DNA of 41,479 bases, from NCBI GenBank assembly GCA_018882745.1, contig VFFD01000003.1, positions 1 through 41,479 on the forward strand. Direction: 5' to 3'. This DNA comes from Candidatus Nanopelagicaceae bacterium. GTDB lineage: Bacteria > Actinomycetota > Actinomycetes > Nanopelagicales > Nanopelagicaceae. Positions 1-41,479 of the stretch are shown here, one piece after another; the stretch's first letter is position 1; each line of letters begins with the position of its first letter. Below the pieces are notes generated by a model, which worked only from the letters and a program-made list of their open reading frames with translations, did no database searches and was not told the origin of the DNA. A program made the translations under genes and the position numbers.

Positions 1-218
1 GCGCTGATCGTCCTTATTGTGTAACCGCATCGGGCTGCGAGCTCCTCTTGTGTTAGCCCTAAATAGTTTCGTCTCATTACTATGGAAGAGGTTGTTACGA
101 GCACTGCGCCGGCAACGTTATGGCGCGTTAATTCTTCTGGGGAGAATCCTTCGCGAATGTTGGCAAAGTATTCAAGTAAGTCAGTACCTTCAGAATCCTT
201 GATTTCAAAGTGCTTCAT
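1..218 (-). CDS. XRE-family antitoxin (HigA-like), partial at window edge
   Basis: Reading the minus strand from an ATG at 218 gives an open frame that runs off the window after 72 codons. It starts MKHFEIKDSEGTDLLEY and near the edge carries the start of a helix-turn-helix of the XRE/Cro type (RRNYLGLTQEELAARCGYT). The ATG lies 14 bases inside the end of the upstream toxin gene, so the two are translationally coupled, toxin first, as in HigBA. XRE antitoxins of this type bind the toxin and repress their own operon. The upstream part before the HTH is about 45 residues, which fits a HigA-like protein. Only the N-terminal part is visible, so the exact subfamily is inferred. Confidence 0.75.
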   Translation of the reverse strand, partial: MKHFEIKDSEGTDLLEYFANIREGFSPEELTRHNVAGAVLVTTSSIVMRRNYLGLTQEELAARCGYTIRTIS

Positions 219-600
219 TGGTCTCCATCCATTTCTGTAGTAGTTGTCGAGCCTTTACTATTTCTCGAGATTGTCTTTCACGACTGTCATCCAGTCCCTT
301 GTTGTATCCGCTCAAAATATGTACTCCTTGAGTGAAGTCAAAACAGAGATATATCCTGATTAGGAACTTGATCTGTTGGTCGTCTGCGTATTCCTTAATG
401 CGCAATTGAAAGAGATGATCACCAAGAGGCTTTAGGTATTTGGAACCGATGATTCCAGTACCCTTTTTTGTGAGGAGAAAAGCGAAATATTTGTAAACGA
501 TTGCCCGCACCTCTGGATTCTCTTCCTGATGTAGCCAGTTCAAGAAGGGAGAGAAACCTTCCTCATCTCGATACATGACGATTTTCCATTGTGCAGACAC
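205..600 (-). CDS. RelE/HigB-type toxin (phage Gp49-like family)
   Basis: A 131-residue protein with a GTG start. It shows the Gp49/HigB pattern: an N-terminal strand (WKIVMYRDEEGFSPFLNWL), a middle block IIGSKYLKPLGDHLFQLRIKEY, and a basic C-terminal part (RERQSREIVKARQLLQKW). Members of this RelE-like family are ribosome-dependent mRNA interferases or related RNases. In the typical layout they precede an XRE antitoxin, and the next gene here is exactly that, overlapping by 14 bases. An alternative start at the internal Met9 (ATG) is possible because no strong ribosome site precedes the GTG. Family assignment is by motif and context; activity is inferred. Confidence 0.82.
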   Translation of the reverse strand: MSAQWKIVMYRDEEGFSPFLNWLHQEENPEVRAIVYKYFAFLLTKKGTGIIGSKYLKPLGDHLFQLRIKEYADDQQIKFLIRIYLCFDFTQGVHILSGYNKGLDDSRERQSREIVKARQLLQKWMETNEAL

Positions 601-755
601 ATTTGAAACCTACATTTTGTCTCCGACACAGTGAACATTCTTTCCACAGCATGGAACTAATTTAAGTTCTGCGAGGAGATTTCGGAAGTAAGTAAACAGA
701 AAAGTGTTATACGCAGAGTAGTCAGAAAAAGTAAAACGGGGAAGTAAAGAGAGCT

Positions 756-1523
756 TTACATAGGTGGAATCAAAGTATTAGCAAATATCTGCCACGCGAG
801 CGCTGATTTAGCAACAAGTGACAGAGTTATATAGGTGCGTTCACCACGAAGATATTCGCTCCATTTGCCTACCTTCTTGTATTGCAACCACTGTACGAGT
901 GCGAAAGAGTTGAAGAATAAGAAGATTGTAAGCACGATGAAATACACAAAAGCTGGAGCTGAGGTATCGCCCGGGCCACCGATGGAAAATACATAGAACA
1001 ACAACGCAATCCACGGCACGATGCCGGTAATGCAACCAAAGATGAATGGCAACCATCCGCCATTACCCGGGGTTTCGTATTTCTCTTGCAACCAACCAAA
1101 CAAGATCATGGAAGCATTAACACCAAAGATTGCAATTAACGCGGTGATATCAGCAACGCCTGTAACTTGCGCAATTAAAACAATCATTACCGATGAGCTA
1201 ATGGAGTACTCAACCCAGCGGAAGTAATTGCGTTGGGCTGCTAAACCAGCGATGTAGCGCGGGAAGAATTGTGGGCTGGCGACAATAAAGTGAGCCAGCG
1301 CAGATAATCCAAGGAAGAGAGCGACTGTTAAACCGATGGGGGTGTTAAAGAGAATGACTGAGGGAGCAAAGCTTGAACCTGGGGGACCCGCCATATACGT
1401 TGCAGTAACAGGAAGCGAAAAGTCGCTGCTGAGAGCCAGAACAGTGGCCATTTGAGCGAGATGAAGAATTCCCGCCAAGATATTTATTTTGCGAAGTCCT
1501 TGTGAAGTAATGGGTTTGCTCAT
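756..1523 (-). CDS. Heliorhodopsin
   Basis: A 255-residue seven-helix retinal protein. Its sequence closely resembles heliorhodopsin 48C12 from freshwater actinobacteria. Diagnostic features are FRWVEYSISSSVMIVLIA, with the counterion Glu105 (E107 in 48C12); the stretch FGVNASMILFGWLQEKY; FLFFNSFALVQWLQY; and SLVAKSALAWQIF, with the Schiff-base Lys239 (K241 in 48C12). The inner-side histidines His21 and His78 match H23 and H80. Heliorhodopsins sit in the membrane inverted relative to type-1 rhodopsins and show a long photocycle; their function is debated (light sensing, enzyme regulation, transport in some viruses). The ATG at 1523 is preferred over an upstream TTG (1544): it gives the family length, and a TACCGT box six bases upstream suggests a leaderless transcript. 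No retinal-synthesis gene is visible nearby. Confidence 0.97.
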   Translation of the reverse strand: MSKPITSQGLRKINILAGILHLAQMATVLALSSDFSLPVTATYMAGPPGSSFAPSVILFNTPIGLTVALFLGLSALAHFIVASPQFFPRYIAGLAAQRNYFRWVEYSISSSVMIVLIAQVTGVADITALIAIFGVNASMILFGWLQEKYETPGNGGWLPFIFGCITGIVPWIALLFYVFSIGGPGDTSAPAFVYFIVLTIFLFFNSFALVQWLQYKKVGKWSEYLRGERTYITLSLVAKSALAWQIFANTLIPPM

Positions 1524-1561
1524 GTACCCACGGTACTCCCACAAACTTCAAATACCCGTGA

Positions 1562-2629
1562 TTAGGTAAGTGTTCGACCTCTATCAAATTGCAATGGCCA
1601 GTCAATCTTTACACCAAGCTCTTCTGCGGCAGCCATCGCCCATCTCGGATTTCTAATCATTGCTCGCGCCAAGAAAGCCGCATCTGCTTTACCCGATGTG
1701 ATGATCTCTTCGGCTTGCTTTGCTTCAGTAATCAAACCCACTGCTGATGTTGGAATCCCAGCTTGTGCGCGTATTGCTTCTGCAAAAGGAACCTGAAAAC
1801 CAGGAACCGCCTTAATCGGCGCATTATGAAGATTTCCGCCACTTGATACATCTACGAGATCAACGCCCAAATCCTTCATCAACTTCGATAGTTCAATCGA
1901 TTCCTCAATCGTCCAACCTTCGGGGACCCAATCGCTAGCACTGATGCGTACAAATAAAGGCATGGAGTCTGGGATTACCCGACGCACTTCCTTAATAGTC
2001 TCAAGTAAGAAGCGAACTCGATTCTCAAATGAGCCGCCATATTCATCTGTGCGTTGGTTACTTAGTGGTGAATAGAACTGGTGAAATAAATATCCATGTG
2101 CTGCATGTATTTCTACAACATCAAACCCAGCATTAACAGCGCGAAGAGCAGCAGAAGCAAAAGCCCCCACCAAATCCTTAATCTCATTGATACTCAACGC
2201 ATGGGGCTCCAGCATCCCGTGATACGGCAAGGCAGAAGCTGAAACCGGAGTCCATCCACCTTCCGAAGGTGAAGCAATGCGGTGATCATCCCAAGGCAAC
2301 ATCGTTGAAGCTTTTCGTCCTGCGTGCGCGAGCTGGATGCCCATCTTCACATTATGGGAATGTGCAAAATCATTCATCTCGCGGAACGCATTTACTTTTA
2401 CATCGGTCTCCATTGATGGACAACCAATGGAAATTCGCCCCTCAGGCACAACTCCTGAAGCTTCAGCCATAATCAAACCCGGCGCTCCTGTTGCAAACGA
2501 CATCAAATGTCCGCGATGCCACGCACCGATCAGCCCATCGTGTGCGGAGTATTGGCACATCGGTGAAACCCAAACCCGATTTTGAAATGTCACACCACGA
2601 AGTGTTAGCGGATCAAATAAATGTGCCAA
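1562..2629 (-). CDS. Old Yellow Enzyme family NADPH dehydrogenase (YqjM/NamA-like)
   Basis: An FMN-dependent ene-reductase of the YqjM class, which reduces activated C=C bonds of enones, nitro compounds or quinones with NADPH. With a TTG start at 2629 it is 355 residues; YqjM is about 338. Visible motifs are SPMCQYSA, with the redox-tuning Cys25, EIHAAHGYLFHQF, with the substrate-binding His175 and His178, LSNQRTDEYGGSFENR, and the C-terminal phosphate-binding FLARAMIRNPRW. An upstream in-frame TTG (2683) would add 18 residues, VGRLPNLTRVIRNESS, that do not resemble the family, so the inner start before AHLFDPLTLRG is chosen. It is divergent from the SOUL gene, with a 76-base spacer that must hold both promoters. 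Its own 3' end lies 38 bases from the heliorhodopsin start on the same strand, so co-transcription is possible. Confidence 0.92.
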   Translation of the reverse strand: MAHLFDPLTLRGVTFQNRVWVSPMCQYSAHDGLIGAWHRGHLMSFATGAPGLIMAEASGVVPEGRISIGCPSMETDVKVNAFREMNDFAHSHNVKMGIQLAHAGRKASTMLPWDDHRIASPSEGGWTPVSASALPYHGMLEPHALSINEIKDLVGAFASAALRAVNAGFDVVEIHAAHGYLFHQFYSPLSNQRTDEYGGSFENRVRFLLETIKEVRRVIPDSMPLFVRISASDWVPEGWTIEESIELSKLMKDLGVDLVDVSSGGNLHNAPIKAVPGFQVPFAEAIRAQAGIPTSAVGLITEAKQAEEIITSGKADAAFLARAMIRNPRWAMAAAEELGVKIDWPLQFDRGRTLT

Positions 2630-2705
2630 GGAACTCTCATTTCTTATAACTCTTGTGAGATTTGGAAGTCTACCAACCAGCAAAACTAACCACTAACCTA
2701 ATGCA

Positions 2706-3203
2706 ATGACAGAGCGCCAAAAGTTCGACCTCGTAAAGCGAATCGATAATATCGAGATTCGTCGCTATCGCCCCTGCGTTATGGCCGATGTCATCGTTGA
2801 TGCCTCTTATGCCGACGCAGGAAGCCTAGGTTTCCGCCCACTTGTCACCTACATCTCTCAAAACCAGATCGCAATGACCGCTCCAGTTCTACAGGAACAA
2901 CTCCACACAAACTCTTGGGTTGTCTCTTTTGTGATGCCAGATGGAATGAAACTTGATGATCTTCCTTTACCGAAGAATCAGAACGTCACACTTCGAAAAG
3001 TTAATGAACACACTGCGGCTGCGCTTGGCTTTAGCGGTATGACGACCGAAGCAAAACTTCACCAGAAAGAAGCTGAACTGCGTACTGGGCTTGCCAATGC
3101 ACAGCTTTCTCCGACAGGCCCTTTGAGAATCGCACGCTTTGATCCACCCTGGAAGCCAGGATTTCTCCGCCACAACGAAGTCATCATCCCCATCCAGGAG
3201 TAA
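2706..3203 (+). CDS. SOUL family haem-binding protein
   Basis: A 165-residue protein with the SOUL/HBP fold: IEIRRYRPCVMADV at the N terminus, QIAMTAPV in the centre, and the C-terminal DPPWKPGFLRHNEVIIPI. Proteins of this family bind haem or tetrapyrroles in eukaryotes; bacterial roles are poorly known. No signal peptide, so it is probably cytosolic. A TAACCT hexamer at 2694-2699 lies exactly six bases before the ATG and there is no ribosome site, the pattern of a leaderless actinobacterial mRNA. The prenyltransferase gene follows after 21 bases in the same direction but has its own such box. A link with heliorhodopsin (shared tetrapyrrole or photosensitiser handling) is only speculation. 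Confidence 0.92.
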   Translation: MTERQKFDLVKRIDNIEIRRYRPCVMADVIVDASYADAGSLGFRPLVTYISQNQIAMTAPVLQEQLHTNSWVVSFVMPDGMKLDDLPLPKNQNVTLRKVNEHTAAALGFSGMTTEAKLHQKEAELRTGLANAQLSPTGPLRIARFDPPWKPGFLRHNEVIIPIQE

Positions 3204-3224
3204 TCAACGCCTTAGATTCCTACT

Positions 3225-3875
3225 ATGACAAAGTTCAAAGGACTTCTCAAAGCATCACACTTTGGACCAACTCTTATCGTCACCACCATCTCATTTCTCT
3301 TTGCCACCTATTACTGGTGGGAAGGCCCGGCATATGTCATTGCCTTTGGCGTTTTCACTGGGCAACTTGTTGTGGGATGGAGCAACGATCTCTATGACTA
3401 CAACGATGACCTTCGCCACCAACGCATAAAGAAACCACTAGTTTCGGGGCAAGTAACAAAAGAGTCTTTACAGAAATGGCTCCGCTTCATGGTGCCATTT
3501 TCATTCTTTGCCAATCTCGCTGGCCCACTCGGGATAAAAGGCGGACTTGTTTACATGCTCGGAATTGCATGCGGAGTTGCATATAACTTCTACTTTAAAT
3601 TCTCGCCTCTATCGCCGCTTCCATATGCCATCGCATTTGCGGCACTTCCTTCCTCCATCGCAATCTCAAAAGAGATCTCTCCACCAACTTGGATGTGGCT
3701 CGGGGGAGCGCTTTTTGGGATGGCGGCACATTTCATTAATGTCATCAAAGATATGAAAGAAGATCACGTCAGCGGCATAAACGGATTGCCACAAAAACTC
3801 GGTACTAAAGGCTCGATAATTGCAGCCATCATTCTGATTGCTCTCGGGATTACAACACTCTTGTTATTTCTTTAA
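3225..3875 (+). CDS. UbiA-family membrane prenyltransferase
   Basis: A 216-residue polytopic membrane protein with the two aspartate motifs of UbiA prenyltransferases: NDxxDxxxD at residues 54-62 (NDLYDYNDD) and DxxxD at 176-180 (DMKED), which bind Mg-diphosphate of an isoprenyl donor. It is shorter than UbiA or MenA (about 290), with roughly six to seven hydrophobic segments, so the acceptor substrate cannot be named. Relatives attach polyprenyl chains to quinone heads, haem, chlorophyll or carotenoid ends. Start: ATG with TAGATT exactly six bases upstream (3213-3218), a leaderless pattern. It follows the SOUL gene closely, which hints at tetrapyrrole or quinone metabolism. Ends 40 bases before the unusual tRNA hairpin. 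Confidence 0.85.
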   Translation: MTKFKGLLKASHFGPTLIVTTISFLFATYYWWEGPAYVIAFGVFTGQLVVGWSNDLYDYNDDLRHQRIKKPLVSGQVTKESLQKWLRFMVPFSFFANLAGPLGIKGGLVYMLGIACGVAYNFYFKFSPLSPLPYAIAFAALPSSIAISKEISPPTWMWLGGALFGMAAHFINVIKDMKEDHVSGINGLPQKLGTKGSIIAAIILIALGITTLLLFL

Positions 3876-3915
3876 CAGCCAAACGTTCTCCAGAAATAAT
3901 CAATCAAAAATATTT

Positions 3916-3952
3916 GAGGCAGTTTGCGTAGTTAAGTTTCGCAAACTGCCTC
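3916..3952 (+). repeat. 13-bp perfect inverted repeat covering the tRNA 5' end
   Basis: Left arm 3916-3928 (GAGGCAGTTTGCG) and right arm 3940-3952 are perfect reverse complements with an 11-base loop; a G-T and an A-T pair extend the stem to 15. The right arm includes the first five bases of the following tRNA (3948-3952), so the transcript could pair either as this hairpin or as the tRNA acceptor stem. No U-run follows, so it is not an ordinary terminator of the upstream gene. Confidence 0.85.
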
Positions 3953-4020
3953 GATAGCTCAATGGATAGAGCGCCCACCCGCTAAGTGGGAGGTTATCGG
4001 ATCGAGGCCGATTTGGGGCA
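3948..4020 (+). tRNA. Unusual tRNA, anticodon GCU, tRNA-Arg-like body
   Basis: A 73-nt cloverleaf can be drawn. Acceptor is 3948-3954 with 4013-4019 (two G-U pairs), D-arm GCTC/GAGC with loop AATGGATA, anticodon stem CCCAC/GTGGG with loop CCGCTAA, a five-base variable loop, T-stem ATCGG/CCGAT, discriminator A4020, no encoded CCA. The anticodon reads GCT (Ser AGC/AGU), but a serine tRNA should have a long variable arm and G73. The A in the D-loop (A20 type), C35, U36 and A73 are arginine identity elements instead. Base 33 is C rather than the near-universal U, and the T-loop starts A-T-C rather than T-T-C. It may be a decayed tRNA-Arg copy, a regulatory tRNA-like structure, or a true odd decoder. 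Confidence 0.6.
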
Positions 4021-4026
4021 GAAAAA

Positions 4027-4061
4027 CTTAGAGAGACTCCTTAGCGAAGAGTCTCTCTAAG
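4027..4061 (+). terminator. 13-bp perfect hairpin downstream of the odd tRNA
   Basis: Arms 4027-4039 (CTTAGAGAGACTC) and 4049-4061 are perfect reverse complements with a nine-base loop. On the plus strand it directly follows the tRNA and could be a 3' processing or stop signal, but no U-run follows. On the minus strand it is followed by five T (4022-4026), so an intrinsic terminator would work better in that direction. Strand of use is uncertain. Confidence 0.6.
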
Positions 4062-4117
4062 ACACTAATCGAATACTCTGCGTATAACTCTTCGAAAAAA
4101 CAATCTAGACTCTCAAT

Positions 4118-4849
4118 ATGCGCGGATCACTCGCACTTGTTGGCTCAGGTGAATTCCTCCCCATCATGGCTGATTTTGAAAAATCACTTATCAACGATGG
4201 CGTGAAAAACAATAAACAACCCACCTATGTTCAAATCCCCACCGCAGCAGGACAAGAAAGCCCCGAACGCCTCAAATACTGGGAGCAGCTCGGCAATAAA
4301 CAAGCTGAACTTCTACAGGTAACGCCACACTTTCTCCCCATCTTCACCCGAGAAGATGCGCATAATCCAGAATTCGTAAAACAGATCGAGAACTCAGCGC
4401 TGATGTATATGTCAGGCGGCGACCCCCACTACCTTGCTAATTCATTAATTGATACTCCGGTATGGAACGCCATTTACAAAAACTGGCAGACCGGCGCATC
4501 ACTCGCAGGATGCAGCGCTGGCGCCATGGCGATGTGTACTGAAATTCCAAACTTCCGCTTCACTAAACGCGAACCAACTCCAGGCCTCAACATCCTTCCC
4601 AACCTACGAGTAATCCCACACTTCGATAAATTCTTTAAATGGATTCCTGATAGCGCTGCAAAAGTTCTCATGAATGCCCCAGAAAACTCCATGCTCTTAG
4701 GTATCGATGAACTTACTGCTCTAGTGAGACGCAGCAACGAAACCCACTGGATCGTTCAAGGCGAAGCAAAAGTCCACATACTGCAAGGCGCGCCTAATCA
4801 AGAGTTACTTCATGGCGATCAAGTAGAACTCTTGCCACTCTTCACTTAA
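4118..4849 (+). CDS. Peptidase S51 / type 1 glutamine amidotransferase-like protein
   Basis: A 243-residue protein of the cyanophycinase/dipeptidase E (S51) type. It opens with GSLALVGSGEF, has YVQIPTAAGQESPERLKYW and LMYMSGGDPHYLANSL, and carries the nucleophile elbow GCSAGAMAM, with the serine near residue 132. Known family members cut aspartyl dipeptides or cyanophycin. The protein could instead be one of the many uncharacterised class I amidotransferase-like members. Cytosolic, no signal peptide. Start: ATG with TAGACT exactly six bases upstream (4106-4111), a leaderless pattern. The ion-channel gene starts nine bases after its stop, and that stop forms part of the next gene's candidate -10 box. 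Confidence 0.85.
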   Translation: MRGSLALVGSGEFLPIMADFEKSLINDGVKNNKQPTYVQIPTAAGQESPERLKYWEQLGNKQAELLQVTPHFLPIFTREDAHNPEFVKQIENSALMYMSGGDPHYLANSLIDTPVWNAIYKNWQTGASLAGCSAGAMAMCTEIPNFRFTKREPTPGLNILPNLRVIPHFDKFFKWIPDSAAKVLMNAPENSMLLGIDELTALVRRSNETHWIVQGEAKVHILQGAPNQELLHGDQVELLPLFT

Positions 4850-4858
4850 CCTTCCCCA

Positions 4859-5731
4859 ATGCAATCGAGCTCCCAGATGGAAATTGCGCCCTGGAGAATC
4901 CGTTCTCTCACCAAGCTTGTCTATTCCCAACCCTTTGAATTGCTCATCGCTTTTGTCATTCTCATTAACGCAACATCTCTTGCCATCCTCACGATGCCAG
5001 ATCTTGATCCCCAAATCCGCGAAGCTTGTGAGCAAATCGATCTCATCTGCTTCGCAATTTACGGAACAGAATTAGTTCTCCGCATTCTTTCCTATGGCAA
5101 GAAACCTTGGATGTTCTTCAAACAAGGCTGGAACATCTTCGATTTCGTTGTTATTGCAGCGTCACCACTTCTTTCTGGTCAGACCGCAGTCCTTCGTCTC
5201 CTCAGACTTCTCCGCCTCGTGCGCATCTTCCGCTTTCTTCCGGAAGTTCGCGTACTGACTACATCCATCATTCGCTCACTCCCACCACTAATGAGCCTCG
5301 CGGTTCTCATCTTTGTTGCACTCTTCATGTACGGAATGCTCGGCCATTATTTATTCGGCCCCGATGACGCGGATAACTGGGGCAGCATCACTCGCGCAAT
5401 GACAAGCCTCTTCATTCTTCTCACCTTAGAAAACTTCCCGAATTACCTCGAAGCCGGTGTCGCCGTTAGCCCTTGGGCGCTTCCTTATTTTCTTTCTTAC
5501 GTCTTCGTCGTTGTCTTCACCGTTCTTAACGTCCTCATCGGTGTTGTCTTAAACGCGATGGATGAAGCCCGTGAAGAAAACCGCCAACGCACCATCCGTA
5601 TGAATCAACTCTCTGAAATCGTCGACGATGTCGAGTCCATGACCGTGGATGGCAAGATTTCTAACGAAGAACTACAGCAACTCAAGAAAAAAGTAGCCGA
5701 GATGGAGCGTTTACTAGAAGAAGGAAAGTAA
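4859..5731 (+). CDS. Voltage-gated cation channel (NaChBac-like six-helix subunit)
   Basis: A 290-residue single-domain, six-transmembrane channel subunit that would assemble as a tetramer. S4 carries arginines every third residue (R113, R116, R119, R122, R125 in LRLLRLLRLVRIFRF), the voltage sensor. S5-pore-S6 runs from about 140 to 245, with the selectivity filter TLENFPNY (residues 189-196), where Glu191 aligns with the TLESW glutamate ring of NaChBac. The C-terminal 45 residues form a cytoplasmic coiled coil (LQQLKKKVAEMERLLEEG), usual for bacterial Nav tetramerisation. Whether it prefers Na or Ca cannot be told: Asn-Phe-Pro follows the Glu instead of Ser-Trp. Start ATG has TAACCT six bases upstream (4847-4852). 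Convergent with the YqhA gene, only three bases between stops. Confidence 0.93.
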   Translation: MQSSSQMEIAPWRIRSLTKLVYSQPFELLIAFVILINATSLAILTMPDLDPQIREACEQIDLICFAIYGTELVLRILSYGKKPWMFFKQGWNIFDFVVIAASPLLSGQTAVLRLLRLLRLVRIFRFLPEVRVLTTSIIRSLPPLMSLAVLIFVALFMYGMLGHYLFGPDDADNWGSITRAMTSLFILLTLENFPNYLEAGVAVSPWALPYFLSYVFVVVFTVLNVLIGVVLNAMDEAREENRQRTIRMNQLSEIVDDVESMTVDGKISNEELQQLKKKVAEMERLLEEGK

Positions 5732-5734
5732 CCC

Positions 5735-6193
5735 TTACTTCTCTTTCTTCGTCGCAAAAGCAAAAATCGCGAGCCCCACAACCAAGGCCCCCGCACCGAC
5801 TCCATACGAAATCACATCAGAAGCGCGATTTGAATCCACAAATACGCCCACAAATACCACCGCAACGATCGCCACTACAACGCCAATCAACTTCGACTTC
5901 AAATCATCCAAGTCATATACCCGCAACCATTGGGGCACATCTAAATCCGCATCAATAAATAACTCGTAAAGTCCATATCCAATAACCAATAACACCGTGC
6001 CCAACAAGATCGCATCCACGGCCGTGAGCACTTCAACAATGGTTTCTTTCAATCCATACCCATTAGAAACTGAATCAATAACTGCCATCAACATCGCCCA
6101 AGAACCTTGAGCCATAAGTAACAAAGCTCCGATAATCGAAGCAATCGCAGGAACAAAGACCGCGTACCGAGTCAACCCCATAATTCGTTTCAT
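5735..6193 (-). CDS. YqhA/UPF0114 family membrane protein
   Basis: A 152-residue membrane protein with four hydrophobic segments. It matches the UPF0114/YqhA pattern: RYAVFVPAIASIIGALLL at the start, VLTAVDAILLGTVLLVIGYGLYELFID in the middle, the loop DVPQWLRVYDLDDLKSKL, and a final hydrophobic pair. Function is unknown; the family is widespread in the bacterial inner membrane. The start at 6193 (ATG with GGGG eight bases upstream) is chosen over an in-frame ATG at 6262. The extra 23 residues, rich in Arg, Ser and Asp, are unlike the family's N terminus. The gene converges on the ion-channel gene. Confidence 0.85.
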   Translation of the reverse strand: MKRIMGLTRYAVFVPAIASIIGALLLMAQGSWAMLMAVIDSVSNGYGLKETIVEVLTAVDAILLGTVLLVIGYGLYELFIDADLDVPQWLRVYDLDDLKSKLIGVVVAIVAVVFVGVFVDSNRASDVISYGVGAGALVVGLAIFAFATKKEK

Positions 6194-6280
6194 ATCGCCC
6201 CTGATGCTACTCCTGCCCAAATCTCGAGAGTCCTTAGCAAGGAATCTCTTCATAACAATCAAAAAAGTTACCCTGAGGTT

Positions 6281-6541
6281 CTACCTGTCCTGGCGCCCTT
6301 CCGCCGATAAGTTCCGTTGCGTTGAGCAATCACCCACCTTGAAATTCTCCGGATCGCCAACTCCAGGAGCTAGCGCATGACGCATGAGCAATACATAACC
6401 CCGTGGATTTGTTCCTTTCAACTTATCCCAGACCGCCAAATCCCGTGCTACTGCTTGTTGCGGAAAGAGAGATGCCAGAAGCACCGCAATCAATGGAATT
6501 ACAACTCGGCGCACAACGCTCCCTCTATTTCCCAAAGCCAT
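6281..6541 (-). pseudogene. Histidine phosphatase family protein, truncated
   Basis: An 86-residue frame with a signal peptide (VVIPLIAVLLASLFPQQAVA) followed by the start of a histidine phosphatase domain: YVLLMRHALAPGVGDPENF, with the catalytic RHA, and the family block DCSTQRNLSAEGR. It stops three residues later, whereas functional relatives continue for about 100 more residues and supply the second catalytic histidine. The sequence after the TAG has no matching continuation in any frame that I can see, so the 3' part seems deleted rather than frameshifted. Probably an exported phosphatase remnant. A short functional peptide cannot be excluded. Confidence 0.75.
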
Positions 6542-6610
6542 AAATCAAATCCAACCCCAAAAATGTTAACTGCTCAAACCAGCCTGTAGTTTTTCTTCAT
6601 GATTTTTAAC

Positions 6611-7111
6611 TCAACCTTCATCCCGCATTTCGGGAACGTTTATATAGAAGTCTGAAACATCCCAACCGCCAACATTTGAATATCCAGCCAAAACGGGCTT
6701 TTGGGTTTCAAATGTGAAGTCTGTAAGAAAGTAACTCTTGCCATCCGTCTTCAGATTTGTAAGTGTTACATCAGCCAAAGCTTCATGTCGTGTCCCGGAA
6801 GCACAGTCTGGCTCACAATCATTTATTGAATATCTTCCACGACCAGATGCCCCTTCTGTGCTCCATGAGTCCCACTGGATATCAAAAACAGCTTCGCCAA
6901 AATCAGCACAGTTTGGAGTGGACTCACTCGGCTTCTGAACTATTAACTCGCAAACAAATGTATAAACGTCATCCGGTGCAATTCCCGAAACATCATCAAC
7001 TATTTCCAGGTTGAAACCCTCGTTAGTACTCCGATCTCCATCGTTGACTTGAGTTGATGGGCTCGAACACCCGGCTAACATGACAACCAGAATAAAAAAT
7101 AATCTAAGCAT
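6611..7111 (-). CDS. Lipoprotein of unknown function
   Basis: A 166-residue protein with a short signal peptide and a lipobox (LRLFFILVVMLAGC, Cys15), so it is likely a surface-anchored lipoprotein. The mature part is acidic, contains several further cysteines (FVCEL, NCADFG, NDCEPDCASG) that could form disulphides outside the cell, and looks beta-rich. I do not recognise the family. Its ATG overlaps the end of the upstream TPR gene by eight bases, so the two are translationally coupled and probably act together. Low-level similarity to extracellular immunoglobulin-like domains is possible but not shown. Confidence 0.7.
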   Translation of the reverse strand: MLRLFFILVVMLAGCSSPSTQVNDGDRSTNEGFNLEIVDDVSGIAPDDVYTFVCELIVQKPSESTPNCADFGEAVFDIQWDSWSTEGASGRGRYSINDCEPDCASGTRHEALADVTLTNLKTDGKSYFLTDFTFETQKPVLAGYSNVGGWDVSDFYINVPEMRDEG

Positions 7112-8036
7112 CGGCGTTATCTATCTGGAGAACTTCATTGATTACAGAATTACGCTTTTCAATTAGATCTGCCTCCACATCCCAGCCAATGCCCCTCATG
7201 GCTCGAATCATATTTGCTTGAATTCGATAGAGAGCGTAGAAATTAATATCGTCTTGCTTCAAGACTATTTTGCGGGCCGACTCAAAGTGACCTAGAGCTT
7301 CATTACAGTCGTTCAATAGCAACTTGGCCCGCCCAAGCTGTGCTCGGGTCTTTGCTAATTCGTCTTCCAGTTCAGCGCTTTCATAAACCGATAAGGCTCT
7401 CTCTAAAGACTTCTCCGCCTCAATTGCATTTCTTAGATGGTTATAGCAACGTCCAATATGGAAGTCCGTATCTGCTACTCGCTCAACCTCTTTACATTCA
7501 ACAAATTTCTCCCTCGCAAGAGAGTACTTTTCAATTGCCTCTTCTTCGCGATTTAATTGACACAAGCCATCTGCATACTTTTTATACTCAATTCCGCACT
7601 GAAGGAGTTGCTCTTCGTAGAGAGCATGCTCGATGTTCTTTTCAATGAGCGAGAAAGCTTCGTCTTGACGGTTCTCCTCATATAGCCATGTGATTAGAGT
7701 CCGTCTCTTATCGTTTTCACCCTGAATCGAGTATTGCTCAAAGTACTGAACCGCCTTCGTCATTTCTTCAATCGCACGTTTCCGTTCGCTTAATGCGGCG
7801 CAACTAATGGCAATCGAAGATTGAGAATAGGCAAGCCCCTCATAACATTGTTCCAACTCAACGAATAAATCACGAGCCATTTCTGCAAGTGCAAGTGATC
7901 GGTGATATTGCTCGCGAGCAAATGCAAAATTTGAAAGTTCGTAATAAGCACGCCCTCTTTCAGCGCCATGTAATTCGTCTATTGCCGCCCAGATGTCTTC
8001 TTCCTTTTCTGGACAGATTCGATCATCACTTTCCAT
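7104..8036 (-). CDS. TPR-repeat protein
   Basis: A 310-residue all-helical protein with several tetratricopeptide repeats. The clearest ones are around YHRSLALAEMARDLFVELEQ, EAIEKYSLAREKFVECKE, HIGRCYNHLRNAIEAEKSLERALSVYE, and AQLGRAKLLLNDCNEALGHFESARKI. It has no signal peptide and no catalytic motif, so it is a likely protein-binding scaffold. The ATG at 8036 is chosen because AAAGGA lies five bases upstream; an in-frame upstream start (8102) would add a doubtful 22 residues. It is divergent from the coiled-coil/Gre-like gene and coupled to the lipoprotein. The partner is unknown. Confidence 0.8.
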   Translation of the reverse strand: MESDDRICPEKEEDIWAAIDELHGAERGRAYYELSNFAFAREQYHRSLALAEMARDLFVELEQCYEGLAYSQSSIAISCAALSERKRAIEEMTKAVQYFEQYSIQGENDKRRTLITWLYEENRQDEAFSLIEKNIEHALYEEQLLQCGIEYKKYADGLCQLNREEEAIEKYSLAREKFVECKEVERVADTDFHIGRCYNHLRNAIEAEKSLERALSVYESAELEDELAKTRAQLGRAKLLLNDCNEALGHFESARKIVLKQDDINFYALYRIQANMIRAMRGIGWDVEADLIEKRNSVINEVLQIDNADA

Positions 8037-8146
8037 TGGGTTCCTTTCGAACCTAGTAACAACCCCAAAACTCATGTGCGGAGCGCAGGGGGTGGCGTAC
8101 ATTAGTACATATGTTCGAAGTCTGTAAGGGGGAATAGTCTGCGCTC

Positions 8147-9238
8147 ATGTCTTACCCAAGCCACATAAAGAGCGCATTGGACCGTTTGAAGCTGGTGAGC
8201 CTCGAGGGTCTCACGGCGGGATATGTCGAAGAACTCGTCGGTCAAAGTGAGGAAGTTAAAAGGCAACCACTTGTCGAACATGAATTTTGGGACGCATTTC
8301 ACCTTCTTCGCGAGATAACCAACAAAGCTCTAAATGAAAAGTTACAAGCTGGACGTGAAAAAGAAAGAGCGCAATCTAGATTGGTTAGTCGTACGCCTGA
8401 ATCGCGTCCACAATCACAAGATTATCAACCTAGCATTCCTCAAGAGAGGCGCGAAGTTCGTAGATATCTTGGAAATCTAATTTACTCAATTCGACAATTA
8501 AAATTTCAACAACCTAAATTAATCAATGCATATAAGGAAAATGACAAGAGATCTCAAGAACTGCAAATCCAATTAGATATTGAAAATGCCTCATTCCTAA
8601 AGTCCGCGGCAATAAGTGACAAAATTCTTGAACTTGAGAAACAAATTGCATCAATACATAATGATAAGTCAATGGGTCAAAGTGCGAGTGAGAAGTCAAT
8701 CAAGCAGAATAGCTTGCGAGAAGAAATACGTCGTCTCAAGGAAAGTCGTCGGGTCAATCAACCAACTGTGAACAAGAGACTCTCAGAAAGTCAAAAACTT
8801 TTTTTTGAGAGCGAAATCGAGATAAAAAAACTAGAAGACGAGATAAATTCTCTAAACTCTGAACTTCAAGCATACAAAGAAGCAATTCAACTCTTTTCTG
8901 TTATTCAATGTGAAGTAAATGGATCTGAGCGAGAAATCTTTCTTGGTCCCTTTGTGGATGCGAGAAACACCCAAGGGTTTGAATATTGGACTTCGACCAG
9001 TAACTTCGGGAGTAGCCTGATAGGCAAAAAAGTAGGAGAGCAATTTCAAAGCGAAGACTCTAGTGTCTCCATCAAAGAGATAAGACTTCCAGATCCGAGT
9101 TGGCTCGAAGATCTCATGCATCCCGCCCATTGGGAAGGCGAATTTATACTTCGTTTACCGGATGCGAGAAGGCATATCGAACTCTGGGGTCAGTCACCAG
9201 GTTTCTCCAACAATTCACGCCACACTAAAGGTGGGTAA
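8147..9238 (+). CDS. Coiled-coil protein with GreA/GreB C-terminal-like domain
   Basis: A 363-residue protein I do not recognise as a whole. Residues about 95-245 are charged and heptad-rich, predicted to form long antiparallel coiled coils. After them comes a block that resembles the GreA/GreB C-terminal domain: EREIFLGPFVDAR, then TSTSNFGSSLIGKKVGEQF, then VSIKEIRLP. It aligns with the Gre pattern of a YLLGP-like strand, SPLGRALLGKKVGD and a final KI strand. True Gre factors have a short coiled-coil hairpin before this domain; here it is much longer, with an N-terminal helical region. The coding sequence is visibly AT-richer than neighbours, with many AGA and ATA codons, suggesting acquisition. 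TAGTCT lies six bases before the ATG. Binding to RNA polymerase is inference. Confidence 0.65.
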   Translation: MSYPSHIKSALDRLKLVSLEGLTAGYVEELVGQSEEVKRQPLVEHEFWDAFHLLREITNKALNEKLQAGREKERAQSRLVSRTPESRPQSQDYQPSIPQERREVRRYLGNLIYSIRQLKFQQPKLINAYKENDKRSQELQIQLDIENASFLKSAAISDKILELEKQIASIHNDKSMGQSASEKSIKQNSLREEIRRLKESRRVNQPTVNKRLSESQKLFFESEIEIKKLEDEINSLNSELQAYKEAIQLFSVIQCEVNGSEREIFLGPFVDARNTQGFEYWTSTSNFGSSLIGKKVGEQFQSEDSSVSIKEIRLPDPSWLEDLMHPAHWEGEFILRLPDARRHIELWGQSPGFSNNSRHTKGG

Positions 9239-9247
9239 GTTCCCATC

Positions 9248-10288
9248 ATGATCCTCACTTCCGGCGAGATTTACTTCATCGGCGAATTCGACCTTAAGAC
9301 AGGCCAACGAACCGAATACGTAAAAATCGGAATCGTTCGTCATGGCGCAAAAGAAGATCGCACCTCCCAAGATCGCCTCTTAGAACACCAGACCGGTAAC
9401 CCACGACGCCTTGAAATCATCCACACAGTCACCACCGATGCCGTCGAATCAATCGAAACCAATCTCCATTACCGCTTTGCCCGCCATCGCGTATACGGCG
9501 AATGGATGCGCCTTGATTCCACACAGCTTGAAGAAGCAAAGTCCGAAGCTGAATCCCTCCGCGACCAACTCGCAACCCACGTCGAAACTTTCCGCCGAGC
9601 CGATGAACTCAAGAACCAATTAAGTAACGAAGGAAAACTCGCCCCCACAATCGACTCCGAATACTGGTTCGCTAAATATCAAGATTCAAAAATCATGTCC
9701 AAAGCCTGCGATGAAGCCATTGAAAAATATAACGCTCTCTTATCAACCGCGGCCGACGAAGGCGAAGAAGTCTCTGAATTCGTTACCGTCCAAGAAAGAG
9801 CTGGCGCTCGCCGTTTCGATCTCAAAGCTTTCATGGAGAAGCACCCCGATATCTACTCCAAATTCATCACTAAAGAACGCTCCGTCAAAAGTCGTTTCAC
9901 TGTCACATCCGTGAAGAAATGGAACCGCACGCTCGAAGAAATTAGCCCCGACTTATCTGCAATCCTCACTCAATTCGAATCGGAATTAGAGAAAGTCGAA
10001 GGAAATTCAATTACAACCACCATTCACAATCTCTACCTTGGCGTCATCAGCATGCAGGCTTACGCAGACTGGGAAATGCAACTCGCCTCCGCAAACATCA
10101 AAAACCTATGCGGCTACAACGAGGGCATCGAAGGAATCTGTACTTGGAAGCGCGCAGAACAAATAGATGAGAAATTCGACCGCAAAGCCCTCACCGAAGC
10201 ACACCCCGATATCGTCGAAGAATTCATGGTCACTTCCGCACCCACCAAGGCAGTTATCGTCGAACCCAAGGCGGCTTATCAGGACTGA
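9248..10288 (+). CDS. T5orf172/Mug113-type GIY-YIG domain protein
   Basis: A 346-residue protein with an N-terminal GIY-YIG-like T5orf172 domain. It shows GEIYFIGEF then YVKIGIV for the two strands, RLLEHQTGNPRRLEIIHTV for the conserved helix, and ETNLHYRFARHRVYGEWMRL for the His/Arg and terminal Glu block. Such domains are thought to cut or bind DNA and occur in phage and defence loci. The rest (about 95-346) is helical, without a recognised domain, and contains two similar segments (FDLKAFMEKHPDIYSKFI and FDRKALTEAHPDIVEEFM), an internal duplication of about 20 residues. Starts nine bases after the coiled-coil gene, with TAAGTT six bases upstream. Substrate unknown. Confidence 0.78.
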   Translation: MILTSGEIYFIGEFDLKTGQRTEYVKIGIVRHGAKEDRTSQDRLLEHQTGNPRRLEIIHTVTTDAVESIETNLHYRFARHRVYGEWMRLDSTQLEEAKSEAESLRDQLATHVETFRRADELKNQLSNEGKLAPTIDSEYWFAKYQDSKIMSKACDEAIEKYNALLSTAADEGEEVSEFVTVQERAGARRFDLKAFMEKHPDIYSKFITKERSVKSRFTVTSVKKWNRTLEEISPDLSAILTQFESELEKVEGNSITTTIHNLYLGVISMQAYADWEMQLASANIKNLCGYNEGIEGICTWKRAEQIDEKFDRKALTEAHPDIVEEFMVTSAPTKAVIVEPKAAYQD

Positions 10289-10359
10289 GGTTTTGATCCC
10301 ATTAATGCTTGCAACGAAGATCTGATTCTTGAGCGACTTGGTGATTAAGAGTTAGCGGA

Positions 10360-10710
10360 TTACCAAACCACAGCAATAACGATGTTTCCAATCGTTAGGG
10401 CACCGATAAAGGACCAGACGTTGGAGGAGATGGTTTCTTTTTTGCGGTTGGTGAAGGCGAGAGCCAAGATGATGAGGACAAAGAGCAGCTTGATGCTGAT
10501 CTTTGCGTTATCGGGCAACGGCCATTTCATGGGGTCGGAGTTGTGGAGGGGGTAGCGGATACCGACGAGGGCGATGCCAGCGACGGTGGCGGTGAGGGCA
10601 GAATGGACAAGACCGGTTGCGATTTTGGTGCGGGAACGGAGAAGTGAGATGAGGATCCCGGCCATGCCGGCGAGGTGTAATAAAAGAAGTATGTTGCGGA
10701 GGAGTTCCAT
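10360..10710 (-). CDS. Small four-helix membrane protein, unknown
   Basis: A 116-residue protein with four hydrophobic stretches (LLLLHLAGMAGILISLL, SALTATVAGIALVGI, IKLLFVLIILALAFT, SFIGALTIGNIVIAVVW) separated by short charged loops. No signature I can name. TAAACT is exactly six bases upstream of the ATG on the minus strand, a leaderless start pattern, which supports that it is a real gene. It is divergent from the ABC importer operon and probably unrelated to it. Confidence 0.7.
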   Translation of the reverse strand: MELLRNILLLLHLAGMAGILISLLRSRTKIATGLVHSALTATVAGIALVGIRYPLHNSDPMKWPLPDNAKISIKLLFVLIILALAFTNRKKETISSNVWSFIGALTIGNIVIAVVW

Positions 10711-10782
10711 ATTTTTAGTTTAGCGATGCCATTTTGTTACTCGGGGATGCTGGCTTTAAGGGTGGGGCAGGCGTAGGTTTCG

Positions 10783-10798
10783 TGGGGTCTGGACCCCA
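10783..10798 (+). promoter_or_regulatory. Palindrome upstream of the ABC importer operon
   Basis: TGGGGTC, two bases, GACCCCA: a perfect 7-bp inverted repeat 29 bases before the binding-protein ATG. It could be an operator for a sugar-responsive repressor or a small mRNA hairpin. No regulator gene is adjacent. Confidence 0.4.
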
Positions 10799-10826
10799 TC
10801 GGGGGGTTCAGAGAATAGGAAGTTCG

Positions 10827-12140
10827 ATGTCGAACGAAGTCATGGAGAACGGCGTATCGCGACGCACAGTTCTCAAAGGCGCAGCGCTCGGCGGTATCGG
10901 TCTTGTTGGCGGAGGAACTCTGCTCTCAAGTTGCGGTAGCGACAAAGCAAGTGGCCCAGTCAAGTTCACAGCACGTACGAACGATGAAACTGGTCTAAAG
11001 ATTGCGCAAGCGCTTGCAGATGCTTACAAAGCAGAAACAGGCATTGATGTAACAATGCAAGGTTCCGGAGATACAAATGCATTCCAGGATGGAATCTCAC
11101 AGTATCTACAAGGAACTCCTGACGATGCATTCCAGTGGATGGCCGGATTCCGTACCAATTTCCGCGCTGATCAAGGATTGCTCGTTGATCTTTCAGAGAA
11201 TATTAAGAACCTCGGCGATCAAATGCCAGCAGGTTTCGTAAGCGGTGCAACAAACCCAAGCGATGGAAAGCAATACATCATTCCAACAACTTGGTATCCA
11301 TGGGGACTTCACTATCGCAAGTCCACAATGCAAGAACTCGGAATGGATCCAGAGAACATTGCAAACTGGGATGACTTCATGAAGATGCTTGATGGAACCC
11401 AGAAGAAGGGTCTCATCGGTTACGCACTTGGAGATAAGGGCGGATGGGAAGCGATGGGAACATTCTCAATCCTTAACGTCCGTATGAACGGTTACACCTA
11501 CCACATCGATCTTCTCAATGGCCGCGCAAAGTGGACAGATCAGAAGACAATCGACGTATTCAATCAATTCGCAATGCTCATTCCTTACATGAACAAGAAC
11601 GTTCTTGATATTTCATGGGATGGCATGCGCGATCTTCTACTACAGAAGAAGTGCGGCGCGATCATGATGGGTTCATGGTGGGCTAACGACTTCAAAGCGA
11701 AGTCACAAGAAGACTATGACGATCTATGGATCGTTCCATTCCCAGAAATCAACCCTGAGTTCGCACGTGATTCCATTGACGCTCCTGTCGATGGCGTTTC
11801 TGCTGCAGCAAATGGCGCTAACCCAGAAGGTGGAGCACAGTTTGCTGAGTGGTGCGGTAGCGAGAACGGTATGTTGGCTGCACAAGCTGCTGGCGATACT
11901 TCTCTCTATGCAAACTCACGTCTTGATACATCAGAGTACGACGCATTCAACAAGCAGAAGCTTGCTGTTATCGGTGAAGCGAAGAACGTTATGAACTTCC
12001 TTGATCGTGATTGCCGTAACGACTTTGCTGGAACAATCGTTGGACCTTCAATTCAGAACTTCTTGAAGAATCCAAAGGATGTCAACAAGATTGTTGATGA
12101 TATGCAAGCAGCATGGGATGCGTTGCCTCCACTATCCTAA
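10827..12140 (+). CDS. ABC transporter sugar-binding lipoprotein
   Basis: A 437-residue extracellular solute-binding protein of family 1. The N terminus has a twin-arginine motif (SRRTVLKGAALGG) and a lipobox (GGTLLSSCGSD), so it is probably exported folded via Tat and lipid-anchored. The mature part has the usual family-1 blocks, such as WYPWGLHYRKSTMQELGM, and a late GGAQFAEWCGSENG. The ATG at 10827 is preferred: it follows AGGAAG and starts just before the Tat signal; an earlier in-frame start (10734) would bury it. It is followed by two permease genes, so the complex imports a carbohydrate or similar polyol. The substrate cannot be read from sequence. Confidence 0.93.
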   Translation: MSNEVMENGVSRRTVLKGAALGGIGLVGGGTLLSSCGSDKASGPVKFTARTNDETGLKIAQALADAYKAETGIDVTMQGSGDTNAFQDGISQYLQGTPDDAFQWMAGFRTNFRADQGLLVDLSENIKNLGDQMPAGFVSGATNPSDGKQYIIPTTWYPWGLHYRKSTMQELGMDPENIANWDDFMKMLDGTQKKGLIGYALGDKGGWEAMGTFSILNVRMNGYTYHIDLLNGRAKWTDQKTIDVFNQFAMLIPYMNKNVLDISWDGMRDLLLQKKCGAIMMGSWWANDFKAKSQEDYDDLWIVPFPEINPEFARDSIDAPVDGVSAAANGANPEGGAQFAEWCGSENGMLAAQAAGDTSLYANSRLDTSEYDAFNKQKLAVIGEAKNVMNFLDRDCRNDFAGTIVGPSIQNFLKNPKDVNKIVDDMQAAWDALPPLS

Positions 12141-12157
12141 AAAGATAGGCTAGCTGT

Positions 12158-13075
12158 ATGACTACGACGGCGGCGAGTAAAAAAACTCGTCGCCGTCGAG
12201 CATTTACCAAGGGTGATCGATTCACTCTTGCGATGTTCGTAGGTGTTCCATCTTTCTTACATATTGTGTGGGTCTGGATTCCCGCAATCGCAACAATCGG
12301 ACTTTCTTTCACTTATTGGAATGGCGTTCGGATCTCGGATATCCAATGGGCTGGACTTGCTAACTACAACACGATCTTCACGGCTTCGCCGCAGTTTTAT
12401 GATGCGTTAAGAAATAACACGTATTGGTTGTTGTGGTTTACCTTTATAGCTACACCGCTTGGAGTACTTCTGGCTTATCAAGTCGACCGGAAGATTCGCG
12501 GACATAAGATTTATGAGAGCGTGTATTACATCCCCGTTGTTCTCTCTCTTGCGGTGATCGGAATTATCTGGCGCTTCATGCTTGGACCGGCTGGTCTAGT
12601 CCAGGTTCTGTTGGGACACCCAGGAATTGAAGATGCGATTCCGATCTTTGGAAATTATTCGATTAATACTTATGTGATTCTTACGATCGCTTCGTGGCGC
12701 CATATTGGTTACATCATGCTGCTCTATTTAGCGGGATTGAAGTCGGTGGATCCTTCGCTGCGCGAGGCGGCGGCGATTGATGGGGCTACCGAGTGGCAGA
12801 CCTTTAGGAAGATCGTTTTGCCGGCGATGAAGCCGGTTAATACGATCATCATCGTTATTACCGTGATTGAGTCGCTTCGAGCCTTTGATCTCATTTACAT
12901 TATTTATGGCACCTCGACGGGGTGGCCGATTCTGGGCATGCTGGTCTTTACCAATATCTATGGTCAGGCGGCCTCGATGTTGGGTGCGGCCTTTGCGGTG
13001 ATCTTGTTCTTGCTCAGCATCATCCCGATTGTCTTCTACCTCCGTACTGTCTTCAGAGATGACGTGTCCTCATGA
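12158..13075 (+). CDS. Sugar ABC transporter permease (MalF-like)
   Basis: A 305-residue inner-membrane permease with six hydrophobic segments after a basic N terminus (KKTRRRRAFTKGDR). It contains the EAA loop that contacts the ATPase: LREAAAIDGATEWQTFRKIVLPAMKP (residues about 200-225). It pairs with the next permease. TAGGCT lies exactly six bases before the ATG, so an internal leaderless promoter may exist within the operon. Overlaps the next gene by four bases (ATGA). Confidence 0.94.
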   Translation: MTTTAASKKTRRRRAFTKGDRFTLAMFVGVPSFLHIVWVWIPAIATIGLSFTYWNGVRISDIQWAGLANYNTIFTASPQFYDALRNNTYWLLWFTFIATPLGVLLAYQVDRKIRGHKIYESVYYIPVVLSLAVIGIIWRFMLGPAGLVQVLLGHPGIEDAIPIFGNYSINTYVILTIASWRHIGYIMLLYLAGLKSVDPSLREAAAIDGATEWQTFRKIVLPAMKPVNTIIIVITVIESLRAFDLIYIIYGTSTGWPILGMLVFTNIYGQAASMLGAAFAVILFLLSIIPIVFYLRTVFRDDVSS

Positions 13076-13956
13076 GTGGAATTGTCCAGAATCAGAAATA
13101 CCGCAACCGCCAGAAGCGTAAGGATGCGTTTATCTCTCTCTTTATTGGAATCTTTGCATTTCTTTGGATGGTTCCAATTCTGTGGACGTTCTGGACTTCA
13201 CTTCGTCCATATCAAGACATCATTGAAAAGGGTGTGTTCTCTCGTCCCGATACTTTGAATCTCAATAACTATGTTGAGGCCTATCGTCAGATGGAGATCT
13301 GGGGATATCTAAAGAACTCATTTATTGTGGCGATTCCCGCGGTCGGTTTAACGCTCTTCTTTGGATCGTTGTTGGCATTCGTGGTGACGCGGTATTCCTT
13401 TAGATTTAACTTGTATCTCTTGTTGTTATTTACTGCAGGCAACTTGCTTCCCGTCCAGCTTGTGTATGCGCCGTTATTCAAGATGTATATCTGGTTCGGT
13501 GATCTAGTTGGAAACCGCAATATTTTGTATGACAGCTATTTGGGTTTGATTCTGGTGCATGTGGCTCTCCAGGTTGGCTTTGCGACCTTCGTGATGTCTT
13601 CGTATATGAAGACCATTCCAAAGGAGATTTCCGAATCAGCGCTCGTGGATGGCGCATCAGTGTTTAGACATTACTGGAGCGTGATTTTGCCTCTGTTACG
13701 TCCGCCTTTAGCTGCGCTATCGGTGTTGATGACGACGTGGATCTATAACGAATTCTTCTGGGCGATCGTGATGATTAAGAGCGACAACAAGCGTCCGATC
13801 ACTTCAGCGCTTGGTCGTCTCCAAGGTGAATATGTGACGGACTTTAACTTGTTGGCTGCTGGTGCAATCATGGCGGCGCTGCCAACCTTGATCATCTTCT
13901 TTATCTTGAAGCGCCAGTTTGTTTCGGGCTTAACTCTCGGTTCCACGAAAGGCTAG
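13072..13956 (+). CDS. Sugar ABC transporter permease (MalG-like)
   Basis: A 294-residue permease of the MalG type with six membrane segments and the EAA loop ISESALVDGASVFRHYWSVILPLLRPP (residues about 188-214). Its ATG overlaps the stop of the MalF-like gene, so the two subunits are made together. No ATP-binding subunit is encoded in this operon or window. Actinobacterial sugar importers often share one MsiK-type ATPase encoded elsewhere, which is the likely arrangement here. Confidence 0.94.
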   Translation: MSGIVQNQKYRNRQKRKDAFISLFIGIFAFLWMVPILWTFWTSLRPYQDIIEKGVFSRPDTLNLNNYVEAYRQMEIWGYLKNSFIVAIPAVGLTLFFGSLLAFVVTRYSFRFNLYLLLLFTAGNLLPVQLVYAPLFKMYIWFGDLVGNRNILYDSYLGLILVHVALQVGFATFVMSSYMKTIPKEISESALVDGASVFRHYWSVILPLLRPPLAALSVLMTTWIYNEFFWAIVMIKSDNKRPITSALGRLQGEYVTDFNLLAAGAIMAALPTLIIFFILKRQFVSGLTLGSTKG

Positions 13957-14039
13957 TTCTTTTCCACAATTTGTAACTTTCGCCCCGAGTTTTGTCGTGG
14001 CGTGCGTTTAGGTTGTCCCCACTTGCCAAGAAGTATTGC

Positions 14040-14049
14040 TGTATATACA
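14040..14049 (+). promoter_or_regulatory. Palindromic operator in the dinJ-yafQ promoter
   Basis: TGTATATACA, a perfect 10-base palindrome, overlaps the only good -10-like box (TATATA or TATACA) 20 bases upstream of the antitoxin ATG. A TTGCCA is present upstream at 14023-14028. RelB/DinJ antitoxins repress their own promoters at such palindromes, so this is the probable autoregulatory site. Confidence 0.6.
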
Positions 14050-14068
14050 ATGTGCGCACAGGAGGAAC

Positions 14069-14332
14069 ATGGCCACGAACACAACCCTCAATGTAAGAAT
14101 TGAGGAAGAGATTAAAGTCAAAGCGTCGAAGATTCTTGAGGCTTCGGGTTTGACTGCATCAAGCGCTGTTCGCCTCTTCCTTTTGCGCGTTATCGAGGAC
14201 GAAGCTCTTCCATTCGATATGCCACGACCCAATGTAAAAACTCGTCGGGCAATCCAAGCCGCAAAACGCGGCCGTTTGAAGACTGCTAAGAACTCGAAGA
14301 CGCTCGTTAAAGATTTACTTGCGAAGCGTTAG
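14069..14332 (+). CDS. RelB/DinJ family antitoxin
   Basis: An 87-residue antitoxin. Residues 1-45 form the ribbon-helix-helix DNA-binding domain typical of DinJ (TTLNVRIEEEIKVKASKILEASG, then LTASSAVRLFLLRVIED, and PFDMPRPN). The basic C-terminal tail wraps the toxin in known complexes. The ATG is preceded by GGAGG three bases upstream; an earlier in-frame ATG (14036) lies inside the promoter and is rejected. It overlaps the YafQ gene by 14 bases. It likely represses its operon through the palindrome at 14040-14049. Confidence 0.9.
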   Translation: MATNTTLNVRIEEEIKVKASKILEASGLTASSAVRLFLLRVIEDEALPFDMPRPNVKTRRAIQAAKRGRLKTAKNSKTLVKDLLAKR

Positions 14333-14600
14333 ATATACAACTCGATTCTCTAAGGATTTAAAGCGCGAAGGCAAGTCGCCCAATAACAGAGATCTTCCAG
14401 TGAAACTCCAGGCCATCATTGACCTACTTGCTGAGGACAAAGATTTACCCGCAAATCTCCATGATCATCAATTGGTCGGAGAGTTCGTGGGGCTGCGGGA
14501 GTTACATGTGAAACCAAATCTACTTTTGATTTATCAGAAAATTGAAGATGTCTCTATTGATTTAGTCCGCCTAGGAAGTCATTCAGAGATCTTCGGTTGA
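14319..14600 (+). CDS. yafQ: YafQ-family mRNA interferase toxin
   Basis: A 93-residue RelE-superfamily toxin of the YafQ type. It shows RYTTRFSKDLKRE at the start, then LPANLHDHQLVGEFVGLRELHV, and the closing LVRLGSHSEIFG. The conserved acid-base residues of YafQ (His50, His63, Asp67 and His87 in E. coli) have matching histidines here (His48, His50, His63, His88). Known YafQ cuts mRNA in the ribosome A site at lysine codons followed by G or A. The start is TTG within the end of the antitoxin gene, so expression is coupled. The gene seems intact. Confidence 0.88.
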   Translation: MRSVRYTTRFSKDLKREGKSPNNRDLPVKLQAIIDLLAEDKDLPANLHDHQLVGEFVGLRELHVKPNLLLIYQKIEDVSIDLVRLGSHSEIFG

Positions 14601-14665
14601 TTGGTATTCAAAGATAACGAAAAACAGCGTTGTTCGTGTCAGTCTGACGAGATAGTGTTCCGTCT

Positions 14666-15616
14666 ATGAAAGCTATTCAAATAACACAATTCGGTGGTCC
14701 TGAAGTGATGAAGTATGTGGATCTTCCAGATCCAGTGGCTTCGGGTGATGATGTCGTGATGGATGTGACGGCGATTGGAATCAACTATGCCGATACCCAC
14801 CAAACCGAGGATTCGTATTTGTCTAAGCAAACTTTGCCTTTGATTCCAGGAATGGAAGTTGTGGGGAAGTTGCCCAATGGCCAACGAGTATTGGCGCTTG
14901 CCGCAGGCGGAGGTTATTGCCAGAAAACTTTGGTAAATCCAAAACAAGTCATTCCGTTACCTGATCAAGTTTCTGATGGCGCGGCTCTATCGATGATGGT
15001 GCAAGGAATTACGGCGTATCACATCTTGAAAACAGTTGGACATTTCAAAGCCGGCGAAAGCGTTGTGGTCCACGCTGGCGCAGGTGGTGTTGGATCTTTG
15101 GCAATACAACTTGCGAAGTTGTGGGGCGGATTTGTTATTGCCGTGACCTCATCGGAAGAGAAGAAGAAGTTATGTAAAGAGCTCGGCGCCGATGTAGTAG
15201 TCGATGCAAATGTAGAAGATATGAATGCTGCGCTACGTGCCGCAAATGGCGGTAAGAGCGTTGATTTAGTTTTAGAGATGGTCGGCGGAAAGACATTTGA
15301 TCAATCACTTGAAGCACTAGCGATGTTTGGACGGATAGTTATTTATGGAATGGCATCACGCACAATGCCGTCTCCTGTTCATCCTGCAACGCTGATGGGC
15401 AAATCAAAATCAATTGCGGGATTCTGGTTAGTAAATTGTTTAGGTAAGAAAGAAATGATGCAGGATGTTTTTGTGGAGTTATTTGGATTGATTATCAGCG
15501 GAAAGTTGAAGCCAATTGTTGGCGCGACATATCCGTTATCGCGCGCGGTTGAAGCGCATCAAGCCATGCTGGCGCGCAAAACAGTCGGCAAGATCGTGCT
15601 AGATCCCGCGCACTAG
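14666..15616 (+). CDS. Zinc-free quinone oxidoreductase (MDR family)
   Basis: A 316-residue medium-chain dehydrogenase/reductase of the NADPH:quinone reductase type. The N-terminal catalytic domain begins MKAIQITQFGGPEVMKYVDLPDP, and the Rossmann fold holds VVVHAGAGGVGSLAIQLAKLWG near residue 135 for NADPH. It lacks the zinc-binding Cys/His ligands of alcohol dehydrogenases. The C-terminal FGRIVIYGMAS and LSRAVEAHQAM blocks are also typical. It reduces quinones or enones in the cytosol. TAGTGT lies seven bases before the ATG, near the leaderless pattern seen elsewhere. Its end is 41 bases before the tRNA-Thr gene. Confidence 0.92.
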   Translation: MKAIQITQFGGPEVMKYVDLPDPVASGDDVVMDVTAIGINYADTHQTEDSYLSKQTLPLIPGMEVVGKLPNGQRVLALAAGGGYCQKTLVNPKQVIPLPDQVSDGAALSMMVQGITAYHILKTVGHFKAGESVVVHAGAGGVGSLAIQLAKLWGGFVIAVTSSEEKKKLCKELGADVVVDANVEDMNAALRAANGGKSVDLVLEMVGGKTFDQSLEALAMFGRIVIYGMASRTMPSPVHPATLMGKSKSIAGFWLVNCLGKKEMMQDVFVELFGLIISGKLKPIVGATYPLSRAVEAHQAMLARKTVGKIVLDPAH

Positions 15617-15657
15617 TACTGCGCGAAATCAGGTATTCTTCGGCTCGCTTTTCTATT

Positions 15658-15730
15658 GCCCCCCTAGCTCAGTCGGTAGAGCGTTTCCATGGTAAGGAAA
15701 AGGTCATCGGTTCGATTCCGATGGGGGGCT
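15658..15730 (+). tRNA. thrT: tRNA-Thr (GGU)
   Basis: A 73-nt cloverleaf: acceptor GCCCCCC with GGGGGGC, D-arm GCTC/GAGC, anticodon stem TTTCC/GGAAA with loop ATGGTAA (anticodon GGT), T-arm ATCGG-TTCGATT-CCGAT, discriminator T. No encoded CCA. A TATTCT -10-like box is at 15634-15639. In actinobacteria, thrT-metT-rpmG is a conserved trio. Confidence 0.95.
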
Positions 15731-15748
15731 CGAATATTTGTGAAGCTT

Positions 15749-15822
15749 GGCGGGGTAGCTCAGCCTGGTAGAGCAAGCGGCTCATAATCGCTGTGTCGTG
15801 GGTTCAAATCCCGCCTCCGCTA
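15749..15822 (+). tRNA. metT: tRNA-Met (CAU), elongator type
   Basis: A 74-nt cloverleaf: acceptor GGCGGGG with CTCCGCT, D-arm GCTC/GAGC, anticodon loop CTCATAA, T-loop TTCAAAT, discriminator A. CCA happens to follow at 15823-15825. It resembles actinobacterial elongator tRNA-Met and lies 18 bases after thrT, as expected. The final 19 bases of the tRNA overlap the 3' end of the HEPN gene on the other strand. Confidence 0.93.
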
Positions 15823-16379
15823 CCAACTAATCGCGCGTTCAGGAGTAAATCCAGGACGCGCGATCTTTTTTCTACTTCACGTGCAAGTTCTGGGTCGAGT
15901 ATTGCGGTGAGTTCGCCGAGATAAGCGTGATCGCGGATGAGATTGCGGCTTGAAATTTCACGTTGATGCGCGATCAAATTGCGAAGCGCGAGTATTTCAT
16001 TGGCTCGAAGATGAAAATTCTCTCTCCCGTCGCATAAAGAATCCAGATTAAGATTCAGCCACACTTTTGTGAAATAACGTTTCGTGAGTAAGGCCACCCA
16101 GAAACTTAGTGGCAATAGAGTCCGTACCTGATACTTCAATTCATCGATATTTGAACGATTTAGGACTCTTTGTATTTGCAGGGATTCCCTCTTAGATAAC
16201 AGCCCAGGCTGGTTCCACCAATCTTGTCTCTTGTATCTCCTCTGTAATCTGGAATCGATGAAATCACGCAAAGTAACCTCAAAGAAGAAAATGTGTACCC
16301 AGAGTGCAGCAGCAATTTCCGAATAAATAAAAATTAAATGCCAAACTTTCTCCTCAAATAGGGATTTTCCTATGTCCAT
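15804..16379 (-). CDS. HEPN-domain Abi-like (Abi_2 type) protein, probable RNase toxin
   Basis: A 191-residue helical protein of the Abi_2-like type common in actinobacteria. It shows IYSEIAAALWVHIFFFEVTLRDFI near the N terminus, LLPLSFWVALLTKRYFTKVW in the middle, and LRANEILALRNLIAHQREI, with the HEPN catalytic motif R133-x4-H138, then a tail. HEPN proteins with this motif cleave RNA, often tRNA or mRNA, and AbiF-like members act as toxins controlled by a non-coding RNA. The ATG at 16379 is chosen because the longer frame (to 16550) only translates the RNA repeats. No ribosome site is visible. The stop codon lies inside metT on the other strand. Three structured repeats start 17 bases upstream of the ATG. 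Toxicity and target are inferred. Confidence 0.82.
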   Translation of the reverse strand: MDIGKSLFEEKVWHLIFIYSEIAAALWVHIFFFEVTLRDFIDSRLQRRYKRQDWWNQPGLLSKRESLQIQRVLNRSNIDELKYQVRTLLPLSFWVALLTKRYFTKVWLNLNLDSLCDGRENFHLRANEILALRNLIAHQREISSRNLIRDHAYLGELTAILDPELAREVEKRSRVLDLLLNARLVGSGGGI

Positions 16380-16395
16380 AGTAAAGTTTGCACTA

Positions 16396-16446
16396 GAGCC
16401 CCAGGTGAACTCGAGAAATCGTTTACCGCCTGGGGATAGATTTTTT
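16396..16446 (+). ncRNA. Tandem hairpin RNA unit 1
   Basis: Outer stem CCCCAG (16399-16404) pairs with CTGGGG (16430-16435). Next come GTGAA with TTTAC (16405-16409, 16422-16426), a CT bulge, and CGA/TCG capped by the GAAA tetraloop 16415-16418. Six T follow at 16441-16446, so the plus strand would end like an intrinsic terminator. A TAAAGT box at 16382-16387 could be its -10. This unit sits directly before the HEPN ATG, on the opposite strand. Shares the GAGCCCC start with units 2 and 3 but is the most divergent. Confidence 0.68.
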
Positions 16447-16487
16447 CTGTGGGAATCACCAGAAAAGATTTCAAATAGGTTTCTGTA

Positions 16488-16493
16488 TATAAT
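16488..16493 (+). promoter_or_regulatory. -10 box for RNA unit 2
   Basis: A consensus TATAAT ends eight bases before the GAGCCCC that opens unit 2, so the RNA would start at about 16500. No good -35 is seen 16-19 bases upstream. Confidence 0.55.
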
Positions 16494-16500
16494 TGTGAAT

Positions 16501-16552
16501 GAGCCCCGGACGGAATCAAGAGATTGGTTGACGCGCCGGGGCGATCTCATTT
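16501..16552 (+). ncRNA. Tandem hairpin RNA unit 2
   Basis: Outer stem GCCCCGG (16503-16509) pairs perfectly with CCGGGGC (16536-16542). The internal loop is ACGG on the left (16510-16513) and GACGCG on the right (16530-16535). Inner stem AATCAA with TTGGTT (16514-16519, 16524-16529, one G-U) is capped by GAGA (16520-16523), a GNRA tetraloop. The 3' end is less U-rich than the other units (GATCTCATTT). Same architecture as unit 3 with different inner-stem bases, that is, compensatory change. Confidence 0.72.
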
Positions 16553-16557
16553 AGTAT
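16528..16557 (+). promoter_or_regulatory. Promoter for RNA unit 3
   Basis: TTGACG (16528-16533), an 18-base spacer, then TAGTAT (16552-16557), ending eight bases before the GAGCCCC of unit 3. The -35 lies within the 3' half of unit 2, so the two units are tightly nested. Confidence 0.6.
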
Positions 16558-16565
16558 TTCGTGTA

Positions 16566-16616
16566 GAGCCCCGGACGGAGTTACGAAAGTAACTAGCGCG
16601 CTGGGGATGTCTTTTT
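16566..16616 (+). ncRNA. Tandem hairpin RNA unit 3
   Basis: Outer stem CCCCGG (16569-16574) pairs with CTGGGG (16601-16606, one G-U). The internal loop is ACGG on the left (16575-16578) and AGCGCG on the right (16595-16600). A perfect inner stem AGTTAC/GTAACT (16579-16584, 16589-16594) is capped by GAAA (16585-16588). Five T follow at 16612-16616. Together with its own -35/-10 this predicts a stable RNA of about 50 nt on the plus strand. Confidence 0.75.
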
Positions 16617-16646
16617 CTCCTCTGTATGCGGGAAAAACCTTCCTTT

Positions 16647-16675
16647 TTGCCACATCCACGCAGGCTGGGTATTCT
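16647..16675 (+). promoter_or_regulatory. rpmG promoter
   Basis: TTGCCA (16647-16652), a 17-base spacer and TATTCT (16670-16675), 45 bases upstream of the rpmG ATG. It shows that rpmG has its own promoter after the inserted RNA array and does not need read-through from metT. Confidence 0.65.
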
Positions 16676-16720
16676 CACGCCCCTGTTCATAAGTAATAGG
16701 TAAAGAAATAAGGAGTCACC

Positions 16721-16891
16721 ATGGCCAGCAAGAGCGCGGATGTCCGCCCAAAGATCACTATGGCGTGCGTTGACTGCAAAGAACGTAATTACATCACCAA
16801 GAAGAACCGCCGCAACGATCCAGATCGCATGGAGCTCAAGAAGTACTGCCCACGTTGCAAGGCATCAACTCTTCACCGCGAAACTCGTTAA
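16721..16891 (+). CDS. rpmG: 50S ribosomal protein L33
   Basis: A 56-residue L33 of the zinc-binding type: CVDC (Cys16, Cys19) and CPRC (Cys43, Cys46) form the ribbon, with [22 protein letters not shown] between, as in all L33. It sits on the large subunit near the E site. AAGGAG lies six bases upstream of the ATG. Its place between metT and the secE region is conserved in actinobacteria. Zinc dependence means it could be replaced by a cysteine-free paralogue under zinc shortage, but none is in the window. Confidence 0.97.
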
Positions 16892-16904
16892 TTAAGAGCC
16901 AGCT

Positions 16905-17585
16905 ATGGCTGGATCAATTCGCATCTGTCTCATCGCAGATAATTTCTTAGAAGATTTTGCGCAATGCGTCGCATCTATTCGCGCACACACCCAAACTCCG
17001 ATTTCCATATTCGCATCCGGAAAAGAGAATCAATCTGTTGAGGCGATGTTCCCTGATGAGAGCGTGACGTGGCAGAAAAACAAATTAGGGTGGGGACATT
17101 CGGTCAATCACTTCTTAAATACCGTGACTGAAAAGTATGTGGTGATTATGGATCCCTCTACGAATTTCACTGGTGATGCGATTACGCCAGTTCTGGAGAA
17201 ATTGGATGAGGGATACCAAGGCGTCGGATGGCGTGGTGGTTTGATGAATATCGAAGATGAGTGGCGCAGCGTTGATGATCGCGGCGAAGGTGAAGTCGAT
17301 GTGCTCTTTAGTTATTTTTTTGCGATGGATCGGGAGTTTGCGTTGAAAGCAGGGGGAGCAAACCCTTCAGCGACGTATTATCGAAATGCAGATATTGAGA
17401 TGTCACTTGCGCTGCGCGCAGCAGGTGGAAAGTTATGGCAGATGGAATTGCCGTTAATTCAGGGGCGTCATCACGGGTATCACGATGTGGATCCGGATTA
17501 CCGTGAGAAGAATTCCAAGAAGAATTATGGGCGGATTCTCGAGAAGTATCGCGGGCGTACAGACATCTTGAGTGCGCGGAGATAA
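16905..17585 (+). CDS. GT2-like glycosyltransferase
   Basis: A 226-residue cytosolic protein with a short GT-A fold: IRICLIADNFLEDFAQCVASIRAHT, a variable region, then the nucleotide-binding strand VVIMDPSTNF in place of the usual DxD, and late FFAMDREFALKAGG and YYRNADIEMSLALRAAGG, a pattern found in family 2 glycosyltransferases, ending with a HHGYHDVDPDYR block. Donor and acceptor are unknown. It has no membrane segment. It lies 13 bases after rpmG and nine bases before murB, so it may share their transcript; a role in envelope sugar transfer would fit murB but is only inferred. Confidence 0.78.
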   Translation: MAGSIRICLIADNFLEDFAQCVASIRAHTQTPISIFASGKENQSVEAMFPDESVTWQKNKLGWGHSVNHFLNTVTEKYVVIMDPSTNFTGDAITPVLEKLDEGYQGVGWRGGLMNIEDEWRSVDDRGEGEVDVLFSYFFAMDREFALKAGGANPSATYYRNADIEMSLALRAAGGKLWQMELPLIQGRHHGYHDVDPDYREKNSKKNYGRILEKYRGRTDILSARR

Positions 17586-17594
17586 CCTTTACTT

Positions 17595-18620
17595 ATGAGC
17601 GAATTGCTTTCGAATCACACCAGCCTTCATATTGGTGGGCCGGCGAAGACATTCGTGCGCGCAACTACCGAAGAAGAATTAGTAAATGCAGTAAAAGCTG
17701 CCGATGCAGCGGGTGAAGAAGTCTTGATTATGGGCGGCGGATCTAATGTTTTGGTGGCTGACTCGGGCTTTGCGGGAACAGTGATTCACGTGGAGACCAA
17801 GGGAAATTCGTATCACGTGGATGCATGCAGCGGGGGAATGATCACCGTTGCTGCGGGCGAAGATTGGGATGGATTTGTTGCGTGGATTTTGGACAAAGGT
17901 TTTGCTGGACTTGAGACGATGTCAGGAATTCCCGGAACTGTGGGCGGTGCGCCAATTCAAAACATCGGTGCATATGGCCATGAAGTTTCAGAAGTAATTG
18001 CGCGAGTGCGAACATGGGATCGCAAGGCGGGAGCGTATAAGACTTTCTCTAATTCAGAATGCGAGTTCTCATATCGGTCATCGGTATTTAAGAAGAATCC
18101 TGGGCGTTATGTGATTATTGATGTGACCTTTCAATTACGAAATGGTGAGATGAGTCTGCCGATTACATATAAAGAGTTAGCAAGTTATCTGGGTGTGGAG
18201 CTCGAAGCGCGGGCTTTAGTAAGCGATGTTCGCAAAGCGGTCTTGGCGCTTCGTGCAGCCAAAGGTATGTTGTTGGATTCCAACGATCACGATACGTGGT
18301 CAGCGGGATCATTCTTTGTTAATCCAATTTTGAGCGCAGAAGCTGCAGCAAAATTACCGGCCGATGCACCGCGATGGATACAAGAGGATGGTCGAGTTAA
18401 AACGTCGGCTGCATGGCTAATGGAGCACGCGGGAGTGAAGAAAGGCCAGATTCATAATGGCGCTGGTGTATCAAGTAAACATGTGCTTGCTTTAGTGAAT
18501 ACTGGAAGTGCGACAGCAGCGGATATTGTCGATATGGCGCGGTTAGCTCGTAGCGCAGTGAAAGTTAAATTTGGAATTGTCTTAGAACCAGAAGTTCAAT
18601 TTGTTGGGTTGAGTTTATGA
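17595..18620 (+). CDS. murB: UDP-N-acetylenolpyruvoylglucosamine reductase
   Basis: A 341-residue FAD enzyme that makes UDP-MurNAc, using NADPH, in peptidoglycan synthesis. The N-terminal FAD domain starts NHTSLHIGGPAKTFVRAT, followed by VLIMGGGSNVLVADSGF and the core GLETMSGIPGTVGGAPIQNIGAYGHEVSEVI. Substrate-side blocks SYRSSVFKK and SAGSFFVNPIL (with the catalytic serine) follow, plus the type I MurB C-terminal loop. TAACCT is six bases upstream of the ATG and includes the stop of the upstream glycosyltransferase gene. murB near rpmG, secE and nusG is the usual actinobacterial order. It overlaps the CopC gene by four bases (ATGA). Confidence 0.97.
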   Translation: MSELLSNHTSLHIGGPAKTFVRATTEEELVNAVKAADAAGEEVLIMGGGSNVLVADSGFAGTVIHVETKGNSYHVDACSGGMITVAAGEDWDGFVAWILDKGFAGLETMSGIPGTVGGAPIQNIGAYGHEVSEVIARVRTWDRKAGAYKTFSNSECEFSYRSSVFKKNPGRYVIIDVTFQLRNGEMSLPITYKELASYLGVELEARALVSDVRKAVLALRAAKGMLLDSNDHDTWSAGSFFVNPILSAEAAAKLPADAPRWIQEDGRVKTSAAWLMEHAGVKKGQIHNGAGVSSKHVLALVNTGSATAADIVDMARLARSAVKVKFGIVLEPEVQFVGLSL

Positions 18621-19105
18621 AGAGATTAATTGCGTTGACGTTACTTTTGATGGCATCTGCTTTTCCAGTAAATGCCCACAGCACTTTGGTGAGCTCTAAC
18701 CCTGCTGCAGGTTCCACGGTCGTTGATTTTCCAATGGAAGTAACGCTGACATTCAATGAAGAGTTGTTGAAGGTCGGTCAAGAGAATCCAAATAAAGTGG
18801 AAGTTTTTGATGAATCAGGAGCTTTAGTTTCAGGAGTATCTCTTTTATCGGGTGCGAGTATTGCAGCGCCTGTGGGAATCAATGGCAACGGTGCATATAC
18901 GGTGAAGTATCGCGTGGTCTCAAAAGATGGCCATGTGGTGGAAGATGAATATCAATTTAACGTGGAGTCACCGATTGCAATTGCAACGCCGATTTCTGCG
19001 CCGATTGAGCCAGCTGAAGAAGGATCGAATTTATTGGTGCGAGGACTTGGATTTGTAGCTATGGCGCTGGCGGGATTTATCTTGCTTCGGAGAGCAAAGT
19101 CTTGA
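18617..19105 (+). CDS. CopC-domain copper-binding protein
   Basis: A 162-residue exported protein with a signal peptide ([17 protein letters not shown]) that would leave His21 as the first mature residue, the N-terminal copper ligand of CopC. The domain shows [30 protein letters not shown], then KVEVFDESG, and [19 protein letters not shown], which supplies a second His and an acidic ligand. A Pro/Ala linker and a C-terminal membrane helix ([18 protein letters not shown]) follow, so it is probably anchored on the outside. Role: copper binding or delivery across the envelope. Coupled to murB by overlap; converges on the aminotransferase gene, with 29 shared bases. Confidence 0.93.
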
Positions 19106-20282
19106 TGCGCGTTACGCCCTCGATGATGTCTTCATCAGAAGTCGCGTAGGAAAGACGTAGGTATCCAGAAGGCCCGAAAGCTTCACCGGGAACTACTGCG
19201 ACTTCCGCTTCTTCAAGTATGAGCGAAGCAAGTTCAGCAGAAGTACTTGGACGACGGCCACGAATTTCCTTGTTAAGAACACCTTTAACAGACGGATAAA
19301 CATAGAAAGCTCCTGTGGGGGTTGGGCATTCAACGCCGGGGATTTCGTTGAGCATTTTCACTATTAACTTACGGCGGCGATCAAAGGCTTCGCCCATTTT
19401 CTTAACTGCAGAGAGATCATTGTTGAGCGCAGCGATGGCGGCGCGCTGTGCGACGTTAGAGACGTTGGAAGTTAAGTGAGATTGCAAGTTTGTGGCGGCC
19501 TTGATGACATCTTTCGGTCCGATCATCCAACCCACACGCCAACCTGTCATGGCATATGTTTTTGCAACGCCGTTAAGGATGATGGTCTTATCTGCCATAC
19601 CTGGAACAAGAACAGGAAGTGATGGAGCAGTAGCGCCGTCATAGAGAAGGTGTTCGTAAATTTCATCGGTGATAACCCAGATATCGTTCTTAAGCGCCCA
19701 CTCGCCGATTGCTTTGACTTGTTCTGGAGAATAAACCGAACCAGTTGGGTTTGATGGAGAGCAGAAGAGAATCGCTTTAGTTTTAGGAGTGCGCGCTTTT
19801 TCAAGTTGCTCGACAGTGACCATGTAATTCTGAGTTTCATCAGCAAAGACTTCGACAGCTTTTCCACCTGCGAGTTTGATGCATTCTGGATACGTGGTCC
19901 AGAAAGGTGAGGGGAGAATTACTTCATCATCTTTATCAACGATGGTGGCGAATGCTTGGTAGACCGCTTGCTTTCCACCGTTAGTGACAAGAACTTGATC
20001 GGCAGTAATGTCGTAATTTGAATCGCGCTTAGTTTTCTTCACAATTGCTTCGCGTAATTCTGGAAGACCTGGTGTTGGCGAATAGCGATGGTTTGCGACA
20101 ACTTTTGTTGCGGCTGCGGCGGCTTCAACGATGTAATCCGGAGTTGGAAAATCTGGTTCGCCGGCGCCAAAACCAATAACGGGACGGCCAGCTGCTTTGA
20201 GGGCCTTCGCCTTTGCATCGACAGCCAAGGTCGCCGACTCGGCGATAGCGGCGATTCGTGCGGAAATACGCGGTTTGGTCAC
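19077..20282 (-). CDS. Aspartate aminotransferase, class I, type 1b
   Basis: A 401-residue PLP aminotransferase. Motifs in order are [17 protein letters not shown] near the N terminus, [41 protein letters not shown], with the Asp that binds the PLP ring nitrogen, and [18 protein letters not shown], with the lysine that forms the aldimine, then [11 protein letters not shown] and [12 protein letters not shown] with the substrate-carboxylate arginine. It interconverts aspartate/2-oxoglutarate and oxaloacetate/glutamate; type 1b members may also accept prephenate. GTG start at 20282. The last codons overlap the copC gene on the other strand. The same enzyme is found in this location in other actinobacteria. 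Confidence 0.94.
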
Positions 20283-20368
20283 GGGCGGGAGTCTTCCATA
20301 AGCGGGCTTGAGCGCGAGTTAGACCTTGAGGGGGTCCCTCACCTACACTTCCTCCTCCTGGCGCTTGC

Positions 20369-20397
20369 TTGATCGGGTAATAAAAAAATCTGATTAT
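20369..20397 (+). promoter_or_regulatory. Candidate promoter for tRNA-Trp/secE
   Basis: TTGATC (20369-20374), a 17-base spacer including an A-run, then GATTAT (20392-20397), 57 bases before the tRNA-Trp gene. A short CATGC-TTTT-GCATG hairpin lies between. Only a moderate match to consensus. Confidence 0.4.
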
Positions 20398-20453
20398 GAA
20401 AAGTCCATGCTTTTGCATGTCTTCTTAACGGAAGAGATGTTGATGCGCCTCGA

Positions 20454-20527
20454 AGGGCAGTAGCTCAACTGGCCAGAGTTCCGGTCTCCAAAACCGGCGG
20501 TTGGGGGTTCAAGTCCCTCCTGCCCTG
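20454..20527 (+). tRNA. trpT: tRNA-Trp (CCA)
   Basis: A 74-nt cloverleaf: acceptor AGGGCAG with CTGCCCT, anticodon stem CCGGT/ACCGG with loop CTCCAAA (anticodon CCA), T-loop TTCAAGT, discriminator G (the Trp identity base). No encoded CCA. It lies 33 bases before secE, the conserved trpT-secE-nusG arrangement. Confidence 0.96.
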
Positions 20528-20560
20528 CGCAGTTGTTAGTACGAGACGAAAGGAAGAGAG

Positions 20561-20782
20561 ATGAGTGAAGACTCAGAGAGCAAAGAGTTAGGTTTCTTTG
20601 CGCGCATTGCTCTTTTCTATCGCCAAGTTATCAATGAACTCCGCAAAGTTGTGTGGCCATCACGAAACATGTTGACCACATACACGGGAGTGGTTTTTGT
20701 GTTCGTGTCCTTCGTCATCGCAGTGGTTTCACTCTTTGATCTTGGTCTAACAAAACTAGTCTTTTTCGTATTCGGTGAGTAA
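20561..20782 (+). CDS. secE: Preprotein translocase subunit SecE
   Basis: A 73-residue single-span SecE, the short bacterial type. The cytosolic amphipathic helix ([23 protein letters not shown]) is followed by [32 protein letters not shown], the transmembrane helix that clamps SecY. WPS is the family signature. It is essential for protein export. Preceded by AGGAAGAG; nusG begins 11 bases after its stop. Confidence 0.97.
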
Positions 20783-20793
20783 GTAAAGGAGGG

Positions 20794-21474
20794 ATGATGA
20801 GCGAAGAGCAATTAGTAGCGGCTGCTGAAGAAGCGGTGGTTGTTGCAGATGTTGATACTGATATTGAACTTGAAGAGGAAGAAGTTCAAGAGCAGGTATC
20901 CCCTGAAGTTGCTGCATTCCGTGCGGATCTCGCAGCCCAGTCAGGCGATTGGTACGTCGTCCATTCATACGCCGGATTTGAAAAGCGCGTGAAGGGAAAC
21001 CTTCTCCAGCGCATTCAGTCACTTCACATGGAGGATTACATCTTCCAGATCGAAGTACCTGAAGAAGAAGTAACAGAAATCAAGAATGGTCAGCGCAAGC
21101 AAGTAAAGCGCAATGTTTATCCTGGCTATGTTCTTGTCCGCATGGATCTCACCGATGAATCATGGTCATGCGTGCGTAATACCCCTGGTGTTACTGGCTT
21201 CGTAGGAAACTCACATCACCCAAGCCCACTTCCACTTTCGGAAGCAGAGAAGATGTTGATGCCACGCGAGCTCAAGAAGACGATGAAGCCTGACGTTAAA
21301 GTCGTGGATTTCTCAGTCGGCGAATCCGTCACCGTTATGGATGGCCCATTCGCAACCTTGCCGGCCACAATCTCTGAAATCATGCCAGAGCAAGCAAAAC
21401 TCAAGGTTCTCGTTTCGATCTTTGGTCGCGAGACCCCTGTTGAACTTTCATTCCACCAGGTACAGAAGATCTAA
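20794..21474 (+). CDS. nusG: Transcription termination/antitermination protein NusG
   Basis: A 226-residue NusG. Residues 1-45 are an acidic, Val/Glu-rich extension found in actinobacterial NusG. The NGN domain begins [23 protein letters not shown] and includes [16 protein letters not shown], and the KOW domain is near [23 protein letters not shown], ending [24 protein letters not shown]. NusG binds RNA polymerase across the cleft and links it to Rho or the ribosome. There are two adjacent ATGs (20794, 20797). The second is the better spaced from GGAGG (20788-20792). rplK follows after 35 bases in the same operon. Confidence 0.97.
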
Positions 21475-21509
21475 GAAGATTTAATAAAGAGGAAAACAAG
21501 GAGACGAAC

Positions 21510-21938
21510 ATGGCACCGAAGAAGAAGGTCCAAGCACTTATCAAGCTGCAGATCCAGGCAGGCGCTGCAACACCAGCTCCACCAGTTGGTCCTGCTCTTG
21601 GTCAGCATGGTGTCAACATCATGGACTTCGTTAAGCAGTACAACGCTGCTACCGAAAAGCAAAAAGGTGAGATCGTCCCAGTTGAAATTACTGTTTATGA
21701 AGATCGTTCATTCACCTTCATCACCAAGACTCCTCCAGCATCACGTTTGCTCTTGAAGGCAGCAGGACTTGAAAAGGGTTCTTCTGTTCCTCACAAGGAC
21801 AAAGTTGGATCTGTTACCTGGAAGCAGTGTGAAGAGATTGCAACGTTAAAGAAAGATGACCTCAACGCAAACGATGTAGAAGCTGGCGCAAAGATCATCG
21901 CTGGAACTGCACGTTCGATGGGAATCGTTGTTAAGTAG
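21510..21938 (+). CDS. rplK: 50S ribosomal protein L11
   Basis: A 142-residue L11. The N-terminal domain carries the conserved proline run [17 protein letters not shown], the thiostrepton-binding region, and the C-terminal RNA-binding domain ends [20 protein letters not shown] and [11 protein letters not shown]. It forms the GTPase-associated centre on the 23S rRNA with L10 and L12. AAGGAG precedes the ATG by six bases. Confidence 0.98.
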
Positions 21939-21972
21939 TACAAGCAAAAAAACTAAATAAAAAAGGAAAGTC

Positions 21973-22004
21973 GTGGGAGGACCTCGCTGGTCCGCTATCA
22001 CCAC
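21973..22004 (+). promoter_or_regulatory. Candidate L1 autoregulatory mRNA site
   Basis: In the spacer between rplK and rplA, GTGG (21973-21976) pairs with CCAC (22001-22004), and GGACC (21979-21983) with GGTCC (21989-21993). The two stems are separated by an asymmetric internal loop (GA against GCTATCA). L1 is known to bind such two-helix, asymmetric-loop elements in 23S rRNA and in its own mRNA. Placement just before rplA suggests feedback control of L1. It is not validated here. Confidence 0.5.
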
Positions 22005-22055
22005 TACTTCCACACTAACCACGCGGAAATCCGAGTGGAGAAGAGAGAAGAAGAA

Positions 22056-22766
22056 ATGAAGCGCAGTAAGAAATACACAGCCGCGGCTGCAAAGATCAAC
22101 GTAGACCAGCTCTACACACCTCTTTCAGGTATGAAGCTGGTAAAAGATACAAACGTAACCAAGTACGACGCATCCGTTGAAGTTTCCATGGTGCTCGGCG
22201 TTGATCCAAAGAAAGCTGATCAAGCTGTTCGCTCTGTTGTTAACTTGCCACACGGAACCGGTAAAACAGCACGCGTCTTGGTATTTGCAAATGGTGCAAA
22301 AGCTGATGAAGCTCGCGCCGCAGGTGCCGACATTGTCGGTGGCGATGAACTTATTGAAGAAGTAAATGGTGGACGTCTTGATTACGACGCCGTCGTTGCA
22401 ACTCCAGATTTGATGGGCAAGGTCGGTCGTCTTGGAAAGGTTCTCGGTCCACGCGGATTGATGCCAAACCCAAAGACCGGAACTGTTACAACGGATGTCG
22501 CTAAGGCTGTTACCGATATCAAGGGTGGAAAGATCGAATTCCGCGTTGATAAGGATTGCAACCTTCACTTCATCATCGGTAAGTCATCTTTCACCGCAGA
22601 ACAACTTGCAGATAACTACGCAGCGGCTTTTGACGAAGTTCTTCGTGCCAAGCCTGCGTCATCTAAGGGCCGTTACATTCGCAAAGCGGTTGTATCAACA
22701 ACGATGGGACCTGGCGTTCCACTTGATACGAACTACGCTCGCGAAGGCGGACCAATCATTCAGTAG
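22056..22766 (+). CDS. rplA: 50S ribosomal protein L1
   Basis: A 236-residue L1. Conserved blocks are [17 protein letters not shown], then [32 protein letters not shown], and [22 protein letters not shown]. It binds the mobile stalk of 23S rRNA near the E site. The start is the ATG at 22056; an in-frame GTG (22035) would add only EKREEEE-like purine-rich residues that are part of the ribosome-binding leader. A terminator follows after 18 bases. Confidence 0.97.
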
Positions 22767-22784
22767 TTAAGTTTTACAACACTA

Positions 22785-22815
22785 ACCCCGTCGCATCACC
22801 GCGGCGGGGTTTTTC
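22785..22815 (+). terminator. Intrinsic terminator of the secE-rplA operon
   Basis: ACCCCGTCGC (22785-22794), loop ATCACC, GCGGCGGGGT (22801-22810), a 10-bp stem with one G-U pair, then five T. Confidence 0.88.
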
Positions 22816-22819
22816 TTTG

Positions 22820-22979
22820 TATACTGTGAGTAGTTAGATTTTTTCTATAAGAGAATCTTTTTAACAAATTCTGTGTAAGACTTCTCCCACACGAGTTGGT
22901 TTGACTCTCTTCAAACCTGGTATCGGCTGCGAAGCGATATTGAAGTGGCTCCGAGTGTTTCGGGGCCATTTCTTTTTCC
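22820..22979 (+). ncRNA. Possible small RNA between rplA and tRNA-Gln
   Basis: The stretch holds no gene. It has a TATACT -10-like box (22820-22825, no clear -35), then a 7-bp perfect hairpin GGTTTGA/TCAAACC (22898-22917) and a terminator: TGGCTCCGA (22946-22954), loop GTGTT, TCGGGGCCA (22960-22968, one G-U) and a T-rich tract. A transcript of about 150 nt is therefore plausible. It could also be a leader that ends before tRNA-Gln. There is no evidence of expression. Confidence 0.35.
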
Positions 22980-23052
22980 TCAACGTAACTTCTCCACAAA
23001 AAAGCTCGTGAGTCGAAATCACACTTCTTATTCCATTGATTATTTGCCGCGT

Positions 23053-23123
23053 ATCGGCTTGGTGTAGTGGCAGCATGCTTGACTTTGAATCAGGAGGCGC
23101 GGGTTCAATCCCCGCAGTCGATA
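23053..23123 (+). tRNA. tRNA-Gln (UUG)
   Basis: A 71-nt cloverleaf: acceptor ATCGGCT with AGTCGAT, TG at positions 8-9, D-arm GTGT with loop AGTGGC as in actinobacterial Gln tRNAs, anticodon stem CTTGA/TCAGG with loop CTTTGAA (anticodon TTG), T-arm GCGGG-TTCAATC-CCCGC, discriminator A. No CCA. Location between rplA and rplJ is not the usual one for this tRNA. Confidence 0.9.
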
Positions 23124-23132
23124 CGCTCAATT

Positions 23133-23161
23133 TTGACCGAAATCTCGGTCTCACCTAATAT
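23133..23161 (+). promoter_or_regulatory. rplJL promoter
   Basis: TTGACC (23133-23138), a 17-base spacer and TAATAT (23156-23161), a strong sigma-70-type promoter ten bases after tRNA-Gln. A 6-bp inverted repeat (GACCGA/TCGGTC) overlaps the -35. Confidence 0.75.
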
Positions 23162-23164
23162 TCG

Positions 23165-23279
23165 GAACCTCACCAGAGACTGCTGGTCTCAGATCGCAAG
23201 GTCTGAAATAAATGTCGAAAGACAGCCCGCATAGGTTCGAGCGGATTACCCCGCGCGTTTCTATGCGTCGGGGTTTTTT
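23165..23279 (+). promoter_or_regulatory. L10 leader with attenuator
   Basis: Between promoter and rplJ lies a structured leader of the L10 type, where L10(L12)4 binds the mRNA in place of its rRNA site. It contains GAGAC/GGTCTC-rich stems (23174-23210) and ends in a terminator-like hairpin, ACCCCG (23248-23253) with CGGGGT (23269-23274) and a run of T (to 23279), 45 bases before the ATG. High free L10 would favour this terminator. Assignment rests on position and architecture, not on a covariance search. Confidence 0.65.
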
Positions 23280-23324
23280 ACATTTAGCAGCAGAAATTCT
23301 GGCGATTAATAGAAAGGAAGCCAG

Positions 23325-23990
23325 ATGGCTCGCCCTGATAAGGCAGCAGCAGTTGCTGAATTGGTTGAAGACTTTAAGTCTGCCGATGCAACAGTTGTTA
23401 CCGAGTATCGCGGTTTGACCGTGACCTCAATTAAAGAGCTACGTCGTTCACTTGGTGTTGGCACCAAGTACAAGGTAGCGAAGAACACGCTCGTCAAAAT
23501 TGCTGCGAAGGAAGCTGGAGTAGAAGTTGATGAAGCACTTCTTTCCGGCCCAACTGCAGTCGCTTTCGTAAAAGGCGATTCAGTTGCCGCTGCAAAGAGC
23601 CTCAAGAACTTCCAGAAGGAGAATCCATTCCTTGTTATCAAGGGTGGAGTCTTCGAAGGTAAGCAAGTAACCACAGCTGAAATCATGAAGCTCGCGGATC
23701 TCGAATCACGCGAAGTTCTCTTGGCGAAGCTTGCTGGTGCTATGAAGGCATCAATGTCCAAAGCTGCACGCGCATTCGATGCACTTCGTATCAAGAGAGA
23801 AGCAGAAGCCGGTGCACCCGCTGCGCCAGCTCAAGCTGCCCCTGCTGCAGAAGCAGCACCTGTCGCCGAAGCATCAGCTCCAGAAGCAACAACTGAAGTT
23901 GTAGCCGAAGCTCAAGCAGAAACTTCTGCAGAACCAGCGCAAGCTGAAACAAATACAGAACCAACAGCTGAACCAACAGAGAACGCGTAA
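23325..23990 (+). CDS. rplJ: 50S ribosomal protein L10
   Basis: A 221-residue L10. Residues 1-165 are the conserved core ([82 protein letters not shown]). After it comes an extra 55-residue tail of Ala, Glu and Pro repeats, longer than most L10 and probably disordered, typical of the actinobacterial clade. It anchors L7/L12 dimers to the ribosome stalk. AAGGAAG precedes the ATG. Regulated by the upstream leader. Confidence 0.97.
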
Positions 23991-24007
23991 AGAAAGAGGA
24001 AAACAAA

Positions 24008-24394
24008 ATGGCAAAACTCAGCACTGAAGACCTATTGGGTCAATTTAAGGACATGACACTTGTCGAGCTTTCAGATTTCGTAAAGGCATTTGAAACCGAA
24101 TTTGATGTAACTGCAGCAGCTCCAGTAGCTGTCATGGCAGCAGGCGGCGGCGCAGCAGGCGGCGAAGCAGCAGCTGCTCAAGATGAATTCACCGTCATCA
24201 TTGAAGACGCTGGCTCACAGAAGATCGCCGTCATTAAAGAAGTACGTGCGCTCAACTCAAGCCTCGGCCTCAAGGAAGCAAAAGACCTCGTCGATGCGAC
24301 TCCAGCAACTGTGCTTGAGAAGGCAGATAAGGCAACAGCAGATAAGGCAAAGGCAGCTCTCGAAGCAGCTGGCGCGAAGGTCTCTGTTAAGTAG
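24008..24394 (+). CDS. rplL: 50S ribosomal protein L7/L12
   Basis: A 128-residue L12. The N-terminal dimer domain ([28 protein letters not shown]) is followed by an Ala/Gly hinge with an [10 protein letters not shown]-like stretch and the C-terminal factor-binding domain ([36 protein letters not shown]). It recruits translation GTPases. Start: ATG after AGAGGAAAAC, 17 bases after rplJ. Ends with a strong terminator. Confidence 0.98.
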
Positions 24395-24420
24395 TTGTTA
24401 CGGGACTTCTCGTCCCTCTG

Positions 24421-24461
24421 ATAACCCCGTCACTCAAGTGGCGGGGTTATTTTTATTTTTG
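24421..24461 (+). terminator. Terminator of rplJL
   Basis: ATAACCCCGTCAC (24421-24433), loop TCAA, GTGGCGGGGTTAT (24438-24450), a 13-bp stem with one G-U pair, then T-rich sequence to 24461. The toxin pseudogene's last codons lie within it on the other strand. Confidence 0.92.
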
Positions 24462-24766
24462 CCCTCAAAGTACGTGATGAGTCTAAGCATGGAGGACTCA
24501 TACACGGCCAATCTCTCTCGTTTGCCAATCGCAATCACTACTAATAGTTGTGATTCTTCATCAATGAGATATATCAATCTATATCCAGAATGTCCGCTTT
24601 TGATTTTGTAGCACGATTTCAAATTTCCTTAAAGGGCGGATGAGGGAATCTTTGGATTACTTAGGCGCTGGTGCAGTTTCCGTTCAAGTTCAATTCGAAT
24701 AGATTTATCTAAGGATTCCCATTCTTGGAGAGCAGATTCAAGAAATCCAAGTTCATATGAAATCAA
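24434..24766 (-). pseudogene. RelE/StbE-type toxin, disrupted by an in-frame stop
   Basis: Reading from a TTG at 24766, which overlaps the antitoxin stop by four bases, gives a full-length RelE/StbE frame of 110 codons. It contains YELGFLESALQEWESLD, RIELERKLHQRLSNPKIPSSAL, then a TAA at codon 46 (24631-24629), then GNLKSCYKIKSGHSGYRLIYLI and IAIGKRERLAVYESSMLRL. Intact relatives have a charged residue such as Lys or Arg where the TAA stands; AAA to TAA needs one base change. No frameshift is needed elsewhere. A separate start after the stop (ATG-like AAATCG region) would lack the N-terminal half. So the toxin is probably dead, while its antitoxin is intact. Confidence 0.85.
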
Positions 24767-25032
24767 GACTTCTTGCTATCAAGCTTAACTCTTACAACTT
24801 TCTCTTTTCCGGCCTTGTAATCGGCTAATCTCTTTTCCAGCAAAGGCGCTGACTCAATGTCATAAATTGCTTCCATCAAGCTCTCATAGGTAGACGCAGG
24901 GATCACATAAAAACTAGGCTTGTTGTTTGTAAGAACGGCAATTGGTTCGCCGTTGGCCTCAGCAACTATTTCGTTGGGTGCGCGCTTGAATTCAGATACG
25001 GCAACGGCGCGAGATGTAAGAATTCTTTCCAC
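24763..25032 (-). CDS. Phd/YefM-type antitoxin (StbD-like)
   Basis: An 89-residue antitoxin: VERILTSRAVAVSEFKRAPNEIVAEANGEPIAVLTNNKPSFYVIPASTYESLME, the StbD/YefM signature, with the DNA-binding N-terminal half and a toxin-neutralising tail (LLEKRLADYKAGKEKVV). The GTG at 25032 is chosen because GGAGG lies five bases upstream; the longer frame (25086) covers the operator. Intact, upstream of the broken toxin. It probably represses its own transcription through the palindrome at 25057-25074. Its continued presence could protect against related toxins elsewhere. Confidence 0.88.
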   Translation of the reverse strand: MERILTSRAVAVSEFKRAPNEIVAEANGEPIAVLTNNKPSFYVIPASTYESLMEAIYDIESAPLLEKRLADYKAGKEKVVRVKLDSKKS

Positions 25033-25056
25033 GAGAGCCTCCGTTAAATAGATGCA

Positions 25057-25074
25057 AAATTTAGCACTAAATTT
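25057..25074 (-). promoter_or_regulatory. Operator palindrome of the StbD/StbE locus
   Basis: AAATTTAG, CA, CTAAATTT: a perfect 8-bp inverted repeat centred 33 bases upstream of the antitoxin GTG and close to where its promoter should be. Typical autoregulatory site for Phd/YefM antitoxins. Confidence 0.6.
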
Positions 25075-25144
25075 AGATAGGTGCATTTGGCAAGTGTGGT
25101 TGGTATAAGGCCCGGGTTGGACATCGGCGTGTCGCGGGCACTAT

Positions 25145-25176
25145 CCTGACCCCTCGCACAAAATCCTAGGGTCAGG
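25145..25176 (+). promoter_or_regulatory. Inverted repeat in the rpoB leader
   Basis: CCTGACCC (25145-25152) and GGGTCAGG (25169-25176), perfect 8-bp arms with a 16-base loop, 87 bases before the preferred rpoB start. It is preceded by a TATAAG -10-like box at 25104-25109. It could be a transcript hairpin in the rpoBC leader. No function shown. Confidence 0.4.
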
Positions 25177-25263
25177 CATATAGCGGCTGAGGCCTTACGT
25201 TCGCTGTGCGAAATTAGTAAACGTCCGTAAAGACAAGTAGTGAAAACTTTGGAAGGACAACTC

Positions 25264-28200
25264 TTGGCCGCGAAAACGAAATCAACTGCACCGTCCCGTA
25301 TTTCTTTCGCCAAGATCCGCGAACCGCAAGAAGTTCCCAACCTATTAGCTCTCCAAGTAGAGAGTTTTGATTGGCTGCTCGGAAACGATGCATGGCGCGC
25401 GCGACTTGGTAAAAATGAAAGACCAGATCGAGGAGAAATTCCTAAGACATCTGGACTAGAAGAAATCTTTGAAGAGATTTCTCCAATCGAAGACTTCCAA
25501 GGATCGATGTCACTCTCATTCCGTGACCATCGTTTCGAACCAGCGAAGTACTCGATTGCAGAATGTAAAGAGCGCGACATTACTTATGCCGCTCCACTCT
25601 TCGTCACCGCAGAATTCACCAACAATGTAACTGGTGAAATTAAATCCCAGACTGTTTTCATGGGTGATTTCCCATTGATGACACCGCGCGGAACATTTGT
25701 TATCAACGGAACGGAACGCGTTGTTGTTTCCCAGCTAGTTCGTTCTCCTGGCGTTTACTTTGAACGCACAGTTGAGAAGACTTCCGACAAAGATATCTTC
25801 ACATCAAAGATCATCCCAAGCCGCGGTGCATGGCTTGAGTTTGAAATTGATAAGAAAGATTTCGTTGCGGTTCGTATCGATCGCAAGCGTAAACAATCAG
25901 TTACCGTATTCTTGAAGGCGCTTGGTTGGACTAACGACCAGATCCTCGCTGAGTTCGGCGAATACGATTCAATGAAAGAAACTCTTGCAAAAGATAACGT
26001 CAACACCCAAGACGAAGCTCTGCTTGATATTTATCGCAAGATGCGTCCTGGTGAGCCTCCAACAAAGGAAGCTGCACAAACCCTTATCGAGAACCTCTAT
26101 TTCAACCCGAAGCGTTATGACTTGGCCAAGGTCGGTCGCTTTAAGGTAAATAAGAAGCTCGGTTTGGACCTTGATCTAGGCAAGTCCTTGCTCGCAATCG
26201 ACGATATCGTCGGAACAATCCGCTATCTCGTTGCGCTCCACAAAGGCGAGACGCTGATTGATCTCGGTAAGCAAGTACGTGTTGAGATCGACGATATCGA
26301 TCACTTCGGAAACCGTCGTCTACGTACCGTTGGTGAATTGATTCAAAACCAAGTTCGCGTTGGTTTGTCTCGTATGGAGCGCGTTGTTCGTGAACGTATG
26401 ACCACACAAGATGTTGAAGCAATCACGCCACAAACTCTTATTAACATCCGTCCGATCACTGCGGCAATCAAAGAGTTCTTCGGAACCTCACAATTGTCAC
26501 AGTTCATGGACCAAACCAATCCAATTTCTGGTCTCACACATAAGCGTCGTCTCTCAGCGCTTGGACCTGGTGGACTCTCACGTGATCGCGCGGGCTTCGA
26601 AGTTCGTGACGTTCATCCATCTCACTACGGTCGTATGTGTCCAATCGAAACTCCTGAAGGACCAAACATCGGTCTAATTGGTTCGCTCGCTACCTATGCG
26701 CGCATCACACCATTTGGTTTCGTTGAGACTCCATATCGCAAAGTTGTAAAGGGCAAAGTAACTGATGCTGTCGATTACTTAACTGCCGATGAAGAAGATG
26801 AACACATCATCGCTCAAGCAAACGCACCATTAACTGACGATAACCACTTCGCAGAAGCGCGCGTACTTGTACGTCGTCGCGGTGGCGAAGTTGAATACAT
26901 CCCAGCTGAAGAAGTTGATTACATGGATGTTTCTCCACGTCAGATGGTTTCGGTTGCTACCGCAATGATTCCGTTCCTCGAGCACGATGACGCAAACCGC
27001 GCACTTATGGGCGCGAACATGATGCGCCAGGCTGTGCCGCTTCTTCGCGCAGAATCACCACTCGTTGGAACCGGTATGGAATACCGCGCAGCTGTTGATG
27101 CTGGCGATGTACTCCTTGCAGTCCGCGGTGGCGTAGTTACCGAAGTTGCCTCAGACCTCGTCGTTGTTAAGACCGACGATGGCGATGAAGATATCTATAA
27201 CGTAGATAAGTTCATCCGTTCAAACCAAGGCACATCACGAAATATGCGCGTGATCGTCAACGAGGGCGACAAGATCGCCGCTGGCCAAGCAATTGCTGAT
27301 GGTCCAAGCACACAACTCGGTGAAATGGCTCTTGGTAAGAACTTGCTCGTGGCATTTATGTCATGGGAAGGCCATAACTACGAAGACGCAATCATTCTCT
27401 CTCAGCGCCTCGTTCAAGATGATGTTCTCTCATCAATTCATATTGAAGAGTATGAAGTTGATGCTCGCGACACCAAGCTTGGTGCAGAAGAAATTACTCG
27501 CGATATCCCGAACGTTTCAGAAGAAGTTCTTGCTGACCTTGATGAGCGCGGAATCATCCGCATCGGCGCCGATGTTGTCCCAGGCGATATCTTGGTTGGA
27601 AAAGTTACCCCGAAGGGCGAAACAGAACTTACACCTGAAGAGCGTTTGCTCCGTGCAATTTTCGGTGAGAAGGCTCGCGAAGTTCGCGACACCTCACTCA
27701 AAGTTCCACACGGTGAAGGTGGAAAAGTTATTGGCGTAAAGATCTTTGATCTTGAAGATGGCTATGACTTGCCTGCTGGCGTAAATCAAGTTGTTCGCGT
27801 TTATGTCGCGCAGAAGCGCAAGATTCAAGATGGTGACAAGCTCGCTGGTCGCCACGGAAATAAGGGTGTTATCGCAAAGATTCTCCCTGTTGAAGATATG
27901 CCATTCCTTTCGGATGGAACTCCTGTTGATGTTGTATTGAATCCACTCGGTGTTCCAGGTCGTATGAACGTAGGACAGGTTCTTGAAACTCACCTCGGTT
28001 GGGTTGCAAAGAGCGGATGGGAAGTTAATGGCACTTCTGAAGATTGGCAGCAACGCCTTTCTGTAATTGGTGCAACATCTGCACAACCTGGTACTCGCGT
28101 CGCAACACCAGTCTTTGACGGTGCGCGAGAAGAAGAAATCCAAGGACTCCTTGGATCAACACTTCCAAACGCTGATGGAACTCGCTTAGTTGGCGCTGAT

Positions 28201-28716
28201 GGAAAGGCCTTGTTATTTGATGGCCGTACCGGTCAGCCATACCGCGAACACATCACCGTTGGTTACATGTACATCTTGAAACTCCACCACTTGGTCGACG
28301 ACAAGATTCACGCACGTTCAACTGGTCCTTACTCAATGATCACTCAACAACCACTCGGCGGAAAAGCCCAGTTCGGTGGTCAGCGCTTTGGTGAAATGGA
28401 AGTGTGGGCGCTCGAAGCATATGGCGCTGCATACACACTCCAAGAACTTCTCACCATTAAGTCTGACGACGTTCTTGGTCGCGTCAAGGTTTACGAAGCG
28501 ATTGTTAAGGGCGAGAACATTCCAGAACCAGGCATACCTGAATCATTCAAGGTTCTTGTTAAGGAAATGCAATCACTCTGTCTCAATGTAGAAGTACTTT
28601 CATCTGAAGGTGTTGCTATCGAGATGCGTGATACTGATGAAGAAGTATTCAAGACGGCCGAAGAGCTAGGCATCAACTTGTCACGAGTTGAACCAAGTTC
28701 TGTAGAAGAAGTGTGA
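25264..28716 (+). CDS. rpoB: DNA-directed RNA polymerase subunit beta
   Basis: RpoB of about 1150 residues. The N terminus after TTG at 25264 reads [20 protein letters not shown], matching the LAAS...[10 protein letters not shown] pattern of actinobacterial RpoB; a GTG at 25240 would add eight residues. TTG has GGAAGG seven bases upstream. The rifampicin region [14 protein letters not shown], followed by [13 protein letters not shown], keeps the sensitive-type Asp, His and Ser. Other blocks: [18 protein letters not shown], and the active-site [14 protein letters not shown]. It forms the catalytic core with RpoC, whose gene starts 17 bases after the stop. No separate terminator lies between. 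Confidence 0.98.
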
Positions 28717-28733
28717 CAGGGGGAGAATAGACA

Positions 28734-31700
28734 ATGTTAGATGTCAACTTTTTCGATGAGTTAAGAATCGGTCTCGCATCTGCGGGCAACATTCGTGAGT
28801 GGTCTTTTGGTGAGGTCAAGAAGCCAGAAACCATTAACTACAGAACGCTAAAGCCAGAAAAAGATGGTCTCTTTGATGAAAAGATCTTCGGACCAACTCG
28901 TGACTGGGAATGCTATTGCGGTAAGTACAAGCGCGTACGCTTCAAAGGAATTATCTGCGAGCGATGCGGCGTCGAAGTTACCCGTGCAAAAGTTCGTCGT
29001 GAGCGTATGGGCCACATCGAACTTGCAGCTCCAGTAACACATATCTGGTACTTCAAGGGCGTTCCTTCGCGTCTTGGTTATCTTCTTGATCTTGCTCCAA
29101 AGGATCTCGAGAAGGTCATTTACTTCGCTGCTTACATGATCACTGAAGTTGATACTGAAGCACGTGAGGAAGATCTACCAAAACTAGAGAAGAAAATTCA
29201 CTCCGATCGCAAGAAGATCGAAACTAAGCGCGATAACGACCTCGCTACTCGCCAAGAGAAGATGGAGAACGATCTCGCTGAACTTGAAGACGAAGGTGCA
29301 AAGGCTGACCAACGTCGTAAGGTCCGTGAAGCTGGCGAACGCGAACTCAAGAACATTCGCGAGCGCGCCCAGAAAGAACTCGATCGTCTCGAGGAAGTCT
29401 GGACCCGTTTCAAGAACCTCAAAGTTCAAGATCTTGAAGGTGACGAGAACTTGTATCGCGAAATGCGCGATCGTTACGGCATCTATTTCAAGGGCTACAT
29501 GGGAGCTACCGCTATCCAGAAGCGACTTGAAACTTTCGATCTCAAAGCAGAGTTCGACAAACTCAATGAACTTGCTGAAACCGGTAAGGGTCAGAAGAAA
29601 ACTCGCGCCATCAAGCGTCTAAAGGTTGTTAACTCATTCTTGAGCACTTCAAACAATCCAGCATCAATGGTCTTGGATTGTGTTCCAGTTATTCCACCGG
29701 ATCTTCGTCCGATGGTTCAACTCGATGGTGGACGTTTTGCAACTTCAGATCTAAATGATCTCTATCGCCGCGTGATTAACCGTAACAATCGCTTGAAGCG
29801 TTTGGTTGACCTCGGCGCTCCAGAAATCATTGTCAATAACGAAAAGCGTATGTTGCAAGAAGCAGTCGATGCTCTCTTCGATAACGGTCGTCGTGGTCGT
29901 CCAGTTACTGGCCCAGGAAACCGTCCGCTTAAGTCACTCTCCGACATGCTTAAAGGTAAGCAGGGTCGCTTCCGTCAGAACTTGCTCGGAAAGCGCGTTG
30001 ATTACTCTGGCCGTTCGGTGATCGTTGTTGGTCCACAACTTAAGTTGCACCAGTGCGGTCTTCCTAAGCAGATGGCTCTCGAACTCTTCAAGCCATTCGT
30101 AATGAAGCGCTTGGTTGATTTGAATCATGCTCAGAACATCAAGAGCGCAAAGCGTATGGTTGAGCGTTCACGTTCTGTGGTGTGGGATGTTCTCGAAGAA
30201 GTTATTGCAGAACACCCAGTTCTACTTAACCGCGCACCAACTCTGCACCGCTTAGGTATCCAAGCTTTCGAACCACAACTCATCGAAGGTAAGGCAATTC
30301 AGATTCACCCACTCGTATGTACTGCGTTTAACGCTGACTTCGACGGTGACCAGATGGCGGTACACGTACCACTTTCTGCTGAAGCCCAAGCTGAAGCGCG
30401 CATCTTGATGCTCTCTTCAAACAACATTCTTTCTCCAGCATCTGGACGACCACTTACTGCTCCTACCCAGGACATGGTGCTTGGTCTCTACTTCTTGACT
30501 TCACTCCGTGATAATCAAGTTGGCGAAGGACGTTCCTTTACTTCGGTTGCTGAAGGTTTGATGGCATACGAACAACAATCGGTCTCACTTCAAGCGAAGA
30601 TCAAAATCCGCCTCAACGTTAATGGCGAATCAGTTACCAAGGAGACAACTCTTGGTCGCGCAATCTTCAACGAAGTTCTCCCAGACACCTTCCCATTCGT
30701 CGATTACGACGTCACAAAGAAGGCGCTCGGAGCAATCGTTGATAATCTCGCTGAGAGTTATCCAAAGGTTGTTGTTGCAAACGTGCTCGATGATTTGAAG
30801 CAACTTGGCTTCACATGGGCAACTCGCGCTGGCGCCACAATCGGCATCGTCGATGTTGTTACACCTGCTCGTAAGCGTGAAATTCTTGAAGGCTACGAAA
30901 CAAAGGCTGACAAGGTTCAATCACAATACGAAAAGGGTCTCATCACTGATGACGAGCGTCGTCAAGAATTGATCGAGATCTGGACTCAAGCTACAAACGA
31001 AGTAGCGAAGGAGATGGAAGATAACTTCCCACGTACCAATCCAGTATGGATGATGGTCTTCTCCGGAGCGCGCGGAAATATGATGCAGATCCGTCAGATC
31101 GCGGGTATGCGTGGACTTGTAGCAAATCCAAAGGGCGAAATCATTCCTCGTCCAATCAAGTCCAACTTCCGTGAAGGCCTCTCAGTACTTGAGTACTTCA
31201 TCTCCACACACGGTGCGCGTAAGGGTCTTGCAGATACCGCGCTTCGTACCGCTGATGCTGGTTACCTCACACGTCGTCTCTGCGACGTTGCACAAGATGT
31301 CATCATTCGTGAAGAAGATTGCGGAACAGATCGCGGTCTTACTCTCAAGATCGGCAACATTGTCAACGGCAAGCTAACTCGTGATGATTATGTTGAGACT
31401 TCAATCTACGGTCGTACACTTTCCGAAGATGTAGTTGTTGATGGCACAACCATCGCCGCTGCAGGTTCTGATCTTGGCGATCGCATGATTAACACACTTA
31501 TCGACGCTGGTGTTTCCGAAGTTAAGGTTCGCTCAATCCTTACTTGCGATAGCAAGGTTGGACAGTGCTCCAAGTGCTACGGCCGCTCCATGGCTTCCGG
31601 CAAACTTGTTGATGTGGGCGAAGCGGTTGGAATTATCGCTGCGCAATCAATTGGTGAACCAGGAACACAGCTCACGATGCGTACCTTCCACACCGGTGGT

Positions 31701-32561
31701 GCGGCTACTGCATCGGGCGATATCACCCACGGTTTGCCTCGTGTAGTTGAGCTCTTCGAAGCACGCACTCCAAAGGGCGTTGCACCAATTGCTGAAGCAG
31801 CTGGTGTTGTGAGCTTCCTTGAAGATGCAAAGGGTAAGAAAATCATCGTGACACCAGAAGATGGTGGCGAAGCGGTGGCTTATCCAATTACACGTCGTCA
31901 GAAACTTCTCGTAGAAGAAGGACAGAAAGTCAGCGTTGGACAACAGATGGTTGTCGGTGCGATCGATCCAAAGCAAGTACTTCGAATCCTCGGACCACGT
32001 GCAACGCAGACCCACCTCGTCCATGAAATTCAAGAGGTTTACCGCTCACAAGGCGTCGGTATTCACGATAAGCACATTGAAATCGTTGTAAAACAGATGC
32101 TCCGTCGTATTACTGTTCTTGAACCAGGCGATACTGATTTGCTACCCGGCGAATTGGTTGATCACCTACGTTTCCAAGCTGCAAACCGCGAAGCTGTACA
32201 AAAAGGTGGAAAGGCTGCATCAGGTCGCCCAGAACTTATGGGTATCACCAAGGCATCTCTTGCTACCGAATCGTGGCTATCAGCTGCATCGTTCCAGGAA
32301 ACTACTCGCGTTCTTACCGACGCAGCGCTTTCCGAAAAAAGCGATCCACTCCTTGGTCTCAAGGAAAACGTCATTATCGGAAAACTCATCCCAGCAGGTA
32401 CCGGTCTTGCTCGTTATCGCAACGTGCGAGTTGAACCTACTGAGGAAGCTAAGGCCGCGGTCTACGCAGCTTATGAAGAGTATGACTATGCGCCATTTGA
32501 AACCACTGGTTCCGGCGAAGCAGTTCGCTTGGATGATTACCAAGTTGGAGAAAATCGCTAG
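28734..32561 (+). CDS. rpoC: DNA-directed RNA polymerase subunit beta'
   Basis: RpoC of 1275 residues. The N-terminal zinc ribbon ([20 protein letters not shown]) and the second zinc site ([13 protein letters not shown]) are complete. The catalytic loop [12 protein letters not shown] supplies the Mg-binding aspartates. Residues about 145-225 hold a highly charged coiled-coil insertion typical of actinobacterial RpoC. The trigger-loop region around [11 protein letters not shown] and the C-terminal [21 protein letters not shown] are intact. Preceded by GGGGGAG; same operon as rpoB. Ends before a strong terminator. Confidence 0.98.
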
Positions 32562-32577
32562 TTAAGTAATTACAAGA

Positions 32578-32610
32578 AATCCCCGGCTAGAAATAGTCGG
32601 GGATTTTTTT
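32578..32610 (+). terminator. Terminator of rpoBC
   Basis: AATCCCCGGCTA (32578-32589), GAAA loop, TAGTCGGGGATT (32594-32605, one G-U pair), then T to 32610. It lies at the end of the convergent dehydrogenase gene and may also serve the minus strand. Confidence 0.93.
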
Positions 32611-33592
32611 ATGGCCTTAATACGATACGAATTGGATTGCCGATCTTCTTCTCGAGTTTTTCAAGAGCGAGAGCGGCTTGATCAAGAGGTAATACTTCGG
32701 AAACGGATTTAGATAGCGAAAGCTTTCCTTGCTTCACAAACTCAACAAGTTCTTTGGTGTGCATGGGTTCAGAGCCGTAATGGCCAAGTATTTGAGTTCG
32801 CATATAGGTAAATGCCATGTCATTGGGAATTGTGATGGGTTCATTTGCGATTCCCACAATCACTAAACGCCCTTGTTCTCCGAGCATTGAGAGCGCTTGT
32901 TTGCGCACCGGTGTCACACCAGCGAAATCAAAAGCGGCGTTGAGGCCGCGATGCTTCTTTAACTCCTCATCGCTGGGGTCGAAGGCGAAATCAGCGCCTA
33001 TTTCCAGGGCTTTTGCGCGGGCTTCAGGGCGGGGGTCGATCGCAATTACTTTGCTACATCCCACAATTTTTAGAAGTTGAACGGCATGAATTCCAAGTCC
33101 GCCAACACCAAAGACTGCGGCTGTTTCTCCACTTTTCATCTTTGCGGTCGAAGAGATTGCCGCCCATGGAGTTGAGACGGCATCAGGAATGATTGCAGCT
33201 TCTTCAAAGGGCAGTGAGTCTGGGATTTTTACCAAGAGCCCAGCTTTTGCGATGACATATTCGGCGTATCCACCATCGTAATCAAAACCAAGGGTTGTGA
33301 TCTGATTCTTTTCATTTCGTTCACCAGCAACAACAAGTACTCGATCACCGACTTTATAAGTGTGTACTCCTTCACCAAGAGTTTCGATAGTACCTGCAAC
33401 TTCATGTCCAAGAGTTACTTCATCACCTTTGAGATAACCAGGTGAGAGCGTGCCATCGATAAAGTGCACATCCGATAAACAGACGCCAGCAGCGCCAACT
33501 TTGATGCGGACTTCTCCGTGGCTTGGTGTTGGAGTCGGGATCTCTTTTACTTCAAATTTTCGAGTGGAGACAGTGATACGTCCTGCTTTCAT
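32609..33592 (-). CDS. Zinc-binding alcohol dehydrogenase (MDR family)
   Basis: A 327-residue medium-chain alcohol dehydrogenase. The catalytic zinc ligands are visible as GVCLSDVHF (Cys38) and GHEVAGT (His63 and Glu64); the Rossmann motif is AVFGVGGLGIHAVQLLK near residue 160. The lobe that usually holds four structural-zinc cysteines is replaced by VAGERNEKNQITTLGF, without cysteines, so it carries only the catalytic zinc. Substrate unknown; an alcohol or aldehyde. Its ATG overlaps the end of the APH-type kinase by four bases. It probably works in the same pathway as that kinase and the acyl-CoA dehydrogenase. Confidence 0.9.
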   Translation of the reverse strand: MKAGRITVSTRKFEVKEIPTPTPSHGEVRIKVGAAGVCLSDVHFIDGTLSPGYLKGDEVTLGHEVAGTIETLGEGVHTYKVGDRVLVVAGERNEKNQITTLGFDYDGGYAEYVIAKAGLLVKIPDSLPFEEAAIIPDAVSTPWAAISSTAKMKSGETAAVFGVGGLGIHAVQLLKIVGCSKVIAIDPRPEARAKALEIGADFAFDPSDEELKKHRGLNAAFDFAGVTPVRKQALSMLGEQGRLVIVGIANEPITIPNDMAFTYMRTQILGHYGSEPMHTKELVEFVKQGKLSLSKSVSEVLPLDQAALALEKLEKKIGNPIRIVLRP

Positions 33593-34614
33593 GAGATCAA
33601 TCCTTGCGCACGATTGATGAGAATGTTAACTCCCATGCCGAAGCCCTTAAATGCAGGGTTGGTTGTCTGTCCCGCTTTATAGCGCGCCCAGATTTGTTGA
33701 ATGATGACAGTCAAACGGAATAAACCAAATACTTCATAGAAAGTGAAGTCATCACATTTTCTACCGCTTAATTCAAGATATTTTGCAATGAATTCTCTAC
33801 GAGTAGGCATTCCATCAAGGTGACTTGGTTGGCGCCGCAGAGATGCAAACATTGATTCATCATCTTTATCAATCCAATATGCCAGCGCCGATCCGAGATC
33901 CATCAGCGGATCACCCACTGTCGCAAGCTCCCAATCCAGCACGCCCACTAGCTTTTTATGGGCTAAGTCGAAGACCATATTGTCGATTCGCCAATCGCCG
34001 TGAATGATGCAGGAGCCAACATCATCGGGTTTGTTCGCATCAAGCCAGCGCATCACATCCTCACCATCTGGAACATCATCGGTAAGGGCGTTGCGATAGC
34101 GCTTCGACCAGCCTTCAACTTGGCGAGTGACATATCCAGGACCTTTGTTGAGCTCATTGAGAACTGATGCATCAACGGAGTGAAGCTGGGCTAGACCTGA
34201 GACCAATGAATGAGCCATAACGGAGATATCTTCTTTAGTTAAAGTTTCGGGAACATCGCGTCGGAATATCTCGCCTTGAATTCTGTCCATGACATAGAAA
34301 TCTGATCCGAGAATTGAGTGATCTTCACAGAGCGCAATCACAGTCGGTACTAAGTCATACACAGGTTTGAGTCGAGATTGAATGAGGAATTCCCGCTTCA
34401 TATCATGCGCAGAAACTGCTTTTGTCCCTACAGGTGGACGGCGCAGAACTAATTCGCGATCAGGATATTTCAAAAGGTATGTGAGGTTGGATGCCCCGCT
34501 ACGAAATTGAAAGACGTCTGGTAACGAACTCTCGTTGATATATGAGTTAAGCCAGCTGTGGACTTTTGCAACATCAAAAGCATCTTCATCACGAACCGGA
34601 GTGAGATCACTCAT
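33589..34614 (-). CDS. APH-family kinase, LvaA/ACAD10-11 N-domain-like
   Basis: A 341-residue aminoglycoside-phosphotransferase-like kinase. ATP-binding N-lobe: FRSGASNLTYLLKYPDRELVLRRPP. Catalytic loop: IIHGDWRIDNMVF (HGDxxxxN, base Asp near residue 203). Metal-binding: VLDWELATVGDPLMDLG. Kinases of this kind next to, or fused with, acyl-CoA dehydrogenases phosphorylate 4-hydroxyacyl-CoA (LvaA in Pseudomonas; ACAD10/11 in mammals). Here the kinase overlaps the dehydrogenase gene by four bases, supporting that role. It is not an antibiotic-resistance gene by context. Specific substrate not shown. Confidence 0.88.
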   Translation of the reverse strand: MSDLTPVRDEDAFDVAKVHSWLNSYINESSLPDVFQFRSGASNLTYLLKYPDRELVLRRPPVGTKAVSAHDMKREFLIQSRLKPVYDLVPTVIALCEDHSILGSDFYVMDRIQGEIFRRDVPETLTKEDISVMAHSLVSGLAQLHSVDASVLNELNKGPGYVTRQVEGWSKRYRNALTDDVPDGEDVMRWLDANKPDDVGSCIIHGDWRIDNMVFDLAHKKLVGVLDWELATVGDPLMDLGSALAYWIDKDDESMFASLRRQPSHLDGMPTRREFIAKYLELSGRKCDDFTFYEVFGLFRLTVIIQQIWARYKAGQTTNPAFKGFGMGVNILINRAQGLIS

Positions 34615-35822
34615 GACAGATATGACTTGAGCTCTAACCGTGCAATATCGCGGAGGTGCACTTCATCTGGGCCATCAACAATTCTCAAGGTTCGAATCCC
34701 GGCATACATTGCAGCCAGCGGAGTATCTTGGCTAACGCCAGCGCCACCGTGGGCTTGAATGGCGTTATTAATAATCTTCTCTGCCATGCGGGGGACAGCT
34801 ACTTTGATCGCAGCAATCTCTTTACGGGCTGCTTTGGCACCATGATTATCAATAATCCACGCTGCTTTTAAGACTAGTAAGCGAGATTGTTCGATGTCGA
34901 TACGAGCTTGAGCGATCCACTCTTGAATGACGCCTTGGCGGGCTAACTCTTTTCCAAATGGTGTACGAGTCATACTCCGCTTAATCATGAGTTGTAATGC
35001 ACGTTCTGCCATTCCGATAGCGCGCATGCAGTGATGAATACGTCCTGGGCCAAGGCGAGCTTGAGCCAGAGCAAAACCTTCGCCTTCTTTTCCTATTAAA
35101 TTACTGGCTGGAACTTTTACGTTAGTAAATGAAATTTCGGCATGACCATGTTGGTCGATATAACCAAGTACAGAGAGATTTCTCTTCACATTGACGCCGG
35201 GAGTATCAATCGGCACCAGAATCATGGATTGTTGGTGATGGTCATCAGCATCGGGATTGGTTTTTCCCATCACAATTAAGATCTTGCAACGCTCATCCAT
35301 CGCACCAGTGGTCCACCACTTGGTGCCATTGATAATGTAGTTGTCGCCATCTTTCTTGATGCTGGTGCGAATATTGCGGGCATCGCTCGATGCAACATCA
35401 GGCTCTGTCATCGCAAAGCCAGATCGGATCTCTCCATTGAGAAGTGGTTCGAGCCATTGCTTTTTCTGTTCAGCAGTACCGAACATGTCGAGAAGTTCCA
35501 TGTTGCCGGTATCAGGAGCTGCGCAATTGATGGCCTCGGGGGCGATATCCGGTGACCAACCTGTGATTTCAGCAAGGGTTGCATAGTCGGTGACGTTAAG
35601 TCCGTGATCCAAATGTGGCAAAAACAAATTCCATAGCCCTTGAGCGCGCGCTTTTTTCTTTAGCTCTTCAACAATTGGCGGAAGTTTGTGAGGAGTGCCG
35701 GCTTTGTAGAACTCTTCTCGTTGACGGTGATAGGTCGCCTCAGCGGGAAAAACTTCGTTATCCATAAAGGCTTGAAGTTTCGCCGCATATTCGGTTGCCT
35801 TGGGGCTGAGGCTGAAGTCCAT
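34611..35822 (-). CDS. Acyl-CoA dehydrogenase, ACAD10/11- or LvaC-like
   Basis: A 403-residue flavin dehydrogenase fold. Blocks: SGFAMTEPDVASSDARNI, KWWTTGAMDERCKILIVMGKT, GPGRIHHCMRAIGMAERAL, MTRTPFGKELARQGVIQEWIA, and IQAHGGAGVSQDTPLAAMYAGIRTLRIVDGPDEVH. The DGPDEVH ending has Asp where ordinary dehydrogenases have the catalytic Glu of YEG, as in ACAD10/11. These enzymes act on 4-phosphoryloxyacyl-CoA. ATG has TACGGT six bases upstream, a leaderless pattern, so this is the first gene of the operon ACAD-kinase-ADH. The divergent SDR starts 56 bases away. Confidence 0.9.
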   Translation of the reverse strand: MDFSLSPKATEYAAKLQAFMDNEVFPAEATYHRQREEFYKAGTPHKLPPIVEELKKKARAQGLWNLFLPHLDHGLNVTDYATLAEITGWSPDIAPEAINCAAPDTGNMELLDMFGTAEQKKQWLEPLLNGEIRSGFAMTEPDVASSDARNIRTSIKKDGDNYIINGTKWWTTGAMDERCKILIVMGKTNPDADDHHQQSMILVPIDTPGVNVKRNLSVLGYIDQHGHAEISFTNVKVPASNLIGKEGEGFALAQARLGPGRIHHCMRAIGMAERALQLMIKRSMTRTPFGKELARQGVIQEWIAQARIDIEQSRLLVLKAAWIIDNHGAKAARKEIAAIKVAVPRMAEKIINNAIQAHGGAGVSQDTPLAAMYAGIRTLRIVDGPDEVHLRDIARLELKSYLS

Positions 35823-35878
35823 GCGGATACCGTACGCATACTTTGCGAAATTGTTAAGGAATCGAAGGAGTAGGCAGC

Positions 35879-36640
35879 ATGAGTGTTCTTGACCGCTTTC
35901 GTTTAGATGGAAAGGTCGCCGTTGTTACCGGAGCCTCATCGGGCCTTGGAGTTGCATTCGCAAAGGCGCTTGCTGAAGCAGGCGCCGATGTCGTGCTCGG
36001 TGCGCGTCGGGAAGAACGCCTTCCCGAAACTGGAAAATTAGTGGAAGCTGCCGGTCGCAAATTCGCTTATAAGAAAACTGATGTCACCAAACCCGAAGAT
36101 TGTGATGCGCTCATCGCTTTTGCAATCGAGAAATTTGGCAAAGCAGATATTTTAGTCAATAACGCAGGAGTCGGAACTGCAGTTCCTTCGACCCGTGAGA
36201 CTCCCGAACAATTCCGAAGCGTCATCGATGTGAATTTGATGGGCGCATATTGGATGGCGCAAGCTTTTGCGAAAGCAAATAAAGATGGCGGAGTTATCGT
36301 GAACATCTCGAGCATCTTGGGAATTAAACCCCAAGGACTTCCACAAGCTGCCTACGCATCAAGTAAAGCTGGGCTTATCGGATTAACTCGAGATCTTGCA
36401 GCGCAATGGACTGGGCGAAAGAAGATTCGCGTCAATGCCCTTGCACCAGGATTTTTTCCAAGTGAGATGAGCGATGAACTTCCAAAAGATATGGTCGAGA
36501 TGCTCAAGATGTTCGCACCTGCTGGTCGATTAGGTGAACCAGAAGAGCTAGCAGCAACCTTGATCTGGTTAGTAAGTGATGCCTCAAGCTACGTCACCGG
36601 AATTACAGTTCCGGTTGATGGTGGCTTAGTGATGCCTTAA
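35879..36640 (+). CDS. Short-chain dehydrogenase/reductase
   Basis: A 253-residue classical SDR: cofactor motif VTGASSGLGVAFAKAL (residues 16-31), ADVVLGARREERL with basic residues that favour NADP(H), NNAGVGTAV, active-site Ser in NISSILG, YASSK (Tyr-x3-Lys), and ending VSDASSYVTGITVPVDGGLVMP. Substrate unknown; a hydroxyacyl-CoA or steroid-like alcohol is possible. AAGGAG lies nine bases upstream. Divergent from the ACAD operon, so it may share a regulator, and the Lva pathway also includes an SDR. Ends exactly beside the purine phosphorylase stop. Confidence 0.92.
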   Translation: MSVLDRFRLDGKVAVVTGASSGLGVAFAKALAEAGADVVLGARREERLPETGKLVEAAGRKFAYKKTDVTKPEDCDALIAFAIEKFGKADILVNNAGVGTAVPSTRETPEQFRSVIDVNLMGAYWMAQAFAKANKDGGVIVNISSILGIKPQGLPQAAYASSKAGLIGLTRDLAAQWTGRKKIRVNALAPGFFPSEMSDELPKDMVEMLKMFAPAGRLGEPEELAATLIWLVSDASSYVTGITVPVDGGLVMP

Positions 36641-37342
36641 TCAACCATTAATTGCAGCGTGGAGCGCGACTTCCACCATGTCATTAAGGGTGCGCTCTCT
36701 AGCTTCCGAATCCATCGCTTCATGGGTGAAGACATGATCCGAAATAGTCATGATGGCTAGTGCGCGACGGCCTTTTCGGGCTGCGATGGAATAGAGCTGA
36801 CTGGCTTCCATTTCAAGCGCTAGAACGCCATGTGCCAAAAGCTTCTTAGCAGCATCGGTTTCGTCATAGAAGAAATCCATCGAAGAGACGCCACCAACAT
36901 GAACGCGTTCAAATTTCTTAGAGGCTTCGTATGCCGCTTGAAGGAGATGGAAATCAGCGTGAGGTGCGAAATCCAATCCGTTTGTGAAACGGCGATTGAT
37001 GTTGGAGTCTGTTGAGGCAGTCATAGCGATAACTAAATCGCCAACTTTGGTTTTCTCTTGAAGTCCACCAGCGGTACCGATACGAATTGCGACTTGCACA
37101 TCGTACTCATTGAAAAGTTCTGTGACATAAATCGAAGCAGAAGGTAATCCCATTCCGGTTCCCTGGACTGAGATGCGCTCACCCTTGTAGGTTCCCGTGA
37201 AACCAAACATGTTACGGACTGAGTTGTATTGCTTAACGTTCTCAAGATAATTCTCGGCAACCCACTTAGCTCGAAGTGGATCCCCAGGCAGAAGAATTCT
37301 TTCGGCGATTTCGCCCTTAGCTGCTGATATATGTACGCTCAT
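36641..37342 (-). CDS. deoD: Purine-nucleoside phosphorylase (DeoD type)
   Basis: A 233-residue hexameric PNP. Blocks: MSVHISAAKGEIAERILLPGDPLRAKWVAENYL, VQGTGMGLPSASIYVTELF, IRIGTAGGLQEKTKVGDLV, LEMEASQLYSIAARKGRRALAIMTISD (with the base-binding Asp). It splits purine (deoxy)nucleosides with phosphate for salvage. It begins three bases after the PAQR gene ends, so they are probably co-transcribed. Converges on the SDR gene with no gap. Confidence 0.96.
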   Translation of the reverse strand: MSVHISAAKGEIAERILLPGDPLRAKWVAENYLENVKQYNSVRNMFGFTGTYKGERISVQGTGMGLPSASIYVTELFNEYDVQVAIRIGTAGGLQEKTKVGDLVIAMTASTDSNINRRFTNGLDFAPHADFHLLQAAYEASKKFERVHVGGVSSMDFFYDETDAAKKLLAHGVLALEMEASQLYSIAARKGRRALAIMTISDHVFTHEAMDSEARERTLNDMVEVALHAAING

Positions 37343-37344
37343 AG

Positions 37345-37983
37345 TTAGCGAACTATAACCAGTACTGCAGCAATAAAGTGCGAAATGAATGCGGCCGCAG
37401 TCATGGCGTGAAAGAGTTCATGAAAGCCAAACCAGTCGATAGAGAAGTTTGGCTTCTTAAGCGCATAAATGATGGCGCCCGCTGAATAGAGAATGCCACC
37501 AAAGGCGATAAGAACCAGAACTAGAAGGCCGCCACTTCGGTAGAAGTCAGGCAGATAAATAAGTGCGGCCCAACCTAGAGCGAGATAAATAGGAACATAG
37601 AGCCAGCGCGGCGCAGATAACCAGAAGACTCGAAATGCCCCAGAGAGAACGGCGCCGCCCCACACGATAGAGAGCAGCACTACTGCTTGGTTTTTCTCAA
37701 GTAGGTAGATTGCGAAAGGGGTGTAGGTACCGGCAATTAAGAGTGGAATATTGGCGTGATCGATGCGGCGCCAAACCGCTTTTGCGGTAGGACCCCATGG
37801 GACTCGGTGATAGATAGCGCTGCAAGTAAAGAGTGAGACCGCAGTGAGAGTAAAGATAGTTAACGTGACGCGGCCACGTAATTCTGATGTGATGGTGACA
37901 AGAGTGAGACCTGCAACAAGTGCCAGCGGTGACATCACTAAGTGGATGATGCCGCGGAGTTTTGGTCTACTTAATACGTTCAT
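37345..37983 (-). CDS. Hemolysin III / PAQR family membrane protein
   Basis: A 212-residue protein with seven hydrophobic segments and the PAQR metal site: CSAIYHRVPW (His in the first), DHANIPLLIAGTYTPF (Asp/His), and FHELFHAMTAAAFISHF (two His). It resembles bacterial hemolysin III/YqfA, a zinc-dependent hydrolase-like integral membrane protein of unclear physiological role. The name hemolysin does not prove toxicity. Its N-terminal end overlaps the upstream PIN gene by 17 bases. Confidence 0.92.
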   Translation of the reverse strand: MNVLSRPKLRGIIHLVMSPLALVAGLTLVTITSELRGRVTLTIFTLTAVSLFTCSAIYHRVPWGPTAKAVWRRIDHANIPLLIAGTYTPFAIYLLEKNQAVVLLSIVWGGAVLSGAFRVFWLSAPRWLYVPIYLALGWAALIYLPDFYRSGGLLVLVLIAFGGILYSAGAIIYALKKPNFSIDWFGFHELFHAMTAAAFISHFIAAVLVIVR

Positions 37984-38347
37984 GTGTCGCCTTCATAATC
38001 TTGTCGAAAGTGAGCAAATGTGATCGCTCGTGAAGAGCAGAGGCGATGACTATTGCGTCCGCCAAGGTTACCTTGTGATGTGATCGAATTTCAGCGGCGC
38101 GAACCGCGATATCAGTGGTGACAGAAATGATAGGTGAGAAAGATTTCTGAATTTGATTAAGTGCAACAGGAATACTGATGGCATCACTTTTATCGAAGTC
38201 AACAAGCAGTTCAGCTAATGCCAGTGCGCTTAATGAAGGAGGAGAAGTGAGTTCCTCAAGTTCTCTTAACGCTTGAGAGTGATGTGAATCGTCAGGATTA
38301 AAAAGCGCGATCAACCACGACGTGTCTGCGTGGCTTTTTTGTCCCAT
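37967..38347 (-). CDS. PIN-domain toxin (VapC-like)
   Basis: A 126-residue PIN RNase. Acidic residues for Mg are in place: Asp8 (HADTSWLIALF), Glu45-type (ALAELLVDF), Asp in TLADAIVIASA, and Asp in LLTFDKIM. VapC toxins of this fold cleave initiator tRNA or rRNA. It overlaps the AbrB-like gene by 37 bases, antitoxin first. Its ATG has GAGGAG 9-14 bases upstream. Seems intact. Target not predictable. Confidence 0.9.
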   Translation of the reverse strand: MGQKSHADTSWLIALFNPDDSHHSQALRELEELTSPPSLSALALAELLVDFDKSDAISIPVALNQIQKSFSPIISVTTDIAVRAAEIRSHHKVTLADAIVIASALHERSHLLTFDKIMKATHERIK

Positions 38348-38643
38348 TCTTCGCGCTCCTCTTTGTAATCGAAGTTCTCACCAAGGCCTGGCATCGTCCC
38401 AGCGAGTCTGCGTAGCGTCTTTTTCCATTCTTGTTCTGCAGAAGGTGCAAGGACAATTCGCTCTTCTTTATCAATCATGAACTCAACTTGATCACCTGGT
38501 TTGAGATTCACTTCGCGAAGCACCTCCACCGGGATTGTGATCTGATTCTTGGAACTTACCCGAGATGAAGTGGCGCGACCGCGGCGAGGGCGAGCAGATG
38601 TGGATTTTTTGGGGGCCTTCTTAACCTTTACTTTGGAAGCCAT
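38311..38643 (-). CDS. AbrB/SpoVT-type antitoxin (VapB-like)
   Basis: A 110-residue protein with a swapped-hairpin AbrB domain: SRVSSKNQITIPVEVLREVNLKPGDQVEFMIDKEERIVL (residues 27-65). It is preceded by a Lys/Arg-rich tail of 25 residues that is unusual for antitoxins and may bind DNA or RNA; the acidic end EEREEWDKK likely neutralises the toxin. TAGCCT is six bases upstream of the ATG, a leaderless pattern. Paired with the PIN gene. Confidence 0.88.
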   Translation of the reverse strand: MASKVKVKKAPKKSTSARPRRGRATSSRVSSKNQITIPVEVLREVNLKPGDQVEFMIDKEERIVLAPSAEQEWKKTLRRLAGTMPGLGENFDYKEEREEWDKKATQTRRG

Positions 38644-38716
38644 AAGTAAAGGCTAACGCTATTTTGGTCGGCGTGTCGGGGGGCGAAAAGCGGCGTGTTT
38701 TACTGCTTTAGCCGTT

Positions 38717-38746
38717 TTGACCGTCACGCGGGGCTTCAGATAGCCT
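38717..38746 (+). promoter_or_regulatory. rpsL promoter
   Basis: TTGACC (38717-38722), 18-base spacer, TAGCCT (38741-38746), about 70 bases before the rpsL start. Similar to other ribosomal promoters in the window. Confidence 0.7.
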
Positions 38747-38754
38747 CGCGCCCT

Positions 38755-38793
38755 TGTGTCCACAGGGACGACACACCCGACCGCGTGGGTCGG
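38755..38793 (+). promoter_or_regulatory. Structured rpsL leader
   Basis: Two short hairpins occupy the leader: TGTGTC with GACACA (38755-38760, 38770-38775) and CCGACC with GGTCGG (38777-38782, 38788-38793). They could control the rpsL-rpsG-fusA operon, for instance by S7 binding. No match to a named leader is claimed. Confidence 0.4.
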
Positions 38794-38815
38794 ACGAACG
38801 AGATGGAGAACAGTA

Positions 38816-39190
38816 GTGCCAACAATTCAGCAGTTGGTCCGTAAGGGTCGCGTTGATAAGTCAGATAAGACAACAACGCCGGGTCTTAAAGGAAGTCCAC
38901 AACGTCGTGGCGTTTGCACACGCGTTTACACAACAACACCAAAGAAGCCGAACTCTGCTCTTCGTAAAGTTGCACGTGTTCGTCTTACAAGTGGAATGGA
39001 AGTTACTGCATACATTCCAGGTGAAGGTCACAACCTACAAGAGCACTCCATCGTTCTTGTCCGTGGTGGTCGTGTAAAGGATCTTCCTGGTGTTCGTTAC
39101 AAAGTTGTCCGTGGATCTCTCGATACTCAAGGCGTGAAAGATCGCAAACAAGCTCGTTCACGTTACGGTGCAAAGAAGGAGAAGAAGTAA
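38816..39190 (+). CDS. rpsL: 30S ribosomal protein S12
   Basis: A 124-residue S12 with GTG start ([11 protein letters not shown]). A longer frame from 38756 would translate the leader hairpins and is rejected; S12 is normally 123-124 residues and GGAG lies seven bases before the [20 protein letters not shown] and [15 protein letters not shown] keep the two lysines whose mutation gives streptomycin resistance, so the protein is of sensitive type. It guards the decoding centre. Its TAA overlaps the rpsG ATG by one base. Confidence 0.98.
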
Positions 39191-39660
39191 TGCCACGTAA
39201 AGGTCCCGCAGAAAAATCTCCTGTTGTTGCAGATCCCGTTTATAACTCTCCTGTTGTAACTGCGCTTATCAATAAGGTTCTCAATCACGGAAAGCGCTCA
39301 ACCGCAGAATCAATCGTCTACAAAGCTCTTGAGAATTGCCGCGCTAAAACTGAAGTTGATCCAGTCATTACTTTGAAGCGCGCTCTCGATAACGTAAAGC
39401 CAGCCGTTGAAGTTCGCTCTCGTCGCGTTGGTGGAGCTACATACCAAGTTCCTGTTGAAGTTAAGGCAGCACGTTCCATGACTCTCGGCCTTCGTTGGCT
39501 TGTCGACAACGCACGTCTACGTCGCGAGAAGTCAATGGCAGAACGTCTTGCAAACGAAATGATTGATGCATCAAATGGCCTAGGCGCTGCTGTGAAGAAG
39601 CGCGAAGACACTCACAAGATGGCAGAAGCGAACAAAGCTTTTGCTCATTATCGGTGGTAA
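39190..39660 (+). CDS. rpsG: 30S ribosomal protein S7
   Basis: A 156-residue S7: starts [22 protein letters not shown], includes [16 protein letters not shown] and the hallmark [20 protein letters not shown], then [23 protein letters not shown]. It nucleates the 30S head on 16S rRNA and in E. coli represses the str operon. Overlaps rpsL; fusA follows after six bases. Confidence 0.98.
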
Positions 39661-39666
39661 GGAATT

Positions 39667-41479
39667 ATGGCTACAGCGACTGCAATTGACCTCAATAAGG
39701 TGCGCAATATCGGCATCATGGCTCACATTGATGCTGGTAAAACAACCACTACTGAGCGCATCCTTTTCTATACCGGTATCAACTACAAGATCGGTGAAGT
39801 GCATGAGGGCGCAGCCACCATGGACTGGATGGAGCAAGAGCAAGAGCGTGGTATCACCATTACATCCGCTGCGACTACATGCGAGTGGAAGAACCACACC
39901 ATCAACATCATTGATACCCCTGGCCACGTTGACTTCACAGTTGAAGTAGAGCGTTCACTTCGCGTTCTCGATGGCGCTGTCACTGTTTTCGACGGCGTTG
40001 CTGGCGTTGAACCACAATCTGAAACTGTCTGGCGTCAAGCTGATAAGTACAGCGTTCCACGTATCTGTTTCGTAAATAAGTTGGACCGTACCGGCGCAAA
40101 CTTTGATCGTTGCGTTGAAATGATCGGTTCACGTCTTGGTGCCACTGCGCTCGTTCTCCAAGTTCCAATCGGAGTCGAAGCTGATTTCATCGGCGTCGTT
40201 GATTTGATTTCAATGAAGGCGCTGACCTGGCGCGGTGAAACCCAAAAGGGCGAAGATTACAAAGTTGAAGAAATTCCAGCCGAGTTAAAAGAGAAGTGCG
40301 ACGCCGCTCGTCATGCACTTATCGAAACTCTTGCCGAAAATGATGACGCAATCATGGAGAAGTACCTTGGCGGCGAATCACTTTCTGAAGAAGAGATCAT
40401 CGCTGGTATCCGTCGTGCGACTCTTTCTTACAAGCTCACTCCAGTTCTAACTGGTTCTGCATTTAAGAACAAGGGCGTCCAACCCATGCTCGATGCAGTA
40501 ACTCGTTACCTTCCATCACCGCTTGATGTTGATGCGATCAAAGGTACAAAGATGGGCGATAAGAGCGTTGAGATTGCTCGCAAGCCAGATGCTTCTGAGC
40601 CTTACTCATCACTTGCTTTTAAGATCATGAGCGATCCACACCTCGGAAAACTCACCTTCGTACGTATTTATTCTGGTGTTCTTGAAGCAGGTACCGGAAT
40701 CCTTAACTCCACAAAGGATCGTAAGGAACGTATCGGCAAGATCTATCGCATGCACGCCAACAAGCGTGAAGAAATCCCACAAGCTTCGGCCGGAGACATC
40801 ATCGCTGTAATGGGTCTTAAGGACACCACAACCGGTGACACTCTCTGCGATCCAGATAAGCCCGTCATCCTTGAATCAATGGACTTCCCAGATCCTGTTA
40901 TCCACGTTGCGATCGAGCCAAAGACCAAGGGCGACCAGGAAAAACTCGGCGTCGCTATCCAACGCCTTGCAGAAGAAGATCCAACATTCCATGTTCGTAC
41001 CGATGAAGAAACCGCCCAGACAATTATCGGCGGAATGGGTGAGCTCCACCTCGAAATTCTCGTCGATCGTATGAAGCGTGAATTCAAAGTCGAAGCAAAC
41101 GTTGGTAAGCCACAAGTTGCTTACCGCGAAACACTTCGTAAACCAGTTGATCGTTATGACTACACACATAAGAAGCAGACCGGTGGTTCTGGACAGTTCG
41201 CAAAGATCCAGATCGCGCTCGAGCCACTTCCTGTTGGTGCAGTCGAAGGTGGATACGAGTTCGTAAATAAAGTTACGGGCGGTCGTATTCCTCGCGAGTA
41301 CATCCCATCAGTTGATGATGGTTGCCAAGATGCAATGCAGAGCGGACCACTCGCTGGTTATCCACTCACAGATGTACGTGTCACTCTTCTTGATGGTGCA
41401 TACCACGATGTTGACTCATCGGAGTTGGCCTTCAAGATTGCTGGAATCGCGGCGTTCAAGGAAGCAGCAAAACTTGCTG
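39667..41479 (+). CDS. fusA: Elongation factor G, partial (3' end outside the window)
   Basis: 604 codons are visible, open to the window end; full EF-G is about 700. The G domain has [15 protein letters not shown] (P-loop), RGITI (switch), DTPGHVDF, and NKLD. Domain II and III follow ([33 protein letters not shown]), and [16 protein letters not shown] starts the domain III-IV part, with [15 protein letters not shown]. It drives tRNA-mRNA translocation by GTP hydrolysis. The GGAAT ribosome site overlaps the stop of rpsG, so it is translationally coupled. No second fusA-like paralogue is visible here. Confidence 0.98.

Follow-up and report, generated by a model that had tools for sequence, protein, structure and literature searches.

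A putative non-decoding tRNA mimic in Nanopelagicaceae: a tRNA-Ser(GCU)-like element with an anticodon loop complementary to the loop of the 3' hairpin that follows it

The window, that is the whole stretch of 41,479 nucleotides that was analysed, carries a tRNA-like element in the neighbourhood of SOUL, UbiA and peptidase S51 genes. ARAGORN calls it tRNA-Ser(gct) at 3947-4021, and the cloverleaf scores 55.0 bits against RF00005, above the gathering score of 29. In Rfam, nothing but 'tRNA' was found in the window and 20 related loci. A heliorhodopsin gene also lies near the element (positions 756-1544; 323.6 bits to PF18761). The features of the element are collected in the table.

Features of the tRNA-like element and its flanks in the window
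Feature	Position	Strand	Basis or remark
Inverted repeat of 13 bp (arms 3916-3928, 3940-3952)	3916-3952		flanks the -10-like box
-10-like box TAAGTT	3933-3938	+	start site inferred about 3943-3946
Extended acceptor helix, 5' strand (7 bp + 2)	3946-3954	+	pairs with 4013-4021
tRNA-like cloverleaf, called tRNA-Ser(gct)	3948-4020	+	ARAGORN, RF00005, folding, G098 comparison
Anticodon-loop segment CGCTAAG, putative kissing strand	3980-3986	+	complementary to 4040-4046; family-wide covariation
Extended acceptor helix, 3' strand, A73 at 4020	4013-4021	+	sequence reading, G098 comparison
3' hairpin, 13-bp stem, 9-nt loop CTTAGCGAA	4027-4061	+	stem letters differ in G098, pairing kept
Hairpin-loop segment CTTAGCG	4040-4046	+	complementary to anticodon loop

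The first-pass annotation of this DNA had described a complete cloverleaf with a short variable loop, A20, A73 and a GCU anticodon; ARAGORN, RF00005 and the reading of the sequence all agree with it, and the cloverleaf is of class I. The acceptor stem is GCCTCGA/TTGGGGC, the D-arm GCTC-AATGGATA-GAGC with A20 present, and the anticodon arm CCCAC-CCGCTAA-GTGGG. The variable loop is AGGTT, only 5 nt, not the long arm of a class II tRNA-Ser. Position 33, which is U in a decoding tRNA, is C here, as it is in 17 of the 103 family members described below; this C33 and the T-loop AUCGAGG (T-arm ATCGG-ATCGAGG-CCGAT) bear out the two non-standard features that had been pointed out. The element has A73 and does not encode CCA. 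Thermodynamically, the cloverleaf by itself does not stand out (z -1.49), with 19/200 shuffles folding equally well, and by reading the 3' hairpin is without a clear U-tract. It had been asked whether a normal class II tRNA-Ser(GCU) exists elsewhere in this genome (1.22 Mb, 70 contigs, 93.4% complete). One is present at G000:C60:3-74, read by eye, its 5' end lost at the contig end (RF00005 29.3 bits, no ARAGORN call); the GCU gene of the window is thus an extra one.

The element is kept in a congener, genome G098, which answers whether relatives retain the locus. The two elements match at 96%, with 6 substitutions over 77 columns, all of them in stems and all leaving the pairing intact: the acceptor changes are G-C to A-U, U-G to U-A and G-U to G-C, and the anticodon-stem change is C-G to G-C. 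The downstream hairpins differ in their stems and are re-paired, while UUAGC stands in both loops. The gene neighbourhoods and the downstream genes differ between the two genomes; a nuclease gene and a weakly DoxX/MauE-like gene neighbour the G098 copy, and an ion-channel gene follows a little further on in both. With a covariance model built from these two elements (R1), no third copy above 71.3 bits was found in 296 genomes of the family Nanopelagicaceae. No homologue with U33 and an Arg anticodon, which would have marked the window copy as a recent mutant or an assembly error, turned up: the G098 element reads C33 and GCU, and in the family at large the triplet is mainly GAC. In a third genome, a stretch (L153 8600-8650, G017) beside a weakly DoxX/MauE-like gene shares only the 5' half of the window element and is an apparent remnant.

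Weak BLAST matches in other genera include ordinary Asn, Arg and Ala tRNAs, and also loci that ARAGORN calls Val(gac/aac/cac) or '???'. These odd loci and the window element have one design in common: a TAnnTT box, an extended acceptor, a tRNA body with a near-constant D-arm and a strong 3' hairpin. In an RNAalifold analysis of 14 sequences, the window and G098 elements among them, both sides change in 25 of 33 pairs. A second model (R2), with both elements among its building sequences, gives over 150 matches of at least 92 bits within the family, a level at which ordinary tRNAs are not fully kept out. Of 99 R2 matches, one row of 36.5 bits was left out and one could not be parsed, which left 97, of which 95 had a leader of at least 40 nt. 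A later batch of 68 rows brought 42 into the analysis; 23 of the other 26 were added controls, 22 of them parsed (two poorly). The 110 family rows, with weak and non-matching ones retained, reduce to 103 distinct loci. An extension of the acceptor by at least 2 bp is found in 86 of the 95 tested rows, often as TGCGT...ACGCA; two of the 95 are ordinary tRNAs without it. At least four T in some 8-nt stretch past the hairpin loop occur in 99/103 loci, by a rough measure that may count stem bases. The matches are partly tandem, about 290-370 bp apart, and tandem copies with differing loop pairs are seen at L157 1284-2740, L182 1274-3015, L234 and L220. In G036 and G009, single small genes, one of them DoxX/MauE-like, lie between the copies.

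Alignment A4 holds 67 of the 70 listed references, selected for a 24-nt anticodon region and for TNGTC/T in the hairpin loop. In it 94.3% of stem cells are paired, against 39-47% in slid controls; 26 of 34 pairs are changed on both sides, covariation is 0.498 against 0.215 in shuffles, and two-sided changes fill 372 cells against 115. For the anticodon stem the best fit has a bulge of one base, with 83% of the stem's cells paired.

A promoter-like box recurs along with the fold. TAnnTT stands at -19 to -13 from the tRNA start in 90 of the 101 other members, as well as in the window and G098, and in none of the two sets of ordinary tRNAs (0/29 and 0/22); a looser TAnnnT box starting at -24 to -14 is present in 99/103 leaders. 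The inverted repeat around the box is less general. In the window its 3' arm covers the first five acceptor bases, and G098 has a repeat at the matching position over the box in different letters. In a leader-helix test, 0 of 100 shuffles equalled either of these two, and only 18 of 95 rows came out at 5 or fewer in 100. L190, L212 and L250, like the window, have an inverted repeat of 10-15 bp; the 5' strand of the acceptor forms its 3' arm, and the promoter-like -10 box lies in its loop. This repeat is possibly an operator or a cruciform.

A further feature is the relation between the anticodon loop and the loop of the 3' hairpin. Across the family the loop pairs are GACGA/UCGUC and GACUA/UAGUC (the usual ones), AACGA/UCGUU, AACUA/UAGUU, CACGA/UCGUG and UAACGCA/UGCGUUA; in the window the pair is CGCUAAG/CUUAGCG. 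Among the 103 distinct loci, a set not selected on the loop, the longest complement averages 5.0 nt and reaches at least 5 nt in 64, against a mean of 33.9 and a maximum of 49 in 5,000 loop swaps; ordinary tRNAs with a hairpin reach it in 3/29 cases, and further ordinary tRNAs of the own genome in 2/22. In a fixed register, positions 34-38 are fully complementary in 60/103 (5,000 swaps: mean 22, maximum 35) and in 1/29 and 0/22 ordinary tRNAs (1/51 together), and 29 of the 103 members are without any 4- or 5-nt match in that register. Of the cells of the seven kissing pairs in A4, 88.2% are filled, against 11-47% after sliding, and the covariation of these pairs, 0.239 against 0.152, is reached by 0 of 500 shuffles. 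Because the sequences of A4 were chosen partly on the hairpin loop, which gives the invariant pairs 35-101 and 36-100 an advantage, the claim of complementarity is carried by the tests that were not selected on the loop. Simple letter shuffles give the 7-nt match of the window, taken by itself, a p of 0.003 and the 5-nt match of G098 a p of 0.025, two values that are not independent. At position 37 the 103 members have T 60 times, G 39 times, and C and A twice each. Where 34-36 is GAC, U37 stands opposite A 36 times, G37 opposite C 25 times and U37 opposite C 10 times. G37 is common in decoding tRNAs, and U37 is hardly known from them. At L304 101-221, L158 and L159, loops of the GACG/AAC type go with hairpin loops that hold no complement (for example UAAAAC or AAUAUUUUUU); these loci may have lost the lock or may be a different subtype.

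How far the window element belongs to this family has to be judged from several sides. In R2, which was built with both, it scores 91.3 bits and the G098 element 91.9 bits. In R3, a model built without them, the scores are 64.3 and 66.4 bits, and ordinary tRNAs range from 25 to 90.9 bits, with two at 63.9 and 64.3; the window element does not score above them. Since R3 gives no separation from ordinary tRNAs, membership rests on the architecture, the promoter-like box and the loop complementarity. The window element has the TAnnTT box about 15 nt upstream and the lengthened acceptor, and both elements share the loop complementarity. Both also have an unbulged anticodon stem and A37, which departs from the bulge and U37 or G37 that are usual, not universal, in the family. 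On these grounds the two are very probably divergent members. Family loops such as CCGACUAA with UUAGUC can be set against CCGCUAA with UUAGCG in the window: there is one A fewer in the one loop and one partner U fewer in the other. Most simply, the 'serine anticodon' would be a shortened lock, in which GACUAA lost an A and its partner UUAGUC the matching U, and these deletions would make the software read a serine anticodon. No intermediate between the loop pairs GACUAA/UUAGUC and that of the window was found.

Taking together the anatomy, the compensatory changes, the family and the covarying loop complementarity, all of which are read directly from the sequences, we propose that the locus is probably an independent RNA with its own -10-like box, a non-decoding tRNA mimic whose anticodon is locked by a 3' hairpin paired to the anticodon loop. 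The first-pass annotation had allowed for a special role, a suggestion that these results support. An RNA of about 115-130 nt, some 115-120 nt at this locus, would be made from its own promoter, starting near the 5' end of the tRNA. Its tRNA-like fold would have a longer acceptor helix and the 3' hairpin at its end, and the hairpin loop would pair with the anticodon loop in cis, a putative intramolecular kissing loop that masks the anticodon. Like the lock, C33 in the window and U37 in many relatives speak against decoding. From the sequences we infer transcription, the kissing contact in solution, the absence of charging and decoding, and any role. Masking of the anticodon in cis, together with the lengthened acceptor end, suggests that this is not a decoding tRNA, and an anticodon loop complementary to the RNA's own tail hairpin means that the RNA probably does something other than decode. 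Tentatively, the likeliest role is that of a decoy or regulator bound to a protein that recognises tRNAs. A more speculative possibility is a lineage-wide family in which one RNA mimics both a tRNA and the codon it reads: AGC, GUC, GUU or GUG, the cognate codon, would be offered by the loop of the 3' hairpin to the anticodon of that RNA. As a pre-decoded tRNA, it could enter the ribosome, or be read by a system for tRNA surveillance or by an anticodon nuclease, and act as a translation regulator or an anti-nuclease decoy in these abundant freshwater bacteria.

A decayed copy had been suggested for this locus, and a decaying tRNA-Arg duplicate, followed by an ordinary terminator and with a loop match due to chance, would fit the lack of separation under R3, the apparent 5'-half remnant in G017 and the window match at p 0.003, which is not overwhelming. 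The compensatory changes between two species, where substitutions are pair-preserving only, contradict it, as do the 103 distinct loci parsed for the related family; moreover, the 3' hairpin is re-paired with UUAGC retained in its loop, and the TAnnTT box is common to the family and not to ordinary tRNAs. We consider decay unlikely. It had also been suggested that the tRNA, if charged with Arg, would misread AGC/AGU. As a chimeric tRNA decoding these codons as Arg, in deliberate mistranslation like that of tRNA-ProX, the element would make use of A20, C35, U36 and A73, which we take to match bacterial ArgRS identity, and of an intact cloverleaf conserved in G098. Dual-identity tRNAs without U33 do exist, as the available account of tRNA-ProX indicates (PMC11415595). 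C33, a loop complementary to the element's own 3' hairpin, relatives that carry GAC, AAC or CAC, with U37 in 60/103, and the absence of a synthetase among the ten window and nine G098 proteins scanned make this quite unlikely, and it is not the best reading.

A regulatory switch would explain the inverted repeat differently: lying over the promoter and the acceptor strand, it would, with the 3' hairpin, control how the tRNA-like RNA, or the next gene, is transcribed or processed. The 13-bp repeat of the window, the matching but different one in G098 and such repeats in 18 of the 95 tested rows, with no more than 5 in 100 shuffles as good, speak for it. On the other side, no such repeat was found in the other 77 of the 95 rows, its 5' arm is upstream of the -10-like box and probably not transcribed, and the genes that follow downstream are not the same in the window and in G098; we judge a switch very unlikely. 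The non-decoding, locked tRNA mimic is the reading we retain. Other candidates were set aside. For a viral or mobile origin, strict loop patterns each gave one viral contig, neither of them matched by R2, and among the neighbouring proteins that were scanned there was no evident match to an integrase or transposase family. An integron-like attC array was considered for the copies that flank single genes in G036 and G009; it was rejected by reasoning, as the paired segments of these copies fall into two distinct covarying hairpins instead of a single long stem. The DoxX/MauE-like neighbour was rejected as a partner: it is found in 24 of 296 genomes, with a tRNA-like call in the fetched flanks of 4 of the 24 loci.

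Several known systems share parts of this design. In T-box riboswitches, mRNA leaders, a specifier loop carries the cognate codon and pairs with the anticodon of a real tRNA in trans; a codon-bearing loop would pair with an anticodon here as well, but both partners lie in one small RNA. The bacterial Y RNA/YrlA is likewise a small non-decoding RNA with a tRNA-like module, but it accompanies a Ro60 orthologue, and the Ro60 TROVE domain (PF05731) is found in 0 of 61 family genomes, the own genome included; a bacterial Y RNA was rejected as a candidate. The staphylococcal nonproteogenic tRNA-Gly has a real tRNA fold with altered loops and leaves translation, without a locking hairpin. The pseudo-tRNA tRNA-Other of Bacillus cereus is a tRNA-like RNA with a role outside translation, as is proposed for the family here; it is said to be poorly aminoacylated and off polysomes, has a Trp anticodon and lies inside a long transcript, from 565 nt upstream to 523 nt downstream; it belongs to another phylum, and the description available mentions no kissing between anticodon and 3' hairpin (PMC3399842). 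In Streptomyces and Kitasatospora, tRNA-ProX, an actinomycete tRNA with a mismatched body and anticodon and A33, resembles the window element in its mismatch and its non-U33; it is, however, meant to decode and is encoded with a dedicated ProRSx, and the available description includes no 3' kissing hairpin (PMC11415595). No adjacent synthetase gene of that kind is seen among the proteins scanned at the window and G098 loci. Judged by listings and the openings of abstracts, no description of such an RNA was recognised in the open-access literature, and a small tRNA-shaped RNA family common in freshwater Nanopelagicaceae (acI) apparently has gone undescribed.

Under R3, ordinary tRNAs among the tested loci reach at most 90.9 bits, and matches of at least 92 bits, not every one read by eye, are found in 32 of 67 near-complete family genomes, the own genome not being one of them. 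In the genus, 24 genomes of which many are incomplete, strong R3 members occur only in G086 (126.7 bits) and G102 (125.0 bits). Among 345 genomes of the class, family members included, foreign R2 matches reach 96.1 bits; of 20 that were fetched, mostly top-scoring, 18 are tRNA-Arg(ACG), and the other two, an Arg(ccg) and a Val(aac), show no notable loop match. Since the fetched matches are mostly ordinary tRNA-Arg(ACG), R2 bits prove nothing outside the family. A search at the level of the order gave 296 genomes, of which every one listed belongs to this family. In G052, where no strong RNA copy was seen, a 248-aa ORF near a contig end (L154 52-798) matches trypsin-like and class I tRNA-synthetase families.

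Annotation software would count such genes as tRNAs (ARAGORN gives Val-GAC, Val-AAC, Ser-GCU and others here), which would distort the tRNA inventories of this lineage as well as inferences on its codon usage. If the kissing lock is real, it would be a way to make a non-decoding tRNA-shaped RNA in streamlined genomes, and because the loop pair drifts and yet is often compensated, loop swaps can test it directly. Class I GCU tRNAs are not confined to this locus: the pattern gave 34 stretches in genome contigs and 11 in viral contigs, and 20 of 47 pattern matches, the window included, parse as full cloverleaves. Beyond the window and L120 (the element of G098), a loop match of at least 5 nt in a hairpin of at least 8 bp is seen only at L110, with 5 nt; the wider set is taken as unrelated. 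The 18 cloverleaves (L109, L110, L113-L115, L117, L122, L128, L135, L136, L138, L140, L142, L143, L146, L147, L149 and L150) are single, come from several phyla and from viral contigs, and have C33 in 5 of 18; scattered as they are, they are another kind of 'short serine tRNA'.

Follow-up and report, generated by a model that had tools for sequence, protein, structure and literature searches.

Three divergent hairpin RNA units beside an AbiF-like HEPN gene in Candidatus Nanopelagicaceae: a probable toxin/RNA-antitoxin module

Three short hairpin RNA units lie directly upstream of, and divergent from, an Abi_2/AbiF-like HEPN gene on contig VFFD01000003.1 of a Candidatus Nanopelagicaceae bacterium, of which a stretch of 41,479 nt (the window) was analyzed. 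We read this locus as an AbiF-type toxin/RNA-antitoxin module whose units are divergent and have a promoter each, and assign this reading a probability of about 0.78. By analogy with Clostridioides difficile, in which a repeated hairpin RNA (RCd22) binds and neutralizes AbiF (PMC12373285), the three hairpins are most likely RNA antitoxins that hold the AbiF-like toxin off. In the window, the units (16399-16606, plus strand) are flanked by tRNA-Met and rpmG; the remaining features are listed in Table 1. An earlier note on this DNA had described the three RNA folds; the neighboring HEPN gene and the separate unit promoters were absent from it.

Table 1. Positions of the predicted features of the module in the window
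Feature	Position	Strand	Basis
Abi_2/AbiF-like HEPN gene, 191 codons	15804-16379	-	Conserved ATG, 20 nt away from unit 1, taken as the start
HEPN catalytic motif RNLIAH, residues 133-138	15966-15983	-	R133, N134, and H138 unchanged across 39 relatives
-10-like TAAAGT, unit 1	16382-16387	+	Sequence, -10 count
RNA unit 1, type A hairpin	16399-16435	+	Fold; pattern restricted to this gene family; type A covariation
T-run after unit 1, possible terminator	16441-16446	+	Sequence
-10-like TATAAT, unit 2	16488-16493	+	Sequence, -10 count
RNA unit 2, type B hairpin	16504-16541	+	Fold, type B pattern, covariation
-10-like TAGTAT, unit 3	16552-16557	+	Sequence, -10 count
RNA unit 3, type B hairpin	16569-16606	+	Fold, covariation
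T-run after unit 3, possible terminator	16612-16616	+	Sequence

Folding of all three window hairpins on the plus strand exceeds chance, with z = -4.55, -2.19, and -2.93 for units 1, 2, and 3 relative to dinucleotide shuffles. Most of the elements described earlier are found as claimed: the GNRA caps GAAA, GAGA, and GAAA of units 1, 2, and 3; the inner stems AATCAA/TTGGTT of unit 2 and AGTTAC/GTAACT of unit 3; the internal loop common to these two units, ACGG against GACGCG or AGCGCG; and a fifth outer pair that is A-U, G-C, and G-U in turn. The inner stem proposed for unit 1, GTGAA/TTTAC, must be replaced. This pairing is not in the minimum free energy fold and competes with a 9-bp outer stem, CCCCAGGUG/CGCCUGGGG, above which the favored fold has an AACU/UUUAC internal loop and then a short inner stem, CGA/UCG (3 bp), under a GAAA cap. 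Unit 1 is a separate subtype (type A), and units 2 and 3 are type B.

The inner stem of unit 1 belongs to another subtype and cannot validly be compared for covariation with those of units 2 and 3, so this part of the covariation claimed among the three units falls away; homologous loci, however, do covary. Across nine type B units from such loci in four genera, all six inner-stem pairs are changed on both sides. Covarying cells number 15, as compared to a shuffled mean of 5.1 (0 of 500 shuffles), although some rows are closely related and the cells are not independent events. Sliding the partners against each other, as a control, destroyed the inner-stem pairing. The type B outer part, CCCCGGACG...CGCNCCGGGG, is common to several genera and genomic contexts, whereas the inner stem changes; the earlier division into constant outer and variable inner parts thus holds for type B, unit 1 being of the other subtype. 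Since the outer stem is nearly invariant across relatives, its G-C versus G-U difference is hardly informative. Type A contributes one compensatory pair, C-G to U-A, which is weak by itself. Retention of the sequences with loss of the pairing, which had been named as the outcome that would speak against a selected fold, is the opposite of what was found: type B relatives change the inner-stem sequence and stay paired. These data support the proposal that the hairpin fold is under selection, by all six inner-stem pairs for type B and by a single pair for type A. It is plausible that the fixed outer part is a protein-binding part, because the units adjoin an AbiF-like gene. A unit-specific function of the inner stem finds no support. 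The apical loops also differ between relatives (GNRA, UUCG, and triloops); the varying loops and inner stem are compatible with a structural spacer. The covariation also bears on whether the units could be guide RNAs, with the variable inner part choosing targets as in Cas13. A descent of Cas13 from AbiF has been reported (PMC12737573, PMC12373285), and the inner segments do differ from unit to unit. However, covariation keeps the variable part base-paired, so that it is not an exposed guide, and no unit-specific single-stranded stretch is seen, making this role scarcely tenable.

The gene and the RNAs are present or absent together. A relative of the HEPN gene occurs in 7 of 24 same-genus genomes, always after tRNA-Met and always with units, or a truncated unit, upstream; six of these contigs run on to rpmG, and one (L004) stops inside unit 1. 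In four genomes of the genus, tRNA-Met and rpmG are only 107-147 nt apart, with neither gene nor units at the site. In related genera, the units adjoin the HEPN gene in other genomic contexts. Searches of 296 same-family genomes with the type B pattern, CCCCGGACG-N13-22-CGCNCCGGGG, and the type A pattern gave seven and eight matches, and all 15 lie directly upstream of a relative of the HEPN gene; a reversed pattern, used as the control, gave none in any of the 296. No other copy of the unit patterns was found in the organism's own genome or in these relatives, which argues against REP-like or other dispersed palindromes and against plain bidirectional terminators. The units are indeed GC-rich palindromes, some followed by T-runs, but each is preceded by a -10 element, and their G-U pairs and covariation point to selection on RNA; we consider this reading very improbable. 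The hairpins could instead belong to rpmG as a leader, attenuator, or terminator, given that in the window they lie just upstream of it on the same strand. Sister genomes without units nevertheless retain tRNA-Met and rpmG at the short spacing given above, and G057, G276, G271, and G201 have units beside the HEPN gene with no rpmG after them, so that an rpmG element is barely credible. Contigs matching in a named collection came from Candidatus Nanopelagicaceae and unclassified Actinomycetota MAGs. G014 carries two tandem HEPN copies, of which the distal is a remnant, and a separate hairpin lies upstream of each (L007:769-803 and L007:1037-1074). Contig C2 of G271 carries three Abi_2 paralogues (L019, L021, and L022), every one accompanied by one or two hairpins of its own.

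The window protein contains the HEPN motif R-N-x-x-x-H as RNLIAH. In a Pfam search it falls below the Abi_2 (PF07751) cutoff and matches only HEPN_Swt1 (E 1e-4), and an NCBIfam search with it returned no family. Among its homologues, 25 of 39 match Abi_2 at E<=1e-3, some over the family cutoff, and relatives match the AbiD and PD-T4-5 profiles of PADLOC. The relatives came from whole-genome searches; a genome_contigs scan with the window protein gave no confirmed relative. A sequence search of the PDB matched 8VZ6, the structure of PbAbiF with its ncRNA, weakly (E 0.17, then 0.028), and fold comparison was used for this reason. DARPin matches in the same search were set aside as artifacts, spanning just a short AALWGHLEIVEVLL-like stretch. 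An AlphaFold2 model of the window protein (pLDDT 91.5) was compared to the PDB using Foldseek, which returned 8VZ6 with a probability of 1.00, a TM score of 0.69, and an E-value of only 0.068, at 12% identity over 215 columns. This entry is the sole confident fold match, the next best having a probability of 0.11. The predicted fold of the window protein is accordingly of the AbiF type. The 3′ end of the gene (15804-15825) runs antisense into the tRNA-Met gene, over its terminator, and a C-terminal GSGGG is common to all relatives in the genus.

A -10-like element, TAnnnT, starts 13-19 nt 5′ of the stem in 49 of 51 candidate units, nearly all at 16-18 nt and in tandem copies as well, as compared to a mean of 6.8 and a maximum of 15 in 1000 mononucleotide shuffles; the count takes in near-relative loci, two L048 hairpins, and L060:2303, which is probably no true unit. 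The positioned element suggests that the window units are separate transcripts, each probably starting a few nucleotides 5′ of its stem. G-U pairs and GNRA caps are seen in the plus-strand reading, and folding energy favors this strand in most units, but not all. The element before unit 1 lies only 3-8 nt from the start codon of the HEPN gene, and the divergent promoters consequently overlap. An alternative to protein-binding antitoxins is, then, regulation of the toxin gene in cis, by promoter interference or by antisense pairing of the units with its 5′ leader; RCd22 too lowers abiF expression (PMC12373285). We regard cis action as unlikely: the units point away from the gene and leave its coding sequence uncovered, neither antisense nor interference needs a conserved hairpin with changing inner sequence, and the distance from unit to start varies among relatives. 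Antitoxin RNAs that bind the protein are the preferred reading.

The closest parallel in arrangement is AbiF/RCd22 of C. difficile, which likewise combines an Abi_2/AbiF-kind HEPN protein with short hairpin RNA repeats immediately upstream (PMC12373285). That RNA is co-directional with abiF, contains two motifs per transcript, and matches Rfam family RF03085 (PMC12373285), whereas the window units are divergent, have their own promoter element each, and do not match RF03085. On a Phocaeicola plasmid (L163), too, an abiF-like RNA immediately precedes an Abi_2-like HEPN gene on the same strand; the window layout, divergent and with a promoter per unit, is unlike either of the co-directional examples compared. 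The abiF RNA of RF03085, like the units, is a hairpin of ~37 nt with a GC-rich outer stem and an asymmetric internal loop. Its core, GCCUCU...AUGC, is common to units of other actinomycete genera but missing from the window units. An Rfam search of the locus, at the gathering threshold and at E<=10, gave no relevant match; RF03085 is absent from the locus and from genome G000, and its model matched none of the window and other-genera units tested. Because the window units fall below the family cutoff of 37 bits, with no match even at E<=10, they are not filed as RF03085 members. Among solved folds, that of the PbAbiF-ncRNA complex 8VZ6 is nearest to the window protein, but the RNA of the complex is of a different sequence class. 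PD-T4-5, a distant AbiF/D relative whose profile is matched by relatives of the window protein, is described as an abortive defense in E. coli, with no RNA partner mentioned in the available part of the source (PMC9519451). The module also resembles type III toxin-antitoxin systems such as ToxIN, in which a protein toxin is paired with a repeated structured RNA as the antitoxin. Structured RNA repeats do adjoin the toxin gene (three units here, with the linkage kept in relatives). However, ToxIN has one cleaved precursor array, co-transcribed upstream of the toxin, whereas the window units are on the opposite strand and, as predicted from their separate -10-like elements, individually promoted; the module is therefore described as type III-like rather than typical type III. 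The toxin of ToxIN is a ToxN-type endoribonuclease, and the window protein is instead an HEPN protein.

Relatives of the window protein are found in 57 of 389 good genomes sampled across the class Actinomycetes, and most of the loci fetched have a divergent hairpin, often of ~36 nt. The consensus of the other-genera hairpins is CCCCGGG...GCCUCUGC...GCAUGCC...CCCGGGG. An RNA model, R1, built from 17 units, all from outside the window genus, recovers the other-genera units, with matches at E below 0.1 opposite in strand to the gene. On held-out viral contigs it finds the same divergent layout in L156, L108, and L109, with weaker matches in L114 and L122. It detects the window units only marginally (E 0.88), and these are therefore a divergent subtype. 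In some relatives (e.g., L062 and L066), no hairpin of this kind was recognized. Loci L039-L048, weaker matches from another genus with a different hairpin type, were mostly left out of the analysis. One of them, L048, has a weaker HEPN relative with tandem hairpins (L048:2054-2093 and L048:2146-2186) of the sequence class CCCCGAGA...AAUCGCUCGGGG, which suggests further RNA types. In G271, an RF03085 abiF RNA directly follows tRNA-Met (L078:1501-1536), the same slot as the window module; no Abi_2-like ORF was found in the 8 kb covered by L079.

Related RNAs also occur in phages. Phages Thibault, Acj61, PZL-Ah8, S-SZBM1, and CGphi29 contain an RF03085 abiF RNA scoring 50-58 bits (L124, L125, L126, L127, and L128, each at 2501-2537), which in Acj61, S-SZBM1, and Thibault is near or between tRNA genes. 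Within 2.5 kb of these five loci, the A6 profile detected no Abi_2-like ORF, although the canonical AbiF of Phocaeicola itself scores only E 1e-8 on this profile, so that an AbiF gene may have escaped it. The actinomycete-type RNA of the other genera is found in viral contigs at L155:799-834, L157:2116-2151, and L158:3711-3745, in L158 after a tRNA-like sequence, and the stretches fetched contain no Abi_2-like ORF. Such orphan antitoxin-like RNAs have the look expected of a phage counter-defense, and those of the five phages are candidate counter-defense RNAs. The type B pattern gave 26 matches in viral contigs, which were taken as chance, as every one lacks both the promoter element and, in the stretch fetched, an Abi_2-like ORF; the type A pattern gave no match.

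Our analysis allows a mechanism to be proposed. The minus-strand gene would encode an Abi_2-like HEPN protein, a predicted dimer that would cleave single-stranded RNA. The plus-strand hairpins would be made as short RNAs, each from its own promoter a few nucleotides before the stem, with a T-run after units 1 and 3. These antitoxin RNAs would keep the toxin inactive by binding it via the outer stem and internal loop, which are conserved; silencing of the HEPN RNase is predicted from the analogy with RCd22. Should RNA synthesis stop, for example upon phage takeover, the toxin would be freed, and the module may in this way provide phage defense.

More tentatively, the locus may represent a widespread actinomycete branch of AbiF in which one to three individually promoted, divergent hairpin antitoxins diversify within a locus, with some phages countering the AbiF class through orphan antitoxin RNAs. 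RNA partners missed by Rfam now have a consensus, and the host phylum is outside the two groups named as Abi_2 carriers in the C. difficile study (PMC12373285). The orphan abiF RNAs of phages offer a testable counter-defense idea. Because AbiF is reported as the ancestor of Cas13 (PMC12373285, PMC12737573), the arrangement and multiplication of its RNA partners bear on the origin of guide arrays; multiple RNA units may also arise, as this locus suggests, through independent promoters rather than one array.
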